DNA from: Cyanobacteria bacterium FACHB-471
GTDB taxonomy: Bacteria > Cyanobacteriota > Cyanobacteriia > Elainellales > Elainellaceae
Length of the DNA: 64,000 nt
Assembly (NCBI GenBank): GCA_014695345.1
Contig: JACJOC010000115.1
Location: 62,001-126,000 of the forward strand
Reading direction: 5' to 3'
This document shows, piece by piece, positions 1 to 64,000 of this stretch. A program made the position numbers and the translations under genes. The notes beneath the pieces are model-generated. The model worked only from the letters and a program-made list of their open reading frames with translations, was not told the DNA's origin and ran no database searches. Position 1 is the first letter of the stretch. The number at the start of each line of letters is the position of its first letter.

Positions 1-511
1 AAGGATGGGGATCACGCTGCAACAGCCAAACTGCACCTGCCAAATTGATTGGTCCTTGCTCATAGACCACTTTCACACCCGGATGCGCTTCGTCGTCTGT
101 TTTATAAACGTTGACGGCTTCCTTGACCTTGTCGTAACGATATTTTTGCTCTAGCTCCAGGATGCCGACAAACTCACCATTGGGATCATCCAGGCGAATT
201 TTGCTGCCTTCTTTGAGGGGTTCTGCGATCGCCTCCGTCACCGAGAGCGTAACCGGAATTGACCAGGGCAAACCATTAGCCAGGTACATTGTCGTGACGA
301 CGGCTTCATAGTCTGACGAATTCATAAATCCGGTCAAAGGGCTGAACCCACCGATCGCAATCATCACCAGATCAGACGTGGTGCGTTCGTCTAGCTGCAC
401 TCTAGGTAAAGCATCTGCCTCTGCTAAAAATTGCTGGCGTTGCTCTGGAGTCGCCACCCGATTAATCAGATGCCCGCCGTGCGGGGCGATGTTGTCTACG
501 TGCTGAGTCAT
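1..511 (-). CDS. sat: Sulfate adenylyltransferase (ATP sulfurylase), N-terminal part, cut by window edge
   Basis: ATP sulfurylase makes adenosine 5'-phosphosulfate from ATP and sulfate, the first step of assimilatory sulfate reduction in the cytosol. About 170 N-terminal residues are readable from an ATG at 511-509. They include the family's opening block [11 protein letters not shown], then [14 protein letters not shown] and [14 protein letters not shown], followed by [11 protein letters not shown]. These are the PUA-like N-terminal domain signatures. The ATP-binding HxGH region lies beyond the left edge. No clear Shine-Dalgarno site is visible. The next gene (mnmA) has the same orientation and lies 81 bp upstream, but nothing shows an operon. 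Identity is firm from the motif string; completeness cannot be judged. Confidence 0.93.
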
Positions 512-592
512 TGAAGTCGAGGTAAAGAGGTTAGCAGCATGTGATCAGGCTGAGCAAGCAGCACTGATCCCGGTTCAGTTCAAAACCAACCC

Positions 593-1672
593 CTATCGTA
601 CTGTGCTGTGGGGTTCGATTAACCCACCGCCAAGCAACAGATCGCCGCGATACCAGACGGCTGCCTGCCCGGGGGTAATGCTGAACTGAGGTTCGTCAAA
701 AATCACCTTGACGCGAGTAGCGCCGTTCTCCGACGATTCCAGCGGAATGATGGTGGCAGGAACGGCTGCTGATCGGTAGCGTACCTGAACTTCAGCCTGG
801 ATCGGTGTGTCTGGCGCTGCAATGGAGACCCAATTCACTTGTTGAACGGTGCATTCAGTTTGGTGAGTGCTGTCGCGATCGCCCACAATCACCTGATTGC
901 GTCCTGCATCAATACCGATGACATAAAGAGGTTGTGCTGCTGCGATCCCCAGTCCCTTGCGCTGCCCGATCGTGTAGTGATGAATACCGTCGTGCTGCCC
1001 CAGCACCCGTCCTGACTGGTCAACGATGTCTCCCTTTTGGGGTGCCAGGTACTTATCGAGAAAAGTTTGCATTGAGCCGTGAGCCTCGATCAGGCAAAGA
1101 TCCTGGCTTTCGGGCTTGTCTGCTGTATGTAGTCCAAACTCAGCGGCTAGTCTGCGGGTTTCTACCTTCGTCTGCTCTCCTAGAGGAAACTGGGAATGAG
1201 CCAGTAGATCCTGCGTCAAATCGTAGAGGAAGTAGGACTGATCTTTACTGCGATCGACAGCGCGGCGAAGCTGGTGGCGATCGCTCAGGGAATCATAGCT
1301 AATCCGAGCATAATGTCCCGTCGCGATCCGGTCGATCCCCAATTCGTCCTGGGCATAGCGCAACATTGGACCGAACTTCACTGCCTTGTTGCACTGAGAG
1401 CAGGGCAACGGCGTAATCCCAGCACCGTAACCGCTGACCAGATAATCTACGATATTGGACTGGAAAACATCCCGACTGTCCACGATGTGGTGCGGAATTT
1501 CTAACTGCTCACAAAGCTGAGCCGCATCTACCATGCCTTCAGAGCAGCACTGTCCTTTCCCTTTCATGAGCCAAAGGGTCAGCCCAATGACTTCATAGCC
1601 TTGACGATGAAGTGTTGCGGCCGCAACTGAACTGTCAACTCCACCCGATAGCCCAACTACAACTTTGTCCAT
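593..1672 (-). CDS. mnmA: tRNA-specific 2-thiouridylase MnmA
   Basis: MnmA activates U34 of Lys, Glu and Gln tRNAs with ATP and replaces the C2 oxygen by sulfur. The protein opens with [19 protein letters not shown], the PP-loop (SGGVDS). It also carries the two catalytic-type cysteines in [12 protein letters not shown] and DLCLIE, and the [11 protein letters not shown] segment of the C-terminal half. I choose the ATG at 1672 (359 aa, the usual family length). An upstream GTG at 1744 would add 24 residues ([11 protein letters not shown]...) that look unlike the family N-terminus. It stands alone, followed by sat in the same direction. Confidence 0.95.
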
Positions 1673-2138
1673 GAACTGATGAGGCGACTTTAACTTTAAA
1701 AATCCTATTTTCTGGGTTTTTGCTGGGTTAGGTCTGTTTAACACTGAGCATACTTTCCCTTACTTAGGCTAACATTTAGCGACAAAACCGTTTGGCAATG
1801 GGTTAAATGAACTCCTTGGGGCAAGGAAATGATCGTGACAAAGCTTTCCTGTAGCAAGTCTGGAAGTCCTCAAATATTTCTCAAATCCTATAAAAATCTT
1901 TAGATTTCTTCATTTTTAGAAGAATTATTTATCCTCTAAGTATCTCATTTGCAAGAATATAGGGATTGTCTACTGACATCCCTTGGTCTAGCCAGCACCA
2001 GGGAATAAACTGGATAACCTCCAAACGAGCCAATTCTCTGCACCTATCCCAGAAGTGCCTCGTCCACAACGTCACCACAACTTTAATTGAGCCCTGTAAT
2101 CGGTGGCTCAATTCTACGCCTGCTGAGAGTAGTTTTTG
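1673..2138. other. Intergenic stretch without a firm gene
   Basis: About 465 bp lie between mnmA and the receiver gene. A 74-codon minus-strand frame (1929-2153) is open here and its codons do not look random, but it overlaps the start of the receiver gene, has no recognisable family and no clear ribosome site. I therefore do not call it a gene. The AT-rich part around 1860-1930 probably holds promoters for the flanking genes; no consensus is convincing. Confidence 0.4.
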
Positions 2139-2561
2139 ATGGACTTGGAGCACTTTGCTCGTAGCGGTTTGCCTGAAACCGAGAAAAAATCCCTGGTACT
2201 CGTGATTGACAGTAATGCAGATAGCTTATGGCTGGCTAGTCAAATTCTGGGCTTATGTGGTTGTTCGTCAATATCAACTACAAAAGGGTTAGAGGCATTA
2301 GAAGTCGTTCAGCAAAAGCACCCCAATCTCATTTTGAGTGAGCTCATGCTGACCGACATCGATGGCATTGAACTGATAAAGCAGCTGCGGCAAACAGCGA
2401 TCGCCACTCCCATCATTGCGGTGACAACTCTTTGTCAATCTCCTTACGGGGAACTAGCAGTGAGGGCAGGCTGCAATGGACTGATCAAAAAACCTTACGA
2501 AGTTGAAGAGTTAGTGGCGGTCGCAGCTACTCATCTACCTCAAGTGTCTTTTCCCTTCTAA
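2139..2561 (+). CDS. Single-domain response-regulator receiver with Glu in place of the phospho-acceptor Asp
   Basis: This is a 140-residue stand-alone REC domain with no output domain. The acidic pocket is partly kept (VIDSN, D24), as are the switch Thr (IIAVTTL, T96) and the invariant Lys (IKKP, K118). The segment that normally reads L-L-D-L-M-L-P reads ILSELMLTDIDG, so the phosphorylated Asp is replaced by Glu (E68). Glu at this position can mimic phosphorylation in some receivers, so the protein may be locked or phosphorylation-independent (inference). The start may be this ATG or the TTG just before it at 2136. Its 3' end overlaps the convergent DUF2294 gene by 35 bp. A partner kinase is not visible nearby. 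Confidence 0.85.
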   Translation: MDLEHFARSGLPETEKKSLVLVIDSNADSLWLASQILGLCGCSSISTTKGLEALEVVQQKHPNLILSELMLTDIDGIELIKQLRQTAIATPIIAVTTLCQSPYGELAVRAGCNGLIKKPYEVEELVAVAATHLPQVSFPF

Positions 2562-2967
2562 TTTTAGGAATTGATGCAGGGTCGCGCACCGGCGGAGGGC
2601 TGCTGAGAACAGCGAGTAGCCCAGAAAATCCACTTTCTAAAGCCGTATCGCTGAGCAAGGCAATCACAGAAATTCCAGCGATCTCCTCAATCATGGTCTT
2701 GATTTGAGGCTTGATGGCCATGTCTATCTGCCAACGCAGCTTAACGGCAAGTTCTTTTTGCTCTGTGGCTAGCAAAAGTTGCTCGGCGTGGGTCGTAGAC
2801 TTTTCCAGAATGATTGCCAGTTTTTCATCAAAAAATTGACAGGTAACTTTTTCTAGTCGATGTCCCAATTTTTCTCGATAGAGGGCCTGGATACGCTGTG
2901 CCAAGGCACGTTCTATCTGCCCCCGTGTGGGACTACTGGATGTCATCATGAGCGAGCTATCCTCCAT
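2527..2967 (-). CDS. DUF2294-family protein
   Basis: A protein of 146 aa. After a Ser/Thr-rich N-terminus it shows the DUF2294 pattern: TRGQIERALAQRIQALYREK at the start, a central FDEKLAIILEKSTTHAEQLL block and the C-terminal IEEIAGISVIALLSDTALES block. The biochemical role of the family is not established. In cyanobacteria such genes often occur near signalling or bicarbonate genes, but here the only neighbour is a convergent receiver protein that overlaps its 3' end by 35 bp, so mutual antisense interference is possible. The first Met is used; Met7 or Met8 are alternatives. The C-terminal tail after ALESGF is longer than usual and is the part lying antisense to the receiver gene. Confidence 0.75.
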   Translation of the reverse strand: MEDSSLMMTSSSPTRGQIERALAQRIQALYREKLGHRLEKVTCQFFDEKLAIILEKSTTHAEQLLLATEQKELAVKLRWQIDMAIKPQIKTMIEEIAGISVIALLSDTALESGFSGLLAVLSSPPPVRDPASIPKIRREKTLEVDE

Positions 2968-3321
2968 CAGAGCCTTTGAGGTGTCTAAAATGCCACCAAA
3001 AGACGGTGACTTAAAGCAAAAACAGCACCAGAGGTGTCAGAGTTGTCCAAACGGCTCTTGCTGAATACCTGGTAAAGAAAAGTAGGTGAGACTACGAGTG
3101 CTATGTAATGGTTACGTCAGATTAGCGGTTGTACGAGCCTTAAGTCGTCTATCAGCAGATACAGCCGTTGTGGAATTAACCTAAAAACCTCTAATGAACG
3201 CTTTACGGGTCGCTGTCGTGTTAAACTTGCTGCAAATTTTGCTACCACAAGTTAGATCGTTTGGTAAGTCCGAATTCCAAAAACACGACTCAATAGCCTT
3301 ATGAAAAGGGGCGATCGCATC
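2968..3321. other. Intergenic region upstream of the SPOR-like gene
   Basis: About 350 bp contain divergent promoters for the DUF2294 gene and the SPOR-like gene. I see no RNA gene, repeat family or convincing terminator. A 64-codon minus-strand frame at 3181-3375 overlaps the signal-peptide region of the next gene and is taken as chance. Confidence 0.4.
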
Positions 3322-4233
3322 ATGAGCAACCTCCACCACAAATCGCCTACATCTTGTCATCTTTTTAGGTTGCAACAGTCGGGGCTACTCAGCTTCATCT
3401 CAATTTCCGTGCTACTAGGAAGCGGTTGGATGATTGCTCCGGCTTGGGCAGAGCCGTTACCCAGAAACGTGTTGATGGCACAGCAGATTGTGGATGGTCT
3501 GCCACCGCCGCCGTCTGTGACTTTTGGGGAAGAAATTCCGGTCGCACCGACTCCACCCCAGCAGTATCCACAACAGTACAATGATCCGGCTCCGGACTCT
3601 GCTGATCTAGAGCAATCTGGCTCGACTGATGCTTCAGAACGCTTTCTGGTTTACGTCAATGGAGACAGCCCGCTTCTGCTAAACCAGGTGAGACGGGTGG
3701 AATCAGGCGCATTCTTCCAAAACTACGATGGACGGCAGGTAATCCAGGCAGGCGTGTTTAACCAAACCGATAGCGCAGAACGGCGGGTTGCAGAGCTTGC
3801 TGCTCAAGGCATTGGGGCTGAGGTGGTCCGGGTTCCAGGTGTGGTGTTAGCCAATTCAAACACCCAGACAGTCGCCTCAAGGGGATCTAGCCTGCCCTCC
3901 CCTGAACTGCTGCCAGCAGCAACGTTTAACCCAGAGGCTTCTGGACAGCAGTCTAACTTTAGCGACACTGAAGTTGCTCAAGCCAATACGCCGATTCCGG
4001 ATGACTCCTACTATGTTGCCATTCCGGGAGATGCGGACAACATATCCGCTATTTATGCCCAAGTGGTGCGGCTGGGTGGAAATTTAAGGCTGGCTCAAGT
4101 TGCAGAAAGTAGGCGAGAGCCTTTTGGACCTCACGTCTTGGTCGGTCCCTTTGCCAACCGCAGTGCAGCCACTCGTTGGAATCGCTACTTTAGAGACTTT
4201 GGTATGGATGCCAGAGTTTACTATAGGCGTTAG
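3322..4233 (+). CDS. Secreted protein with two SPOR-like repeats
   Basis: An exported protein of about 303 aa. From the ATG at 3322 the N-terminus is basic, followed by the hydrophobic segment LLSFISISVLLGSGWMIAPA and a signal-peptidase-like site AWA-EP. A Pro/Gln-rich linker follows (PPPPSVTFGEE, PPQQYPQQY). Two similar units come next: FLVYVNGDSPLLLNQVRRVE...QAGVFNQTDSAERRVAELAAQG and YYVAIPGDADNISAIYAQVV...VGPFANRSAATRWNRYFRDFG. Both end in the pattern (Q/V)xGxFxxxxxAxxxxxxL of SPOR (sporulation-related) peptidoglycan-binding repeats. A periplasmic, cell-wall-associated role is inferred. An ATG seven codons upstream (3301) is an alternative start. Confidence 0.75.
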   Translation: MSNLHHKSPTSCHLFRLQQSGLLSFISISVLLGSGWMIAPAWAEPLPRNVLMAQQIVDGLPPPPSVTFGEEIPVAPTPPQQYPQQYNDPAPDSADLEQSGSTDASERFLVYVNGDSPLLLNQVRRVESGAFFQNYDGRQVIQAGVFNQTDSAERRVAELAAQGIGAEVVRVPGVVLANSNTQTVASRGSSLPSPELLPAATFNPEASGQQSNFSDTEVAQANTPIPDDSYYVAIPGDADNISAIYAQVVRLGGNLRLAQVAESRREPFGPHVLVGPFANRSAATRWNRYFRDFGMDARVYYRR

Positions 4234-4253
4234 GAAGTTTTGAGTTGTGAATT

Positions 4254-5813
4254 GTGCTGAACGTCCTACGGCTAGAGCAAATCCAGCACTTTGCGGTCAC
4301 CGCCAACCAAATGGCAGAAATCGAGGCGCGGGTATTTGCGGCAGGGATGCCCGTGGCAGCGCTGATGGAAAAGGTGGGTGGGCTCCTTGCCCAGCGGATT
4401 CAGGCGCTCTATCCGCGATCGCAAGCTTCCCACATTGGCATTCTGGTTGGACCAGGACACAATGGCGGTGATGCGCTGGTCATTGCCCGTGAGCTTCACT
4501 TTCGGGGCTACAAAGTCACGCTCTACCAACCGCTAACCAAGCTCAAGGAATTGACTGATCACCATGCCCAATATGCTGCCAGTTTAGGCATTCCCTGCTC
4601 TGATCAGTTCACCGCTTTAGAAACCTGTGATTTGTTGATCGATGGGCTATTTGGGTATGGGCTGACCCGAACGTTAGAAGGGGCGATCGCCGATGCCATC
4701 AACCATATCAATCAGTGGACTCAGCCCGTTCTCAGCATTGACCTGCCTTCTGGCATCCATACCGATACCGGGGAGGCTTTAGGCACTGCGGTTCGTGCCG
4801 ATCGCACCTTTTGCTTGGGTTTGTGGAAACTTGCATTTCTGCAAGATCAGGCATTGAAACATATAGGAACGGCTGAGTTAATCGACATTGACCTGCCGCT
4901 TGCCGATATTCAGGCGATACTGGGCACCCCTGAGCTATATCGAATTACGGCAAGAACGGCGATCGCGCCCCTCTCGATTGCGCGATCGCCCACCACCCAC
5001 AAGTACAAGCAGGGGCATTTGTTGCTGATCTGCGGTTCCCGTCAGTATATGGGTGCTGCCGTTCTAACTTCTCTGGCAGCAAGAGCCAGTGGCGTCGGGA
5101 TGCTCTCCATTGCCGTGCCCGAATCGCTCAAATCTATTTTGATTTCCCAACTCCCCGATGCCTTGACGCTGGGCTGTGTCGAAGACGAATCGGGTGCGAT
5201 CGCCCAACTGCCCGACGAAACCGACCTGAGCAAATATAGTGTGATCGCCTGTGGTCCGGGTCTGACCCAAAATGCTGACTCCGTTGTAGAGCAAGTTCTC
5301 GCTAGCGATCGCCCACTCGTTTTAGACGCAGATGGATTAAACATTCTGGCAAACCAAGCCCGGATGCCCCAAATTGCTCAGCGGCATGCACCTACAATTC
5401 TCACGCCTCACCCCGGCGAATTTAAGCGGCTTTTTCCCAATCTGGGTGAGCAACTGGGCGATCGCATTACGGCCGTTCGTTCAGCCGCCCAGCAAAGCAA
5501 GGCAGTTGTGCTGCTCAAAGGCGCACGAGTCGCGATCGCCAATTCTCAAGGCATCGTCTGGGTAAACCCTGAAAGCACTCCGGCCCTGGCCCGTGGCGGC
5601 AGTGGCGATGTTTTGACTGGCTTGCTGGGTGGTCTACTAGCACAGGCGATCGCTCATTCCACCTCAGCAGAAGCGATCGTTCAAACTGCGACTTGGTGGC
5701 ACGCTCAAGCAGGCATTCAAGCTGCCCAAGAACGAACTGAATTCGGCGTTGACGCGCATACGTTAACGCAGTTTTTGATCCCGACTTTGCGATCGCACTT
5801 AGAGAGGCTCTAG
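4254..5813 (+). CDS. nnr: Bifunctional NAD(P)HX epimerase / ADP-dependent NAD(P)HX dehydratase
   Basis: Repairs hydrated NADH/NADPH: the N-terminal YjeF_N domain (about residues 1-220) interconverts R and S hydrates, and the C-terminal ribokinase-like domain (about 230-510) dehydrates the S form using ADP. Visible signatures are VGPGHNGGDALVIARELHFRG and SIDLPSGIHTDTGE in the first half. The second half has HKYKQGHLLLICGS, TPHPGEFKRLF, the NPEST and GGSGDVLTGLLGG region. Length 519 aa is normal for the fused form. The start is GTG at 4254, 20 bp after the previous stop. No anomalies seen. Confidence 0.95.
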   Translation: MLNVLRLEQIQHFAVTANQMAEIEARVFAAGMPVAALMEKVGGLLAQRIQALYPRSQASHIGILVGPGHNGGDALVIARELHFRGYKVTLYQPLTKLKELTDHHAQYAASLGIPCSDQFTALETCDLLIDGLFGYGLTRTLEGAIADAINHINQWTQPVLSIDLPSGIHTDTGEALGTAVRADRTFCLGLWKLAFLQDQALKHIGTAELIDIDLPLADIQAILGTPELYRITARTAIAPLSIARSPTTHKYKQGHLLLICGSRQYMGAAVLTSLAARASGVGMLSIAVPESLKSILISQLPDALTLGCVEDESGAIAQLPDETDLSKYSVIACGPGLTQNADSVVEQVLASDRPLVLDADGLNILANQARMPQIAQRHAPTILTPHPGEFKRLFPNLGEQLGDRITAVRSAAQQSKAVVLLKGARVAIANSQGIVWVNPESTPALARGGSGDVLTGLLGGLLAQAIAHSTSAEAIVQTATWWHAQAGIQAAQERTEFGVDAHTLTQFLIPTLRSHLERL

Positions 5814-5984
5814 AGTCTGCTTGGTCAACATTTGCTTGGTCAACGTTGAGTTTTCGTGCCCCGCTCGCACAAAAATTAACTATTTCAATCTGCTTTAGGG
5901 CATACTTCAAAAATCAGGATGCAAAAATTCAATCAGAATGCGATAAAGCGATAAGCTAATGGGTATTTTATTTTTCACCTCTAC

Positions 5985-6728
5985 ATGGAACAAAGCTTTC
6001 AACTAACGTTTGCAAACGGTCGAACGGCACAAGCAATTCACCTCCAACGAGATGCTGATTTACCAGATGCGCTCAACCAACTCGGCTTGCAAGGTCCAGG
6101 TCCCGTTTTGGTGGTAGTCGGCGGTGCGAGTAAGTTGAGTGATGCAGACCGCAGGCGAGTGCAGGCATTGTTTGTGAAAGTGTTGGCTCCTCTAGCAAAG
6201 GACATGAAAACCTTTGTGGTTGATGGTGGCACCGACGCAGGCATTATGAAACTGATGGGAGAAGCCCGCACCCAAATTAACGCCTCGTTTCCCTTGATTG
6301 GTGTTGCCCCGATTGGGTTGGCGACGTTGCCTAACGCTTCGAATGCATCCGATGAGGCCTCTCTGCTAGAGCCAAATCATACGCATTTTGCTTTAGTTCC
6401 GGGCTCTAGTTGGGGAGATGAATCTCCCTGGATTGCCAAAATTGCCTCAACCTTAGCTGACTCTCAACCTTCAATAGTCATCTTGATCAATGGGGGAGAG
6501 GTGACCTGGAAAGACGCGTCTCAAAATATTCAAGAAGGGCGACCTGTAGTTGTGATTGCGGGTAGTGGACGTACAGCAGACGTACTGGCTGCCGTTTTAC
6601 GGGGTAAAGCAACCGATCAACGAGCCGAAGACCTGATATCATCTGGGCTAGTGCAAGCCATAGACTTGACAACGGACTTTAGGACATTATTCAAAAAGAT
6701 TAAACAAGCCTTTCTTGCTAAGGAGTAA
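5985..6728 (+). CDS. LSDAT-type SLOG-domain protein (prokaryotic TRPM-like Rossmann sensor)
   Basis: A 247-aa Rossmannoid protein. VLVVVGGASKLSDADRRRVQ carries the GGAxxLSDA signature that names the LSDAT branch of the SLOG superfamily. It is followed by TFVVDGGTDAGIMKLMGEA (glycine-rich ligand loop), HFALVPGSSWGDESPWI, IVILINGGEVTWKD and RPVVVIAGSGRTADVLA. Comparative work on nucleotide-centred conflict systems predicts that SLOG proteins bind or process nucleotide-derived ligands. The next gene, only 3 bp downstream, is a SLATT membrane protein, the classic partner. I infer that this subunit is the ligand-sensing or ligand-producing half of a two-gene defence or stress cassette. Ligand and activity are unknown. 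Confidence 0.85.
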   Translation: MEQSFQLTFANGRTAQAIHLQRDADLPDALNQLGLQGPGPVLVVVGGASKLSDADRRRVQALFVKVLAPLAKDMKTFVVDGGTDAGIMKLMGEARTQINASFPLIGVAPIGLATLPNASNASDEASLLEPNHTHFALVPGSSWGDESPWIAKIASTLADSQPSIVILINGGEVTWKDASQNIQEGRPVVVIAGSGRTADVLAAVLRGKATDQRAEDLISSGLVQAIDLTTDFRTLFKKIKQAFLAKE

Positions 6729-6731
6729 ATT

Positions 6732-7334
6732 GTGGCTAAGAAAGATCCTTATCGAGAATTTTTACAAAAAGACTTTGGTGAATTGTTTGAAAATCTGGAG
6801 CTAAAGGATCGTCAAAAACACTATTTGCGATCGCGCTGGCTTGACCAAATTCTTTGGATGGAAGGACGCGCCGGACGAGCGCGTGACCTTTATTACAGGC
6901 TTCGTTTGACGACCATTATTGGTGGTGTAATCATTCCAGCGTTAGTCAGTTTAAGCAGCGTCAGTGCGGGCATCCTTAACCCCGGCAATCCAGAAACGAA
7001 TCAAACCAACTCAGCTCTCTATATTCGAGATGCGATTAGCTGGTCTGCTTTTGTGCTGAGTCAAGTCGTGGCGATCAGCGCTGCAACTGAACAATTTTTT
7101 AACTATGGCGATCGGTGGCGCAACTACAGACGCAGCGTAGAATCCCTCAAAACCCAGGGCTGGCAATTTTTTGAATTGAGTGGACCCTACCTGCCCTACA
7201 AAACTCACGAAGAGGCTTTTAACGTCTTTGCTAGCCAGGTCGAGCAAATTATTCAGCAAGATGTAGAAATTTATGCCACACAAATTACTCAACCTAAAGG
7301 GGTAAAAGACGAAGAAGACGAAGCAGCATCGTAA
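6732..7334 (+). CDS. SLATT-domain (DUF4231) two-TM membrane effector
   Basis: A 200-aa protein. The segment YLRSRWLDQILWMEGRAGRA matches the conserved pre-membrane helix of DUF4231/SLATT proteins. Two hydrophobic helices follow (about residues 57-80, TTIIGGVIIPALVSLSSV, and 100-122, AISWSAFVLSQVVAIS), then a cytosolic FFNYGDRWRNYRRSVESLK helix and an acidic tail. SLATT domains are predicted to permeabilise membranes when triggered by an upstream nucleotide sensor. The GTG start is 3 bp after the SLOG stop, and the ribosome site AAGGAG overlaps that stop, so the pair should be translationally coupled. The downstream hairpin at 7446 could end the transcript. Confidence 0.87.
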   Translation: MAKKDPYREFLQKDFGELFENLELKDRQKHYLRSRWLDQILWMEGRAGRARDLYYRLRLTTIIGGVIIPALVSLSSVSAGILNPGNPETNQTNSALYIRDAISWSAFVLSQVVAISAATEQFFNYGDRWRNYRRSVESLKTQGWQFFELSGPYLPYKTHEEAFNVFASQVEQIIQQDVEIYATQITQPKGVKDEEDEAAS

Positions 7335-7445
7335 GTTAACCCAACAGCAGATACTAACGTTTGCAATCATCAGGTGTGGACTAATTAGACAGCCTAAATT
7401 AGCTGAGCGATCGCCATCAAAACTTCAGTTTTGCATTAGTAAAGA

Positions 7446-7475
7446 AAAACCCCGAAGAGTTAACTTCGGGGTTTT
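7446..7475 (-). terminator. Rho-independent terminator hairpin, repeat copy 1
   Basis: A 12-bp stem (AAAACCCCGAAG / CTTCGGGGTTTT) surrounds a 6-nt loop. Read on the minus strand it is followed by a T-rich tail. On the plus strand it is followed only by TTTTAATC, so it could also stop the SLOG-SLATT transcript, though less strongly. Confidence 0.8.
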
Positions 7476-7541
7476 AATCAGGGTGCATCTACCATTCCTC
7501 TATACCAATTGAAGAGGGTAAATCCGGAGACTCCTTAAGAT

Positions 7542-7637
7542 TTATCTAGTCTTTGTAAAATTATCCAGGAAGCATCGTATTTCTCGATCTGTACTCAGCA
7601 TTCCTACTTCCTGAAGCATATCAAAGTAAGTTTTCAT
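7542..7637 (-). CDS. Candidate 31-codon micro-ORF in repeat copy 1
   Basis: From an ATG just after the terminator of the next repeat unit, the minus strand encodes 31 residues starting MKTYFDMLQEV and ending DREIRCFLDNFTKTR. The pattern (L)STDREIRCFLDN vaguely recalls the N-terminal helix of TrpR/YerC-like regulators, which would continue with a DNA-binding part absent here. No ribosome site is evident. The second repeat keeps the last 25 codons but has ACG instead of this ATG. It may be a real micropeptide, a remnant of a larger gene, or chance coding inside an sRNA unit. Confidence 0.3.
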   Translation of the reverse strand: MKTYFDMLQEVGMLSTDREIRCFLDNFTKTR

Positions 7638-7649
7638 TATCAAAAAAGA

Positions 7650-7679
7650 AAAACCCCGAAGAGTTAACTTCGGGGTTTT
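7650..7679 (-). terminator. Rho-independent terminator hairpin, repeat copy 2
   Basis: Identical stem and loop to the hairpin 204 bp to its left. On the minus strand it is followed by T5-C-T6, a strong termination tail. It sits immediately upstream (minus sense) of the 31-codon ORF in copy 1. Confidence 0.85.
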
Positions 7680-7745
7680 AATCAGGGTGCATCTACCATT
7701 CCTCTATACCAATTGAAGAGGGTAAATCCGGAGACTCCTTGAGAT

Positions 7746-7823
7746 TTATCTAGTCTTTGTAAAATTATCCAGGAAGCATCGTATTTCTCGATCTGTACTC
7801 AGCATTCCTACTTCCTGAAGCAT
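7746..7823 (-). CDS. Candidate 25-codon micro-ORF in repeat copy 2
   Basis: The same frame as in copy 1, starting at the internal Met (MLQEVGMLSTDRE...). All 25 codons and the stop are identical to copy 1; the three differences between the units fall outside this stretch. That is suggestive but too few changes to prove selection. Confidence 0.25.
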   Translation of the reverse strand: MLQEVGMLSTDREIRCFLDNFTKTR

Positions 7824-7853
7824 ATCAAAGTAAGTTTCCGTTATCAAAAAAGA

Positions 7854-7883
7854 AAAACCCCGAAGAGTTAACTTCGGGGTTTT
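7854..7883 (-). terminator. Rho-independent terminator hairpin, repeat copy 3
   Basis: Third identical hairpin, again with T5-C-T6 on the minus strand. It isolates repeat copy 2 from anything transcribed leftward out of the cobM upstream region. Confidence 0.85.
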
Positions 7884-8029
7884 AATCAGGGTGCATCTAC
7901 CATTCCTCTATACCGATCGGGCGAGTCTGATCCGGAAGCATTTATGCAGTTTATGGTTCCTTAGAAGAAGTTCATGTTGGCTTTAAAGTAGAATTGCTGA
8001 ACGACCTGGATTTGAGGACTGTAGGTTTG

Positions 8030-8863
8030 ATGACTGTTGCTAAAGCTGTTGTGGATGTCGATGAACTCAATGCACCGGATGCTCATGTGCTCACACCAGG
8101 TGTGTATATTGTCGGTGCTGGTCCGGGTGATCCAGATCTGTTAACGGTAAAAGCGCAAAAGCTGTTGGCTCGGGCAGATGTAGTTGTGTTTGCGGATTCA
8201 CTGGTGCCCAGGCAAATTCTGCAAATCGTGCGTCCTGATGCGGAAGTCGTGCGGACGGCAGATAAGACGCTGGAGGAAATTTTGCCGCTGATGGTGGAAC
8301 GGGTGCGATCGCACAAATCCGTCATTCGTCTCCACTCTGGTGACCCGACGCTATACGGTGCCGTTCACGAGCAAATGCAGGCGCTAGCAGCGGCAGAAAT
8401 TCCGTTTGAGGTGATTCCGGGCATCAGCGCATTTCAGGCAGCGGCGGCAAAGCTGAAGGTTGAGTTGACTGTGCCCGGACTGGTGCAAACGATCATCCTG
8501 ACCCGGATTAGCGGACGCACTCAGGTGCCAGAGGCAGAGGAATTGGCATCCTTAGCCACTCATCAAGCAAGCCTGTGTCTGTATCTCAGTGCGCGACACA
8601 TTCAAGCAGCTGAAGCAAAGTTGTTGCAGCACTATCCAGCAGATACTCCAGTTGCGGTATGTTTTCGCATAGGTTGGCCAGACGAGAAAATTTGGATTGT
8701 GCCGCTCGACCAGATAGCAGCTGTGACCGAGCAGGAGAAGCTGATCCGGACGACGATGTATTTAATCAGTCCGGCATTAAGAGGGGTAGATGGACAGGGG
8801 GAAGGTGTAGAAGCGCGATCGCGCCTCTATAACCCAGAGCATTCTCACCTGTTTCGTCCTTAA
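8030..8863 (+). CDS. cobM: Precorrin-4 / cobalt-precorrin-4 C11-methyltransferase
   Basis: An S-adenosylmethionine-dependent methyltransferase of corrin-ring synthesis that methylates C11 of precorrin-4 in the cobalamin pathway. Characteristic blocks are VYIVGAGPGDPDLLTVKAQ (SAM-binding GAGPGD), VVVFADSLVP, LHSGDPTLYGAVHEQM, VIPGISAFQAAAA and TTMYLISPAL. The ATG at 8030 gives 277 aa, close to the family length. The frame remains open upstream to 7931 but without ATG or GTG until TTG 7994. The upstream DNA is the broken edge of the 204-bp repeat array, so the true leader may have been rearranged. No cobalamin riboswitch fits in the short leader. Confidence 0.93.
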   Translation: MTVAKAVVDVDELNAPDAHVLTPGVYIVGAGPGDPDLLTVKAQKLLARADVVVFADSLVPRQILQIVRPDAEVVRTADKTLEEILPLMVERVRSHKSVIRLHSGDPTLYGAVHEQMQALAAAEIPFEVIPGISAFQAAAAKLKVELTVPGLVQTIILTRISGRTQVPEAEELASLATHQASLCLYLSARHIQAAEAKLLQHYPADTPVAVCFRIGWPDEKIWIVPLDQIAAVTEQEKLIRTTMYLISPALRGVDGQGEGVEARSRLYNPEHSHLFRP

Positions 8864-8882
8864 TCCCCTAAGGTAGGGCAAC

Positions 8883-8924
8883 AGGACCCGAAGGGGCGTT
8901 TCGCGAAACGCCCCTTCGGGTCCT
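8883..8924. repeat. Perfect 42-nt palindrome (REP-like core)
   Basis: Two 21-nt arms are exact reverse complements with no loop. The core GGGGCGTTTCGCGAAACGCCCC is identical to the palindrome inside the RAYT gene at 47708. It lies between convergent cobM and sfnB-like genes and its last base overlaps the latter's stop codon, so it probably also serves as a bidirectional terminator. Confidence 0.9.
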
Positions 8925-10138
8925 TAGATCCAGCCGTGACGAGGTGGCTTTGCATCATTCAAATAGTAGTTGCCGACCGCGTGATATTTCCAGCGAGAAG
9001 GGTCGTGCAGCGTGTGGGCGCGGCCGTTACGCCAGTGGCGATCGAGATTGAGTTGCTGGAGTGTCGATTTGGTGCCGCTGACTTCAAAGAAGGCGTTGGT
9101 GATAAAGATGACGGCTTCCTCAGCCATTGCTTTCGATTCAGCAACAGCGATCGAAGTTGCAGCCGTTGTTTCTTCATTCATATCAGCAAAGGTGCGATCC
9201 ATGAATTCTGCGGCTCGTCGCAAGATCGCCTCGGCTGCGTGAAGTTTCAGCTCCATTTCACCGATTTTGTGAATTAGCAGCGGGTCTTGGTAGCTGTAGT
9301 CTACGCCGCTGTCGATCCAGGGGCGCGGGTTTTTGCGAACAAACTGAATCGTCTCACGCATGGCATCACGGGCAATCCCCACATCGACTGCTGCGTGCAT
9401 AATTTGAGCAAACGAGCCCATGCAGGTCGGGCGTTCAAAAGCGAGATAGTGGGGTAAAACATGTTCTGCTTTGACGGGGACATTTTCAAAAATAGTGGTG
9501 CCGCTGCCCGTTCCTTTTTGCCCAAAGCAAGACCAGTCATCAATGACAGTGACTCCTTTGGTCTCTTTGGGAATGTGGGCGATCGAGGTTCTGCCTTCGC
9601 CTGCTTCTTCGTCCACACACAGTACCGGAATCCAGTGAGCAAACAGCGCTCCGGTAGAGTAGAACTTCTGACCATTAAGGAGGTAATCATCACCAGAGCG
9701 GGTTAGCTTAGTTTTCAGGTCAGCTACATTCTTGGTGCCTCGCTCTGAAAAGGCGTTGCCAAAGCGCATTCCGTTAAGAATCTGGCTAAAGAAAAACTGT
9801 TTTTGGGTTTCGGTGCCATCGAGCCGCAGAGCCTCAACGGAGTAAAGATGGTTTTGCGGTAGCTGACCAAGGCTGGAATCTCCAGCCGTGAGAATGGTCA
9901 ACACTTCCATGAGCGTCACATTAGAGACGAACGCCCCCCCATACTCCTTGGGGACGGTGATTGCTAACAAGCCACTCTGGGAAAGCTTTTCAACTTCGTT
10001 GTAGGGGAGAATTCGCTCCTGATCACGCTTGGAAGCACCGATCGCAAATTCGTCGGCAAGCTCTTGAGCAACAGCGATCGCTTCTTCATCGCTTTTAATC
10101 ACACGGGTCTGCTGAGAACCATTAGTGACAAGTGACAT
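8924..10138 (-). CDS. SfnB-family sulfur-acquisition flavin monooxygenase (acyl-CoA dehydrogenase fold)
   Basis: A 404-aa member of the acyl-CoA dehydrogenase fold, closer to SfnB/DszC desulfurising monooxygenases than to fatty-acid enzymes. AITVPKEYGGAFVSNVTLMEV and GNAFSERGTKNVADLKTKL mark the N-terminal and middle domains. The C-terminal LDRHWRNGRAHTLHDPSRW followed by KYHAVGNYYLN is typical of SfnB/DszC. Such enzymes use reduced flavin and O2 to open C-S bonds in sulfones, sulfonates or similar molecules under sulfur limitation; the substrate here is unknown. A good ribosome site (AAAGGTGG) precedes the ATG. It is next to an amidase gene of the same orientation. Confidence 0.85.
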   Translation of the reverse strand: MSLVTNGSQQTRVIKSDEEAIAVAQELADEFAIGASKRDQERILPYNEVEKLSQSGLLAITVPKEYGGAFVSNVTLMEVLTILTAGDSSLGQLPQNHLYSVEALRLDGTETQKQFFFSQILNGMRFGNAFSERGTKNVADLKTKLTRSGDDYLLNGQKFYSTGALFAHWIPVLCVDEEAGEGRTSIAHIPKETKGVTVIDDWSCFGQKGTGSGTTIFENVPVKAEHVLPHYLAFERPTCMGSFAQIMHAAVDVGIARDAMRETIQFVRKNPRPWIDSGVDYSYQDPLLIHKIGEMELKLHAAEAILRRAAEFMDRTFADMNEETTAATSIAVAESKAMAEEAVIFITNAFFEVSGTKSTLQQLNLDRHWRNGRAHTLHDPSRWKYHAVGNYYLNDAKPPRHGWI

Positions 10139-10262
10139 GGATAAACCACCTTTAGGATAGAGTGAGCGATCAGGAATAGAGCGATCGCCCCAGGGAAACT
10201 ATTACTCAAAACTGATATTCAGGCTGATATTTAGATCTGCACTAATCAGTTAAGGCTTAAAC

Positions 10263-11228
10263 TTACAAACTTATTCTACGGTTAGCAAAAATTGACTTGG
10301 GCAGTAGCCCGTGTACGCCACGCTGGGGACTATTCACCACCTGAGTCACCCTAAAATTGGCGGCAAGGCTGCACAGGCAATAGGCTTCCTGCGCTGAGAT
10401 GTTAGCAAATGCGGCAATAAAGTTGACCATGCTCTCTAGCGCCATCTCAAAGGCGGCATCTAGCGTCTCAGCAAAGCCCGTCGTCATAATGTCGGTTGGG
10501 GTTTCTGCCATCGGTGTGGTTAGCTTCAGATCTTTGCGGACGATTAGCTCGATGCTGCCATTCATCGACGTTTCGATCGCAGTGCCGCAAACTTCCCCAT
10601 CGCCTTGAGCCGAATGACCATCCCCAATCGAAAACAGCGCACCAGGCAAAAAAGTAGGCAGAAACAGCCGAGAACCTGCTTGCAGTTCAGGATTATCGAT
10701 ATTGCCGCCATAAGCTCCTGGTGGAATCGAGCTATAGTCTTCTGGAGTTGCCACCCCCAAGATGCCAAACATTGGCCGAATTGGGATCTGAATACCACTG
10801 CCTTCTGGATACTCTGCTACACCCTTCTCTAGATCAAGTCGAATAAACTTGAGATTGGCTTCGGTAAACCGCTCTGCTAGAGCACCCCAGCCCGGACGAA
10901 TCGCATTGAACCCGACAGGCAGCCGAGGGCTAATCGCATTGAGCCTCACCTCCAGCACGTCTCCTGGCTCTGCATCATTAACAAAAATAGGGCCAGTCAT
11001 TAAGTGCGGTCCGACATCAATCTTGCGTTCCGCAGGCAAGTTATGACAAATTTCTAAAAATTCGGCGTTGACAAACTCTTCAGGGGCTTGCTCATACACG
11101 TAATAGCCCGTATAGGTTTCAACATCGATGCTATCACCCGAATCAATGACCAGAGCGGGCTTAAGCTTGGGAGAAAAACCCCCTAAATGAACAGTGTCAC
11201 AAGTTGCCTTTAAGACGTGGTGAACCAT
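10263..11228 (-). CDS. Acetamidase/formamidase-family amidohydrolase
   Basis: A 321-aa FmdA/AmdA-type protein, an amidase that releases ammonia from small amides such as formamide or acetamide. Landmarks are GGFSPKLKPALVIDSGDSID, NAISPRLPVGFNAIRPGWGA, PIRPMFGILGVATPEDYSS, PPGAYGGNIDNPEL, LFSIGDGHSAQGDGEVCGTA (the metal-coordinating GDxHxAQGDGE motif) and LKLTTPMAETP. It starts at ATG 11228 and lies 124 bp upstream of the sfnB-like gene. Together with the divergent nitrate/sulfonate-type ABC operon this suggests use of organic N and S sources. Confidence 0.88.
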   Translation of the reverse strand: MVHHVLKATCDTVHLGGFSPKLKPALVIDSGDSIDVETYTGYYVYEQAPEEFVNAEFLEICHNLPAERKIDVGPHLMTGPIFVNDAEPGDVLEVRLNAISPRLPVGFNAIRPGWGALAERFTEANLKFIRLDLEKGVAEYPEGSGIQIPIRPMFGILGVATPEDYSSIPPGAYGGNIDNPELQAGSRLFLPTFLPGALFSIGDGHSAQGDGEVCGTAIETSMNGSIELIVRKDLKLTTPMAETPTDIMTTGFAETLDAAFEMALESMVNFIAAFANISAQEAYCLCSLAANFRVTQVVNSPQRGVHGLLPKSIFANRRISL

Positions 11229-11505
11229 AACTTTGCGGCAAAGGAACGAAGAGGTAAATGAAGATGCGACAGCCTGATTCTATTGCTGAGTTAAGCGGTT
11301 TTGTCTGTTCTTAATTAACCCAAAGGCAACCTTTTAAGCTTTGTTTGAGCTTTGTCAATTGTCATTTGCTGTGAGCTATTCACTATAAGCTAACGGCAAT
11401 ACATAGAACGTAAAAACTACAACAGGGAAACACGACCGAATCGTTAAAATCAGAGTGAATTTAGCTCACCATTGAAACTCAATTGGAGTAAACTCACAAT
11501 CGAAC

Positions 11506-12129
11506 TCAACTCACTGAATTCAACTGACTAAAATTTTGTTGGGGCTGATGCTGAGGTTTTGCTTGGTTGATCAAGGTTTTGATGTGTTCACCAATAATCT
11601 CTAGTGGTTGAACACTTTTTTGGTTGCGGCTCAGCAGCAATGCGCCTTCCACCGATGCCAAAATCAAGGTGGACCAAGTTCGGGTTTCAGCCGGATTGAA
11701 GCCAGCCATCAAAAGCCGCTGCTCGATTAGCTCAAACCAATGCATGTAGATCTGTTCGCAAACGCGGCGCAAAGATTCATGGGTTGATGAAGTTTCGATC
11801 GCCACGGTTGCGACGGGGCAACCCTTACGGAAGTCAGAATTGAGCATTCCCTCAGCCAAAAGCTGAGTAAAGGCTTGAACAGCGTCTCCAACATCTTCCT
11901 GTGAATTCAGCACAGCCTCAATCTTCTGGCTTTCTTCTGCGCCTGCCGCCTCAATAGCAGCGATCGCCAATTCCTCCTTACCTCCTGGAAAGTGGAAGTA
12001 GAGAGAGCCTTTTGGCGTGTTGCTCTCTTGGGTGATCTGGTTCAGCCCAGTGGCATGATAGCCCTGAACTTGAAGCAGTTCAGCCGTCGCGGTAATCATT
12101 CGGGTTTTGGTGTTAGTGGGTTGGTTCAC
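11506..12129 (-). CDS. TetR/AcrR-family repressor, LmrA/YxaF-like
   Basis: A 207-aa regulator. The N-terminal helix-turn-helix is clear: TRMITATAELLQVQGYHATG, LNQITQESNTPKGSLYFHFP and GGKEELAIAAIEAAG. The C-terminal ligand domain contains DFRKGCPVATVAIETSS, typical of the LmrA/YxaF/AcuR-like TetR subgroup. A matching operator lies just upstream (12150-12167), so it is likely autoregulated. It is divergent to the ABC operon that begins about 790 bp away and may control it (inference). Confidence 0.88.
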   Translation of the reverse strand: MNQPTNTKTRMITATAELLQVQGYHATGLNQITQESNTPKGSLYFHFPGGKEELAIAAIEAAGAEESQKIEAVLNSQEDVGDAVQAFTQLLAEGMLNSDFRKGCPVATVAIETSSTHESLRRVCEQIYMHWFELIEQRLLMAGFNPAETRTWSTLILASVEGALLLSRNQKSVQPLEIIGEHIKTLINQAKPQHQPQQNFSQLNSVS

Positions 12130-12149
12130 GGTGAGAACAAGAAAATAAT

Positions 12150-12167
12150 ACTATAACGACTGGTCTA
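12150..12167. promoter_or_regulatory. Probable LmrA/YxaF-type TetR operator
   Basis: The 18 bp ACTATAACGACTGGTCTA, 21 bp upstream of the tetR start, agree closely with the Bacillus LmrA/YxaF box as I remember it (AWTATAtagaNYGgTCTA), missing mainly at its weakly conserved positions. This suggests autorepression. Confidence 0.6.
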
Positions 12168-12921
12168 TTAATTGATTTGTAGCCCTGTGTACATTGAAAG
12201 AATTGTTTCAAGCTATAGACTCCAAGCTATAGACTGGTCACCATATCTTGTTGACAAGATTCTAATAGCTTTATGCCAATCAAGACAAACATTCTCTGCT
12301 AAGTTGCTCTACTTTCACGGTGATCATACAATTCATTCATAATATTAACGAATTGTTGAGATGGCACCGGATGTATTCCATGTAACAATTCCATCGTTTG
12401 CCAACTGAAAGAGACCATTTGCTGTAGCATTATTTGTACAAAAGCAACTCACACAGTCGGGTGAATATTGAGTGCCAGAGCCAAATCCTTTCCTGTCCAC
12501 AGCGTTCTAAGTGAGATGCTTAGAATGTCTTTGATTCTCTACAGGGCGTAGCTACCAATCTCTGCACGGTTCAGTTCTCAATGTAACTCAGTAGTACTGC
12601 ATTCCAATCTGGAAAATAAGGAGAAATGAGGTTGGGGCGATCGCTTAAGACAAGCTTAAAATAATGGACTTGTAGAAGTGAGTACGTAAAACTATGACAG
12701 GGAATTCCATCCTTTAAGGTCTTTTAATTTAGATTTTCCTGTTAGCTGAAACTTCAGCTTTTTGAGGAGCTTTCCCATGTACATTCAACTCTGAGAGGCA
12801 GATCTGAATGCTTCAATGAGTTAAATTTATTAGTTGAATTGGTAGGAGAAAGCTCAGGTTCTCATAGTTTCAAATATTGGCTCAAGCAGCCAGAACAGTT
12901 AATCATTAAGAGAGGTCTGGT
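12168..12921. other. Long leader region of the ABC operon
   Basis: About 750 bp without a coding frame. It contains a small inverted repeat (AGCTGAAACTTCAGCT near 12742-12757) followed by a TTTTT run, which may be a hairpin in the operon leader, and a ribosome-site-like AGAGAGGT just before 12922. No riboswitch class or tRNA is recognisable. Confidence 0.4.
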
Positions 12922-14043
12922 ATGGGAATGGGCAAGAGATTGGGCAAAAAGGGTTTGAGATCAGCAGTGAGCAACGATCTATTTCATCCCATTGGTTCTC
13001 TCAACCGACGAGGATTTATTCGGAGTTGCTGTCTGGCGTCTATGGCATTCATCACTGCAAATTGTGCCTCCCAACGAAACGGAGCTTCAGAAGGGGGGAC
13101 CGAATCTCCAGCAGCGAGTGAAGGCAGCGGTAGCGGTACCGTATTGCGAGTCGGTCATTTGCCTGCGGGCTGTGTGTCTCATTTGCTGCTAGCTAATCAG
13201 CGGGGCATGTTTGCTGACGCTGGGCTGAATGTTCAACTGACCCAGTTCAACGGGCCGGGCGAAAATTTGCAGGCACTGGTCGCAGGTTCTCAAGACGTGA
13301 TCCACAACCCTTGGACGAATACGGTAGCCGCTTATGCCCAGGGAACCGATAGCCTCAAGATTATCTGCGGTTCGGGTAAGGGCGGAATTGAGCTAGTGGG
13401 TCGCAACGGTTCTGTAAAAAACCTGGATGAGCTGAAGCAAGCATCGGGGCAGGGTTTGAGAATTGGAACACTGCAACTGGATACCCTAGAATTAGTGGTC
13501 TATGGGCATTTGAAGAAGTTGGGCGTAGACTATTCTGGCTATGAAATGACTTTCTTCCCCAGTATGGTGGGCATGGGTGAGGCACTGATTGAAGAAAGTG
13601 TGGATGTGTGTTCGCTAGCGCAACCCTACGCTGAAACGGTGGTATCTCAAGCAGATGGAACTTATCTGGGCGACTCTAACGGAGCCTGGGGGCCGGAGGC
13701 TTCAGACTGTGTGATCAACTCCACTGATAGCTTCATTTCTAAAGAGCCAAACATGTTGGCTGACTATCTGGCGGTGCTGCGGCAGTCGGCAGAAGACCTG
13801 AATGCAAACTACGAGGAGGCGATCGCTGAATTAGCACCTCTCTACGGCTCAGAAGCGTCTATTCTAGCTCCCGCCCTGAAACGTCAAGTCCCCCAACCGA
13901 TCATGGATGAAGCCGGAGTTGAGAGTCTTCGCAATGGCATTGACTTCCTGGCAGATTTGGGTTACTTAGAGCCTGACCAGACCAACCTGATTGACGAGAT
14001 CTTTGACGGCTCAGTTCAGGAAACTTCACTGCAAACGGCTTAA
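12922..14043 (+). CDS. ABC transporter substrate-binding lipoprotein, nitrate/sulfonate/taurine type (Tat signal)
   Basis: A 373-aa periplasmic binding protein of the NrtA/SsuA/TauA (NMT1/THI5-like) family. The N-terminus has a twin-arginine motif (LNRRGFIRS, R29-R30), a hydrophobic stretch and a Cys at 48 (ITANC-AS), suggesting Tat export and perhaps lipidation. The mature part starts VLRVGHLPAGCVSHLLLANQ, then GMFADAGLNVQLTQFNGPGE and LVAGSQDVIHNPW, the usual ligand-pocket strand order. The ligand cannot be read; nearby sulfonate and amide enzymes make an organic sulfur or nitrogen compound plausible. It is first in an operon with permease (3 bp gap) and ATPase. Confidence 0.87.
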   Translation: MGMGKRLGKKGLRSAVSNDLFHPIGSLNRRGFIRSCCLASMAFITANCASQRNGASEGGTESPAASEGSGSGTVLRVGHLPAGCVSHLLLANQRGMFADAGLNVQLTQFNGPGENLQALVAGSQDVIHNPWTNTVAAYAQGTDSLKIICGSGKGGIELVGRNGSVKNLDELKQASGQGLRIGTLQLDTLELVVYGHLKKLGVDYSGYEMTFFPSMVGMGEALIEESVDVCSLAQPYAETVVSQADGTYLGDSNGAWGPEASDCVINSTDSFISKEPNMLADYLAVLRQSAEDLNANYEEAIAELAPLYGSEASILAPALKRQVPQPIMDEAGVESLRNGIDFLADLGYLEPDQTNLIDEIFDGSVQETSLQTA

Positions 14044-14046
14044 TTC

Positions 14047-14922
14047 ATGCCTCCCGCTGACTCCCCATCCACTTCCGTACCCGCCTGGGCATCTCCGGCG
14101 ATCGCTCCTTTTGCGCGAGGGCGCTTGCGCCGTTTGATGCCTGGGCTATCTTTTGTGCTGGCTTGGATTATTTTGGCACTAGCTTGGGAAATTGGGGCAG
14201 CAACCGAGGTGCTCAATCCTCGAATTTTGCCGCCGCCCAGCGTGGTGATTCCTTACATTCTGCAAGGACCCGGCGCAGCAGGAATCGGGCCGCAGCAGGT
14301 GACGTATGGGGAGGCGATCGTCAAAACTCTAGCTAGAGTTTTGATTGGACTGATTCTGGGACTGATTGCGGCCATCCCGCTGGGAACGGTGCTAGCAGTT
14401 GTTAACCCCGTGCGACAACTGATTCTGCCAATGATTCAAACGATCGCTCCGATCGCCCCAGTTGCCTGGGTGCCCGTGGCGATCGCGCTTTTAGGAATTG
14501 GCGACCAGTCCGCCATTTTTGTCGTGTTCATGGGCGTGTTTGCAGTCATGACGCTAGCAACCGCAGCGGCGATCGAGAACGTGCCACAAGAACTAATTAA
14601 AACCGCCAGAAGCCTCGGAGCGAGGGGACACCGGCTCTGGCTCTGGGTTGTATTGCCTGCAACGGCTCCCAGTTTGTTGACCATTGTACGAGTCAACTTT
14701 TTTGCAGCTTGGATGGCTGTTTTGGCGGGTGAAATGGCCGGAATCAACTCTGGACTGGGAGCGCTGATCATTTTGGGGCAGCAGCAGTTCAACATGCGAC
14801 TGGTGATGACGGGCATCATTACGATTGGCGTGTTGGGGTTTGCGATCGATCGCCTGATTTTGCTGATTCAGCGGCGGCTGCTCTGGTGGGAAGCCCGGAG
14901 CAAAGGCAGGACAAATGGCTGA
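14047..14922 (+). CDS. ABC transporter permease, SsuC/TauC/NrtB type
   Basis: A 291-aa inner-membrane permease with about six hydrophobic helices (for example LSFVLAWIILALAWEIG and VLIGLILGLIAAIPLGTVLA). The coupling-helix region is visible as ENVPQELIKTARSLGARGHR, matching the EAAxxxGA loop that contacts the ATPase. It starts 3 bp after the binding-protein stop and its 3' end overlaps the ATPase start by 8 bp, so translation of all three is likely coupled. It handles the same unidentified ligand as its partners. Confidence 0.92.
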   Translation: MPPADSPSTSVPAWASPAIAPFARGRLRRLMPGLSFVLAWIILALAWEIGAATEVLNPRILPPPSVVIPYILQGPGAAGIGPQQVTYGEAIVKTLARVLIGLILGLIAAIPLGTVLAVVNPVRQLILPMIQTIAPIAPVAWVPVAIALLGIGDQSAIFVVFMGVFAVMTLATAAAIENVPQELIKTARSLGARGHRLWLWVVLPATAPSLLTIVRVNFFAAWMAVLAGEMAGINSGLGALIILGQQQFNMRLVMTGIITIGVLGFAIDRLILLIQRRLLWWEARSKGRTNG

Positions 14923-15718
14923 ACTTTGCTTTGAGCAAGTTTCCAAAGTGTATGCAGGGCATCCTGCTGTGGTGGATGTCGATCTCACTGTACCTTCAGG
15001 CTCATTCACTGCGCTGATTGGTCCCTCTGGCTGTGGCAAAACAACGCTATTAGAAATTGCCGCTGCCCTGATTCCAGCGACGACCGGGCGCGTACTGCTG
15101 GGCGGCAGACCGATCACCCGACCCGGACCCGAAACAGCAATTGTGTTTCAGCACCACAACTTGTTTGAGTGGATGACGGTGCAGGACAATGTCGCCTTTG
15201 GGCTACGCACTCAAGGAATTTCTCGACACGAACGCCGCCTCAGAGCCGGAAGGCTGCTCGCGGATGTGGGGCTCATTGACCATGCCCACAAACTACCGCG
15301 TGAACTCAGCGGCGGAATGCGTCAGCGAGTAGCGATCGCCCGTGCCTTGGTACTCAATCCACAGGTTCTCCTGATGGACGAACCTTTTTCTTCCCTCGAC
15401 TATCAAACTCGTCGGGTAATGCAGCGCTATCTGTTGGCAATGTGGCACCATGCCCAGGCAACCGTTGTCATGGTGACTCACGATCTGGATGAGGCGATCG
15501 CCCTGGCAGATCAAATTGTGCTGTTCTCTGGCAGCCCCGGACGCATCGTTGAAACCATTCACATTCCGCTAAAGCGTCCTCGCCAACCTGAAGACAGCCG
15601 CCTTCAAGAAATTCGCACTCACCTACGTCACCATCTAGAAAAAGAAGTTGCTCTGGGCGAATTCACTGCTGCCGAACTTGAAGCCCTACGTCGCGAAGGC
15701 ATGACCGCAGACTTGTAA
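14915..15718 (+). CDS. ABC transporter ATP-binding subunit, SsuB/TauB/NrtD type
   Basis: A 267-aa nucleotide-binding subunit. All motifs are intact: Walker A GPSGCGKTT, Q-loop VFQHHNLFEWMTV, signature LSGGMRQRVAIARAL, Walker B LLMDEPFSSLD and H-loop VTHDLDEAIALAD. It powers the upstream permease. An SDR gene follows after 38 bp and may belong to the same transcript. Confidence 0.94.
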   Translation: MAELCFEQVSKVYAGHPAVVDVDLTVPSGSFTALIGPSGCGKTTLLEIAAALIPATTGRVLLGGRPITRPGPETAIVFQHHNLFEWMTVQDNVAFGLRTQGISRHERRLRAGRLLADVGLIDHAHKLPRELSGGMRQRVAIARALVLNPQVLLMDEPFSSLDYQTRRVMQRYLLAMWHHAQATVVMVTHDLDEAIALADQIVLFSGSPGRIVETIHIPLKRPRQPEDSRLQEIRTHLRHHLEKEVALGEFTAAELEALRREGMTADL

Positions 15719-15756
15719 CCCTCAACGTCTCACTCACTTTTGCAACATGTGAATTA

Positions 15757-16512
15757 ATGGTGAGAAAGAAGTATTCATTACAAAGAGTTGCCCTTGTCAC
15801 GGGTTCGACATCTGGGATAGGGCTAGCGATCGCCAGACAACTTACCGAAGATGGGTTTGCTGTTTCTTTTCATTCCAAGTCTTCGGTGCAGGTTGGACGA
15901 TCATTAGCAGAAGCGCATCCTGGTTCATCTTATTTTCAGGCGGATCTATCTGACCAAAACCAGTCTCGTAATTTGATTACTGAGGTTCTGTCGCATCATG
16001 GTCGGCTGGATGTATTGGTCAATAATGCAGGGATGAGTGCCACGATTCCACATCGGTCTCTCAAGGAAGCCTCACCGGAGATCTGGCGCAATCTATATGA
16101 GGTTAATGTTATTGCACCTTGGACGCTCATTGCTGAGGCTGAAACTGCCCTACGTCAGTCATCAAGTTCTGCCTGTCCTAGCTGCATTCTCAACATTAGT
16201 TCTCATGCGGGTATTCGCCCCAAAGGAGCCTCAATTCCATATTCTGCTAGTAAAGCTGCTCTGAACCACATGACAAAGCTACTTGCGGTGAGTCTAGCAC
16301 CACAGATTCGTGTGAATGCGATCGCGCCAGGTTTAGTTGACACCCCAATGAGCAAAGATTGGACAGCAGCACGAAGACTTTGGGAGGAGCGATCTCCGAT
16401 GGGTCGTGGCGCACAACCAGAGGAAATCGCGCAAGTGGCTTCGATGTTAGTTTCAAGCCACTATCTGACAGGAGAGATTTTAGTTTCAGATGGGGGGCTG
16501 AATCTCACTTGA
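15757..16512 (+). CDS. Short-chain dehydrogenase/reductase (SDR), 3-oxoacyl reductase-like
   Basis: A classical SDR of 251 aa. The cofactor loop is TGSTSGIGLAIA, the NAG motif is VNNAGMS, the catalytic Ser lies in LNISSHAG, and the Tyr/Lys pair in YSASKAAL. The C-terminus IRVNAIAPGLVDTPM and ILVSDGGLNLT is standard. Asp rather than Arg follows the second strand (QADLSD), so cofactor preference is unclear. Substrate unknown; position right after the ABC transporter suggests it processes the imported compound (inference). Confidence 0.85.
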   Translation: MVRKKYSLQRVALVTGSTSGIGLAIARQLTEDGFAVSFHSKSSVQVGRSLAEAHPGSSYFQADLSDQNQSRNLITEVLSHHGRLDVLVNNAGMSATIPHRSLKEASPEIWRNLYEVNVIAPWTLIAEAETALRQSSSSACPSCILNISSHAGIRPKGASIPYSASKAALNHMTKLLAVSLAPQIRVNAIAPGLVDTPMSKDWTAARRLWEERSPMGRGAQPEEIAQVASMLVSSHYLTGEILVSDGGLNLT

Positions 16513-16646
16513 TAGAGTTAGTTAGGGCATAGTTTGAAGAGGAACGGTGAGAGGCGATCGCCAGCAATCCTGAGCAAAATCATTCATTCTCAATCGAGAG
16601 AGGCTGAGGCAGAATAGGAACATTGTTGCCGCAATGGGAATGCAGA

Positions 16647-17453
16647 ATGCCTAGAACCAGGATTGGTGATATCGAGATGTATTACGAGATTCACGGCAGC
16701 GGTGAACCTGTAGTTTTGATTCATGGCTTGAGCATGGATAGCAGCACATGGTTCAACCAAATTCCTGTTCTCTCGCAGAAATATCAAGTCATCGTGTTCG
16801 ATAATCGTGGTGTTGGGCAAACTGATGCTCCTAATGAGGCTTACTCAACCGAGATGATGGCAGATGACGCTGCTGCCTTAATGAAGTTTTTGAATGTGGA
16901 TAACGCTCATATTTTGGGCTTTTCAATGGGGGGTATGATTGCTCAGACTATGACGTTGAAATATCCTGAGTTAGTGAGAAGCCTGCTGCTAGCCGCAACA
17001 GCTGCCCAATTTCCTGCCCGAGCAAAACATTTAGTGCAGATCTGGTTGAGAATGCTCAACGAAAATGTGTCTTTAGAAATCTCTACTAGGGATAGCTTTT
17101 TGTGGGTTTACACTAATGAGTTTTTTGAACATGATGAAACTGTAGCAGCTTCGGTTGACCGTGCGCTCAATCATCCTTACCCACTATCTATTCACGGTTT
17201 CGCTGGACAGGTTGCTGCGCTGATGCAGCATGACACGCGATCGCAAATCAACGAAATCTCAGTTCCGACTTTGGTATTAATTGGCAGAGATGAGATCTTC
17301 ATTCCTATGCAGTTTTCAGAAGAACTTGCTGCCAGAATTCCAAAAGCTGAGTTAGTGATATTAGAGCGTGGCGGACATAATTGTTGGATGGAATTTCCTG
17401 AGCCATTCAATCGAACTGTGATGCAGTTTTTAGAAGGAGTGACATCAATGTGA
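16647..17453 (+). CDS. Alpha/beta-hydrolase fold protein
   Basis: A 268-aa hydrolase from the ATG at 16647; a TTG eight codons earlier is possible. It shows the oxyanion HG motif (VVLIHGLSMDSSTW), the FDNRGVGQTDAP loop, the nucleophile elbow GFSMGG with Ser, the acidic GRDEIFIP strand and the catalytic His in ERGGHNCWMEFP. This is the general pattern of 3-oxoadipate enol-lactonase and esterase-like proteins. The substrate is unknown. It may close the cluster of import and breakdown genes that starts with the ABC operon. Confidence 0.85.
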   Translation: MPRTRIGDIEMYYEIHGSGEPVVLIHGLSMDSSTWFNQIPVLSQKYQVIVFDNRGVGQTDAPNEAYSTEMMADDAAALMKFLNVDNAHILGFSMGGMIAQTMTLKYPELVRSLLLAATAAQFPARAKHLVQIWLRMLNENVSLEISTRDSFLWVYTNEFFEHDETVAASVDRALNHPYPLSIHGFAGQVAALMQHDTRSQINEISVPTLVLIGRDEIFIPMQFSEELAARIPKAELVILERGGHNCWMEFPEPFNRTVMQFLEGVTSM

Positions 17454-17631
17454 GCAGCAAAAAGAATTGAGTTGTACCAGGAGTGTATAACCAATTCCAA
17501 TACACTTAACTGTTGAGAGGCTAGCCGTTAGCTTTAGATAAAGTACTCCATTATTACGACTTTGTACTTTTTAGCTATTGCTTAAGATACATAGGTTATG
17601 TTGGATACAAGGTGGAGTTCTGATTAACACT

Positions 17632-18759
17632 ATGGTTTTTCTTTGTCCCCAACACCAGCATGACTTGCTTCCCCAAGCTCATTCTCCTGAAGATGACTTA
17701 AAGCTTGCTGGTGAAATTAAAGACTTTTGGAACTCTATGTTTCAACTGTTTCAGAGTAAGACAGTTGAGATCACCTCTGCTTATCCTGATGAAGCGGATC
17801 AAGACAAACTATACTTCAAGGTTCGCCAAATTTTAGATGAGTCTCCTGAGGTAAAAGAAACTAACTATCGTCGTGGTGTATTTCAAGATCGGTTGTGGGC
17901 GAATGTGTTGACAGCAATCGATGAGGATCGACACCGCCTTGAAGCGGTCTATCAAAAACATTTAGAGGGGAAAGGAGAACTGGAACTGAATCCAGATCTG
18001 GACATTCCCATCCACCAACGTAAAACCAACATCCACCGAATGCCAGGGGGCTATCTCCACGAGCCTGAGGACAGTTTTGGCTCAGGAGTGCTGTACGACC
18101 ACGGCGTTTTTCTATATGGGCGTGGGTGGTTTGGACCTCTCAATGACGAACTGGGTCAAACCTTGATTCATCAGGTCTTGGCACAGCACTATCCAGATTT
18201 TCAGCCTCGCATGATTTTAGATTTAGGGTGTTCTGTGGGTCACAGCACATTACCCTATGCATCGACCTATCCCCAAGCCCAGGTTTGGGGAATTGATCTA
18301 GGGTCGTCATTGTTGAGATATGCGATCGCCCGTGCAAGAGTCTTGAACCAAACGGTGCATTTCTCTCAACAAAACGCTGAAAGTACTGAATTCCCCGATC
18401 AGTCTTTTGATTTAGTAGTAAGCCACATTCTTTTACACGAAATTCCTGGAGTAGCAAGAAAGCGAGTGTTTGCGGAAAGCTATCGCTTGCTAAAGCCGGG
18501 GGGAATTATGGTGCATTTGGAGAGCAAATTATTTCTTCAGCCTCCCACACTAGCTGCTCGGTATTTCCGTGATACTGAAGTCTGGGCAAATTCAGAACCC
18601 TATCTTGCTTCGTCAAAGTTTGATGATTTTCCTACTTACGCTTTAGAAGCAGGGTTTGCACCTGAGGCATTTCAGGTGCATCACGTACCGGGATACTATG
18701 CGTCTCAAAAGGGAAATGCTAATCCAGGCTGGGTGGCATTTTGTGGAGTCAAACGCTAG
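17632..18759 (+). CDS. SAM-dependent class I methyltransferase with N-terminal extension
   Basis: About 375 aa from the ATG at 17632, which has GGAG upstream; an earlier in-frame start at 17578 seems unlikely. The C-terminal half is a UbiE/Methyltransferase_11 domain: ILDLGCSVGHSTLPYA (motif I), VWGIDLGSSLLRYA, FDLVVSHILLHEIP (motif IV) and RLLKPGGIMVHLE. The first ~170 residues (FWNSMFQLFQSKTVE..., LHEPEDSFGSGVLYDHG) are not a domain I recognise. The acceptor is unknown; it stands alone. Confidence 0.8.
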   Translation: MVFLCPQHQHDLLPQAHSPEDDLKLAGEIKDFWNSMFQLFQSKTVEITSAYPDEADQDKLYFKVRQILDESPEVKETNYRRGVFQDRLWANVLTAIDEDRHRLEAVYQKHLEGKGELELNPDLDIPIHQRKTNIHRMPGGYLHEPEDSFGSGVLYDHGVFLYGRGWFGPLNDELGQTLIHQVLAQHYPDFQPRMILDLGCSVGHSTLPYASTYPQAQVWGIDLGSSLLRYAIARARVLNQTVHFSQQNAESTEFPDQSFDLVVSHILLHEIPGVARKRVFAESYRLLKPGGIMVHLESKLFLQPPTLAARYFRDTEVWANSEPYLASSKFDDFPTYALEAGFAPEAFQVHHVPGYYASQKGNANPGWVAFCGVKR

Positions 18760-18794
18760 TTAATCTGATTCTGTTTGTGCTGGCTCTTAAAGAG

Positions 18795-19736
18795 TTAGGA
18801 AGAGCGATCGCGCTGCAATTGCAAAGTCAGTGTGCGACGTTGTTTCTCCTGAGGATTCAGGAATGCAGCCGTGTTCAGACGATGCGCTTCCTCCAGATCA
18901 GAGGGCATATTGGTGCAGGGTTCTACTACAACCACATAATGATCACGCCACCCGCCATAACTTTGGAACATCCAGACATAAGGAAAATCAGCAGTATCAA
19001 ACGTCATGAGCAAAGCAGACTGGCTGCGTTGATGACGAATGCCGCAGTAGCCACTGGATAAATCAGAACTGTAATAAAACTCTTGAAGTTGAGAGGAGGG
19101 TGGTGGAATAATACGCAGATCAACAGACTCCCCATTAACGGCGATCGCCTCAGGAAAGCGGGTTTTTCCAGGTTGACCAATAATTTTGCTGAACTCCAAA
19201 AATGCAGGTTCTACCCAACAGTCGGGGAGCAGAATTTCGTCTCCCGCTTCAATTGCGATCGCTGCATGATGCTTAAACAGGAATGGAATTTGCGCCTCAG
19301 ACTGATTCTGGAACCAGTAAGTTAGCCGAGCCTCTGGGCGGTCTGGATCAAGTTGAATAGTCTTTTCTACTCGTATCGGGACGGTCTGACACTGGTATCC
19401 TAATGTGATGCTAAGGGGTGAACGTTCCAGGATTTCCCATTGCTGTGACCATAACTCTCCGTGGTCTGCCAAGGTCCTTCCCTGAAACAATCCGGCTGCA
19501 TCATTGGGAAAAACTTCATCCCAACCTCCCGTCCACTGCTCGTCAAAGGAAGCGCCAACAGGAAGCGATCGCGTGGTTTCAGGAGTGTAGTGTGATGGAT
19601 GCCAGAGCCAGGAATGCCCAGTTTTACAATCTTCTAATTGGTCGATACGTCCGCCAAGATCAGGACGAATAGTGAGCCTGATTTCAGAATTCTCCAGCGT
19701 TAAAACTTGAGCTTGCTTTACTGTCTCCAGCGTCAT
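18795..19736 (-). CDS. Aldose 1-epimerase / galactose-mutarotase-like protein
   Basis: About 313 aa from ATG 19736; a GTG six codons earlier is possible. The fold is indicated by IRLTIRPDLGGRIDQLED at the N-terminus, GWDEVFPNDAAG, RVEKTIQLDPDRPEARLTYW in the middle and VVVVEPCTNMP near the C-terminus. This matches the mutarotase-like superfamily that acts on hexoses or hexose 6-phosphates. The catalytic His/Glu pair cannot be assigned with certainty: FLFKHHAAIAIEAG supplies candidate histidines and VEPCT the Glu. Substrate unknown. Confidence 0.75.
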   Translation of the reverse strand: MTLETVKQAQVLTLENSEIRLTIRPDLGGRIDQLEDCKTGHSWLWHPSHYTPETTRSLPVGASFDEQWTGGWDEVFPNDAAGLFQGRTLADHGELWSQQWEILERSPLSITLGYQCQTVPIRVEKTIQLDPDRPEARLTYWFQNQSEAQIPFLFKHHAAIAIEAGDEILLPDCWVEPAFLEFSKIIGQPGKTRFPEAIAVNGESVDLRIIPPPSSQLQEFYYSSDLSSGYCGIRHQRSQSALLMTFDTADFPYVWMFQSYGGWRDHYVVVVEPCTNMPSDLEEAHRLNTAAFLNPQEKQRRTLTLQLQRDRSS

Positions 19737-20030
19737 TCCTACACTGATCCTCACTCTCTTTTCTGTGATTAAAGAATACAGTGCAGCCTCAAATTCTTCA
19801 CTATGCCCAAAGGGATATCCTGTGGTTCAAAAACAGCTTGTTATGAGGTTATTCGCTTCAAGAGCTTTCTTACTTTTTGGATATTCTCTTGATAAAACTC
19901 ACTTAAATTTTTCTCAGCTTTTCCTAATTAGCTTTTCATCTTAAGTTCAGCACTAAATCAAACTACCTGTCATATACTACATAGTGTAATACGCACGGCA
20001 TCATATCGAGATCTGCATATTGGAGTCACC

Positions 20031-20498
20031 ATGATTCGACCGAGCATACCCGACGACACAATTGCGTTAATTGACATAGCCAAAACGATCGGCTTCCAGC
20101 CTGATGAGCTTGAGGCGCTAAGCGAAATGCTGTCCGATTACTTTGGGGGCGATCGCGACACAGATCATTTCTGGATCACCGACGATGATAATGGACCAGT
20201 TGGGGTTGCCTATTGTGAACCGGAACGGATGACCGATCAAACGTGGAACTTGCAATTAATTGCTATCCGACCTGACCGCCAGGGACAAGGACGCGGTGCA
20301 ACGCTATTAAGCTATGTTGAACAAACGCTAGCGTCGTGTGGTGGGCGAATGTTGGTGGTGGAAACATCAGGAATGCCGGACTTTGAGCGCACACGCACCT
20401 TTTACGCAAAGTGTGGTTATGAGGAAGAGGCACGTATCCGTGACTTCTACACGACAGGTGATGACAAGATCGTTTATCGCAAGATGTTGGCTGACTAA
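20031..20498 (+). CDS. GNAT-family N-acetyltransferase
   Basis: A 155-aa GNAT protein. The acetyl-CoA loop is LQLIAIRPDRQGQGRGATLL (motif A, Q/RxxGxG/A). It is followed by MLVVETSGMPDFERTRTFY and KCGYEEEARIRDFYTTGDDK, the usual motif B region of the cyanobacterial group. Substrate unknown. A GGAG ribosome site lies 8 bp before the ATG. The threonine aldolase gene follows 60 bp later in the same direction and the two may be co-transcribed. Confidence 0.87.
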   Translation: MIRPSIPDDTIALIDIAKTIGFQPDELEALSEMLSDYFGGDRDTDHFWITDDDNGPVGVAYCEPERMTDQTWNLQLIAIRPDRQGQGRGATLLSYVEQTLASCGGRMLVVETSGMPDFERTRTFYAKCGYEEEARIRDFYTTGDDKIVYRKMLAD

Positions 20499-20558
20499 AA
20501 GGAGCTTTAACGAGTATTCTCAAGGCATAACCAGGGAAGCACATCTACAGGAGTAACA

Positions 20559-21626
20559 ATGCAATTCGGCAGCGATAACCAAACAGGGGCATCTCCTCAG
20601 GTATTGGAGATGATAGTGACTGCTAATGCAGGATATACCCACGGATATGGAGATGACATCTGGACTAAAAGAGCAGTAGAGGCTTTAAGAGAAACCTTTC
20701 AATGCGATTTGGATGCGTTTTTTGTGTCCACCGGAACTGCTGCCAACAGTTTGGCACTCTCATGTCTGGTGCAACCTTGGGAAGCTATCCTTTGCCACGC
20801 TCAGGCGCACATCATAACGGACGAATCAACTGCACCAGAGTTTTTTACGAATGGCGCTCGCCTGATCGGGCTTGCTCGTGGAGAGGGAAAACTCACCGCC
20901 CAACATCTTTTAGATTATTTTGAAGGCGCAGGCGTTGATATTCCCCACAATCCACTAGTTCGAGCCTTGAGCCTTACACAAGCAACAGAATCAGGACTGG
21001 TTTACACGCCAGATGAAATTGCATCTGTGACCTCTGTAGCTCGGCAACACCACTTGTCAGTGCACATGGATGGAGCGCGCTTTTCAAATGCGGTAGCGGC
21101 ATTGGGTTGCACACCGGCAGATCTCACCTGGAAGTCGGGAGTTGATATTCTGTGTTTGGGGGCTACAAAGAATGGTTGTTTAGCAGCCGAAGCAGTGATC
21201 ATTTTCAAATCTGGTCTTGCTGAACAATTCGTACATCGTCGAAAACGAGCAGGTCATTTGTTGTCTAAGGGTCGGTTTTTAAGTGCCCAAATCATAGGTT
21301 GGCTCAAGGATGAGCATTGGCTAGAACTTGCCCATCATGCAAACGGACAAGCAGCCCAACTTGCAAATGCATTGTCTGCTATTCCTAGTGTCCGTATTGT
21401 TTGGACGACTCAAGCCAATGAGATCTTCGCAGTGATGCCAAAGCAGGTGGCAAATTATCTGCAATCTTCTGGGGCAGAGTTTTATGAGTGGTATCGTGAG
21501 TCTTTGCCGCGAAATGTTGTGATTGACAAAAATGAAATACTGATTCGATTGGTCACTTCCTTTGCAACCAAAGATAGTCACGTTCGTGACTTTTGTTCCC
21601 TCCTTCAAAGTTCTTCCCTCAAATAG
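20559..21626 (+). CDS. Low-specificity L-threonine aldolase-like PLP enzyme
   Basis: A 355-aa member of the beta-eliminating lyase family that cleaves threonine or allo-threonine to glycine and acetaldehyde. Markers are QFGSDNQTGASPQVLEMI, STGTAANSLALSCLV, AHIITDESTAPEFF, VHMDGARFSNAVAALG and the PLP-binding Lys in CLGATKNGCLAAEAV. The start ATG has a good ribosome site (CAGGAG). The GNAT gene precedes it by 60 bp. No unusual features. Confidence 0.88.
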   Translation: MQFGSDNQTGASPQVLEMIVTANAGYTHGYGDDIWTKRAVEALRETFQCDLDAFFVSTGTAANSLALSCLVQPWEAILCHAQAHIITDESTAPEFFTNGARLIGLARGEGKLTAQHLLDYFEGAGVDIPHNPLVRALSLTQATESGLVYTPDEIASVTSVARQHHLSVHMDGARFSNAVAALGCTPADLTWKSGVDILCLGATKNGCLAAEAVIIFKSGLAEQFVHRRKRAGHLLSKGRFLSAQIIGWLKDEHWLELAHHANGQAAQLANALSAIPSVRIVWTTQANEIFAVMPKQVANYLQSSGAEFYEWYRESLPRNVVIDKNEILIRLVTSFATKDSHVRDFCSLLQSSSLK

Positions 21627-21754
21627 CGATCGCCATCCAACAGCCCAGATGGAGACGCAACAAAAACCTAAATTTTGAGTTTAAGAGCACTACTACTTAT
21701 CCTAACCATTGGACTGCTTTGTTCAAGCAAGTAGAAGCCAAAAGGAGTTTGTTT

Positions 21755-22165
21755 ATGCCCTCTCTACGAACTACTCTTCTCGTCGATAGTATTGTTTGTT
21801 TTGTTTATGGAGCAGTGCTGACGATTGCAGCAGACTCACTCTCTACTCTATCTACAACCAACCCTATCTCTTTACTCGGCTATTCCTTACCAGACGCTCT
21901 GAGGATTCTAGGATGGAGTGTATTGGGAGTTGGGCTGTATGTTTGTGTTGTTGGTTGCGCCAAACCTATCAGACCTATTGCAGCTTGGTTGGTCATTGGA
22001 ATCGAAATTGCTTGGACAGTTGGCAGCGTATTATTGTTAGCCTGGATTGGAAATACACTTTCCTGGATAGGTATAGCTTTTATCATTTCAAGTGCAGTAG
22101 CTGTGTTGGGTTTCATGATTCTTGAGCTAATTGGGCTTCAATCATTGTATGAGCGGCAAATCTAG
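21755..22165 (+). CDS. Small four-helix membrane protein of unknown function
   Basis: A protein of 136 aa from the ATG at 21755, preceded by AAAAGGAG at a good distance. A longer frame begins at 21593 but overlaps the aldolase gene and has no membrane-protein character. Four hydrophobic helices are predicted by eye: VDSIVCFVYGAVLTIAAD, ILGWSVLGVGLYVCVVGC, IAAWLVIGIEIAWTVGSVLL and WIGIAFIISSAVAVLGFMI. I do not recognise the family beyond general similarity to small cyanobacterial integral-membrane proteins. Confidence 0.7.
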   Translation: MPSLRTTLLVDSIVCFVYGAVLTIAADSLSTLSTTNPISLLGYSLPDALRILGWSVLGVGLYVCVVGCAKPIRPIAAWLVIGIEIAWTVGSVLLLAWIGNTLSWIGIAFIISSAVAVLGFMILELIGLQSLYERQI

Positions 22166-22321
22166 TAGTCTTTTTGTCTGGTGCCCACCTCAATCGTACT
22201 GATTGTGTTGTTCTGCACAAGCTGACTTAACATAAGGTCTTTCCTGTGATAGGAGGTTCTCCGCTGGTTTGCGTATAAAAGGTGAGAGGAACCGTATCTT
22301 TAAGGGTTAAGGAGTTAGGTT

Positions 22322-22417
22322 ATGGCAGCGCGATATTTTGCTTTAATCAGCGGTATTACCTATGCTCTTTGGAGCAAAGTAAGCGAATGGGGGTATATCA
22401 GCTTCCCTCATCAATGA
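22322..22417 (+). pseudogene. Truncated start of a DUF4383-like membrane-protein gene
   Basis: Thirty-one codons beginning MAARYFALISGITYALW follow a good ribosome site (AAGGAG, 22308-22313). The opening resembles DUF4383 membrane proteins, which continue with hydrophobic helices. Here the frame ends after a short hydrophilic tail, inside the 3' end of the convergent SNF2 gene. It looks like a gene start cut by a deletion or rearrangement, though a genuine small protein cannot be ruled out. Confidence 0.4.
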
Positions 22418-25400
22418 CGGCGCTGCGATCGAGCAACAGCAGGTTACGAAGCTGGTCAGTGTCAAACTCGGTTAACCAGTTTTCACCTGTGCCTACCACC
22501 TGTTCAGACAGTGTTTTTTTGCTTTCAATTAGTTCATGAATGCGCTCTTCTAAGGTGCCAGTGCAGACAAACTTGTGAACCTGCACGTTGCGGGTTTGCC
22601 CGATACGAAAGACGCGATCGGTTGCCTGATTTTCCACCGCAGGATTCCACCAGCGATCGAAGTGAAACACATGATTAGCTCTGGTTAAGTTGAGTCCTAC
22701 GCCGCCTGCTTTAAGCGAAAGGATAAATACTCGTGGGCCCTGCGGGTCGTTCTGAAAGCGATCGACCATTTCCTCTCGTTGCTTCTTAGACGTGCCGCCA
22801 TATAAAAACAGCGTTTCCCGGTTGAACTGTTGCTCTAGGTAGGCTTTAAGGAATTTGCCCCACTCGGCAAACTGAGTAAAGATAAGTGCGCGATCGCCTT
22901 CTGCCAACAGTTCATCCAGCATTTCCTCCAACCGCTGAAGTTTGCCAGAAAGGGAGCGGAAGGATGAAGGATGAGGGATGAGGGATGAGGTGTTTTTCGT
23001 ATTCTTGGTATCTTTTGCGGCTGCTTCTTCCTTGAACAGCACAGGATGGTTGCAAACCTGTTTTAGCTTGACCAGCAGTGCCAAAATCATGCCGTGACGC
23101 TGAATACCCTCAGCCGATTCGATTTCAACTAGCGACTGATCAACCAGCTTTTGATACAGGGCGGCTTGCTCGGCTGATAGCCCACAAAACACACTCATTT
23201 CCTGCTTGTCGGGCAAGTCTTGAATGATGGTGCGATCGGTTTTGAGTCGTCGCAAGATGAAGGGTTGAACCAGCGATCGCAATGTTTGCAATGAAGCTGT
23301 ATCGCCATAGCGCTCAATCGGCACAGCAAACCGCCGCTGGAAGAAGTTGCGCGGCCCCAGATAACCGGGGTTGAGGAAATCCAGAATTGACCAAAGTTCC
23401 GACAAGCGGTTTTCGATGGGGGTTCCGGTGAGGGCAATGCGAAACTGGGTTTCAAGCTGGCGGACTGCCTGAGACTGTTTTGCCTCTGGGTTTTTGATGT
23501 TCTGCGCCTCATCCAGCACTACCCCTTGCCAGGAAACGCTTTGCAGATCTTTGGCATCTCGGTAGACCAGTGCATAGCTAGTAATCACCAGGTCATAGCC
23601 CTTGACCGCCTTGGCAAATGCTTTACCTTGCGATCGCTTATCGCCGTGATGCACCAGCACTTTTAGATCCGGGCCAAACTTCTTCACCTCGCGTTCCCAG
23701 TTGCCCAGCACTGAGGTGGGACACACCAGCAGCGTTGGGGCTTCCAATGCATCCTGTTCTTTTAGGTGCAGCAGCAGGGCAATCAGTTGAATCGTCTTAC
23801 CCAGACCCATATCGTCAGCTAAGCAAGCCCCTAAACCCCAGCGTTCCAAAAAGGCTAGCCATGAGGTTCCCCGTACCTGATAGGGACGCAGTTCGCCTTG
23901 AAAGCTTTCAGGAGTGGCGATCGCCTCTACACTCTGATTGCCGGTCGTGAGCGTGTTGATTAGCTCTTGCAGCGAACCCGATGCCTCAAAGTTGACCACC
24001 GGTAGCTTTTCGATCATCTGCGTGTCGCCCGTGCTGATTCGCAGCGCATCTTCCAGCGACAGCGCCATCTGGTCTTTGCGACTCTCAAAGAAGCTTTGGG
24101 CAGCCCGCACGTCTTGAGGACGCAATTCCACCCATTCCCCGTTAATCTCGACCAGCGGCGTATTCAGTGCCACCAGCCGATCAAATTCCTCCTTAGAAAG
24201 CCGCTGTCCGCCAATTGACAGTTCCCACTTAAAGTTGAGCAGGCTTTGCAACCCTAGCCGCTGTTTGTTGCGTTTCGAAGGGGCTTCTGCCCTGACTTGC
24301 AGCCCCAACCGATTAGCCAAGCCCTGGTGATTAGCCAAACTGGGCGGCAACACCACGCCAAAACCGCTGTCTTGGAGCTGCCACGCTGACGACTTGATGA
24401 AGTCGTAAACCTGCATCGGGTTGAGCGGAGAAGCATACGGCTGCTGCACTTGCAGGCTCGGCTCCAGCACCGGATAAAGCCTGGAAGCAAAGCCCAACCC
24501 GGCTAAGAGCGTTTCCTGGGGATGGTGGATAGTACGCCCTAAATAGTCCAACTGCTCTACTGGGTTGTTCCAAATCGTTTTGGCGCTGACTAAAAAATCG
24601 GCATCTTGAGCCGCCTGAAGGTAAAACTCCAGCGCCCAGTCCGTCTTGCCAGGGGCAGGCGTTCGCAAATAAAAGCAAGTGCGGAAGGAAGCCGCCTGCT
24701 GGGTCAACTGCTGCTGAATAGGGGCGATCCAGTTGTTCAGGACTGCTTCTAGCCGCTCCAGCTTCTCGGCTTCTGTGGAAACCATTCCTGGATGAGGCGC
24801 GTCGGAGGCGATCGCTCCTAGTGCTTGGAGCCACTCTCGCACGGGCGTATCTTTGGGCAGGGGAACGGCGGGCAAAGGATGGCTGACCAGGGCAAGCCGA
24901 ATTTGAGCATCAATGGTTTGGTGCAGAAAATTAAGCAGCAGAGTTTGTGCTACGGGGAAGACGGCTGCTTCCACGGACTCGGTGTCAAGCGGCTGGTAAG
25001 CCCGGCAGGCAGCAGGCATTTGTCGTGAAAAATGCTCCAACCGGGACTGGTCAGCAGCACTGTCTAACAAGGCTTGCCAGCGGGCAACGGCAACTTCATC
25101 TGAGCGCTCTAGAATCGGCAGAAATTTGGAACGAGCTAACAAATCCAGGTGCCAACGGGCAACGTGCGACCAAAAGCGCAAATCTCCGCTGAGCCAGGAC
25201 TCTTCACTTACAGAACTGAGGGGTAAGGATTGGAGGAATTGAATCGCTTCCAGTGGCTTCAGGCAAATTCCCTGTACCTGCCAGAACTGCGGCGTAGGGA
25301 CTGCATTTTCATCGGGCGAAGTGGATTGAGCAGCGGAGTGCTGCGGAATAGCAATCGCTTCCTCCGTCTCATCTAGCCTGACTTGATAGGTCGGCAGGGC

Positions 25401-25778
25401 AAACGCCACCGACTGCAAGCGAGCCATTGCGGACTCCAATAAAGCTGTCGCCTCCACTTGAGTCGCAGATTGCAATTTTGACCGGGATGATTTCGCTTTT
25501 GTCTGGGCAGTGCGTCCGGCTTCAGCTTCTAGTGGCACATCTGAGACAGCCCAGTTGATTTGGCGAGACTGATGCAGCGATCGCAGCCAATCAACTAGTT
25601 CCGCAGCAGTCATCACAAACGGATGGGGTAACACAGCATTAGGCTGCGCTTCTTCTGCCTGTGACTCAACTCTGCGCCAGGTTTCACCCCAAATCAAGAA
25701 ACAACTTGCCTGAAGCCCAGAAGACTGAGAAGAAGACGTTTGAGGCTGGAGAAGCCAGCTACCGTGAAGAATTGCCAT
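22398..25778 (-). CDS. SNF2-family DEAD/DEAH-box helicase-like ATPase (HepA type)
   Basis: An 1126-aa protein. The N-terminal ~550 residues form the SNF2-associated region found in bacterial members (SIGGQRLSKEEFDRLVALNT, VELRPQDVRAAQSFFESRKD). The ATPase core follows: FQGELRPYQVRGTSWLAFL, Walker A DDMGLGKTIQ near residue 655, DEAQNIKNP, ALTGTPIENRLSELWSILDF, then helicase-C motifs FLYGGTSKKQREEMVDRFQ and GGVGLNLTRANHVFHFDRWW. These proteins remodel DNA- or RNA-protein complexes using ATP. Between the two lobes the reading frame contains four GGATGAR heptamers (read on the plus strand), encoding SSLIPHPSSF. It stands alone. Confidence 0.93.
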   Translation of the reverse strand: MAILHGSWLLQPQTSSSQSSGLQASCFLIWGETWRRVESQAEEAQPNAVLPHPFVMTAAELVDWLRSLHQSRQINWAVSDVPLEAEAGRTAQTKAKSSRSKLQSATQVEATALLESAMARLQSVAFALPTYQVRLDETEEAIAIPQHSAAQSTSPDENAVPTPQFWQVQGICLKPLEAIQFLQSLPLSSVSEESWLSGDLRFWSHVARWHLDLLARSKFLPILERSDEVAVARWQALLDSAADQSRLEHFSRQMPAACRAYQPLDTESVEAAVFPVAQTLLLNFLHQTIDAQIRLALVSHPLPAVPLPKDTPVREWLQALGAIASDAPHPGMVSTEAEKLERLEAVLNNWIAPIQQQLTQQAASFRTCFYLRTPAPGKTDWALEFYLQAAQDADFLVSAKTIWNNPVEQLDYLGRTIHHPQETLLAGLGFASRLYPVLEPSLQVQQPYASPLNPMQVYDFIKSSAWQLQDSGFGVVLPPSLANHQGLANRLGLQVRAEAPSKRNKQRLGLQSLLNFKWELSIGGQRLSKEEFDRLVALNTPLVEINGEWVELRPQDVRAAQSFFESRKDQMALSLEDALRISTGDTQMIEKLPVVNFEASGSLQELINTLTTGNQSVEAIATPESFQGELRPYQVRGTSWLAFLERWGLGACLADDMGLGKTIQLIALLLHLKEQDALEAPTLLVCPTSVLGNWEREVKKFGPDLKVLVHHGDKRSQGKAFAKAVKGYDLVITSYALVYRDAKDLQSVSWQGVVLDEAQNIKNPEAKQSQAVRQLETQFRIALTGTPIENRLSELWSILDFLNPGYLGPRNFFQRRFAVPIERYGDTASLQTLRSLVQPFILRRLKTDRTIIQDLPDKQEMSVFCGLSAEQAALYQKLVDQSLVEIESAEGIQRHGMILALLVKLKQVCNHPVLFKEEAAAKDTKNTKNTSSLIPHPSSFRSLSGKLQRLEEMLDELLAEGDRALIFTQFAEWGKFLKAYLEQQFNRETLFLYGGTSKKQREEMVDRFQNDPQGPRVFILSLKAGGVGLNLTRANHVFHFDRWWNPAVENQATDRVFRIGQTRNVQVHKFVCTGTLEERIHELIESKKTLSEQVVGTGENWLTEFDTDQLRNLLLLDRSAVIDEGS
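22962..22989. repeat. GGATGAR heptanucleotide repeat (4 units) within the SNF2 gene
   Basis: Four consecutive heptamers, GGATGAA then three GGATGAG, lie inside the coding region. Twenty-eight bases are not a multiple of three alone, so the flanks must compensate to keep the frame. The same family brackets the large WD40 gene at 37432 and 41996. Confidence 0.9.
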
Positions 25779-26550
25779 GCACTAAGCGTCACTAGCGATC
25801 AATGAACGTCGCGGAATTGAACATTGCTGAATCTAGGTGAGAGGTTTAAACCCTCCTAAAGCGTTGGCGGTTAATCGAGGAGGCGATGCGAAGAGTTCCC
25901 CTTCTGGGGTAATCGCAAAACATCACACCGCCATCAACACCCAGAGCAGCCGCCAGAAGCTTAAAGTTTCCTGGTGTAGAGCTAATTTCCCTGGATGGAG
26001 CAGTTATATCTGCAATGTTGGGTTCATTGTACAACCATATTCTTAAGGTGGTTCGCGGGAGGTTTGCAGTTCAATTCTTGCCAGCTTTCTCTTATTAGAG
26101 GCAATCTTTCAAAATTAGCCAGAGCTTCTCTCAAGTGGCAGTATGAAAGTGGTTTCCAAGCTGAAATTCCCTGGCTAGAGTTCAACTTTGGGAGCGGTCT
26201 TGTTGCACCTCACTCGTGCAAATTGTCCAGCATCGCTGATGCGCGGAAACCCGATGGATCGCCTGAAGAAACGTAAAAACTATTGCGGTGCGCTACGATT
26301 GAATCAAACTTACGAATAACTCCGAAGTTCATCGTTTTTTCATCGCGAAACCAGTTGGGGAGATGGTTTAGCCCTCGCGATTGAGGTGAAGCGATCGCCT
26401 GATATCTCACCGACCGACCTCAATCTTGAAGATAGATTGAGAATTGATTCAGGCAGTTTCTTCTAATAACTCATTGCAACAGCAGACTAAGGGCATCAGT
26501 GCTACGATTGCCACAGAAGAAAAAATAAGGCTAAAAGGACAGAGTGCCGC
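25779..26550. other. Intergenic region upstream of pnp
   Basis: About 770 bp with only short chance frames on both strands. A small palindrome-like GAGGTTTAAACCCTC lies near 25842. The pnp promoter and 5' leader must be here. Such leaders often carry an RNase III-cleaved hairpin, but I cannot point to a convincing one by eye. No rpsO gene, the usual bacterial neighbour, is present. Confidence 0.4.
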
Positions 26551-28704
26551 ATGGTAGAGGAAATAGATAAGTCAATATCCTTCGACGGACGGGATATTCG
26601 GCTTAAGGTAGGTCTGCTTGCACCGCAAGCAGGCGGTTCCGTGTTGGTTCAATCAGAAGAAACAGCAGTTTTTGTAGCGGCAACCCGCGCCGCTGGCAGA
26701 GAAGGAATCGACTTTTTGCCGCTGCTCGTTGATTACGAAGAAAGATTGTATGCCGCCGGACGGATTCCCGGTGGGTTTCTGCGCCGAGAAGGTCGCCCCC
26801 CCGAAAAAGCAACTCTGATTAGCCGTTTGATTGACCGCCCGATGCGTCCGCTGTTTCCCAGTTGGCTGCGGGATGATATTCAGATTGTGGCAACGACAAT
26901 GGCGCTGGATGAGCGAGTCCCACCCGATGTGCTGGCCGTAACAGGTGCATCAATTGCAACGCTACTAGCAGGCATTCCCTTTAATGGACCTATGGCTGCC
27001 GTGCGAGTCGGGCTGATTGGGGATGATTTCATTATTAATCCGACTTACAGCGAGATTGAAGCAGGCGACCTGGATTTGGTGGTTGCTGGTTCACCTGAAG
27101 GCGTGATCATGGTCGAAGCTGGGGCAAATCAGTTGCCTGAGCAAGACATGATTGAGGCAATTGACTTTGGCTATGAGGCCGTTCGCGATCTGATTCAGGC
27201 ACAGCGTGACCTGATGGCAGAACTGGGCATTGAGATCGTGACCGAACAGCCTCCCGAAGTGGATTCGACCTTAGAAGACTTTATTCGCGATCGCACCGAA
27301 GCTTCTATCAAAGAAATCCTGACTCACTTTGAATACAGCAAGAGTGAGCGAGACGCAGCGCTAGACAAGGTCAAGGAAGAAGTAGCAGCGGCGATCGCTG
27401 AAATGCCCGAAGAAGACCCCATCCGAGTTGCAGCTCAGGCAGACGCTAAAGCTTTGGGCAATACCTTCAAGGGTTTGACCAAAAAGTTTATGCGTCGCCA
27501 AATTGTTGAGGACGGCGTTCGGGTAGACGGTCGTAAGCTAGACGAAGTTCGTCCGATCTCTTGCCGGACGGGTATTTTGCCAACGCGGGTTCACGGCAGC
27601 GGACTGTTCCAGCGTGGACTGACTCAAGTGTTGTCAGTTGCAACCTTGGGCACGCCTGGAGATGCTCAGGAGCTAGACGACCTGCACCCTGACGAGCAAA
27701 AGCGCTATTTGCATCACTACAACTTCCCGCCTTACTCAGTGGGTGAGACAAAGCCGATGCGATCGCCTGGTCGGCGTGAAGTCGGGCATGGCGCACTGGC
27801 AGAACGGGCAATCATCCCCATCCTGCCGGACAAAGACAAGTTTCCCTACGTCATCCGGGTGGTATCAGAGGTGCTTTCCTCCAACGGCTCCACCTCAATG
27901 GGTTCAGTCTGCGGTTCCACCCTGGCGCTAATGGATGCCGGAGTACCCATTACCAAACCCGTCAGTGGAGCGGCAATGGGGCTGATTAAAGAAGGCGATG
28001 AAGTTCGCATTCTGACCGACATCCAGGGCATTGAGGATTTCCTTGGCGACATGGACTTCAAAGTCGCCGGAACCGACAGCGGCATCACAGCCCTGCAAAT
28101 GGATATGAAAATCAACGGTTTGCCCATTTCTGTGATAGCAGATGCAATCCGCCAGGCAAAACCTGCCCGAATGCATATCCTGGAAAAAATGCTAACCACC
28201 ATCGACCAACCTCGTCCTGAGTTGTCGCCTTACGCACCAAGACTCCTGACGATTAAGATCGACCCCGACATGATCGGCATGGTCATTGGACCCGGCGGCA
28301 AAACCATCAAGGGCATCACCGAGCAAACTGGAGCCAAAATCGATATCGAAGACGATGGCACAATTACCATCTCGGCAGTCGCAGGCGAAAAGGCCAAACA
28401 CGCTCGCAGCATCATCGAAGGCATGACCCGCAAACTCAGTGCTGGCGACGTGTATGTCGGTCGCGTCACCCGCATCATCCCCATTGGTGCATTCGTCGAA
28501 TTCCTTCCCGGCAAGGAAGGCATGATCCACATCTCCCAGCTTGCTGACTACCGCGTTGGCAAGGTCGAAGATGAAGTTGCTCTAGGCGACGAGGTGATTG
28601 TCAAGGTGCGCGAGATTGACGGACGCGGACGGATCAACCTGACCCGTCTAGGCATCCACCCAGACGAAGCTGCTGCTGCTCGTGAAACCGCAGCCGCCGA
28701 TTAA
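26551..28704 (+). CDS. pnp: Polyribonucleotide nucleotidyltransferase (PNPase)
   Basis: PNPase degrades RNA 3' to 5' with phosphate and can add tails. The 717-aa protein has two RNase PH domains, with [20 protein letters not shown] and [11 protein letters not shown] in the first and [30 protein letters not shown] and [15 protein letters not shown] in the second. It ends in KH ([20 protein letters not shown]) and S1 ([20 protein letters not shown]) domains. The ATG at 26551 gives the normal start [16 protein letters not shown] terminator follows. No anomaly. Confidence 0.97.
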
Positions 28705-28729
28705 GTCCTAGTTTGTCTGGGCTAATTTC

Positions 28730-28780
28730 GGGGCGATCGCTTCCTTCTTTTGAGTGGGTGGCGATCGCCCCAAATTTTTT
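28730..28780 (+). terminator. Rho-independent terminator after pnp
   Basis: An 11-bp stem GGGGCGATCGC / GCGATCGCCCC with a 20-nt loop is followed by AAATTTTTT. The stem is built from two HIP1 octamers. Confidence 0.85.
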
Positions 28781-28895
28781 ATCGCCCAAAAATGTTTGCC
28801 GCTGACTGTAGCGATCGGTCACGCCGATATGTTAATTTTATAAAGCTGAGTTTGCAGCCCAGTTTTAAGACTGAGGTGGCGATCGTTCAGCGTTA

Positions 28896-28969
28896 GGCTC
28901 AGTAGCTCAGTAGGTTAGAGCAGGGGACTCATAAGCCCAAGGTCGCAGGTTCAAATCCCGCCTGAGCCA
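28896..28969 (+). tRNA. tRNA-Met (anticodon CAT)
   Basis: A 74-nt cloverleaf without an encoded CCA. The acceptor stem GGCTCAG/CTGAGCC is perfect, with discriminator A. The D stem is GCTC/GAGC and the anticodon loop CTCATAA reads CAT. The anticodon stem has only three Watson-Crick pairs in the middle, and the T stem GCAGG/CCCGC has an A-C mismatch. Overall pattern fits elongator Met; a lysidine-modified Ile tRNA cannot be excluded from the anticodon alone. Confidence 0.88.
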
Positions 28970-29326
28970 TTTTTTTAGCGAAAATTCAATCCCCGTATCC
29001 CAGAAAATTCACAGGGATGCAGGGATTCTGCGTTTTGTAAACCATCCCTAATACACCACCATTTTTAGGCGAGATTTTAGTCAAGGGAAAAGGATTGAAG
29101 GAAAACTTGCTCAAGCCAATGGGGAATTGCACAAACTGAGAACGATTCAGAAATTTTTAATACCGATTTAAACAAATTTCGTGACACATCGATTTCTGTA
29201 AGGGCGCACTGCGCCTTACCCATATCTGCAACATCCTTGAATCAAATGGGTATCTATTTTACCTGTGCGGTGCCATGAACTGTTTATCAGCTTGAATGTC
29301 AATCTAGAGCAGGAAGGCATCTTCCC
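28970..29326. other. Intergenic region after tRNA-Met
   Basis: About 350 bp. The tRNA is followed directly by a T7 run that may end its transcript. A REP-like imperfect palindrome lies at 29198-29219. Otherwise nothing is recognisable. Confidence 0.4.
29198..29219. repeat. REP-like imperfect palindrome
   Basis: GTAAGGGCGCACTGCGCCTT followed by AC: the arms pair with one bulged G. It shares the GTA(A/G)GGGCG opening with the palindromes at 32650, 47708 and 60507. Confidence 0.6.
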
Positions 29327-30178
29327 TTGCTCCACTTTATGGTGTTGATAGTAGAGCTTGTTCAAGCAGGGTCAGCCGTGCTGTATCGTACTATCGACGA
29401 AAACCGGATTTGCATTACTCAGCCCACTCATGCCTGGGTGGCGGGACAACTGGCTCAGGCATGGGGAAATGCAGCGATCGGTTCCTTTGCCCCTCACGCA
29501 GCAGTATGTTTGGGGGCAGAACAGCACGACATTGGCTGGATTCCCTGGGAGTCAACTCCTACTCTGAATCCTGAAACAGGATATCCTCATAGTTTCATGG
29601 AAGTCGCTCCAGAAGTACATACAAAATTATGGGCAGGTGCAAAACAACTTGCCCTGCCGATGGGACGTTACGCGGCACTTTTGGTCTCTCTACATGGCAC
29701 TGGATTATACGAACGCTTTACTCATTGGAAACAGTCACCCACATCCACCCAAATTGTCGAAGCGTTTTTGCAAAATGAGAAGGAATTTCAGCAACATCTG
29801 ATTGATCGGTTGAAACAAGACCCAGCTTACCAAGCGTATGTTACGCCAGAAGTCATTACCCGCAATCAAAAACTGGTAGCAACGTGGGATGCATTGTCTC
29901 TTGCAATCTGTATGGGTGTGACGAAAGAAAAACAGTTTGAACAAGTTCCTTCTGCTACTGGAGAAGTCACACTAGTGTTGACTCCCATCCAAAACGATCC
30001 AACTCGCTTGAGCCTTGAGCCCTGGTGTTTTCAGACTGAGGAAGTCATTGTTGTATTTGAGGGACGGATTCTCAAAGAAAAGTCACAGGATGAACAAGTG
30101 ATGCGCGATCGCCTCACAACTGCTCCCTGGATTACCCTTACCGCTACCCTTTATCCAAGTAGTGATACAGATGAATAA
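29327..30178 (+). CDS. DUF3891-family protein
   Basis: A protein of about 265-283 aa. The conserved family core is visible: ITQPTHAWVAGQLAQAWG, CLGAEQHDIGWIPWES (His-Asp pair suggestive of a metal-binding hydrolase), YAALLVSLHGTGLYERF and WDALSLAICMG. The HD-like pattern hints at a phosphohydrolase but no activity is established. The exact start is uncertain: codons at 29327, 29339 and GTG 29378 are all possible, and the conserved part begins at LYRTIDENRICIT, favouring the last. Stand-alone. Confidence 0.75.
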   Translation: MLHFMVLIVELVQAGSAVLYRTIDENRICITQPTHAWVAGQLAQAWGNAAIGSFAPHAAVCLGAEQHDIGWIPWESTPTLNPETGYPHSFMEVAPEVHTKLWAGAKQLALPMGRYAALLVSLHGTGLYERFTHWKQSPTSTQIVEAFLQNEKEFQQHLIDRLKQDPAYQAYVTPEVITRNQKLVATWDALSLAICMGVTKEKQFEQVPSATGEVTLVLTPIQNDPTRLSLEPWCFQTEEVIVVFEGRILKEKSQDEQVMRDRLTTAPWITLTATLYPSSDTDE

Positions 30179-30279
30179 AGGATAGAGCTTTAAATACGCA
30201 GCTCCAGAGGGAATGGTATCAGAAAAGAGGAGCTTTCATGCCATACTGCTAGGGTGACGGTTGTTAGAAGAGGGCAGCG

Positions 30280-31371
30280 ATGCATGGTATCCGCCTGATC
30301 TCCGCTGCAATGAGTCGTCTTGATAAACTCACGAATGCAGCCAAGCGACTGATTGCTGGCACATTGGGGTTAGAAGATCCAATATGTATCATGCCTTATC
30401 GAGGATATGGCACACCCGATAATCTGCATCTAAGAGGACGAGTATTGCAAGATCAGGGCATTACGCTGAGAGAAGAAAACGCATCAGTCTGGAGAAATCT
30501 CCGTAATATGTATCGTCGCTTTGAGTCAGACGAAGTTGCGGAGGCGCGAGTGCGAGCCTACTTTGGCACAGCTCAACAAGACGTTCTAACCAATGCGGAA
30601 GGTTTTTTTCAAGTCACGTTTGCATTATCCGATCAACCGGTTGAATCCGATCGCTTCTGGCAACCTATCACACTAGAGCTGCTCAAACCTCTCCCGCGGT
30701 ACTCAGAGCCAATCAGGGTAAACAGTGAAGTGATGGTGGTGTCAGAACGCGCTCAGTTTGGTGTGATCAGCGACATCGACGACACCATTATGCGAACGGC
30801 AGCCACCGACCTGCTCAAAATGATCCGTATTGCCTATCTCGGCAACGAAAACACCCGCCGTCCGTTTTCTGGTGTAGCGGAGTTTTATCATGCTCTCCAA
30901 CAGGGACAAAGCGACGATTACAGAAATCCTATTTTCTATGTGTCCAGCAGCGCCTGGAATATGTATGACTTGTTTGAGAAGTTTATGGATTTTAACCACA
31001 TTCCCCGTGGACCTATTTTGTTGAGAGATATTGAACTGTCTCCTGCTAACCTGCTGTCGTTTAAGCATGAGAGCCACAAGATAGAGCAAATCACGCCGAT
31101 CCTAAACTGTTTCTCCCATTTACCCTTTATTTTGATTGGCGATAGCGGACAGAAAGATCCAGAGATCTATCAGCAACTTGTCAAACACCACCCCGATCGC
31201 ATCTTTGCTATCTATATTCGGGATGTCACCCCCAATGATTCCCAGCGGCAAGGTGAATTAGAGGCGATCGCCAATCAGGTTAAAGAGACAGGATGTGAAT
31301 TCGTGGTGTTTCCTGAAACCGAGGTAGCGATGGATCATGCCATCACTCATCATTGGATTAGCTGCAATTAA
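30280..31371 (+). CDS. App1-like phosphatidate phosphatase (DUF2183)
   Basis: A 363-aa protein with the catalytic domain of yeast App1, an HAD-fold phosphatidate phosphatase. The DxDxT-type motif is VISDIDDTIMRTA (near residue 163). It is followed by FYVSSSAWNMYDLFEKFMDF and ILLRDIELS, then FILIGDSGQKDPEIYQQL and IFAIYIRDVTP, all characteristic of the DUF2183 group. The N-terminal ~150 residues contain a small beta domain (FQVTFALSDQPVE). Bacterial members probably act on phospholipid or phosphoester substrates. The peroxiredoxin-like gene follows 28 bp later and may share a transcript. Confidence 0.85.
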   Translation: MHGIRLISAAMSRLDKLTNAAKRLIAGTLGLEDPICIMPYRGYGTPDNLHLRGRVLQDQGITLREENASVWRNLRNMYRRFESDEVAEARVRAYFGTAQQDVLTNAEGFFQVTFALSDQPVESDRFWQPITLELLKPLPRYSEPIRVNSEVMVVSERAQFGVISDIDDTIMRTAATDLLKMIRIAYLGNENTRRPFSGVAEFYHALQQGQSDDYRNPIFYVSSSAWNMYDLFEKFMDFNHIPRGPILLRDIELSPANLLSFKHESHKIEQITPILNCFSHLPFILIGDSGQKDPEIYQQLVKHHPDRIFAIYIRDVTPNDSQRQGELEAIANQVKETGCEFVVFPETEVAMDHAITHHWISCN

Positions 31372-31399
31372 TATGTAGAGGCAGTATCATTCTACCGTT

Positions 31400-32182
31400 A
31401 TGAATCCTTACCCTCTTCTCAAGCAAACTCAACGACAACGGGTCAGCGATGGTCAGCAAGTCTCTATCCTGGATGGTTGCGATCCAGCTAATCGACTGCT
31501 GTTTTTAGCGCTGCCCCAACTGGGTGATTTTGATAGCCTTGAGTATGCCTGGTGGTTGCAGCGTGATGCAGAACGGTTGCGGGAGGCAAAGCTGACGATT
31601 CGTGCGGTTGGAATTGGCGATCGCCCCTCCGGGGAAAAGTTCTGTGCCTATACCGGATTTTCTCCAAGCTGGCTGTTTGTTGACCCCACAGCTGAACTGC
31701 ATCGTCAACTCGGCCTGTATTCCGGGCTATCGATCAAAATGCCTGTGCTGTCTCCGACGCAAAATGCCTGGTTGAACCTAATGCTGATGTGTGCTGGAGT
31801 TGGCAGTCCTGGGACGCTGGCAGAGGTGTTTCGGGGTTATAAGGGCGATCGCAACGCTCCCCAACTGATTCACGATGATGAAGTGGTGAAAGCGGCTCCG
31901 TTACCTACCTTTAAAGGCTCATTCTTTAAACTGGCTGGAGGAACCGGGTTTCAACGTCCTTTTGAGTTGGCAACTCTGCGGTTGCGAAACATGGCAGAGG
32001 TTTTGGGAAACTGGAAAACCTATGTGCCCAACACCGCTTATATGACCCAGCGGGGAGGAACGTTTCTGTTCGATCGCGATGGAAGTTTACTCTATGAACA
32101 TCGAGATCGAGGCATTCTAGGTTTTGCTGCCAACATGAGTGATCCGCTGTCGTTTCTCTTGACTGAGATAAACTCAAAGTAG
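31400..32182 (+). CDS. Peroxiredoxin-like (AhpC/TSA, PRXL2-type) protein
   Basis: A 260-aa protein of the thioredoxin-fold AhpC/TSA superfamily. Evidence is the LLFLALPQLGDFDSLEYAWW strand-helix start, LTIRAVGIGDRPSGEKFCAY, WLFVDPTAELHRQLGLYSGL and the C-terminal GGTFLFDRDGSLLYEHRDRG, the last two matching strands of this fold. The usual peroxidatic PxxxTxxC motif is absent; a single Cys occurs in GEKFCAYTGF. A peroxidase function is therefore unproven. It lies 28 bp after the App1-like gene and is tightly convergent with the next gene. Confidence 0.65.
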   Translation: MNPYPLLKQTQRQRVSDGQQVSILDGCDPANRLLFLALPQLGDFDSLEYAWWLQRDAERLREAKLTIRAVGIGDRPSGEKFCAYTGFSPSWLFVDPTAELHRQLGLYSGLSIKMPVLSPTQNAWLNLMLMCAGVGSPGTLAEVFRGYKGDRNAPQLIHDDEVVKAAPLPTFKGSFFKLAGGTGFQRPFELATLRLRNMAEVLGNWKTYVPNTAYMTQRGGTFLFDRDGSLLYEHRDRGILGFAANMSDPLSFLLTEINSK

Positions 32183-32518
32183 TTACAAAGCGTCTGATGG
32201 TGAGGCAGGCTTCCTATCTTGCGATCGCCCTTCAGGTTGTTCAAGCTGTAGGCGCTGTTGTTCAGAAGTGTCTGGCAAGTTCCCATCAATCTGAAGTGCT
32301 TCAGTCGTATTTGAAGGCTCACTTAGTCTCTGAACTTCTTGCTCAAACTGCTGCTGTCCCTCATTGAAGAACCGTTCTGCTGCAGTTGGGTAGTTGAGTG
32401 CAGCATTAATTTGAGTCAAGTCTGGAGAGGCAAAACTGGGTTGCGTGAGAGCCGTAGAAATCAGGATAGTGGCGATCGCCATTCCCAACCAATGGTATTG
32501 AATCGTTAGGTTAAACAT
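32183..32518 (-). CDS. Small exported protein of unknown function
   Basis: About 111 aa from the ATG at 32518, which has CAGGAG upstream. The frame stays open to 32773 but that stretch contains a REP palindrome and a hairpin and is not coding. The N-terminus is a signal peptide (YHWLGMAIATILISTALTQP followed by SFA-SP). The mature part is hydrophilic and Gln/Glu-rich (AAERFFNEGQQQFEQEVQRL). No family recognised. The 3' end abuts the convergent peroxiredoxin-like gene. Confidence 0.65.
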   Translation of the reverse strand: MFNLTIQYHWLGMAIATILISTALTQPSFASPDLTQINAALNYPTAAERFFNEGQQQFEQEVQRLSEPSNTTEALQIDGNLPDTSEQQRLQLEQPEGRSQDRKPASPSDAL

Positions 32519-32649
32519 ATCCCGACTCCTGAAGCGAAAAAGAACCATCGGGGATAATAGTGAGTTTATTATCTCTGCCTCAATTTTAGCGCTCTGCTCA
32601 ACAGGTATGTTTTCACAGCAATTTCCACTTGGATAAACTACAAATCTTT

Positions 32650-32677
32650 GTAGGAGCAGTTCGCGAACTGCCCCTAC
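32650..32677. repeat. REP-type palindrome
   Basis: A 28-nt palindrome opening GTAGGAGCAGTTCG and closing CGAACTGCCCCTAC, with one mismatch. It shares the GTAGG...CCTAC ends with those at 47708 and 60507. Confidence 0.85.
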
Positions 32678-32712
32678 GCTATGGCTTGCCGGTCCGAAAA
32701 TGGCTGTAAAAG

Positions 32713-32760
32713 GTCTGTTTTCAAGCGTGAGAACTCTCGGTTTCGCGCTTGAAAACAGAC
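32713..32760 (-). terminator. Hairpin downstream of ilvD
   Basis: 15-bp arms GTCTGTTTTCAAGCG / CGCTTGAAAACAGAC with an 18-nt loop lie 20 bp after the ilvD stop. On the minus strand they are followed by CCTTTTAC, a weak T tail, so it may end the ilvD transcript or be an inverted-repeat element. Confidence 0.55.
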
Positions 32761-32779
32761 TCAGATCTGGCAATTTCCT

Positions 32780-34624
32780 TCACTCAAGCATTTCCAGGTT
32801 TCGTACCGCACCTTGATCGGCGCTAGTTGCCAGCAATGCATACGCTTTGAGCGCTGCTGTGACTCGCCGTTTGCGGGGCTGTTCAGGCTTCCAGGCATCT
32901 TTGCCTTTGGCTTCCATTGCTGCTCGACGGTTGGCTAATTCCTCCGCTGGTAGATCTACATTGATGCTGCGATTGGGAATGTCAATTAGGATGCGATCGC
33001 CATCCTGCACTAGCGCAATATTGCCGCCTGCTGCCGCTTCTGGAGAAGCATGACCAATCGAGAGTCCGGAGGTACCCCCAGAAAAGCGTCCGTCGGTCAA
33101 CAAGGCACAAGCTTTGCCCAATCCCTTGGATTTGAGGTAGCTGGTAGGATAAAGCATTTCTTGCATTCCTGGACCACCGCGCGGTCCTTCATAGCGAATA
33201 ATTACGACATCGCCGGGTTGCACCTCATCTCGGAGAATTCCGTTGACAGCGGCATCCTGGCTTTCATAAATACGCGCTTTGCCTTCAAAGACCAAAATGC
33301 TTTCGTCTACGCCTGCTGTCTTGACGATGCAGCCGCGCTCAGCCAAGTTACCGTGCAGCACCGCGAGTCCGCCTTCGGCGCTATAGGCATTCTCGATGCT
33401 GCGAATACAGCCGTTTTCCCGATCTGGGTCGAGGGAGGACCAGCGGGTCGATTGGCTAAATGCTTGCTGCGTGGGAATGCCTGCCGGACCAGCCTTAAAG
33501 AAGGTGTGGATAGCTTCGTCATCGGTACGCATGATATCCCAGCGATCGAGCGCTTCCTTCATCGTCTGACTGTGAACGGTGGGTACGTCTGTATGGAGCA
33601 ACCCAGCCCGATCTAGCTCACCGAGAATACCAGGAATGCCACCAGCCCGGTGAACATCTTCAATGTGATACTTTTGCGTATTGGGAGCAACCTTGCAGAG
33701 CTGAGGAATCTTGCGCGAGAGGCGATCGATATCTGCCATCGTGAAATCAACCCCTGCTTCGTGGACAGCAGCCAGCAGGTGCAGAATCGTGTTGGTCGAT
33801 CCGCCCATTGCCACGTCTAACGCCACAGCGTTCTCAAAAGCTTTGACACTGGCGATCGAGCGAGGCAGCACCGATTCGTCATTCTGCTCGTAGTAGCGGC
33901 GAGTAATGCTAACGATGGTGCGGGCGGCATTAATAAACAGATCCTTGCGGTCAAAATGGGTCGCTAGCGTGGTGCCATTGCCAGGTAGGGAAAGCCCGAT
34001 CGCCTCAGTGAGACAGTTCATCGAGTTGGCAGTGAACATTCCAGAACAAGAGCCACAGGTTGGGCAGGCAGAACGCTCGTATTCCTCGACCACTTCGTCA
34101 CTGACGCTGTCATTTGCGGCAATCACCATCGCGTCTACCAAGTCCAACTTGTTTTCCGAGAGTTTGGTTTTGCCCGCTTCCATTGGGCCACCGGAGACGA
34201 ATACAGCGGGAATGTTGAGCCGCAAAGCTGCCATCAACATACCGGGAGTGATCTTGTCACAGTTGGAAATGCAAACCAGAGCATCGGCACAATGGGCATT
34301 GGCCATGTACTCGACCGAATCAGCGATGATCTCGCGTGAGGGTAAACTATAGAGCATTCCGTCATGCCCCATCGCAATCCCATCATCCACCGCGATCGTG
34401 TTGAATTCTTTGGCGACACCACCAGCGGCTTCAATCTCACGGCACACCAGTTGACCCAGATCCTTCAGGTGAACGTGTCCGGGCACAAATTGGGTAAAAG
34501 AATTGGCAACTGCAATGATAGGCTTCTCGAAGTCCTCAGTTTGCATTCCGGTGGCGCGCCAAAGCGCGCGGGCACCGGCCATATTGCGTCCCTGAGTGGT
34601 GGTTTTGGAGCGATAGGTCGGCAT
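32780..34624 (-). CDS. ilvD: Dihydroxy-acid dehydratase
   Basis: IlvD converts 2,3-dihydroxy-isovalerate and -methylvalerate to the 2-oxo acids of valine, leucine and isoleucine synthesis. The 614-aa length matches the long (enterobacterial-like) form. Iron-sulfur ligands are visible in [12 protein letters not shown] and [41 protein letters not shown]-like [19 protein letters not shown] and [17 protein letters not shown] are further signatures. It starts at ATG 34624. No other branched-chain genes are adjacent. Confidence 0.95.
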
Positions 34625-34767
34625 GGCGCATTCTATATAGCTAGGGTTTTTAAACAGTTTAGACGGTTAAGTCCTAAATCTTTTTGCAAAAACAGAAGCA
34701 CTCCTGCGGACTAGTACTAAAGTTAGCTGTATTTCCAGTGCAACTACGAGTAGACAGCAGCCCCCCC

Positions 34768-36336
34768 ATGCCATCAACTGCTAAACCGATTCGGCTGTTT
34801 ATCAGCTATCGCAGCCAAGACCCGGATATGAGCCTGGCCCAGCGCTTTTATGAAGCACTGGATGCGGCGGGATATGAGTCATTTATGGCAGGAGAAAGTA
34901 TTCGGCTCGGAGAAAACTGGGCACAGCGAGTAGATGAAGAACTGGAGCGGGCAGATTACTTTTTGCTGTTGCTGTCGCCCAAGTCCGCCACGAGTGAAAT
35001 GGTGACAGAAGAGGTAAGACGGGCAAAGGAATTGCGCGATCGCCATCCTCAACACAAACCCGTCATTCTCCCCATCCGGGTCAACTTCTCCTGGGACTCA
35101 CCGCTTAATTACGACCTGCGCGGCTACCTCAACCGCATCCAGCAGCGCGAATGGAAAACGGAAGCCGACACCACCAAAATTCTCCAAGAAATTCTCACCC
35201 TCCTAGCAGCAGGTTCTCCCCCATCTCCCGCCTTTGCTGAATCTGAAGAACCTGACTCCCAGCCCCTTACCCCCTATCCCTTCCCCCCTCCCAACTCTCC
35301 ACCCCTTCCCATTGCTGAACCTGAACTCCCCGGAGGACAGGTTGATCTCGCCTCAGTGTTTTATGTAGAAAGGGAGCCGATTGAAGCAGACTGCTATGAG
35401 GCGATCGCCCGCTCTGGTGCCCTGATTCGGATCAAAGCGCCAAGGCAAATGGGTAAAACCTCCCTGCTGTCGCGAATCTTGCAGCAGGCAAAAGAACTGG
35501 ACTACCTCACCGTGCCGCTCAGCTTTCAGCTTGCCGATACCGCTGTCTTTGCCGATTTAGATAAGTTTTTGCGCTGGTTTTGCGCCAGCATCGGACGCAG
35601 ACTACGACTTCCTAACCGACTGAACGACTACTGGGACGAGATCTTTGGCAGCAAAGACAACTGCACCGCCTACTTTGAGGAATACCTGCTAACTGAAATC
35701 AACAGTCCGCTAGCGTTGGGGTTAGACGAAGTAGATTGCGTGTTTCAGCATCCTGAAATTGCCGCCGACTTTTTTGGGCTGCTGCGGGCCTGGCACGAAG
35801 ACTCCAAAAGCCGCGACCTGTGGAAGAAACTGCGGCTGGTGGTAGTGCATTCCACCGAGGTCTACATTCCGCTGAATATCAACCAGTCGCCCTTTAACGT
35901 TGGCTTACCGATTGAGCTACCCGAATTCACACCCGCGCAGGTGCTTGACCTGGCAAAGCGGCACGGACTGAACTGGGACCTCGACCAGGTTGAGCAACTG
36001 ATGAATATGGTTGGCGGACACCCTTACCTGGTTCGCGTTGCGCTCTACCAAATTGCCCGCAGAGAAACCTCCCTCACCGAACTGCTGCAATCGGCTCCTA
36101 CCGAAGCCGGACTCTATGGTGATCACCTGCGCCGCCACCTGTGGAACCTGGAACAGCACCCAGAATTGGCTAAAGCGGTGAAAGTGGCGATCGCCTCTCC
36201 TGATCCCGTTCGCCTGGAATCGGTGCAAGCCTTCCAGCTACACAGCATGGGCTTAGTTCACCTCAAAGGAAACGATGTGCAGCCTCGCTGTGATTTGTAT
36301 CGACGCTACTTTGGCGATCGGTTGCGGAGGAAGTAG
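34768..36336 (+). CDS. TIR domain fused to an AAA-like (AAA_35-type) NTPase
   Basis: About 522 aa from the ATG at 34768; a TTG 28 codons earlier is less likely. Residues ~5-140 are a TIR domain: IRLFISYRSQDPDMSLAQRF, LRLGENW-like SIRLGENWAQRVDEELERAD, YFLLLLSPKSATSEMVTEEV, with Glu at the usual NADase position. A Pro/Ser-rich linker (~150-190) follows. The rest is an AAA-like NTPase with Walker A PRQMGKTS (K230) and Walker B LALGLDEVDCVF. Its architecture suggests an NLR-like sensor whose TIR part depletes NAD or makes a signal. The gene's 3' end overlaps the convergent hydrolase gene by 74 bp. Confidence 0.87.
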   Translation: MPSTAKPIRLFISYRSQDPDMSLAQRFYEALDAAGYESFMAGESIRLGENWAQRVDEELERADYFLLLLSPKSATSEMVTEEVRRAKELRDRHPQHKPVILPIRVNFSWDSPLNYDLRGYLNRIQQREWKTEADTTKILQEILTLLAAGSPPSPAFAESEEPDSQPLTPYPFPPPNSPPLPIAEPELPGGQVDLASVFYVEREPIEADCYEAIARSGALIRIKAPRQMGKTSLLSRILQQAKELDYLTVPLSFQLADTAVFADLDKFLRWFCASIGRRLRLPNRLNDYWDEIFGSKDNCTAYFEEYLLTEINSPLALGLDEVDCVFQHPEIAADFFGLLRAWHEDSKSRDLWKKLRLVVVHSTEVYIPLNINQSPFNVGLPIELPEFTPAQVLDLAKRHGLNWDLDQVEQLMNMVGGHPYLVRVALYQIARRETSLTELLQSAPTEAGLYGDHLRRHLWNLEQHPELAKAVKVAIASPDPVRLESVQAFQLHSMGLVHLKGNDVQPRCDLYRRYFGDRLRRK

Positions 36337-37216
36337 GCGGGGCAAAAAACCGGAGTAGCTCCTCGGTCACTGCATCAGGAGCCTCTTCGGGTAAGAAATG
36401 TCCGCAGTCCAATGTCTTGCTCTCGACCTGTCGAGCATACTTGCGCCATACCTCAGGAACATCATAAGTGCGATGCACAAACCCTTTGGCGCCCCACAAC
36501 ACCAGCAGTGGGCACTGGATCTGCTGGGTCAAGTCTTGTCGGTCATGCTCAAGGTCAATGCTGGCAGCCGCACGATAGTCTTCACACGAAGCATGAATGG
36601 CATCGGGTTGACTAAAGCAGCGCAAATATTCAGCCATTGCTTCATCAGCAAACACGGTGCCTGGGGCACTCCACCGCTTTAACTTTTCGGTGAGGTAGTA
36701 AACCGGGTCAGCACCGATCAAGCGCTCTGGCAGACCATCGGGCTGAATCAGGAAAAACCAATGATAGTATCCGGTTGCAAAGTGCTGGTCTGTAGTTGCA
36801 TACATGTGATACGTCGGAACAATATCCATCACGCAAGCTCTGAGAACCTTCTCAGGATGGTCGAGTGCCAGGCGATGGGTGACTCTGGCTCCGCGATCGT
36901 GACCTGCAACAAAAAAGGTTGGATGATCAAAATAAGCCATTACTTCGACCAAGTCGCCTACCATTGCTCGCTTTGAATAGGGAAAGTGATCGGCTGTAGT
37001 GGTTGGTTTGGAGCTGTCTCCATAGCCACGTAAGTCAGGGCAAATGACGTGGAAATGTTGGGCTAAATGAGGTGCAACGTTGTGCCACATGACATGGGTT
37101 TGAGGATAGCCATGTAACAGCAACAGCGGAGTGCCTGTTCCACTATGAACTAAATGGATTTCCGCTCCAGTCGTTTGCACTTTGAGGGTATCAAAGGCTT
37201 GTGTGAAGAGTCTCAT
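36263..37216 (-). CDS. Haloacetate/fluoroacetate dehalogenase-like alpha/beta hydrolase
   Basis: About 317 aa from the ATG at 37216; upstream starts at 37231 and 37273 are in frame. The nucleophile elbow is FVAGHDRGARVTHRLALDHP, with Asp as nucleophile and the two Arg residues that bind the carboxylate in fluoroacetate dehalogenases. GYYHWFFLIQP supplies the His-Trp halide contact, DPVYYLTEKL a Tyr, and LDCGHFLPEEAPD the catalytic His. A real dehalogenase or epoxide-hydrolase-like role is plausible. The last ~25 residues after LRFFAPP are encoded antisense to the TIR gene and look like an added tail. Confidence 0.82.
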   Translation of the reverse strand: MRLFTQAFDTLKVQTTGAEIHLVHSGTGTPLLLLHGYPQTHVMWHNVAPHLAQHFHVICPDLRGYGDSSKPTTTADHFPYSKRAMVGDLVEVMAYFDHPTFFVAGHDRGARVTHRLALDHPEKVLRACVMDIVPTYHMYATTDQHFATGYYHWFFLIQPDGLPERLIGADPVYYLTEKLKRWSAPGTVFADEAMAEYLRCFSQPDAIHASCEDYRAAASIDLEHDRQDLTQQIQCPLLVLWGAKGFVHRTYDVPEVWRKYARQVESKTLDCGHFLPEEAPDAVTEELLRFFAPPTSSATDRQSSVDTNHSEAAHRFL

Positions 37217-37431
37217 ATTACGACACTCCATACTGAGCACAGTTTGCTCAACACTAGCACGAGGGCAGTGCAATGAATTCTCTGGGGGCGATCGCTCCCA
37301 CTAGCTCAAGATTGAGTCAATCAGTTTGCTTAGAACGGCAATAAACACCCGTTACGGTTTCAATTTAGGAAAGAGGCGTGAAAATGATGGTACAAACTCA
37401 AACATGCAGGATTTTATCGTTCATCGTTCTA

Positions 37432-37459
37432 TATCCTTCATCCCTCATCCCTCATTCCT
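37432..37459. repeat. Heptanucleotide repeat ending exactly at the start codon of the AAA-WD40 gene
   Basis: Four heptamers (TATCCTT, CATCCCT, CATCCCT, CATTCCT), the reverse complement of the GGATGAR family, abut the ATG at 37460. No Shine-Dalgarno sequence is present in this leader. Confidence 0.9.
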
Positions 37460-40400
37460 ATGCCCCCCTCCTACGAATACCAAGTTGGCGGCAGTCTCCC
37501 CGCAGATGCACCGACCTATGTGACCCGACAGGCAGACTGGGACTTGTGTGACGGCTTAAAGGCTGGCGAGTTTTGCTATGTGCTGAACTCGCGACAGATG
37601 GGTAAGTCAAGCCTGCGGGTGCAGACGATGAAGCGGCTCCAGGCGGATGGACTGGCGTGTGCGGCGATCGACATTACGGCGATCGGGGGGCAGGAGGTGA
37701 CTCCGCACCAGTGGTATGCAGGGGTGATTCGCAACCTGGTGAGAAGCTTTGGACTGACGCAAAAGTTGGATTTGCGGGGGTGGCTACGGGAGCGGGAATT
37801 TCTCACACCTGTGCAGCGGTTAGGCGAATTTGTGGAAGAGGTGCTGCTGGTGGAGGTGGCGCAGCAGATTGTGATTTTTGTGGATGAGATTGATAGCGTC
37901 CTCAGCCTGAATTTTCCGATTGACGATTTCTTTGCCTTTATTCGCTCTTGCTATAACCGTCGGGTCGATCAGCCAATCTACAAGCGGCTGGTGTTTGCGC
38001 TGATGGGCGTGGCGACTCCCTCTGACCTGATCCGTGACAAGAGCCGCACTCCCTTTAATATTGGGCGGGCGATCGCCCTCTGCGGTTTCCAACTGCAAGA
38101 AGCGATGCCGCTGACTCGGGGGCTAGAGCAGAAGACCAGTAACCCCGAAGCGTTGCTCAGCGCCATTCTAAACTGGACAGGCGGACAGCCGTTTCTCACC
38201 CAAAAGCTATGTAAGTTTGCGCTGAATCGCCCTGACCCGATCGCCCCTGGCAATGAGTCTGCCTGGGTAGAAGCGCTGGTACGATCGCACGTCCTGGAAA
38301 ACTGGGAATCGCAGGACGAACCGGAGCATTTAAGAACGATTCGCGATCGCATTCTCCGGGATCAACGCCGCGCTAGTCGGCTGCTGGGGCTGCACCAGCA
38401 AATTTTGCAGCGGGGCGAACTGGACGCAGACGACAGCCCCGACCAGCTAGAGCTACGCCTGACCGGAATCGCCTACGAACACCAGGGCAAGCTCAAGGTC
38501 TATAACCGCATCTACGCTACCGTGTTTGACCTGCGCTGGACAGAAAAGGAACTGGGGCATCTGCGACCGTATAGGGAGGCGATCGCCGCCTGGCTCGCCA
38601 GCGACCAGCAGGACGAGTCGCGCCTACTGCGGGGACAGGCGCTCGTGGATGCTCAGCGCTGGGCTGCCGACAAAAACCTCAGCCAGCAAGACTTCCTGTT
38701 TCTCACTGCCAGCCGCGAACGGGATATGCAGGAGGTACAGGTGGCGCTGGCGGCAGAACGACAGGCCAACCAGATTCTTAAAGAGGCAGAGCAGCGGGCA
38801 AAGCGGACGATTCGGCGGGGGGTGATTGGGCTAGCGGGAATCTCGGCAGTGGCGATTGCTCTGATTATTTGGGCAGGTTTTGCTTTTAATAATGCCAATC
38901 GCCGAATTGCAATTGCTCAACAAGCTGTCAGCAATGCAGAAGACAAAGCTCAACAGGCTGAAGCTGAACAAGAGCGAATGCAGGAAGAAAACTATGTTGC
39001 CGAGCAAGAGACCGAAGCAGCAAGACAAAATTTGCTGAAGGAACGGGCTGAAAGCAATCGACTCAACCAGGCAAATCGAGAAGCCCAACAGCAGATTCGT
39101 CTAGCTAATCTACAGTCAGAAACAGCCCAGACTGCGGTTCAAAAAGCCAGAGCAGAGCAGACTACCGCTCAGATCGCAGCCAATAATGCTAGACAGCAGC
39201 AAGAAGCCGCACAGGTCGCAGCACAGGTCGCACAGCGGCAAAACCAGGAGGCACGGCGACAACAGCAGGAAACAGAAACCACGACGCAGATAGAGCGTAA
39301 CAGTGTCAGTGCTCTAAATCAATTTGAACGGGGGCAGGAAATTGAGGGATTGTTACTGGCAATGGAGACAGGCGAGGAACTTGCAGAAGCTTCTATTGAC
39401 GAGCGGTCTCTGTCCCAATTCTCCGTCAGTCCTATCTCCGCACTTCAGCAAATTCTATATACCATTCGTGAGCGCAATCAGTTCTCTGGACACCAAGGTT
39501 GGGTCTTAGGCGTTAGCTTTAACCCCAGTGGGGAAACCCTTGTTACCGCCTCAGAAGATCGTACCGCTCGATTGTGGAATCTCCAAGGTGAACTACTTCA
39601 GGAGTTCTCTGGACATCGGAGCATTGTTAGAGGTATTAGCTTTAGCCCTGACGGAGAGACTTTCGCTACTGCCTCATACGACGATACTGCACGGCTGTGG
39701 AATCTCCAGGGTGAGCTGCTCCAAGAGTTCTCTGGACATCGAGGGGGAATTTATAATGTCAGCTTTAGCCCTGACGGAGAAACTCTTGCTACTGCTTCAA
39801 ATGATAATACCGCTCGATTGTGGAATCTCCGAGGTGAACTGCTTCAGGAGTTCTCTGGACATCAGGATGGGGTCTGGAGCGTCAGCTTTAGCCCTGACGG
39901 AGAAACTCTTGCTACTGCTTCAAGTGACGGCACTGCACGATTGTGGAATCTCCAAGGTGAACTGCTTCAGGAGTTCTCTGGACATCAGGACACTGTCTAT
40001 AGCATCAGCTTTAGCCCTGACGGAGAAACTCTTGCTACTGCTTCAGAAGACCGTACTGCACGATTGTGGAATCTCCAAGGTGAGCCGCTGGAGCAATTCG
40101 CTGGACATCAGGGCGGTGTCTCGAGCGTCAGCTTTAGCCCTGACGGAGAAACTCTTGCTACTGCTTCAAGTGACGGCACTGCACGATTGTGGAATCTCCG
40201 AGGTGAACTGCTTCAGGAGTTCTCTAGACATCAGGGCGGTGTCTTGAGCGTCAGCTTTAGCCCTGACGGAGAAACTCTTGCTACTGCTTCAGAAGACCGT
40301 ACTGCACGATTGTGGAATCTCCAGGGTGAACTGCTTCAGGAGTTCTCCGGACGTCAGAACTGGATCAAAAGCGCCAGCTTTAGCCCTGATGGAGAAATTC

Positions 40401-41995
40401 TTGCCACGGCCTCAGATAATGGCACCGCAAGACTATGGAATCTTCAGGGTGAGTTGCTTCAGGAGTTCTCTGGACATCAGGGTGACATTTGGAGCATCAG
40501 CTTCAGCCCTGACGGAGAAACCCTTGCTACTGCTTCAAATGATAATACCGCCCGATTGTGGACTCTCCAGGGTGAGTTGCTTCAGGAGTTCTCTGGACAT
40601 CAGGGTGACATTTGGAGCATCAGCTTTAGCCCTGACGGAGAAACTCTTGCTACTGCTTCAAGTGACGGCACTGCACGATTGTGGAATCTCCAGGGTGAAC
40701 TGCTTCAGGAGTTCTCTGGACATCAGGACTGGATCAGAAGCGCTAGCTTTAGCCCTGATGGAGAAATTCTTGCCACGGCCTCAGATGATGGCACCGCAAG
40801 ACTATGGAATCTTCAGGGTGAGTTGCTTCAAGAGTTCTTTGGACATCAGAGTTTTATCTTAGGTGTCAGCTTTAGCCCTGACGGAAAGACTCTTGCTACT
40901 GCTTCATACGATCGCACTGCACGGCTATGGAATCTCCAAGGTGAACTGCTTCAGGAGTTCTCTGGACATCAGGGCAGCGTTTTGAGCGTCAGCTTCAGTC
41001 CTGATGGAAAAACTCTTGCCACTGCTTCCCAGGACGGTATCGTACGACTGTGGAATCTCCAAGGTGAACTGCTTCAGGAGTTCTCTGGACATCAGGGCAG
41101 CGTTTTAAGCGTCAGCTTCAGTTCTGATGGAAAAACCCTCACTACTACCTCTGAGGACGGCACTGTACGGCTGTGGACTATAGCCACTGACCTGAATGAT
41201 TTGCTGGAATATGGCTGCAACTGGTTAGAAGACTACCTGATACTCAGACCACAAATTCTGCAAAACTTAGAAGTTTGCCATACCCCACCTCGACTTGCCG
41301 CCGCCGCCCCTCATCTCGTTGAGCAAGGTGAAGCACTCGCTAGGGCAGGAGACATAGACGGCGCATCAGAAGATTTCCGCACTGCTGTGGAATGGAATCC
41401 GAATATAATCATTTCTAATCCAGAGGATAGAGCAACTGCTCTGGCTTTAGTCGCAGAAGGAGAGCAATTAGCCTCCAATGTAGAGATCGAGGAGGCAACA
41501 GCTAAACTACAGCAAGCACAGCAGCTAGACCCCAGCCTTAATCTTAACGTTAGTGAAATCGTTATGCGATTGGCGTCCCCTGCCCTACTTGCCCTAATTG
41601 ATCAAGGCAGTACTTTAGCTCGACAAGGTAACATTCAAGCCGCGATCGCCAAATTTCAACAGGCAACAGCAATTAACCCAGCCTATGAAATTCCTGCTGA
41701 TGATTGGAATACGCTCTGTCGACGGGGCAGTCTGTACGGACAGGCGACCCAGGTGCTTGATGCTTGTGAAACAGCCGTATCGCTAGCTCCTGACAACGGA
41801 GGATTTCGAGACAGTCGTGGACTGGCTAGAGCTTTGACGGGTGATATCGAAGGAGCGATCGCAGACTTCCAAACATTCATCACCTGGACTGATAATGAGG
41901 AACAGAAAGCCCGACGACAAGGATGGATTGATGCTTTGAGAGCAGGGGAAAATCCTTTTACACTGGGAGAGCTTAAGTCTCTACTTAGAGAATAG
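37460..41995 (+). CDS. AAA-like NTPase with TM segment, coiled coil and 14 WD40 repeats
   Basis: A 1511-aa protein. Residues 1-350 are an AAA_35-type NTPase with Walker [11 protein letters not shown] (K49) and Walker [13 protein letters not shown] (D142-E143), the same family as in the TIR gene 1.1 kb away. A winged-helix-like region follows, then one TM helix (~455-477, [20 protein letters not shown]), a long Ala/Gln/Glu coiled coil (~480-640), and fourteen WD40 units (from residue 675), enough for two seven-bladed propellers. The C-terminus (~1240-1511) has TPR-like helices. It resembles STAND-like signalling scaffolds of multicellular bacteria. Target unknown. Confidence 0.9.
39482..41203 (+). 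repeat. Fourteen 123-bp coding repeats (WD40 units)
   Basis: Each 41-residue unit has the form [20 protein letters not shown] [21 protein letters not shown]. DNA identity between units is very high, including synonymous positions, showing recent duplication or gene conversion. Because 123 is a multiple of three, the other frames are also long and open, without being genes. Confidence 0.95.
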
Positions 41996-42010
41996 GGATG
42001 AGGGATGAAG
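41996..42010. repeat. Heptanucleotide repeat starting right after the AAA-WD40 stop codon
   Basis: GGATGAG and GGATGAA follow the TAG stop directly. They are in inverted orientation relative to the array that ends at the start codon (37432-37459). Confidence 0.85.
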
Positions 42011-42096
42011 GGGCGATCGCTCTCCCTTTCTCACCTTTGTGTAAAGCAGACTCCACCCAAAACAAGAAACCCCTCTCCACAAAAAGAGTGGGGGCA

Positions 42097-42129
42097 AGAT
42101 CTGCGGCTTCTTCGAGAAGTCGCAGATCT
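42097..42129. repeat. Inverted repeat downstream of treY, paired with 45065-45097
   Basis: AGATCTGCGGCTTCTT and its near-complement AAGTCGCAGATCT form a hairpin of about 14 bp. An almost identical element lies on the other side of treY. On the minus strand it may terminate the treY transcript. Confidence 0.75.
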
Positions 42130-42205
42130 AATAGCGAAAGGCGATCGCCCGTTCCCTTTCATCCCTCCATCCCTACTTAATCCTTTGAACCTGCGTCAAA
42201 AAGGT

Positions 42206-44998
42206 TTAACCAATCATCAGCGCAACAGGGAAGTGCTTGAGGGCTTCCCCAACGGGTAAGCTTACGTGAGCTTGGAGGGACTGATCAGAAATTGCGTCTT
42301 TCCAACTGGAAGCTAGTCCAGCAGGCAATTCAATGGCAGTATCAGCCCAGATTTGTTCGCCTAACGGCAACTGACCTGCTTCAAGCAAGCCTGTGAGGAA
42401 GCGGGGAGCAATGGCGATCGCTGTCTTCCCTTCAAAGCTGCGGGCAAAGGCGATGACGTGGTCTTTGAACTTACCAGTGACGGTTAGCGGCTGATAGTCT
42501 CCTTGCTCAAACAGTGCCCGATGTACCTTTCTTGCTTGCAGAACTTTGAAAGTTAGGAATAGTTTGATCCGACCGTCTGTTCTCGTCTCAAGCAAACTGT
42601 TGATGAGTGACAGACTGTCTTTTTCAATTCCGGTTTTTAGCTCGTGCAGGCAAGAAATTCGCTGGTCGTAGTCAACCGGACGGCGGTTATCCGGGTCAAC
42701 CAAACTCAAATCCCAAAATTCGGTTCCCTGATACAAATCGGGCACACCAGGAGCCGTATTTTTGAGCAAAACTTGGGAGAGAGAATTGAAAATGCCATAG
42801 TCTGCAATCCGCTTTTGGAAAGGCAAGAACTCCTGCAAAAAGTCATTTCCTTTATCCGGATCTAAAACCTGTTCGACAAATTTCAGATAGCCCTCCTCGT
42901 ACTCAGAGTCAGGACGTAGCCAGGCGGTGTGAACTTTAGCTTCTCTCACTGCTTTGATCACGTAATCCTTGATTCGAGTTGTGAAGGTAGCGCGATCGCT
43001 ATTCTGATCAAACGGGAAAGCTCCTAACAGCGTTTGATAGAGAAAGTACTCATCATTCGCACTAGGAATCACTCTCTCGTCAGTTTGCAGCTTCTTCGAC
43101 TGGTTGATCTCACTCCAGCGCATCGCCTGTCGTTCCCACTCTTCGGGGATCTCAGAAATGATGTTGAGGCGCGATCGCATATCTTCACCCCGCTTTGTAT
43201 CATGAGTCGCTGTAGCACTCATGGAATGTTTCCAGTACTCATTTCTGCGTTGATTAAACTCATGAAATGCAGGTAGCGAAATACCAAACTGCCCCGGATT
43301 TCCACCCACTTCATTCAGGGATAGCAATCGGCTGTAAACATATAGCAGCGTATCTTCAACCCCTTTTGCCATGAGTGGACCAGTTAACTGCTGGAATCTC
43401 ATGACAAAATGTAGCCACTCTTCTTGTTGAGCTTGAGTAAGAAATTCGTCATACTCTAACAGCAGCAGTTTTCTAATAAAGTCCAGTTCATTGGGCAACA
43501 AAGGAACATTTTCTTTGGCTGCTTCAATCACCTGATTGACCTGCTTTCGATCTGACTCCGTGAGGCCTTGAGGATTAATATAGGTTCGATACACCGGAAA
43601 CAGTGCCAACACTTCTACCAATGCCCTTTGCAGTCCGTTTAAGGTAAAGTCGCTGCCTTGCCGAGTTTGCCCTGCAACTCGCTTTAAACTCAGCGCTAGA
43701 TTCTCCAAATCTCCAGCTAAGTTTCTCTCGATAATTAGTTTCTTTTTCTCGACAACGAGTTGCTTGTAGGGCTGATTGGATTCAGTGAATCGAGTATAGA
43801 TTTTCTGCAATCGCTGCTCTGTTTCACGCCGACAAAACACGCCATTGACGTAGTTCATGAAGTCATAACCGCTGGTTCCCTCAATCGGCCAGATGTCAGA
43901 CAAATCTTCTTCAAGTTCAAGAATTTTCTCAACCGTGATGTAAACATCACCCATCTTTTCTCTGAGCCGCTCCAGATATTGACCTGGATCGTACAGTCCA
44001 TCAATGTGGTCGATTCGGAGTCCGGTAATCTTTCCCTCTTCGACTAATTGACCAATCAGGGAATGGGTCTTGTGAAACACTTTGGGCTCTTCAACTTTTA
44101 GAGAAATCAACTCGTTGACGGTAAAGAATCTGCGGTAGTTAATTTCTTCTGCGCCCACTTTCCAAAAAGCAAGACGATAAAACTGTTCAGACAGTAAATG
44201 ATCGAGCAGATTGAAGCTTTCGGGATTTCCTTTTTGCCCATTAAAGAATTCTACGTTGCTATTTACAAATTCTTTAACGTCCTGATTTTGATTGTAGAGT
44301 TCCCAGAGCAAGCGTTTGACAAATTCAACTTGGTCGTAACGCTCTTTGCCTTTTGCTTCAGTTGGAATATTTTTGACAATGTAGAGAATGCCGAGCAGTT
44401 TGACAAAATCAGGATGATGTCTACCCAGTGATCGCGCCAATCCACCTAAATTTTGTGTAATAAATCGAGCGTAAGATTCAACTCGAACGGGTAATTTTAA
44501 GCTGTAATAATTAACGGTCAAACCTGTTTCATCATAGCCAAGCTGAATCTCACCGTTTTCCAAGCATCGCCCGTAAAAGTTTCCTAGCAGCGGTGCAAGT
44601 ACCCGTCCTCGAATGTCTTCGTAGGAATGGTTCCATTCAATATCAAAGAAATCAAAAGATTCAGAGTCAGGACCATTCTCCAGGACATCCATCAAAAGCT
44701 TGTTTTGAGTGTCGTAGGCCATGTGATTGGGCACAATGTCCTGAAGCCAACCTATCTCATGCTTTTGAAGTTCGTCAACTAGCGTCTCAAATTCTTCCTG
44801 TGTACCCAATTCGGGGTTAATTTGCGTTGGGTCAACAATATCGTAACCGTGAGTACTGCCTGCTCTAGCTTTGAAAATAGGCGAAGCATAGAGGTCAGAA
44901 ATTCCAAGATCTGCTAGATAAGCAACAATCTGTTTTGCTGCCTCAAAGGGAAATCCTGCATGAAATTGAATTCGGTAAGTAGAGGCTGGAATTCTCAT
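42206..44998 (-). CDS. treY: Maltooligosyl trehalose synthase
   Basis: TreY isomerises the reducing-end alpha-1,4 bond of maltodextrins to the alpha,alpha-1,1 bond of trehalose. From ATG 44998 the protein is 930 aa, beginning MRIPASTYRIQFHAGFPF; an ATG 17 codons upstream is possible. Signatures are YASPIFKARAGSTHGYDIVD, QDIVPNHMAYD, GLRIDHIDGLYDPGQYLERL, MAKGVEDTLLYVYSRL-like KGVEDTLLYVYSRLLSLNEV, and TATHDTKRGEDMRSRL. It lies 69-120 bp downstream of treZ in the same direction, the usual pairing for trehalose made from glycogen under desiccation or salt stress. Confidence 0.96.
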   Translation of the reverse strand: MRIPASTYRIQFHAGFPFEAAKQIVAYLADLGISDLYASPIFKARAGSTHGYDIVDPTQINPELGTQEEFETLVDELQKHEIGWLQDIVPNHMAYDTQNKLLMDVLENGPDSESFDFFDIEWNHSYEDIRGRVLAPLLGNFYGRCLENGEIQLGYDETGLTVNYYSLKLPVRVESYARFITQNLGGLARSLGRHHPDFVKLLGILYIVKNIPTEAKGKERYDQVEFVKRLLWELYNQNQDVKEFVNSNVEFFNGQKGNPESFNLLDHLLSEQFYRLAFWKVGAEEINYRRFFTVNELISLKVEEPKVFHKTHSLIGQLVEEGKITGLRIDHIDGLYDPGQYLERLREKMGDVYITVEKILELEEDLSDIWPIEGTSGYDFMNYVNGVFCRRETEQRLQKIYTRFTESNQPYKQLVVEKKKLIIERNLAGDLENLALSLKRVAGQTRQGSDFTLNGLQRALVEVLALFPVYRTYINPQGLTESDRKQVNQVIEAAKENVPLLPNELDFIRKLLLLEYDEFLTQAQQEEWLHFVMRFQQLTGPLMAKGVEDTLLYVYSRLLSLNEVGGNPGQFGISLPAFHEFNQRRNEYWKHSMSATATHDTKRGEDMRSRLNIISEIPEEWERQAMRWSEINQSKKLQTDERVIPSANDEYFLYQTLLGAFPFDQNSDRATFTTRIKDYVIKAVREAKVHTAWLRPDSEYEEGYLKFVEQVLDPDKGNDFLQEFLPFQKRIADYGIFNSLSQVLLKNTAPGVPDLYQGTEFWDLSLVDPDNRRPVDYDQRISCLHELKTGIEKDSLSLINSLLETRTDGRIKLFLTFKVLQARKVHRALFEQGDYQPLTVTGKFKDHVIAFARSFEGKTAIAIAPRFLTGLLEAGQLPLGEQIWADTAIELPAGLASSWKDAISDQSLQAHVSLPVGEALKHFPVALMIG

Positions 44999-45064
44999 TT
45001 TTAGGTTAGGAAGAGATAAGTTAGAATTTGACGCTAAGTTGAACATCAATAGACTTAGGATTTT

Positions 45065-45097
45065 AGATCTGCAACTTCTTTAAGAAGCCGCAGATCT
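45065..45097. repeat. Inverted repeat between treZ and treY
   Basis: AGATCTGCAACTTCTT / AAGAAGCCGCAGATCT form a stem of about 14 bp. It shares sequence with the element at 42097. In the treZ-treY transcript it may act as an intercistronic stem or attenuator. Confidence 0.75.
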
Positions 45098-45117
45098 GAC
45101 ACTTCACCCCAATCTAT

Positions 45118-46941
45118 TTAAGCCTGATAAACGGCAAAACTTTGAGCTGGGATCGATAACGATGAATCAGATTTAGATGCCAAACTATCTGGCAAAGACG
45201 CACCCGAACCCATCCACTTTTGATCAGCAGAGTCTAATATTTTTTGCCAATTGTCATTGGGTAAATCTGTATTAAAACCTACCGCTTCATTGTTGAAATT
45301 CAGAATGCAAAATAGCTTGCTGCTATCCTGCCAGCGATGTAAAAACAGTAGCTTGTTTTCCTCTTGCACCGTAGCTTCTAAGTTTTGCTTATCGAGGTTC
45401 TTTAGCGCAGGAATAGTGCGGCGTAGATGAATTAGATGTTGATAAAGATCCCGTAAGGCTTTGTGCTTTCCTTTCTTTTGCTGTTCCCATTTCAACTGAG
45501 ATTGCTTAAAGGTTTCAGGACTTTGAGGATCGGAGTATTCTCCTTCTAAATGGAATGCCGAGAATTCCCGTTTTCTGCCTTCTCTGACTGCCTCAACCAG
45601 GTCTGGATCAGTGTGGCTCACAAAATACAGGAAAGGAGATTCCTCGCCGTACTCTTCACCCATAAACAGCATCGGAATGTTTGGGGAAAGCAATAGGGCA
45701 CCTGCCGCCAGTTTTAACGCTTCAAAGGAAACCAGTGTGGAGAGGCGATCGCCCAACATCCGATTCCCAACTTGGTCATGATTTTGGGTGCAAATCACAA
45801 ACTGATAGCCAGGGCGATCGCTAGCATCGCTGCCGTGATAACGTTTGCGTTCAGCAGCATATTGCCAGTCATAAACAAAGCTATTTTTGTATGCCTTTGC
45901 CAACTGTTCACAAGTGCCAAAGTCCTGGTAATAGCCGATTTGCTCTCCTGTTAACAAGGTATGCAAACAGTGATGAAAGTCATCGCTCCACTGAGCATCC
46001 ATGCCGTGACCACCAACTTCAGGTTCGCGAATCACGCGCACATCATTCAAATCACTTTCCGCAATCAGGTAAAACTTGCGCCCCACTTGTTTGGATAGAG
46101 CGGCTACATCATCGGCTAATTCCTTGAGGAAATGTTTTGCCCCTAAGTCGTAGATTGCATGAATCGCATCCAGCCGCAGCGCATCAAAATGAAATTGCTC
46201 AAACCAGTAAAGCGCATTCTCAATGAAGTAATTTCTCACCCCTTCGCTATGCGCATCATCGAAGTTAATCGCGCTGCCCCAGGGTGTTTTGTAAGTTTCA
46301 GTGAAGAAGGGCGCAAAGCTGCTGGTGTAGTTTCCTTCGGGACCAAAGTGGTTATAAACCACGTCCAAGATGACAGCAAATCCTTCTTGGTGACACGTGT
46401 TAATTAACTGCTTTAGACCGTCTGGACCACCATAGGAGTCTTGCACCGCAAAGGGATACACGCCGTCATAGCCCCAGTTGCGGCTACCGGGAAACTGAGC
46501 AACGGGCATAATTTCGATCGCATTGATGCCTAACTCTCGCAGTTCGCTAAGGCGAGAAGCGATCGCCTCAAAAGTACCCTCTGGTGTGAACGTGCCAACG
46601 TGCAGTTCATAAATCACCATTTCATCCAGCGGAATCCCTGACCAATCTTGATCTGTCCAGCTAAACGCTTGATGGTCAACCACTTCTGTCGGGCCATGTA
46701 CACCTTCCGGCTGAAATTGAGATGCTGGGTCGGGGCGATCGAATTCCCCTAAATCATAGAAGTAACGAGTTCCGGGCTGAACGTCCTCAGCCGTGACCTT
46801 CCAGTAGCCATGCTCACCGGGCTGCATTGGCAGGAGCTTTTCTGTGGGGGCAACTAGCTTCACCGCTACCTGATCTAGCAAAGGTGCCCAAAGCGTGAAT
46901 TCACAACGATTTCCATCCAGGTAACGAGCGCCAATCTTCAC
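45118..46941 (-). CDS. treZ: Malto-oligosyltrehalose trehalohydrolase
   Basis: TreZ releases trehalose from the maltooligosyl-trehalose made by TreY. The 607-aa protein has an N-terminal CBM48/E-set domain (FTLWAPLLDQVAVKLV, HGYWKVTAEDVQPGTRYFYD). The GH13 barrel follows: ELHVGTFTPEGTFEAIASRL, VILDVVYNHFGPEGNYTSSF, FHFDALRLDAIHAIYD (nucleophile Asp), LIAESDLND (acid/base Glu) and FVICTQNHDQVGNRM. Start MKIGARYLDGNRCEFTLW is typical. It is the first gene of the treZ-treY pair. No trehalase is seen in the window. Confidence 0.95.
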   Translation of the reverse strand: MKIGARYLDGNRCEFTLWAPLLDQVAVKLVAPTEKLLPMQPGEHGYWKVTAEDVQPGTRYFYDLGEFDRPDPASQFQPEGVHGPTEVVDHQAFSWTDQDWSGIPLDEMVIYELHVGTFTPEGTFEAIASRLSELRELGINAIEIMPVAQFPGSRNWGYDGVYPFAVQDSYGGPDGLKQLINTCHQEGFAVILDVVYNHFGPEGNYTSSFAPFFTETYKTPWGSAINFDDAHSEGVRNYFIENALYWFEQFHFDALRLDAIHAIYDLGAKHFLKELADDVAALSKQVGRKFYLIAESDLNDVRVIREPEVGGHGMDAQWSDDFHHCLHTLLTGEQIGYYQDFGTCEQLAKAYKNSFVYDWQYAAERKRYHGSDASDRPGYQFVICTQNHDQVGNRMLGDRLSTLVSFEALKLAAGALLLSPNIPMLFMGEEYGEESPFLYFVSHTDPDLVEAVREGRKREFSAFHLEGEYSDPQSPETFKQSQLKWEQQKKGKHKALRDLYQHLIHLRRTIPALKNLDKQNLEATVQEENKLLFLHRWQDSSKLFCILNFNNEAVGFNTDLPNDNWQKILDSADQKWMGSGASLPDSLASKSDSSLSIPAQSFAVYQA

Positions 46942-47120
46942 CGCAGAAACCCCCTTGTCTAAAACGTCTTCCTGAAAATAGATGCTTTTGAGCGAAGGTA
47001 AAACTGTCGTAGGATGTATCTCTTAGTAAGGGGGCTAGAGGCTAGGCTGAGTTACTTATTGCCATTTAGAAAGCTCTAGTAGGTTGGGTGAGGCAGAGCG
47101 GAACCCGACACATTAAGCTT

Positions 47121-47371
47121 GGTGTTCTGAGGTTCATCAACGATGTTTTGGGAATCAGGCTTGATGTTCTGAGGTTCATCAGCAATGTTCTGAGAATTAA
47201 GCTTGATGCTTTGAGGTTCATCAGTGATGCCCCAAAGTTCACCCGTGATGTTCTGAGATTTGTGGACGATGCTCTGAGGTTCAAGAGGTGATGTGTAGAG
47301 GTTCAGCGTTGAATCTTGCAGCATCAAACGAGATGGGTTGAGGTTCGCTGGTGAATGTCTGACTATCAAAC
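47121..47371. repeat. Degenerate 21-bp tandem repeat array (about 12 units)
   Basis: Units of the form GATGTTCTGAGGTTCATCAG C keep a nearly strict 21-bp spacing from 47121 to 47371, with one 22-bp unit near 47267. The sequence drifts toward the right, where only the period and the GA(A)TG and TGAGGTTC parts remain. All three frames are partly open on the minus strand because 21 is a multiple of three. It fills the gap between treZ and the RAYT gene. Confidence 0.8.
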
Positions 47372-47430
47372 GCGATCGCCCTTCTGCATTTAGGAATTCT
47401 GCTACCAATCGATTTCAGGGGCAGAATTTT

Positions 47431-47973
47431 GTGAAATACAACCTGGACAGACATCATCGGCAATCGATCCGATTGAAGGGGTATGACTATTCATTGACTG
47501 GTGCATATTTCATCACCCTTTGTACACACCAGCGAGAATGTTTGTTTGGCGAAATTGTTGATGGTGAAATGCGGTTGAATGAATTGGGGCAAGTTGTGGC
47601 AGATGTGTATCTTTGGTTAGCAACGCAATATTCTTACGTTCATTTAGATGCATGGATTGTCATGCCCAATCACCTTCACGGTATTTTGGTGTTAACCGGT
47701 GATCCCCGTAGGGGCGTTTCGCGAAACGCCCCTACCGAAGACGCTACAAAACGTAAATCTTTGGGGCGTTTGATTGGGGCATTTAAGACTGTTTCTACGA
47801 AACGGATTAACTTGATTCAGTCCACATCTGGTTCCCTGGTTTGGCAACGCAACTATTACGAACACATCGTCCGCAATGAGAAATCTTTGCATGACATTCG
47901 CCAATACATTCACCACAACCCTATTTCCTGGCAGCAAGACCAGTTGTATCCTGACCATCCTTCTACGTGGTAA
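47431..47973 (+). CDS. REP-associated tyrosine transposase (RAYT, TnpA_REP)
   Basis: About 180 aa from the GTG at 47431 (VKYNLDRHHRQSIRLKGYDY), the usual start of cyanobacterial RAYTs; the frame extends upstream into the 21-bp repeats. The HUH nuclease motif is MPNHLHGILVL, and the catalytic Tyr lies in RQYIHHNPISW. RAYTs are single-copy domesticated IS200/IS605-like Y1 enzymes that act on REP palindromes. Here the variable loop after the HUH motif (GDPRRGVSRNAPTE) is encoded by a perfect 28-nt REP palindrome. The reading frame is intact, so the enzyme may be active. Confidence 0.9.
   Translation: MKYNLDRHHRQSIRLKGYDYSLTGAYFITLCTHQRECLFGEIVDGEMRLNELGQVVADVYLWLATQYSYVHLDAWIVMPNHLHGILVLTGDPRRGVSRNAPTEDATKRKSLGRLIGAFKTVSTKRINLIQSTSGSLVWQRNYYEHIVRNEKSLHDIRQYIHHNPISWQQDQLYPDHPSTW
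47708..47735. repeat. Perfect REP palindrome inside the RAYT coding sequence
   Basis: GTAGGGGCGTTTCG and CGAAACGCCCCTAC are exact reverse complements without a spacer. The core equals that of the 42-nt palindrome at 8883. The mRNA would fold into a very stable hairpin within the ORF. Confidence 0.95.
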
Positions 47974-47995
47974 GGCGATCGCCGTCCACTCCTCA

Positions 47996-50161
<2,166 letters not shown>

Positions 50162-50300
50162 TTTCATTAGATTGGGGGTAATTCTGATCCAAATTCCGTT
50201 CTTCTCCGTTCTTCAATGTCGCAATGTGTAACTTTCTCGAAGCGGGAGTTCCACATCGTGTAGATGATCATGATGCTCGATTAAGCTGGGTTGCATTCGT

Positions 50301-52190
50301 ATGAGCTACTGCCTCAATCCGGTCTGTGAAAAGCCCCAAAACTTGGGGCAGGCACGGTTTTGCCAAAATTGCGGCTTAGGATTGCTGTTGTGCGATCGCT
50401 ATCGAGCACTGCGACCGATTGGGCGAGGCGGTTTCGGCAGAACGTTTCTAGCAGTCGATGAACACATTCCCTCCAAACCTACCTGCGTCATCAAGCAATT
50501 CTTTCCAAAAGACCTGGGAGTGCTGGAGCTAGAAAAGGCGACAGAGCTATTTCACCAGGAAGCCGTGCGAATGGAGCAGCTTGACCAGCATCCGCAAATT
50601 CCTAAACTGCTGGCTCACTTTGACCAGTCGCCTTACCAATACTTGATTCAAACCTATGTGGATGGGCCCAACCTGGAGCAAGAGCTAGACCTGTCAGGAG
50701 CCTTTAGCGAAGAGCAGATTCGGGGAGTGTTGAATGACCTATTGCCCGTGCTGCAATTTATCCACGATCGCCATGTCATCCATCGCGACATCAAACCTGC
50801 CAACGTCATTCGACGACGAAACGATGAGCAGTTGGTGCTGGTAGACTTTGGCGCAGCAAAGGTGGCAACGGGAACGGCACTCAATCGCACGGGCACTTCG
50901 ATTGGCAGTGCGGGCTATGCGGCACCCGAACAGATTGTAGGAAGGGCTGTGTTTGCCAGCGACCTCTACAGCCTGGGCGTAACCTGCATTCACCTGCTGA
51001 CCGACGTGCCGCCCTTTGATCTGTATTCCTTCAGCGATGGAGTCTGGATCTGGCGTGACTATCTACTGAGCCCGGTGAGCGACTCATTAGGCTACGCGTT
51101 AGATCGAATGCTCGACCCAGCTATCAGTCGGCGCTATGCTTCAGCGGCGATCGCCCTTCATGCCCTCAGCCCTCAACCGATTTCTCTAGCTCGCTCGACC
51201 GTGCCGCTCACCCTCAGCCCGTTTCAGACAACCCCACGCACTGCAACGGCACCTCCAGTACCCACCTGGAAATGCCTGCACACGCTGCACGGACACGTCA
51301 ACTCGGTTGCAACTGTTGCGGTCAGTCCTGACGGGCAACTGATTGCCACCGGCTCCTTCGACAAAACCCTAAAACTGTGGGACTGGAACGGCGAACTCAG
51401 GCAAAACTTAAAGGGACACATTGCCCCTGTTTTGTCGGTCGCCTTTAGCCCCGATGGGGAAACCCTGGTCAGCGGCAGTGTAGACGACACGATCAAGCTG
51501 TGGAATCTGGACGGAGAACTGCTGTCTACCCTGACCGAACATGCGGACTCGGTGCTGTCGCTCTCAGTCGCGGTCAGTCCCGATGGGCAAGCACTGGTCA
51601 GCGGCAGCGATGACTGCACGGTGAAAATCTGGCAGTTGACCACAGGTAGACTCTTTCGCACGCTGCCCCATCCCAGAGCGGTGACGAGTGTGGCGATCAG
51701 TCCCGATGGTCAGATTCTTGCTAGCAGCAGCAACGACAACACGATCCGTCTGTGGAATTTTGGCACGGGAGAACTGCTGCATACGCTGGTCGGGCATACG
51801 CGAGATGTGAATTCGATTGCGATCGCCCCCAACGGCAACATCCTGATTAGCGGCGGCTGCGACAACACGGTACGGCTTTGGGAGATGCACACCGGGCAAC
51901 TGCTCAACACCCTCACCGGACACCTCGACTGGATTCGTGCAGTCGCCATTAGCCCTGACGGAGAGCTAATCGCCAGCGGCGGCGGCGATCACACCGTAAA
52001 GATTTGGGAAACGGAAACGGGTCGGCTAAAGCGCACCCTCGTAGGACATACGCGAGATGTGAACGCGATCGCCTTCAGCCCTGACAGCCATCTGTTGATT
52101 AGTGGAAGCAGCGATCGCACCCTCAAAATCTGGCAGCGCCAAAAACCGATCGACCAAAAGCCCCCTAATTCTAAAGTTGATGAAGGTTAA
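50301..52190 (+). CDS. Ser/Thr protein kinase with zinc ribbon and seven WD40 repeats
   Basis: A 629-aa cyanobacterial Hanks-type kinase. Residues 1-27 form a zinc ribbon (CLNPVCEKPQNLGQARFCQN CG). The kinase domain (~31-290) has GRGGFGRTF (P-loop), VIKQF (Lys), HRDIKPANVI (catalytic loop), VDFGAAK (DFG) and GYAAPEQ (APE). A Pro/Thr-rich linker leads to seven WD40 units (~325-620). The lysine and acidic residues needed for catalysis are present. It is cytosolic, as no TM segment is visible. It follows the ribbon-WD40 gene by 140 bp and a bidirectional terminator overlaps its end. Confidence 0.94.
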   Translation: MSYCLNPVCEKPQNLGQARFCQNCGLGLLLCDRYRALRPIGRGGFGRTFLAVDEHIPSKPTCVIKQFFPKDLGVLELEKATELFHQEAVRMEQLDQHPQIPKLLAHFDQSPYQYLIQTYVDGPNLEQELDLSGAFSEEQIRGVLNDLLPVLQFIHDRHVIHRDIKPANVIRRRNDEQLVLVDFGAAKVATGTALNRTGTSIGSAGYAAPEQIVGRAVFASDLYSLGVTCIHLLTDVPPFDLYSFSDGVWIWRDYLLSPVSDSLGYALDRMLDPAISRRYASAAIALHALSPQPISLARSTVPLTLSPFQTTPRTATAPPVPTWKCLHTLHGHVNSVATVAVSPDGQLIATGSFDKTLKLWDWNGELRQNLKGHIAPVLSVAFSPDGETLVSGSVDDTIKLWNLDGELLSTLTEHADSVLSLSVAVSPDGQALVSGSDDCTVKIWQLTTGRLFRTLPHPRAVTSVAISPDGQILASSSNDNTIRLWNFGTGELLHTLVGHTRDVNSIAIAPNGNILISGGCDNTVRLWEMHTGQLLNTLTGHLDWIRAVAISPDGELIASGGGDHTVKIWETETGRLKRTLVGHTRDVNAIAFSPDSHLLISGSSDRTLKIWQRQKPIDQKPPNSKVDEG

Positions 52191-52220
52191 TTTTTCGTGC
52201 GTTTAGCGCACGAAAAATTA
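52188..52220. terminator. Bidirectional terminator between convergent genes
   Basis: TAATTTTTCGTGCG / CGCACGAAAAATTA arms enclose a short loop (TTTAG). A/T-rich ends give T tracts on both strands, separating the kinase gene from the convergent membrane-protein gene. Confidence 0.85.
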
Positions 52221-52237
52221 GCCCTTTAAAGTAGCCT

Positions 52238-52846
52238 CTATCGCAACCGAAACAACGTCTTTCGGTCATCCCGCTGCAGCAATTCAATCAGGCAGACTCC
52301 GGTCACCGCAGCCATCACAACCCAGGTGACAGTCAGACCCAAAACTTCTCCCAAAAACAGCCCTGTCCTCATCCGCAAGATTGCCCCAACCGTCCAGCCA
52401 GCCCCCAGACCGACTGACCAGCCCAGCATACTGGCAACAATCCACCGCCACGCATTAGGAACTTGCCCTCGCAGCACTAGCCACTGCAAGCTCCCAATCA
52501 CGATTCCGACCTTCATTCCCTCGATCAATCCCCAGACTGCTCTGAGGAAGATATCAACCATGTTTCTGGGTGCAACCCAACCTAAAGCGCCAATTCCCAA
52601 AGCACCAATCAGGCTCCAACCCAGCACACAGGCAATGCTCCAGCCCCAAAAATAGGAAATTCGCTGGCGCAATACCAAACACTGCGCGACACCGACGATC
52701 GCCCCACCGACTGCGCCTTCTAAAGCGCCTAGTTCCGGTCGAGTGCCAATCTCAATCCAGTGCAAACTAACCATAAAACCAAGCGTTGTCACCAGCACCC
52801 ATTGAAACCAAAAGCCGTAACCCACTTTTTTCAGCTTGGTAGGCAT
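52238..52846 (-). CDS. Cyanobacterial multi-pass membrane protein of unknown function
   Basis: About 202 aa from the ATG at 52846, with GGAG 7 bp upstream. A TTG at 52873 would overlap the preceding gene by 8 bp. Around five or six hydrophobic helices are visible. Two similar units, GAIVGVAQCLVLRQRISYFW GWSIACVLGWS and IVIGSLQWLVLRGQVPNAWR WIVASMLGWS, indicate an internal duplication typical of a common cyanobacterial family whose role I do not know. It follows the AAA+ gene closely and is probably translationally coupled to it. Confidence 0.75.
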   Translation of the reverse strand: MPTKLKKVGYGFWFQWVLVTTLGFMVSLHWIEIGTRPELGALEGAVGGAIVGVAQCLVLRQRISYFWGWSIACVLGWSLIGALGIGALGWVAPRNMVDIFLRAVWGLIEGMKVGIVIGSLQWLVLRGQVPNAWRWIVASMLGWSVGLGAGWTVGAILRMRTGLFLGEVLGLTVTWVVMAAVTGVCLIELLQRDDRKTLFRLR

Positions 52847-52865
52847 ATTTGCTCCAGCACCATGA

Positions 52866-54521
52866 TTAAGCAATATTGTCCTTCGTTTGCTTGGAATTTT
52901 TCCTAGTTGAATTAGCTGAATTAGTTGATTCGCGAGTAGACGATTTGCGCGGCGACTTGCGCTTAGCAGGCTGACTCTTAGTTATTGGTTCATCCTGAGT
53001 AACTGGCTCATCCTTCACCGGGTCAGCAATCCTCGGAACATTTTTGAGAACCTGTTTCGCGTTCTGTTGACGCTTCGTTAATTTAGGAGTGAGCGATTTG
53101 CCGGACTGCTCTAATGCTTGAATGAGATGATTCAGACTCAGCGTTGAGTCATCCGAGGCAGCAAAGTTGAGCGCTGCATCATAGGCGATCGCCTCAATCT
53201 CCCCACCGGTTAGCTTCAACTGTGCCAGATGTTCCCAGTCGATCTGACGATCCAGGGGAACTTGGGTGGAGAGGAACTGCTGCCAAAGTTTAAGGCGATC
53301 GCCTTGACTGGGCAGCGAAAATTCCAGCACCCGATCTAAACGTCGCTGCCAAGACAACCGCACAGATTGCTGGAAAGGTGCTGTCAATAAAGTGATTGCT
53401 GGAGTCTGTTGCCGCTGATCCAGGAAACGGTGAATTTCAGCCTGCGGTAAGGATGACGAACGCCCCAGCCAGAGGTGAGCCGAGTGAATCAGCAGCACCT
53501 CCGGAGTCTCCGTCTCAATTTCCTCAAATAGTTGGCGGGAGTTAGTTGGATCGATTCGCGACAGGTCTACCTCCCATAGCGGCAAGTCCAAGGAATGGGC
53601 GATCGCCTCTGCTGCTGTGGTTTTGCCTGTTCCCGTTGCTCCTACCAACAGTGCCAGAGTGCCAGTGCGATCGCGATCAGCAGGCTTAATCAGGTTTGAA
53701 TTCCTGGCATACTGCACCTGCTGACCCAGAAGCTGAAGCGTGTTGTGTAGCGGCTCCGGCAAAATCAAGTCTGTCCAAGTCGTGTTGACCTCACGACTGG
53801 AGAGTAAGGCAGGCAGAGGAGGGGCAATGAATTGACTGAGCAAGCAATCCAGCGCTTGCGTCGTTGGCTGCTCTGCCAGCAAATAGTCCACCAGCGGATC
53901 AGCCAGCTTTACCGGATAGTTGAGTACCGTATCGTTAGGAGCAGCCAGTAGTTTCAGCAAATTGTGCTGCAATAGTGGCGAAGCAGTAGTGAGGTGAATC
54001 CGGGCAGCCCGCCATTCCACATCGTTGCGGCAAAGCAGTCGCAGCACCAAGTCAACCGTCGGCAAGTCAGTTTTTGAGGCGGTGTCGTCCCCTTGCAGGT
54101 AACGATAAATTTTGGCATAGCGGCGATTGATTTCGGGAGCCAGCCCCAGCAAAACCAGGTTTTTCTCGAACAAGGTGAGATTAAGGCGATCGCGCAACGA
54201 CGGCAAGCCTAGAAAAATTCCCTGCTCTCGACTAACCTGAATCCGGTGTTCGAGCTGCTGCTGATAGCCCAGGCTAGACGTTTTGCCTGTGGACTGGGCT
54301 GGTGGGCGATGTTCGTCATAGGCAATGTTCTCCTTGAAGGACATGATCCCCTTCCACCAGTGGCTTGTTGCCCGATCGGCACGAGACTGAGAAAAGCGAT
54401 CGACCTCCTTTGTTTCTTGCCGTTGCCGTGCTACCGCTAGCATCAGCACTCGGTCGAGCCACTGGAGTTCGGTCTTGAGGTAAGCCCAATTGTCAACAAA
54501 TCGTTCTGCCTGTATTGGCAT
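52866..54521 (-). CDS. AAA+ ATPase resembling contractile-injection-system (Afp15-like) ATPases, degraded Walker B
   Basis: A 551-aa protein. The N-terminal half has the LTLFEKNLVLLGLAPEINRR segment followed by YAKIYRYLQGDD, seen in AAA+ proteins of extracellular contractile injection systems and relatives. The AAA+ module has Walker A LLVGATGTGKTTAAEAIA (~residue 298) and a C-terminal helical lid. The Walker B position reads EVLLIHSAHLWLG: the Asp-Glu pair is His-Ser (H346, S347), so ATP hydrolysis is doubtful. The C-terminal 60 residues are Lys/Ser/Thr-rich and disordered. No injection-system structural gene is in the window, so the function is open. Confidence 0.7.
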   Translation of the reverse strand: MPIQAERFVDNWAYLKTELQWLDRVLMLAVARQRQETKEVDRFSQSRADRATSHWWKGIMSFKENIAYDEHRPPAQSTGKTSSLGYQQQLEHRIQVSREQGIFLGLPSLRDRLNLTLFEKNLVLLGLAPEINRRYAKIYRYLQGDDTASKTDLPTVDLVLRLLCRNDVEWRAARIHLTTASPLLQHNLLKLLAAPNDTVLNYPVKLADPLVDYLLAEQPTTQALDCLLSQFIAPPLPALLSSREVNTTWTDLILPEPLHNTLQLLGQQVQYARNSNLIKPADRDRTGTLALLVGATGTGKTTAAEAIAHSLDLPLWEVDLSRIDPTNSRQLFEEIETETPEVLLIHSAHLWLGRSSSLPQAEIHRFLDQRQQTPAITLLTAPFQQSVRLSWQRRLDRVLEFSLPSQGDRLKLWQQFLSTQVPLDRQIDWEHLAQLKLTGGEIEAIAYDAALNFAASDDSTLSLNHLIQALEQSGKSLTPKLTKRQQNAKQVLKNVPRIADPVKDEPVTQDEPITKSQPAKRKSPRKSSTRESTNSANSTRKNSKQTKDNIA

Positions 54522-54821
54522 GGAAATACCCGCAGTTCGCTCTTCTATTGTGACCAGTTCCCCGGAAGATGGCGATCACACGTCTAAGATCGAGTCTCTA
54601 AAAGGCGTTCGGCATCACTGATCATTGGGAACACGCTCTGCCCTTTACGCAATTCCCTCTTCAGACATCGTGAATAGTTTTGCCCTACGTCTTTGGTACA
54701 ATGTCAAGCAAGGTAAATATTTCTTAACCTTGAGACAATACAGAGCAAATAAGCGCGATCGCCTTCACCTCAACTCGAAGGGATTGAACTAAGCCTTCAC
54801 TGTTATAGAGGATCTAAATGT
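54522..54821. other. Divergent intergenic region
   Basis: 300 bp between the AAA+ gene and a small membrane-protein gene. A TACAAT hexamer at about 54698 may be a -10 element for the rightward gene, but no good -35 is found. Nothing else is recognisable. Confidence 0.4.
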
Positions 54822-55073
54822 ATGGAAAACCACTCTTCAGAACCGACCCTTTTCCTGGGAACTCTCAGAAGTGGACTTTGGCTATTTGGCGTTTCATGCT
54901 GGCTGTTCGGGGTCGTTGACCGCAGCATCGCCTCTTTTGCAGATGGCTATTTGTCTCCTTTAGATTCGGTACAGCTATTTACTGCCATTGCATTATTCAT
55001 TAGCTGGCTCTTCCTAAAACCCACCTCGCTCAAGTTTCGCTTTCATAGCAAGTCCCTAGCACCCAACTCATAA
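54822..55073 (+). CDS. Small two-TM membrane protein, hypothetical
   Basis: An 83-aa protein with two hydrophobic stretches, SGLWLFGVSCWLFGVV and VQLFTAIALFISWLFL, separated by a short polar loop. AGAGGA lies about 11 bp before the ATG. The C-terminus is basic. No family recognised. The gene ends 11 bp from the convergent EI24 gene. Confidence 0.55.
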   Translation: MENHSSEPTLFLGTLRSGLWLFGVSCWLFGVVDRSIASFADGYLSPLDSVQLFTAIALFISWLFLKPTSLKFRFHSKSLAPNS

Positions 55074-55084
55074 CCCCCAGTCCC

Positions 55085-55882
55085 TTATTTCTCCCCCAGA
55101 CCAGGCAGAACGCGATCGCAAAAAAATAGCGTTCCAGCCGTGACACAAAGCGGGATTGCCAGCAGGTTAATTAGGGGAATGCTGACTAGTCCTAAGCAAA
55201 CCAGCCCAAAGCTGGCACTGGCAGGAAAGTTTCGAGCCACAATGCTCAACTTAGTACGAAACCGAAATCGTCGGCGTTCCAAAGCTGGGTCTAAAAAGTC
55301 GAGACAGACAATTGTGGCTGCTAGGGCAATGCCGCCAACGGTAGCGACTACGGTTCCCACTCCGGGCGCAAAGTTGAGTAGCAGGAGTGGTAGAGCAATC
55401 GCTGCTGTTAGAGCTAGTTTTTTGAGTTCAAAGGCGATCGCCCGCCAAATCTCTACAAAAATTCCTCCAACGCCCCCTGGTGGAGTTACCGTGTGCCCAG
55501 TGCGTAGCTGCTCTAGCTCTTCAGATAGTTTGCCGTACCACGGGGACCCCAGCAGCACGCCAAACTGAAGCAGCACAAATCCGGTGAGCAAAAACAGCAG
55601 AATCGTTAGCAACACCCGCAAAACAACATCCAGGAAAGCAGCCCAGGTAGGTAAATTCTGGATTGCAGCATCAATTCCCTGGAAGCCAGCAAACAGTAGT
55701 CCGGCGTAAAGAGTGCCGCCTACAATCAGGTTTACCAGAATTGGCACCAACACATAGCCCCGCAGCTTTGGCGTTTTTCCCAGGAGTGAGAAGGCGCGAA
55801 AGGGATAGGTTGCACCTGCAAATAGCCCACCTGGAGCTCGGACAATCGGCGAATCTGACCCTGGCTTAGATTTTGCTGCCAT
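55085..55882 (-). CDS. EI24/CysZ-like membrane protein
   Basis: A 265-aa integral membrane protein of the EI24 domain family, which includes the CysZ sulfate transporter and eukaryotic EI24. Visible are GATYPFRAFSLLGKTPKLRG YVLVP at the start, several TM helices (VDVVLRVLLTILLFLLTGFV-like LRVLLTILLFLLTGFVLLQF), SPWYGKLSEELEQLRTG, and the C-terminal FGLVCLGLVSIPLINLLAIP. Sulfate uptake is one possibility, since the window also encodes ATP sulfurylase, but the position gives no direct support. It starts at ATG 55882. Confidence 0.85.
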   Translation of the reverse strand: MAAKSKPGSDSPIVRAPGGLFAGATYPFRAFSLLGKTPKLRGYVLVPILVNLIVGGTLYAGLLFAGFQGIDAAIQNLPTWAAFLDVVLRVLLTILLFLLTGFVLLQFGVLLGSPWYGKLSEELEQLRTGHTVTPPGGVGGIFVEIWRAIAFELKKLALTAAIALPLLLLNFAPGVGTVVATVGGIALAATIVCLDFLDPALERRRFRFRTKLSIVARNFPASASFGLVCLGLVSIPLINLLAIPLCVTAGTLFFCDRVLPGLGEK

Positions 55883-55921
55883 CAGTAGCTTGAGATTTAG
55901 CGTGAAATAGAAGTGCGAGAG

Positions 55922-56105
55922 CTAGCTTTCATGACTGAGCATTTTGACAATGTGCTTAGCAAGCTGTTCCTTGATTTCTCGGGTCCTTGGAATAGGTTGA
56001 GATATTTTCGTTTTTGGATTCTGATACCAGTCGTGCTTGCCACCATGACGAATAAATATACACCCCATTTCTTCAAGGTGTTTGAATCAAATCTCGTCTT
56101 TTCAC
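55922..56105 (-). pseudogene. hicA: hicA toxin gene broken by a one-base insertion
   Basis: Starting at GTG 56105, the frame reads VKRRDLIQ and then hits a stop. If one base at about 56081 is skipped, the frame continues HLEEMGCIFIRHGGKHDWYQ, NPKTKISQPIPRTREIKEQL and AKHIVKMLSHES to a TAG at 55922, a complete HicA mRNA-interferase with the catalytic His in RHGGKH. The GTG overlaps the hicB stop (GTGA), the standard hicBA arrangement. The toxin is thus almost certainly inactive unless the extra base is a sequence error or is bypassed by frameshifting. Confidence 0.85.
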
Positions 56106-56287
56106 GATACTTCAAGTTCAGCCACTCTTCGGACATTGGAGAGCGCTCCACCTGTTAATTCTTTGTAGATGTCAGCTAAGTTTTCCTTCAATTCGTTCTC
56201 GGTTTCCGCCTGAGTCCAGTAGTCTGGATACTCCTCTAGATAACCAAGCCACATCTCCTCATCTTGCCAGTAAACATACTTTTTAAT
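56102..56287 (-). pseudogene. hicB: hicB antitoxin gene with ATT at the expected start codon
   Basis: Sixty-one codons encode KKYVYWQDEEMWLGYLEEYP, DYWTQAETENELKENLADIY and KELTGGALSNVRRVAELEVS, a full-length short-form HicB antitoxin. No ATG, GTG or TTG precedes the conserved block. The codon where Met is expected (56287-56285) is ATT. The only canonical in-frame start is the internal ATG before WLGY, which would remove strand one. The antitoxin gene has therefore probably lost efficient expression, in keeping with the frameshifted toxin beside it. Confidence 0.75.
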
Positions 56288-56387
56288 TGTCCTAGGGGAA
56301 CGACTTATAAGTTTCTTCGACTATGCTGGCCATCTTATCAAACTAGGCAATCCTGTTTGCCACTCCAGAGCCAAGGAGATTGTCAAT

Positions 56388-56417
56388 TCCGGACGGCAAT
56401 GTAAGTCACTGTATAAG
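56388..56417 (+). promoter_or_regulatory. DIF-like promoter of patX
   Basis: TCCGGA (56388-56393), the consensus of the DIF motif found near -35 of nitrogen-step-down promoters in Anabaena, is followed 18 bp later by TATAAG (56412-56417) as a -10 element. The predicted start is about 25 nt before the patX ATG. Confidence 0.6.
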
Positions 56418-56448
56418 GGAGCGGAAGCTTATATAGGTAACTTCTTTT

Positions 56449-56667
56449 ATGCGCGTTCTCACCTTCGCTATGCTGTCTGGGCTAATGCTCATGGGGCTAA
56501 CGGTTAATCAGGGGGTTATCTCGCGCTCGGCTGAGCTAAGTCCTGCTAGCTCAGATCACCACTTTGTTGTGCAGGACGGACATCGACGCGAAAGAACCTA
56601 TCGGGGGAGCGGTCGCCGGGAGATTTTGGCATTTCCTACCACTTTGCATTCGGTAGAACAGGGATAA
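56449..56667 (+). CDS. patX: PatX-like secreted RGSGR pentapeptide precursor
   Basis: A 72-aa peptide. The N-terminus is hydrophobic (LTFAMLSGLMLMGLTVNQGV), as in a signal or export segment. The C-terminal part reads RRERTYRGSGRREILAF, with RGSGR at residues 52-56. RGSGR is the HetR-inhibiting pentapeptide of PatS and HetN. PatX proteins (hydrophobic N-terminus plus C-terminal RG(S/T)GR) are widespread in filamentous cyanobacteria that have HetR, including some that make no heterocysts. The gene is preceded by a DIF-type promoter. I infer a diffusible inhibitor of HetR; whether this organism differentiates heterocysts cannot be told from the window. Confidence 0.87.
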   Translation: MRVLTFAMLSGLMLMGLTVNQGVISRSAELSPASSDHHFVVQDGHRRERTYRGSGRREILAFPTTLHSVEQG

Positions 56668-56706
56668 AATTCTACTTCTGTGCATTCACTCGTAAATTGA
56701 CTATAG

Positions 56707-56730
56707 AACAAGGGGCTTAAACCCCTTGTT
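56707..56730. terminator. Hairpin between patX and the next gene
   Basis: AACAAGGGG / CCCCTTGTT arms with a 6-nt loop, 40 bp after the patX stop and 45 bp from the end of the convergent gene. T tails are weak on both sides. It may be a terminator or one of the AAGGGG-TTTAAA-type cyanobacterial repeats. Confidence 0.55.
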
Positions 56731-56774
56731 TAGTTAAGCCCGTGTTACGGTACTGCATCTAGCAACTGTTACAT

Positions 56775-57491
56775 CTATCGATGCCTAAGTGAAAATCGCC
56801 TCACTTCATTAGCAGTTTCCTTGCGTAAATTCATTAGCTCAAGTCCAAATAGCTCTTGCCACACCACATTAATGGGCATTAGCGTCCCTCCTTTTGCACC
56901 GATAGCGGGATATTCATCATTTGGACGCTCTTCTAAGACAATCCAGTTTCCTTTTACTCTGTGCCGGATAACCTCTCCCACATAGCCAACCAGATTGTCA
57001 TACAGTTCAGCTTGAACATTTTCAAGTCCATATTCTTCCGCTTTCCTGGATAAGATATCCAAGCTTTTGTATGAGAAATCTAGCTGATCGTGTGAAATGC
57101 TCCAACATCTTGCTAGCTTATCAATCAGCTCGGAGAGCTGGTTGATAAGCTGTGCTTTGTGTTTTGAGTAATATCTCCAATGATCTACAGAACTTTGGCG
57201 ACCGTCAATTGCGTCTTCTTCAACTTTCTGTTTAAGTCGAATCAGTCGTAAAAGATAGTCTTTGGAGTAAATGTCCCCTCTACCGGGAATTGAAACTTCT
57301 TTAGGATCAAAGACGAATAAAAACCTATCATTTGACAGCTCATAGACTAGAGGCTGATCCTTGTATCCACTGCTGTATGTTGTTTCAAGGGATTTTGTAA
57401 ACTCTTCATGCAGTTTCCCTTCAGATTCTATTAGTTCTTGAACCTGCTTTTTGGTGAGTCGTTTTGCATTGAGAGTTTGTTTCTTTCCCAT
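56775..57491 (-). CDS. Hypothetical protein, family not recognised
   Basis: A 238-aa soluble protein without signal peptide or TM segment. The N-terminus is Lys-rich (KRLTKKQVQELIESEGKLHE), the middle charged and helical. The C-terminal part, LYDNLVGYVGEVIRHRVKGN WIVLEERPNDEYPAIGAKGG, looks like a small alpha/beta domain shared by some bacterial immunity-type and DUF proteins that begin with a helix followed by GEVI-(R)-G-W. This is a weak impression. It lies 41 bp upstream of the polA 3' end, in the same direction, between polA and patX. Codon use is more AT-rich than its neighbours. Confidence 0.65.
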   Translation of the reverse strand: MGKKQTLNAKRLTKKQVQELIESEGKLHEEFTKSLETTYSSGYKDQPLVYELSNDRFLFVFDPKEVSIPGRGDIYSKDYLLRLIRLKQKVEEDAIDGRQSSVDHWRYYSKHKAQLINQLSELIDKLARCWSISHDQLDFSYKSLDILSRKAEEYGLENVQAELYDNLVGYVGEVIRHRVKGNWIVLEERPNDEYPAIGAKGGTLMPINVVWQELFGLELMNLRKETANEVRRFSLRHR

Positions 57492-57531
57492 TTGTAGAGC
57501 AAATTTTGGATGTCTCTAAACTGAAGATCCT

Positions 57532-60462
57532 TCATTTTGCATCCATCCAGTTTTTCCCAGCCCGGATCTCAACCAGGAGTGGCACGGTTAGCTCGACCGC
57601 TGACTCCATCACGGATTTCACTTTGGGCTGGAGTTCTTCCCATTCGTCAGGCGGCACTTCAAACACCAGTTCATCATGCACTTGCAGCAACAGCTTTGAC
57701 TGGTAGCCTTTGAGCAATTCGTGCAGTTTCACCATTGCAATTTTGATGATGTCGGCGCTAGAGCCTTGAATTGGGGCGTTTGCTGCTGCTCGCAGCAGTC
57801 CGGCATCATACTGTCCTGGTGATTTAATTTTGCTCAGGTCGATTTCGTCAGGATCTTTATCACGCAAGCGAATTAGTTTGTCGGTGGTGAAGTTGAAGTA
57901 GCGGCGACGACCTTTGATAGTGGTGACGTAGCCGTTGGCGATCGCCTCTCGCTGCATTCTCAGCAAATACTCAAACACCAGAGGATAGCGTTCGTTGAAG
58001 CGATTGATAAAGCCCTGTGCCTCAATTCGGCTGACTCCTGCCTCTCGCGCAAACCGGGAAGCACCCATACCATAAATCACGCCAAAGTTAATTACCTTCG
58101 CCATGCGGCGTTCTTCTGAGGTGATCGTCTCTTTCTCAAACAGCAGTCTGGCGGTCAGCGTGTGAATGTCCTGGTTGTTCCGATAGGTTTCTACCAGAAC
58201 AGGTTCCTGGCTGAGGTGCGCGAGGATTCGCAGCTCAATCTGAGAATAGTCTGCTGCTACCAATAACCAGCCGGGTTCTGGCACAAACCCTGCCCGAATT
58301 TGCCGACTAAACGCTGTGCGAATCGGAATATTCTGCAAGTTTGGATTGGAGGAGGAGAGCCGTCCCGTTGAGGTAATCGCCTGGTTAAAGTCGGTGTGAA
58401 TCCGCTGTGTTTCTGGATCTGCCAATAAGGGCAAGGCATCTACATAGGTAGACTTCAGTTTGATCAGGGTACGATGCTCCAGAATTGCATCCACGACGGG
58501 ATGATCACCCTGAAGTTTTTCTAGAGTAGCCGCATCGGTGGAGTAACCTGTTTTGATTTTGCGTGACTTGCGGCGATCGAGCTTCAGTTTCTCAAACAGT
58601 AAGTCGCTCAACTGTTTGGGCGATCCCAGGTTGAATTTTTCGCCTGCTGACTCATACGCCTGCTGCTCAATTGTGTCCAGGTCTTTCTCCAGCCGTTTGG
58701 AGAATTCCTTAAGATAGTCTTTGTCGATGCGAACGCCGCAGTATTCCATCTCTGCCAGGACGGGTTCTAGCGGCACTTCGACTTCTCGAAATAAGCGATA
58801 CAGATCTGGCAGTGGCTCCAGTTCTGCCCGCAGCTTGGGCATCAGGTGAAACGTGGTGTAGACATCCATGCCGCAATAAATAGCGACAGGAGGAATGTCC
58901 ATATCCAGCATCGTTTTGCCCTTGGGTACCAGATCGGTGTAACTCTGAGTGGCAAGGTTGAGGTAGCGCAGGGCTAAATCGGTCAGGTTGTGGCTGGTGT
59001 CGGGATTTAGCACGTAGCTAGCTAGCATCGTGTCAAACTCAACGCCTGCTAAATGAATTCCCTGATTTCGCAGCACCAGGCGATCGAACTTGGCGTTTTG
59101 CAGCACCTTGGGGTAGTCGGCACTTTCCAAAATTGGACGCAGCGCTTCTAAGGCAGTGGCTTTGTCCAAATTTTTGCCTGACTTGTGACCGACAGGAATG
59201 TAAGCCATGTCTGACAGACCTTCACCCCAACAGCAGCCAATGCCGACCAGATTGGCGATTCGGGCATCCACCGCATCGGTTTCGGTGTCCCAGGCAACGG
59301 GAACAGTGGAATCTTTGCAGGTTTTAAGCCGCTTGACGAGCGCTTCGAGTTTCTCAGGCGTGTCGATGATTTGAGGCTGAATGTCTACTGCTGCAACCTG
59401 CTGGCTGGCTTCAGTATCTTCTGGGCTGAAGAACCAGAGGTCTTCACTGTTGGTGTTGAAGTTAAGCGGGTTAGTTGAGGGCGGTTCGTCCGTAGCATTG
59501 TCTGTATCGTCGGTTGCTTCGTCGATCGCCTCGCCTCCAAACGTCTTCTGTATTTTGGGAATCTGCCGAATAAACTGGCGGAATTCTAGCTTTTCTAGGA
59601 GGGGGAGGAGGCGATCGCCATCAAACCCTCTTAGTTTGCAGTCTTCGATGTCCACCTCCACTGGCACGTCGAGGTGAATTTGCGCCATGTACTGCGAATG
59701 TAGCGCCGACTCTCTGCCCTCTTCTAGCTTCTTTTTGACTGCGCCTTTGATCTGGTCGAGAGACGCGTAGATTTGCTCTAGAGAGCCATATTCATTCAGC
59801 AGTTGAACCGCAGTCTTTGCGCCAATTCCCTTCACCCCCGGAATGTTGTCAGACGAGTCGCCACATAGCGCTTTGTAATCAACGACCTGACTGGGCAAAA
59901 TTCCTAGCTTTTCCTTCACTTGCTCCGCGCCGAATTCGTTTGCGCCCGTGTTAGCACGAGCAGCAAAGGCATTGCTCAGGTACAGCACCGTCGTCTTTTG
60001 GTCGGAATCAATCAGTTGAAACAAGTCTTGATCGCCGCTGAGAATCTTTACCCGATAACTTGCTGCATTTGCCCGCCGTGCCAACGTTCCCAGAATGTCA
60101 TCTGCTTCATAGCCCGCAATGGCTAGCACCGGCAGATTGAAGGCATCGAGCAATTCCTGGAGGTTTTCCAGGTCAGGCATGAAGTCTTCGGGGGCATCGG
60201 GGCGACCCGCCTTGTAGGTTTCGTCTGTCTGGTGGCGGAAGGTGGCTTCTCCCCGGTCGAAGGCGATCGCCACATACTGCGGCTTCTGGCTTTCCATCAT
60301 GTCGAGCATGGATTTGAGGAAGCCATAACAGACGCTTGTGGGAATGCCCGTTGAGGTACGCAGTCCGCCATCTCGCCCTCTGGCATGGGCGAAATAAGAG
60401 CGAAAGGCAAGGGAGTGCCCATCGATCAGGACAAACAAGGGGGAGGAGGAAGATTGCTGCAT
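57532..60462 (-). CDS. polA: DNA polymerase I
   Basis: A 976-aa three-domain repair and lagging-strand polymerase. The 5' nuclease domain (~1-290) has DGHSLAFRSYFAHARG, LAIAGYEADDILGTLAR and YKALCGDSSDNIPGVKGIG. The 3'-5' proofreading domain (~350-540) keeps VAWDTETDAVDARIANLVGI (DxE), so it appears active. The polymerase domain has LLVAADYSQIELRILAHLSQ, RMAKVINFGVIYGMGASRFA (O helix) and LLQVHDELVFEVP. An acidic linker rich in Asp and Thr (ATDDTDNATDEPPSTNPL) separates the first two domains. Confidence 0.97.
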   Translation of the reverse strand: MQQSSSSPLFVLIDGHSLAFRSYFAHARGRDGGLRTSTGIPTSVCYGFLKSMLDMMESQKPQYVAIAFDRGEATFRHQTDETYKAGRPDAPEDFMPDLENLQELLDAFNLPVLAIAGYEADDILGTLARRANAASYRVKILSGDQDLFQLIDSDQKTTVLYLSNAFAARANTGANEFGAEQVKEKLGILPSQVVDYKALCGDSSDNIPGVKGIGAKTAVQLLNEYGSLEQIYASLDQIKGAVKKKLEEGRESALHSQYMAQIHLDVPVEVDIEDCKLRGFDGDRLLPLLEKLEFRQFIRQIPKIQKTFGGEAIDEATDDTDNATDEPPSTNPLNFNTNSEDLWFFSPEDTEASQQVAAVDIQPQIIDTPEKLEALVKRLKTCKDSTVPVAWDTETDAVDARIANLVGIGCCWGEGLSDMAYIPVGHKSGKNLDKATALEALRPILESADYPKVLQNAKFDRLVLRNQGIHLAGVEFDTMLASYVLNPDTSHNLTDLALRYLNLATQSYTDLVPKGKTMLDMDIPPVAIYCGMDVYTTFHLMPKLRAELEPLPDLYRLFREVEVPLEPVLAEMEYCGVRIDKDYLKEFSKRLEKDLDTIEQQAYESAGEKFNLGSPKQLSDLLFEKLKLDRRKSRKIKTGYSTDAATLEKLQGDHPVVDAILEHRTLIKLKSTYVDALPLLADPETQRIHTDFNQAITSTGRLSSSNPNLQNIPIRTAFSRQIRAGFVPEPGWLLVAADYSQIELRILAHLSQEPVLVETYRNNQDIHTLTARLLFEKETITSEERRMAKVINFGVIYGMGASRFAREAGVSRIEAQGFINRFNERYPLVFEYLLRMQREAIANGYVTTIKGRRRYFNFTTDKLIRLRDKDPDEIDLSKIKSPGQYDAGLLRAAANAPIQGSSADIIKIAMVKLHELLKGYQSKLLLQVHDELVFEVPPDEWEELQPKVKSVMESAVELTVPLLVEIRAGKNWMDAK

Positions 60463-60505
60463 AGCCTTGATTTTAACGCCCCATTCGCTCAGGTAGAACG
60501 CCTGC

Positions 60506-60535
60506 TGTAGGGGCGAACGGCCGTTCGCCCCTACA
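60506..60535. repeat. Perfect REP palindrome
   Basis: GTAGGGGCGAACGG / CCGTTCGCCCCTAC, perfect without spacer and flanked by T and A. It lies between polA and the CDF gene, which share orientation. Confidence 0.9.
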
Positions 60536-60551
60536 AGGAATGTCTCCTGGT

Positions 60552-61511
60552 TTAGTTCAAGTCGGGATCGCTGCGTCGGCTGCTGATATTTCTGAATCGA
60601 AGGGATTCTGCACCGGAGTCAGGCTTGAAGCGATCGCCCTCAATATAAATCACCACTTTCACTGCTCCGTAGCGCTCCCGAATCGCTGCCTCTACCCGTT
60701 CAGCGATTGAGCGAGCGACAGACATAAACTCTGGGTGTAGCGCCAGGGACATTTCAACTAACACCTGACGACCCACCAGTCCTTTCGAGCGAATTTTTTC
60801 GCAGTGGGTAACGCCTTCGACCTGTCGAGCAATTTGTGACAAAACTTCGGGGGCGATCGCCACCTGCCGCACTAACCAGGGCAACTGCCAGTTGAGCATT
60901 CGCCAATAGCTGCGGATGCTCATGAGCACAAGGGCGATCGCCAGCAGTGGGTCAAGCCAGACATAGCCGCGCCAAACGCCAACCAGTCCGACACAAACCA
61001 AAACCGTCAACCAGGCATCTTTTAGCACATGATTAGCATTGATTTGTAGCGCCTGATTTTCTAATAGCCGAGCTTCGTAGCGCTGAAACCACACCATACA
61101 CAGGTTGATGGCCACCACCACGACCAAAAGCTGAATCAGCGGCATGCTGATCTCTACCGGAAACTGCGATTCTAATCCTTGAGTGACCACGTCAAGCTGC
61201 TGCACCGACAGAACCAGCAAGCTAAACCCAGAAAATCCTAAAAACGATGCAAGCAGCAGCACCCCCGCTGTTTCTCGCCTATCGTGAGTCCAAATTTCTC
61301 GCCCTGACGTGCGATAGGAGGAGGCGATCGCGGACAGACTCAGCACGATACTAAAGCTATCGATCAACGTATGCAGCGATTCTGCAAGCAGACTGAGCGA
61401 TCGCGTCGCCCAGCCAGCCCAAAGTTTCACTGCCAAAACTAGCAGTGTCAGCCACAGTGTCGCGAACAATACTTGATAGCTCGCCCTGCGTCGATTTCGT
61501 GCCTCACTCAT
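60552..61511 (-). CDS. Cation diffusion facilitator (CDF) family metal transporter
   Basis: About 319 aa from ATG 61511; the frame is open to 61556. Four to six TM helices are visible. Metal-site motifs fall in TM2 (SLLAESLHTLIDSFSIVLS, HxxxD) and TM5 (INANHVLKDAWLTVLVCVGL, HxxxD), as in zinc, cobalt or manganese exporters. The C-terminal cytosolic domain (VEGVTHCEKIRSKGLVGRQV and LVEMSLALHPEFMSVARS) has the CDF dimer fold. Metal unknown. Confidence 0.9.
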   Translation of the reverse strand: MSEARNRRRASYQVLFATLWLTLLVLAVKLWAGWATRSLSLLAESLHTLIDSFSIVLSLSAIASSYRTSGREIWTHDRRETAGVLLLASFLGFSGFSLLVLSVQQLDVVTQGLESQFPVEISMPLIQLLVVVVAINLCMVWFQRYEARLLENQALQINANHVLKDAWLTVLVCVGLVGVWRGYVWLDPLLAIALVLMSIRSYWRMLNWQLPWLVRQVAIAPEVLSQIARQVEGVTHCEKIRSKGLVGRQVLVEMSLALHPEFMSVARSIAERVEAAIRERYGAVKVVIYIEGDRFKPDSGAESLRFRNISSRRSDPDLN

Positions 61512-61628
61512 AGCCCAAAGGCTAGCACGGAAGGGGTTCCCTGAATTAGGGGTCAAACCCCCAAAGTAGACAGGCGATTCTTTGTGCCTCTAACCGTTAA
61601 AGTGAGAATTGCTGAGTTGAACCAAACC

Positions 61629-62501
61629 ATGATGCAGCAAGATAGGTTGGCGATCGCTTCTGAAAGCGCTTCTAGCAGTGAGATTGGTCAGATTCAGCTT
61701 TTGGTCTTAGACATCGACGGTACGATTGCTGGGGAATCTAATCAAATTCGCCCAGCAGTGAAACAGGCAATTCGCGCAGCTCAGGCGAAAGGGGTGCAGG
61801 TGGCGATCGCCACTGGCAGAATGTATCAGTCTGCTTTGCGGTTTTACGAAGAAGTTGGCTCTAGTCTGCCGCTACTAGCTTATCAGGGCGCATTCATCAA
61901 AAGCCCAGTCGATCAGAAGGTATATCGCCACTACCCGGTGTCGCGACAGACGGCTCACCAAATGCTCGACTACTTTGAGCAAACCGAGTTAAAGCGGTTT
62001 CTCTCGATTCACTTTTACATCGACGATCAGCTTTATGTAAGAGAAATCACTTCAGAAACTGAGGCGTATGCAGAGCGGTCGGGCGTAGTACCGATTCCAG
62101 TTGGCGATCTGCGGCAGGTGCTAGACCGCGAACCGACTAAGATTTTGGCGCTGAGCGACGACATTGAACTGATCGACCAATTGCTCACTTCCCTACGTCA
62201 GCGCTATACCCCTGCCGAGCTTTACTTCACGAAATCGGTTGCCACCTTTTTTGAAGTGGCAAACCCGCTGGTCAATAAAGGGGTCGCCGTGCGCTATCTG
62301 GCAGAAGAAATGCTGGGACTGCAACCTGAAAACGTGATGACGGTTGGCGATAATTTCAACGATGTTGAGATGCTGGACTATGCCGGAATCGGTGTGGCAA
62401 TGGGCAATGCCCCCGCTGAGGTGCAGACCTACGGCAACTGGGTTGCGCCGAGCGTTGAAGCAGACGGGGCGGCAGTGGCAATCGAGAAATTTATTCTTTA
62501 G
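61629..62501 (+). CDS. Cof-type HAD-superfamily phosphatase
   Basis: About 290 aa from the ATG at 61629; a GTG at 61584 is an alternative start, and neither has a clear ribosome site. HAD motifs: VLDIDGTIAGE (motif I, DxDGT), VAIATGRMYQSAL (motif II region), and VMTVGDNFNDVEMLDYAGIG followed by VAMGNAPAEV (motif IV). The cap domain is of the Cof/C2B type. It probably hydrolyses sugar phosphates, FMN or pyridoxal phosphate; the substrate cannot be read. Confidence 0.9.
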   Translation: MMQQDRLAIASESASSSEIGQIQLLVLDIDGTIAGESNQIRPAVKQAIRAAQAKGVQVAIATGRMYQSALRFYEEVGSSLPLLAYQGAFIKSPVDQKVYRHYPVSRQTAHQMLDYFEQTELKRFLSIHFYIDDQLYVREITSETEAYAERSGVVPIPVGDLRQVLDREPTKILALSDDIELIDQLLTSLRQRYTPAELYFTKSVATFFEVANPLVNKGVAVRYLAEEMLGLQPENVMTVGDNFNDVEMLDYAGIGVAMGNAPAEVQTYGNWVAPSVEADGAAVAIEKFIL

Positions 62502-62521
62502 TTCGACTTGATCCAATTTGA

Positions 62522-63214
62522 TTACGTCGAGAATTGCTTGCTGACTAATCGCTGATGAGACATTTGGGCAATGTCGATTGCGGGTGTGCATGACCACATG
62601 TCCTCTAGAGAAAGAGCTGAGGCTTGAGTGGCGATCGCCTCTATCTCCAATGCCATCTTATAAAGAATGGACTGTGCGCCCAAGTGCCCTAAAACGCCCA
62701 GGCGGATTGCTGCACCGACTAAACCAGTCACGAAACTGTGGAGAAACGCAAAACTGGTGTCTCTCTCACTTAAGTGAACGGCACGACCCACCATTGCAAA
62801 CACAATTGGATGTAAACCGGGAGTGTCGTGAGTATCAATATCCTCCTGGAATGCTACCAGTTGGGCATCGTTCCAGGTTGATTGCGCCACTAACAACAAT
62901 GCTTGTCCACTCCGGCATTGAGCTTCACGGGTTGCCTGAATTAAAGTCTGAGCATATAACTGTTGGTCGGCTCGTCGAATTTCGCTGAGATCATTGGCGG
63001 CACTAGCACGATAGGCATGAATCAAAGCAATTAAATCTGAGCAACCCACTTTGTTATGCAATAGCAACTGAAGAAATGCTTCTACATCTTGAGCAGAGCG
63101 AATTTGGTCAGTTTGCACCATCGCTTCTAAACCGTGGGAAAGCGTAAAAGAGCCTGATGGGAAAAAGGAATCAGACAATTGCATCAGAGCTAGACGAGAA
63201 TCAACCATAACCAT
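62522..63214 (-). CDS. ureF: Urease accessory protein UreF
   Basis: UreF works with UreD and UreG in delivering nickel to apo-urease. The 230-aa protein has LMQLSDSFFPSGSFTLSHGL EAMVQ at the start, QLLLHNKVGCSDLIALIHAY in the middle and FLHSFVTGLVGAAIRLGVLG near the C-terminus, all typical. Its ATG overlaps the ureE stop by one base (TAATG), so the two are translationally coupled. The cluster is transcribed leftward as ureD-ureE-ureF. Confidence 0.93.
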   Translation of the reverse strand: MVMVDSRLALMQLSDSFFPSGSFTLSHGLEAMVQTDQIRSAQDVEAFLQLLLHNKVGCSDLIALIHAYRASAANDLSEIRRADQQLYAQTLIQATREAQCRSGQALLLVAQSTWNDAQLVAFQEDIDTHDTPGLHPIVFAMVGRAVHLSERDTSFAFLHSFVTGLVGAAIRLGVLGHLGAQSILYKMALEIEAIATQASALSLEDMWSCTPAIDIAQMSHQRLVSKQFST

Positions 63215-63726
63215 TAGTGATGCGTATGTGGCGAGAATTGCAGCGGGGCATCGGGCGATCGCACCTCATAGTCAATACACAAACCTGGAATATTGATGTT
63301 TTTCACCGTTGCTTCCATTACGGCTGGATCGGCCACCATTTCCAGGTAAATGCGATCGCCCTGCACCAAAATTGGCCAATGGTGATTGCCAAGAACATGA
63401 CCCAAATAAATTAGGTCAATGGCATGACCCATTACATCACCGTTAAAGCCCAGTACCATGACCGTTTGGGTATGGAGGTGAATTAACAACAGTTGTCCGA
63501 GATTGGTGATAAACACATCTCCTGTACTGAGGAACTGTTCGCGACTTTTGATAATGCCAAGCTCAACACCCGTTGTCGAGTGGGCATGAATCCGACCTTT
63601 GGCCCGATCGTCGGTCTGCAAATAGACTTCTAATAAAGCTTCTGCTTGTCGAGCCTGCGCTACTTGCTGCTGTAAAGCTGAGTTCGTTGCTTGATTACCC
63701 AAATAGGTTTCTGCCAGGATTGTCAT
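63214..63726 (-). CDS. ureE: Urease accessory metallochaperone UreE
   Basis: UreE binds nickel and hands it to the UreDFG complex. The 170-aa protein contains ELGIIKSREQFLSTGDVFIT, HAIDLIYLGHVLGNHHWPIL (with the metal-binding GNHHW) and a short His tail (SPHTHH). Its start overlaps the ureD stop by 4 bp (ATGA) and its stop overlaps ureF. No structural urease genes are visible; they may lie beyond the right edge or elsewhere. Confidence 0.92.
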   Translation of the reverse strand: MTILAETYLGNQATNSALQQQVAQARQAEALLEVYLQTDDRAKGRIHAHSTTGVELGIIKSREQFLSTGDVFITNLGQLLLIHLHTQTVMVLGFNGDVMGHAIDLIYLGHVLGNHHWPILVQGDRIYLEMVADPAVMEATVKNINIPGLCIDYEVRSPDAPLQFSPHTHH

Positions 63727-64000
63727 TTTGGAATCTCTGGTAAAGCAGGTTGACTACTCAAATGCCGAATCTGGGTTAGAGCATGGCTGATGTAAGCTTT
63801 CAAGACTGGCACGTTAGATGCCATTGCTCTGACCAGTAAGCCGTTACAGTTTGGCAAAGCAGAACTGGCAGCAGTGAACGCCTGTTTTTGGGCAAACTGC
63901 TCTAAATCCAGAGCCAGAGATTGCAAATCAACTCCGGGCATAACCAGAATCAAATTAGCGAGAATGGGTTGAGGCGCAAAGATAGAACCGTAGGCTCCAC
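63723..64000 (-). CDS. ureD: Urease accessory protein UreD (UreH), C-terminal part, cut by window edge
   Basis: The last ~92 residues are present. YGSIFAPQPILANLILVMPG at the edge and SALPNCNGLLVRAMASNVPV LKAY near the end match the C-terminus of UreD, the scaffold on which UreF and UreG assemble on urease. The start lies beyond the right end of the window. It overlaps ureE by 4 bp. Confidence 0.88.
   Translation of the reverse strand, partial: GAYGSIFAPQPILANLILVMPGVDLQSLALDLEQFAQKQAFTAASSALPNCNGLLVRAMASNVPVLKAYISHALTQIRHLSSQPALPEIPK

Follow-up and report, generated by a model that had tools for sequence, protein, structure and literature searches.

A stand-alone patX-type gene behind a TCCGGA promoter probably encodes a second PatX precursor in Cyanobacteria bacterium FACHB-471

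The window analyzed here is a 64,000-nt stretch of DNA (G000:C19:62001-126000) from a 7.15-Mb genome that is 99.87% complete. On its forward strand, at 56449..56667, it carries a stand-alone patX-type gene, here called patX2, whose 72-aa product (MRVLTFAMLSGLMLMGLTVNQGVISRSAELSPASSDHHFVVQDGHRRERTYRGSGRREILAFPTTLHSVEQG) begins with MRVLTFAMLSGLMLMGLTV and ends with TYRGSGRREILAFPTTLHSVEQG. Codons 56455..56505 (+) specify a hydrophobic N-terminal segment of about residues 3-19 (Kyte-Doolittle maximum of 2.08 in a 15-residue window, residues 3-17), which is Sec-signal-like and is a putative export signal. The RGSGR pentapeptide, encoded at 56602..56616 (+) and invariant in alignment A2, comprises residues 52-56, so that 16 residues follow it. 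The residue just before it is Y, the corresponding residue of the tested hexapeptide being H, and the tail after it, RREILAF, is kept in other lineages. In all 14 rows of alignment A4 the pentapeptide is followed by R-[EAQK]-[ILVM]-[LVMI], a signature that is not exclusive, in that it fits some hetR-linked genes (L107, L112) and does not fit some genes of family f32. A terminator-like hairpin, identified by consensus match only, lies 3′ of the gene (56711..56727, +). The sequence-only reading of this locus had described the 72-aa product with its hydrophobic N terminus and RGSGR near the C terminus, and every coordinate was correct.

To determine how widely patX2 is conserved, we searched other cyanobacterial genomes. 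Matches (E ≤ 0.01) were found in 9 of the 98 genomes searched, own genome included, one of which (G062) differs in its promoter motif (TCCTGA). A profile of the 8 window-type proteins scored below 1e-29 in the same 8 of 388 genomes. These represent four genera (three genomes of the own genus, one from each of two further genera in that family, and three from a single genus of another family) and include the MAGs Leptolyngbyaceae cyanobacterium SM1_4_3, RM1_406_9, and SL_7_1 and Leptolyngbya sp. DLM2.Bin15. Kinship to the Leptolyngbyaceae MAGs suggests that the organism is filamentous, as had been claimed from the DNA alone. TCCGGA was present 209 to 214 nt 5′ of the RGSGR codons in all eight window-type genes, own gene included, although three of the eight are almost the same sequence. 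Among three congeneric species, dN/dS for patX2 was 0.14, 0.32, and 0.29, with 14 to 19 changes each. Judged by such comparison, patX2 is confirmed as a real gene under selection.

The promoter region of patX2 contains the DIF1 motif TCCGGA at the −35 position (56388..56393, +) and a −10 box, TATAAG (56412..56417, +), separated by 18 nt. The ATG lies 61 nt downstream of the start of TCCGGA; Elhai and Khudyakov reportedly described in 2018 a DIF1 motif within 69 nt upstream of patX. The window contains four instances of TCCGGA-N17..19-TATA where 0.13 would be expected; 0 of 100 shuffles reached four, and the three other sites precede copies of the small RNA NsiR1. TCCGGA by itself is no commoner than expected (11 observed in the window, 13.88 expected).

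The NsiR1 genes provide an independent placement of the DIF motif. The three window copies, each scoring 53.9 bits against Rfam RF02399, whose gathering score is 39, are on the reverse strand at 7850..7902 (TCCGGA at 7931-7936), 7646..7698 (TCCGGA at 7727-7732), and 7442..7494 (TCCGGA at 7523-7528), forming a 204-base tandem repeat over 7442-7902. Each stands behind TCCGGA-N18-TATA, and the array is flanked by a 200-aa ORF (6732-7334) and an ORF at 7994-8863 that is precorrin-methylase-like (named by eye). Nostoc PCC 7120 has 12 tandem NsiR1 copies with DIF1 promoters upstream of hetF (PMC9045159, in extract), whereas the window copies have other neighbor genes. The own genome has 11 NsiR1 matches, 8 of them above the gathering score; in all eight (L327-L334), TCC(G/T)GA starts 34 nt before the Rfam match, as TCCGGA in five and TCCTGA in three, and the three weak matches have no TCC(G/T)GA at that position. 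Reading 27 copies in other genomes gave TCCGGA in 21, TCCTGA in 5, and neither form at −34 or −35 in 1. NsiR1 exceeds the cutoff in 200 of the 388 genomes of the class.

Measured by this yardstick, patX2 has a DIF1-type promoter, with TCCGGA near −35 and a −10 box in the same geometry as the own NsiR1 genes, which bears out the promoter assignment made from sequence alone. The two share a promoter type, but NsiR1 is a small RNA and not a peptide gene. The 34-nt distance from DIF motif to NsiR1 in this genome leads to a predicted patX2 transcription start near 56422. Because the own NsiR1 genes use both motif forms at the same distance, TCCTGA is, by position, a DIF variant. The nitrogen-step-down control that the sequence-only reading expected gained no support: the nearest NtcA-type GTA-N8-TAC in the 64,000-nt window is 1.4 kb upstream of patX2, and nifD has no match over the cutoff in the own genome (43.2 versus 653.55 bits). 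A GTA-N8-TAT that overlaps the −10 box was rejected as an NtcA-type site, as it is not kept in G002.

That reading had also named hetR and other RGSGR genes as the things to look for, and an absence of hetR as grounds for discarding it; both kinds of gene were found, so the reading survives this check. The genome has one hetR (a single HetR_C match, 151.7 bits, 3.0e-44), whose product aligns with the solved HetR structures of Anabaena and Fischerella over 294 residues (565 and 560.8 bits, respectively). R223, numbered from what we take to be the start of Anabaena HetR, is retained in an alignment read by eye. This residue is required for PatS binding (PMC7476756, in extract). On a different contig from patX2, another patX-type gene (L001:151-351) precedes hetR by about 0.5 kb. 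Its reading frame is open, with 83% identity in two sister species. The 66-aa product contains HRGSGR and has the C terminus HRGSGRRDTAQCA, and TCCTGA stands upstream. As hetR already has a patX-type gene beside it, patX2 counts as a second patX, standing alone. The assignment to PatX thus stood insofar as patX2 encodes a PatX-type protein in a genome with hetR, but the patX beside hetR is a different gene. A hetR-linked patX also accompanies the stand-alone gene in seven of the eight window-type genomes; in the remaining one, G088, this hetR-linked-type protein is encoded at a contig end (L244). In other families, a hetR-linked TCCTGA gene is combined with a TCCGGA gene elsewhere in G044, G047, G092, G153, G176, G328, and G382. 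The RGSGR pattern used on the own genome, which omits AGA/AGG arginine codons and most threonine codons, gave 32 matches, of which 30 were read; a third RGSGR gene could exist beyond those 30. Profile A4, which like A2 re-finds the sequences it was built from, matches 62 of 388 genomes and detects linked and unlinked patX alike; 60 of the 62 also have a HetR_C match, and the exceptions (G130, G172) are among the weakest matches. HetR is found in 194 of the 388 genomes of the class.

To examine the two motif forms more widely, we scored as hetR-linked any RG(S/T)GR frame that precedes hetR by no more than 1.6 kb in the same orientation. TCCTGA occupied the DIF position in 73 of 73 distinct scorable loci, a count that leaves aside hetR loci without such an upstream frame, short loci undecidable by tblastn, and frames of >300 aa. 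It lies 90 to 330 nt 5′ of the pentapeptide codons, usually about 18 to 20 nt before TATCA or TAACA; one of the 73 loci, L159, has an additional TCCGGA inside the frame. The hetR loci without the frame include those of G015, G038, G045, G052, G054, G057, G062, G070, G075, G218, G318, G338, G368, G377, six f32 genomes, and G088, whose hetR contig begins at the locus; G012, at a contig start, is outside the count. Several hetR-linked PatX precursors carry multiple pentapeptides, like tandem peptide precursors, with eight RG(S/T)GR motifs in L239 (G200), four in L145, L148, L248, L252, L258, L259, and L260, and three in L141, L157, and L246.

In family f32, which we guess to be heterocyst formers, patX is located off hetR and has TCCGGA in 12 of 12 genes read, and none of the six f32 hetR loci read has an RGSGR frame upstream. 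TCCTGA also occurs at patX genes off hetR, in G062 (L194, an orthologue by synteny), G038 (L044), and G218 (L229); the off-hetR genes of G054 (L211) and G070 (L210) have TCCTGA plus a TCCGGA farther up. It is likewise found at patX genes of undecided linkage (G106, G114, G116, G313 on C156, and L244 of G088). TCC(G/T)GA was not within reach of the genes in G338 (L205), G368 (L220), G343 (L206), and G302 (L212). These data weaken the idea that TCCTGA and TCCGGA mark two regulatory classes. Since both forms occur in NsiR1 of one genome, the G/T difference may be tuning only. Family f20 (G054, G070, G083, G106, G116) has a divergent HetR (E about 1e-27), and its patX genes have TCCTGA followed by (C)AGAAGGAAG or GAAAGAAGG in place of TATCA.

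We compared patX2 with known RGSGR proteins. PatX of Nostoc/Anabaena PCC 7120 and of other HetR-containing cyanobacteria is likewise short, with a hydrophobic N terminus, RG(S/T)GR near the C terminus, and a DIF1 promoter. The patX gene of PCC 7120 is not known to be adjacent to hetR. patX2 differs from it in having Y rather than H before the pentapeptide and the RREILAF tail, and its genome differs in having another patX at hetR and no nifD over the cutoff. The hetR-adjacent patX of the own genome has TCCTGA and lies about 0.5 kb from hetR, whereas patX2 sits on another contig between convergent and divergent neighbors with TCCGGA. PatS and HetN have the RGSGR pentapeptide in common with patX2. 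PatS is a much shorter peptide with RGSGR at its very end, and HetN is much larger and reductase-like. Both were rejected as identities of patX2, which has 72 aa and, compared with PatS, an internal motif. The patX-hetR pair of Leptolyngbya BL0902 (PMC11298460, in extract) encodes a PatX of the same protein plan, and its equivalent in the own genome is L001:151-351. By a broad definition (RG(S/T)GR near the C terminus, a hydrophobic N terminus, DIF1 upstream, and hetR in the genome), patX2 is of PatX type, and its peptide would inhibit HetR. It scores 18.9 bits against a curated cutoff of 30 for the equivalog model NF047413 (heterocyst_PatX) and so is not filed under it; the hetR-linked L001:151-351 also falls below the cutoff (19.9), and a match above it was seen in just 1 of 60 genomes. 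The PatX family is known, and patX2 is a further member of it. In the literature searched, we found no description of TCCTGA as a DIF form, of patX paralogues, or of a PatX pair in which each gene has its own DIF form, any of which Elhai and Khudyakov 2018 may report.

Neighboring genes provided evidence on the age of the stand-alone locus. The divergent neighbor of patX2 (55085..55882, −) encodes a CysZ/EI24-like membrane protein (PF07264, 147.3 bits). In six genomes of family f13 (L185, L188, L193, L195, L196, L202), a relative of this neighbor, with 49 to 56% identity over the main match, adjoins the patX that is not linked to hetR, divergently in L195. Among 30 cysZ loci read (35 genomes with a match), patX lies beside cysZ in four, three of the own genus plus G047. 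In G011, G017, G037, G061, G088, G038, and G062, unlinked patX lies tail to tail with a kinase-TPR gene, and these neighbors are 48 to 57% identical between genera. One such gene is L172:8553-10580, with relatives in L173-L176, L117, and L194. The kinase-TPR gene may be functionally tied to stand-alone patX. Given these conserved neighbors, cysZ or the kinase-TPR gene, stand-alone patX appears to be an old locus that was lost or moved in many lineages.

We consider it probable that patX2 encodes a second, stand-alone PatX-type precursor that works beside the patX located directly upstream of hetR behind TCCTGA. In Nostoc, PatX is exported and then cleaved by PatP; its hexapeptide HRGTGR has an affinity of 88 nM for HetR, which it displaces from DNA (PMC12756182, in extract). 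By analogy with this published knowledge, patX2 most likely makes a HetR-inhibiting peptide. patX2 would be transcribed in response to a presumed trigger; its product would be exported as in Nostoc and cut to a peptide, probably around YRGSGR, which would bind and inhibit HetR and so tune a cell decision. With no nifD over the cutoff, a heterocyst role is unlikely, and the pattern set by patX2, if any, is probably not that of nitrogen-fixing heterocysts; hormogonium or necridium formation would be our guess.

Some observations point against an action of patX2 on HetR, namely, its low heterocyst_PatX score, the Y before RGSGR, the 16-residue tail, and published transcriptomes of Leptolyngbya BL0902, in which comparison of patX, hetR, and double deletions made the effects of PatX look HetR independent (PMC11298460, in extract). 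The product could instead be a PatX-type secreted peptide that now acts on a target other than HetR, as suggested for Leptolyngbya PatX, a reading with which the position of patX2 away from hetR and the retention of RREILAF in other lineages are also consistent. We regard this as unlikely, because nearly all A4-matched genomes (60/62) also have HetR_C, the pentapeptide (with S or T in the middle) is the invariant part of the protein, and the own HetR keeps R223. It is very unlikely that patX2 is simply the ordinary patX partner of hetR, moved away. The f32 genomes, with patX off hetR behind TCCGGA and hetR loci lacking the upstream frame, provide a precedent, but in the own genome a patX-type gene still directly precedes hetR, as both genes are kept in 7/8 window-type genomes, and this reading is contradicted unless L001:151-351, an open frame, is dead; we therefore rejected it. 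That patX2 is a chance ORF, a relic, or a regulatory RNA instead of a protein gene, as its small size and the lack of a Pfam match for its protein might suggest, is most improbable and was likewise rejected, given dN/dS values of <0.35, a motif and pentapeptide conserved across two families, no Rfam match over the gathering score at 55800-57000, and an RNA fold z score of only −1.41.

The preferred reading, that patX2 is a second precursor beside the hetR-linked gene, has consequences for how patX genes are counted and studied. A 2025 survey using trusted HMM cutoffs found hetR without patX in 12.0% of genomes, including a Leptolyngbya (PMC12756182, in extract). Since both patX genes of the own genome fall below the NCBI cutoff, part of this class may be false absences. 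A patX knockout in a two-PatX strain would similarly be misleading if the second gene were overlooked.

The roles of HetR and PatX in cyanobacteria without heterocysts "remain a mystery" (PMC11298460, in extract), and the two-PatX arrangement is the interesting part of the present finding. Tentatively, and with more doubt than confidence, we suggest a two-inhibitor circuit on one HetR in non-heterocyst filaments, in which a TCCTGA feedback peptide is made with HetR and a TCCGGA peptide is switched separately. If this is true, an early patX duplication would have split, with heterocyst lineages keeping the stand-alone TCCGGA copy, most of the others retaining the TCCTGA copy linked to hetR, and a small number, including the own genome, retaining both. 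A genome in which two PatX genes are intact, each with a different DIF form, would offer a direct way to ask whether the form of the motif sets timing or cell type.
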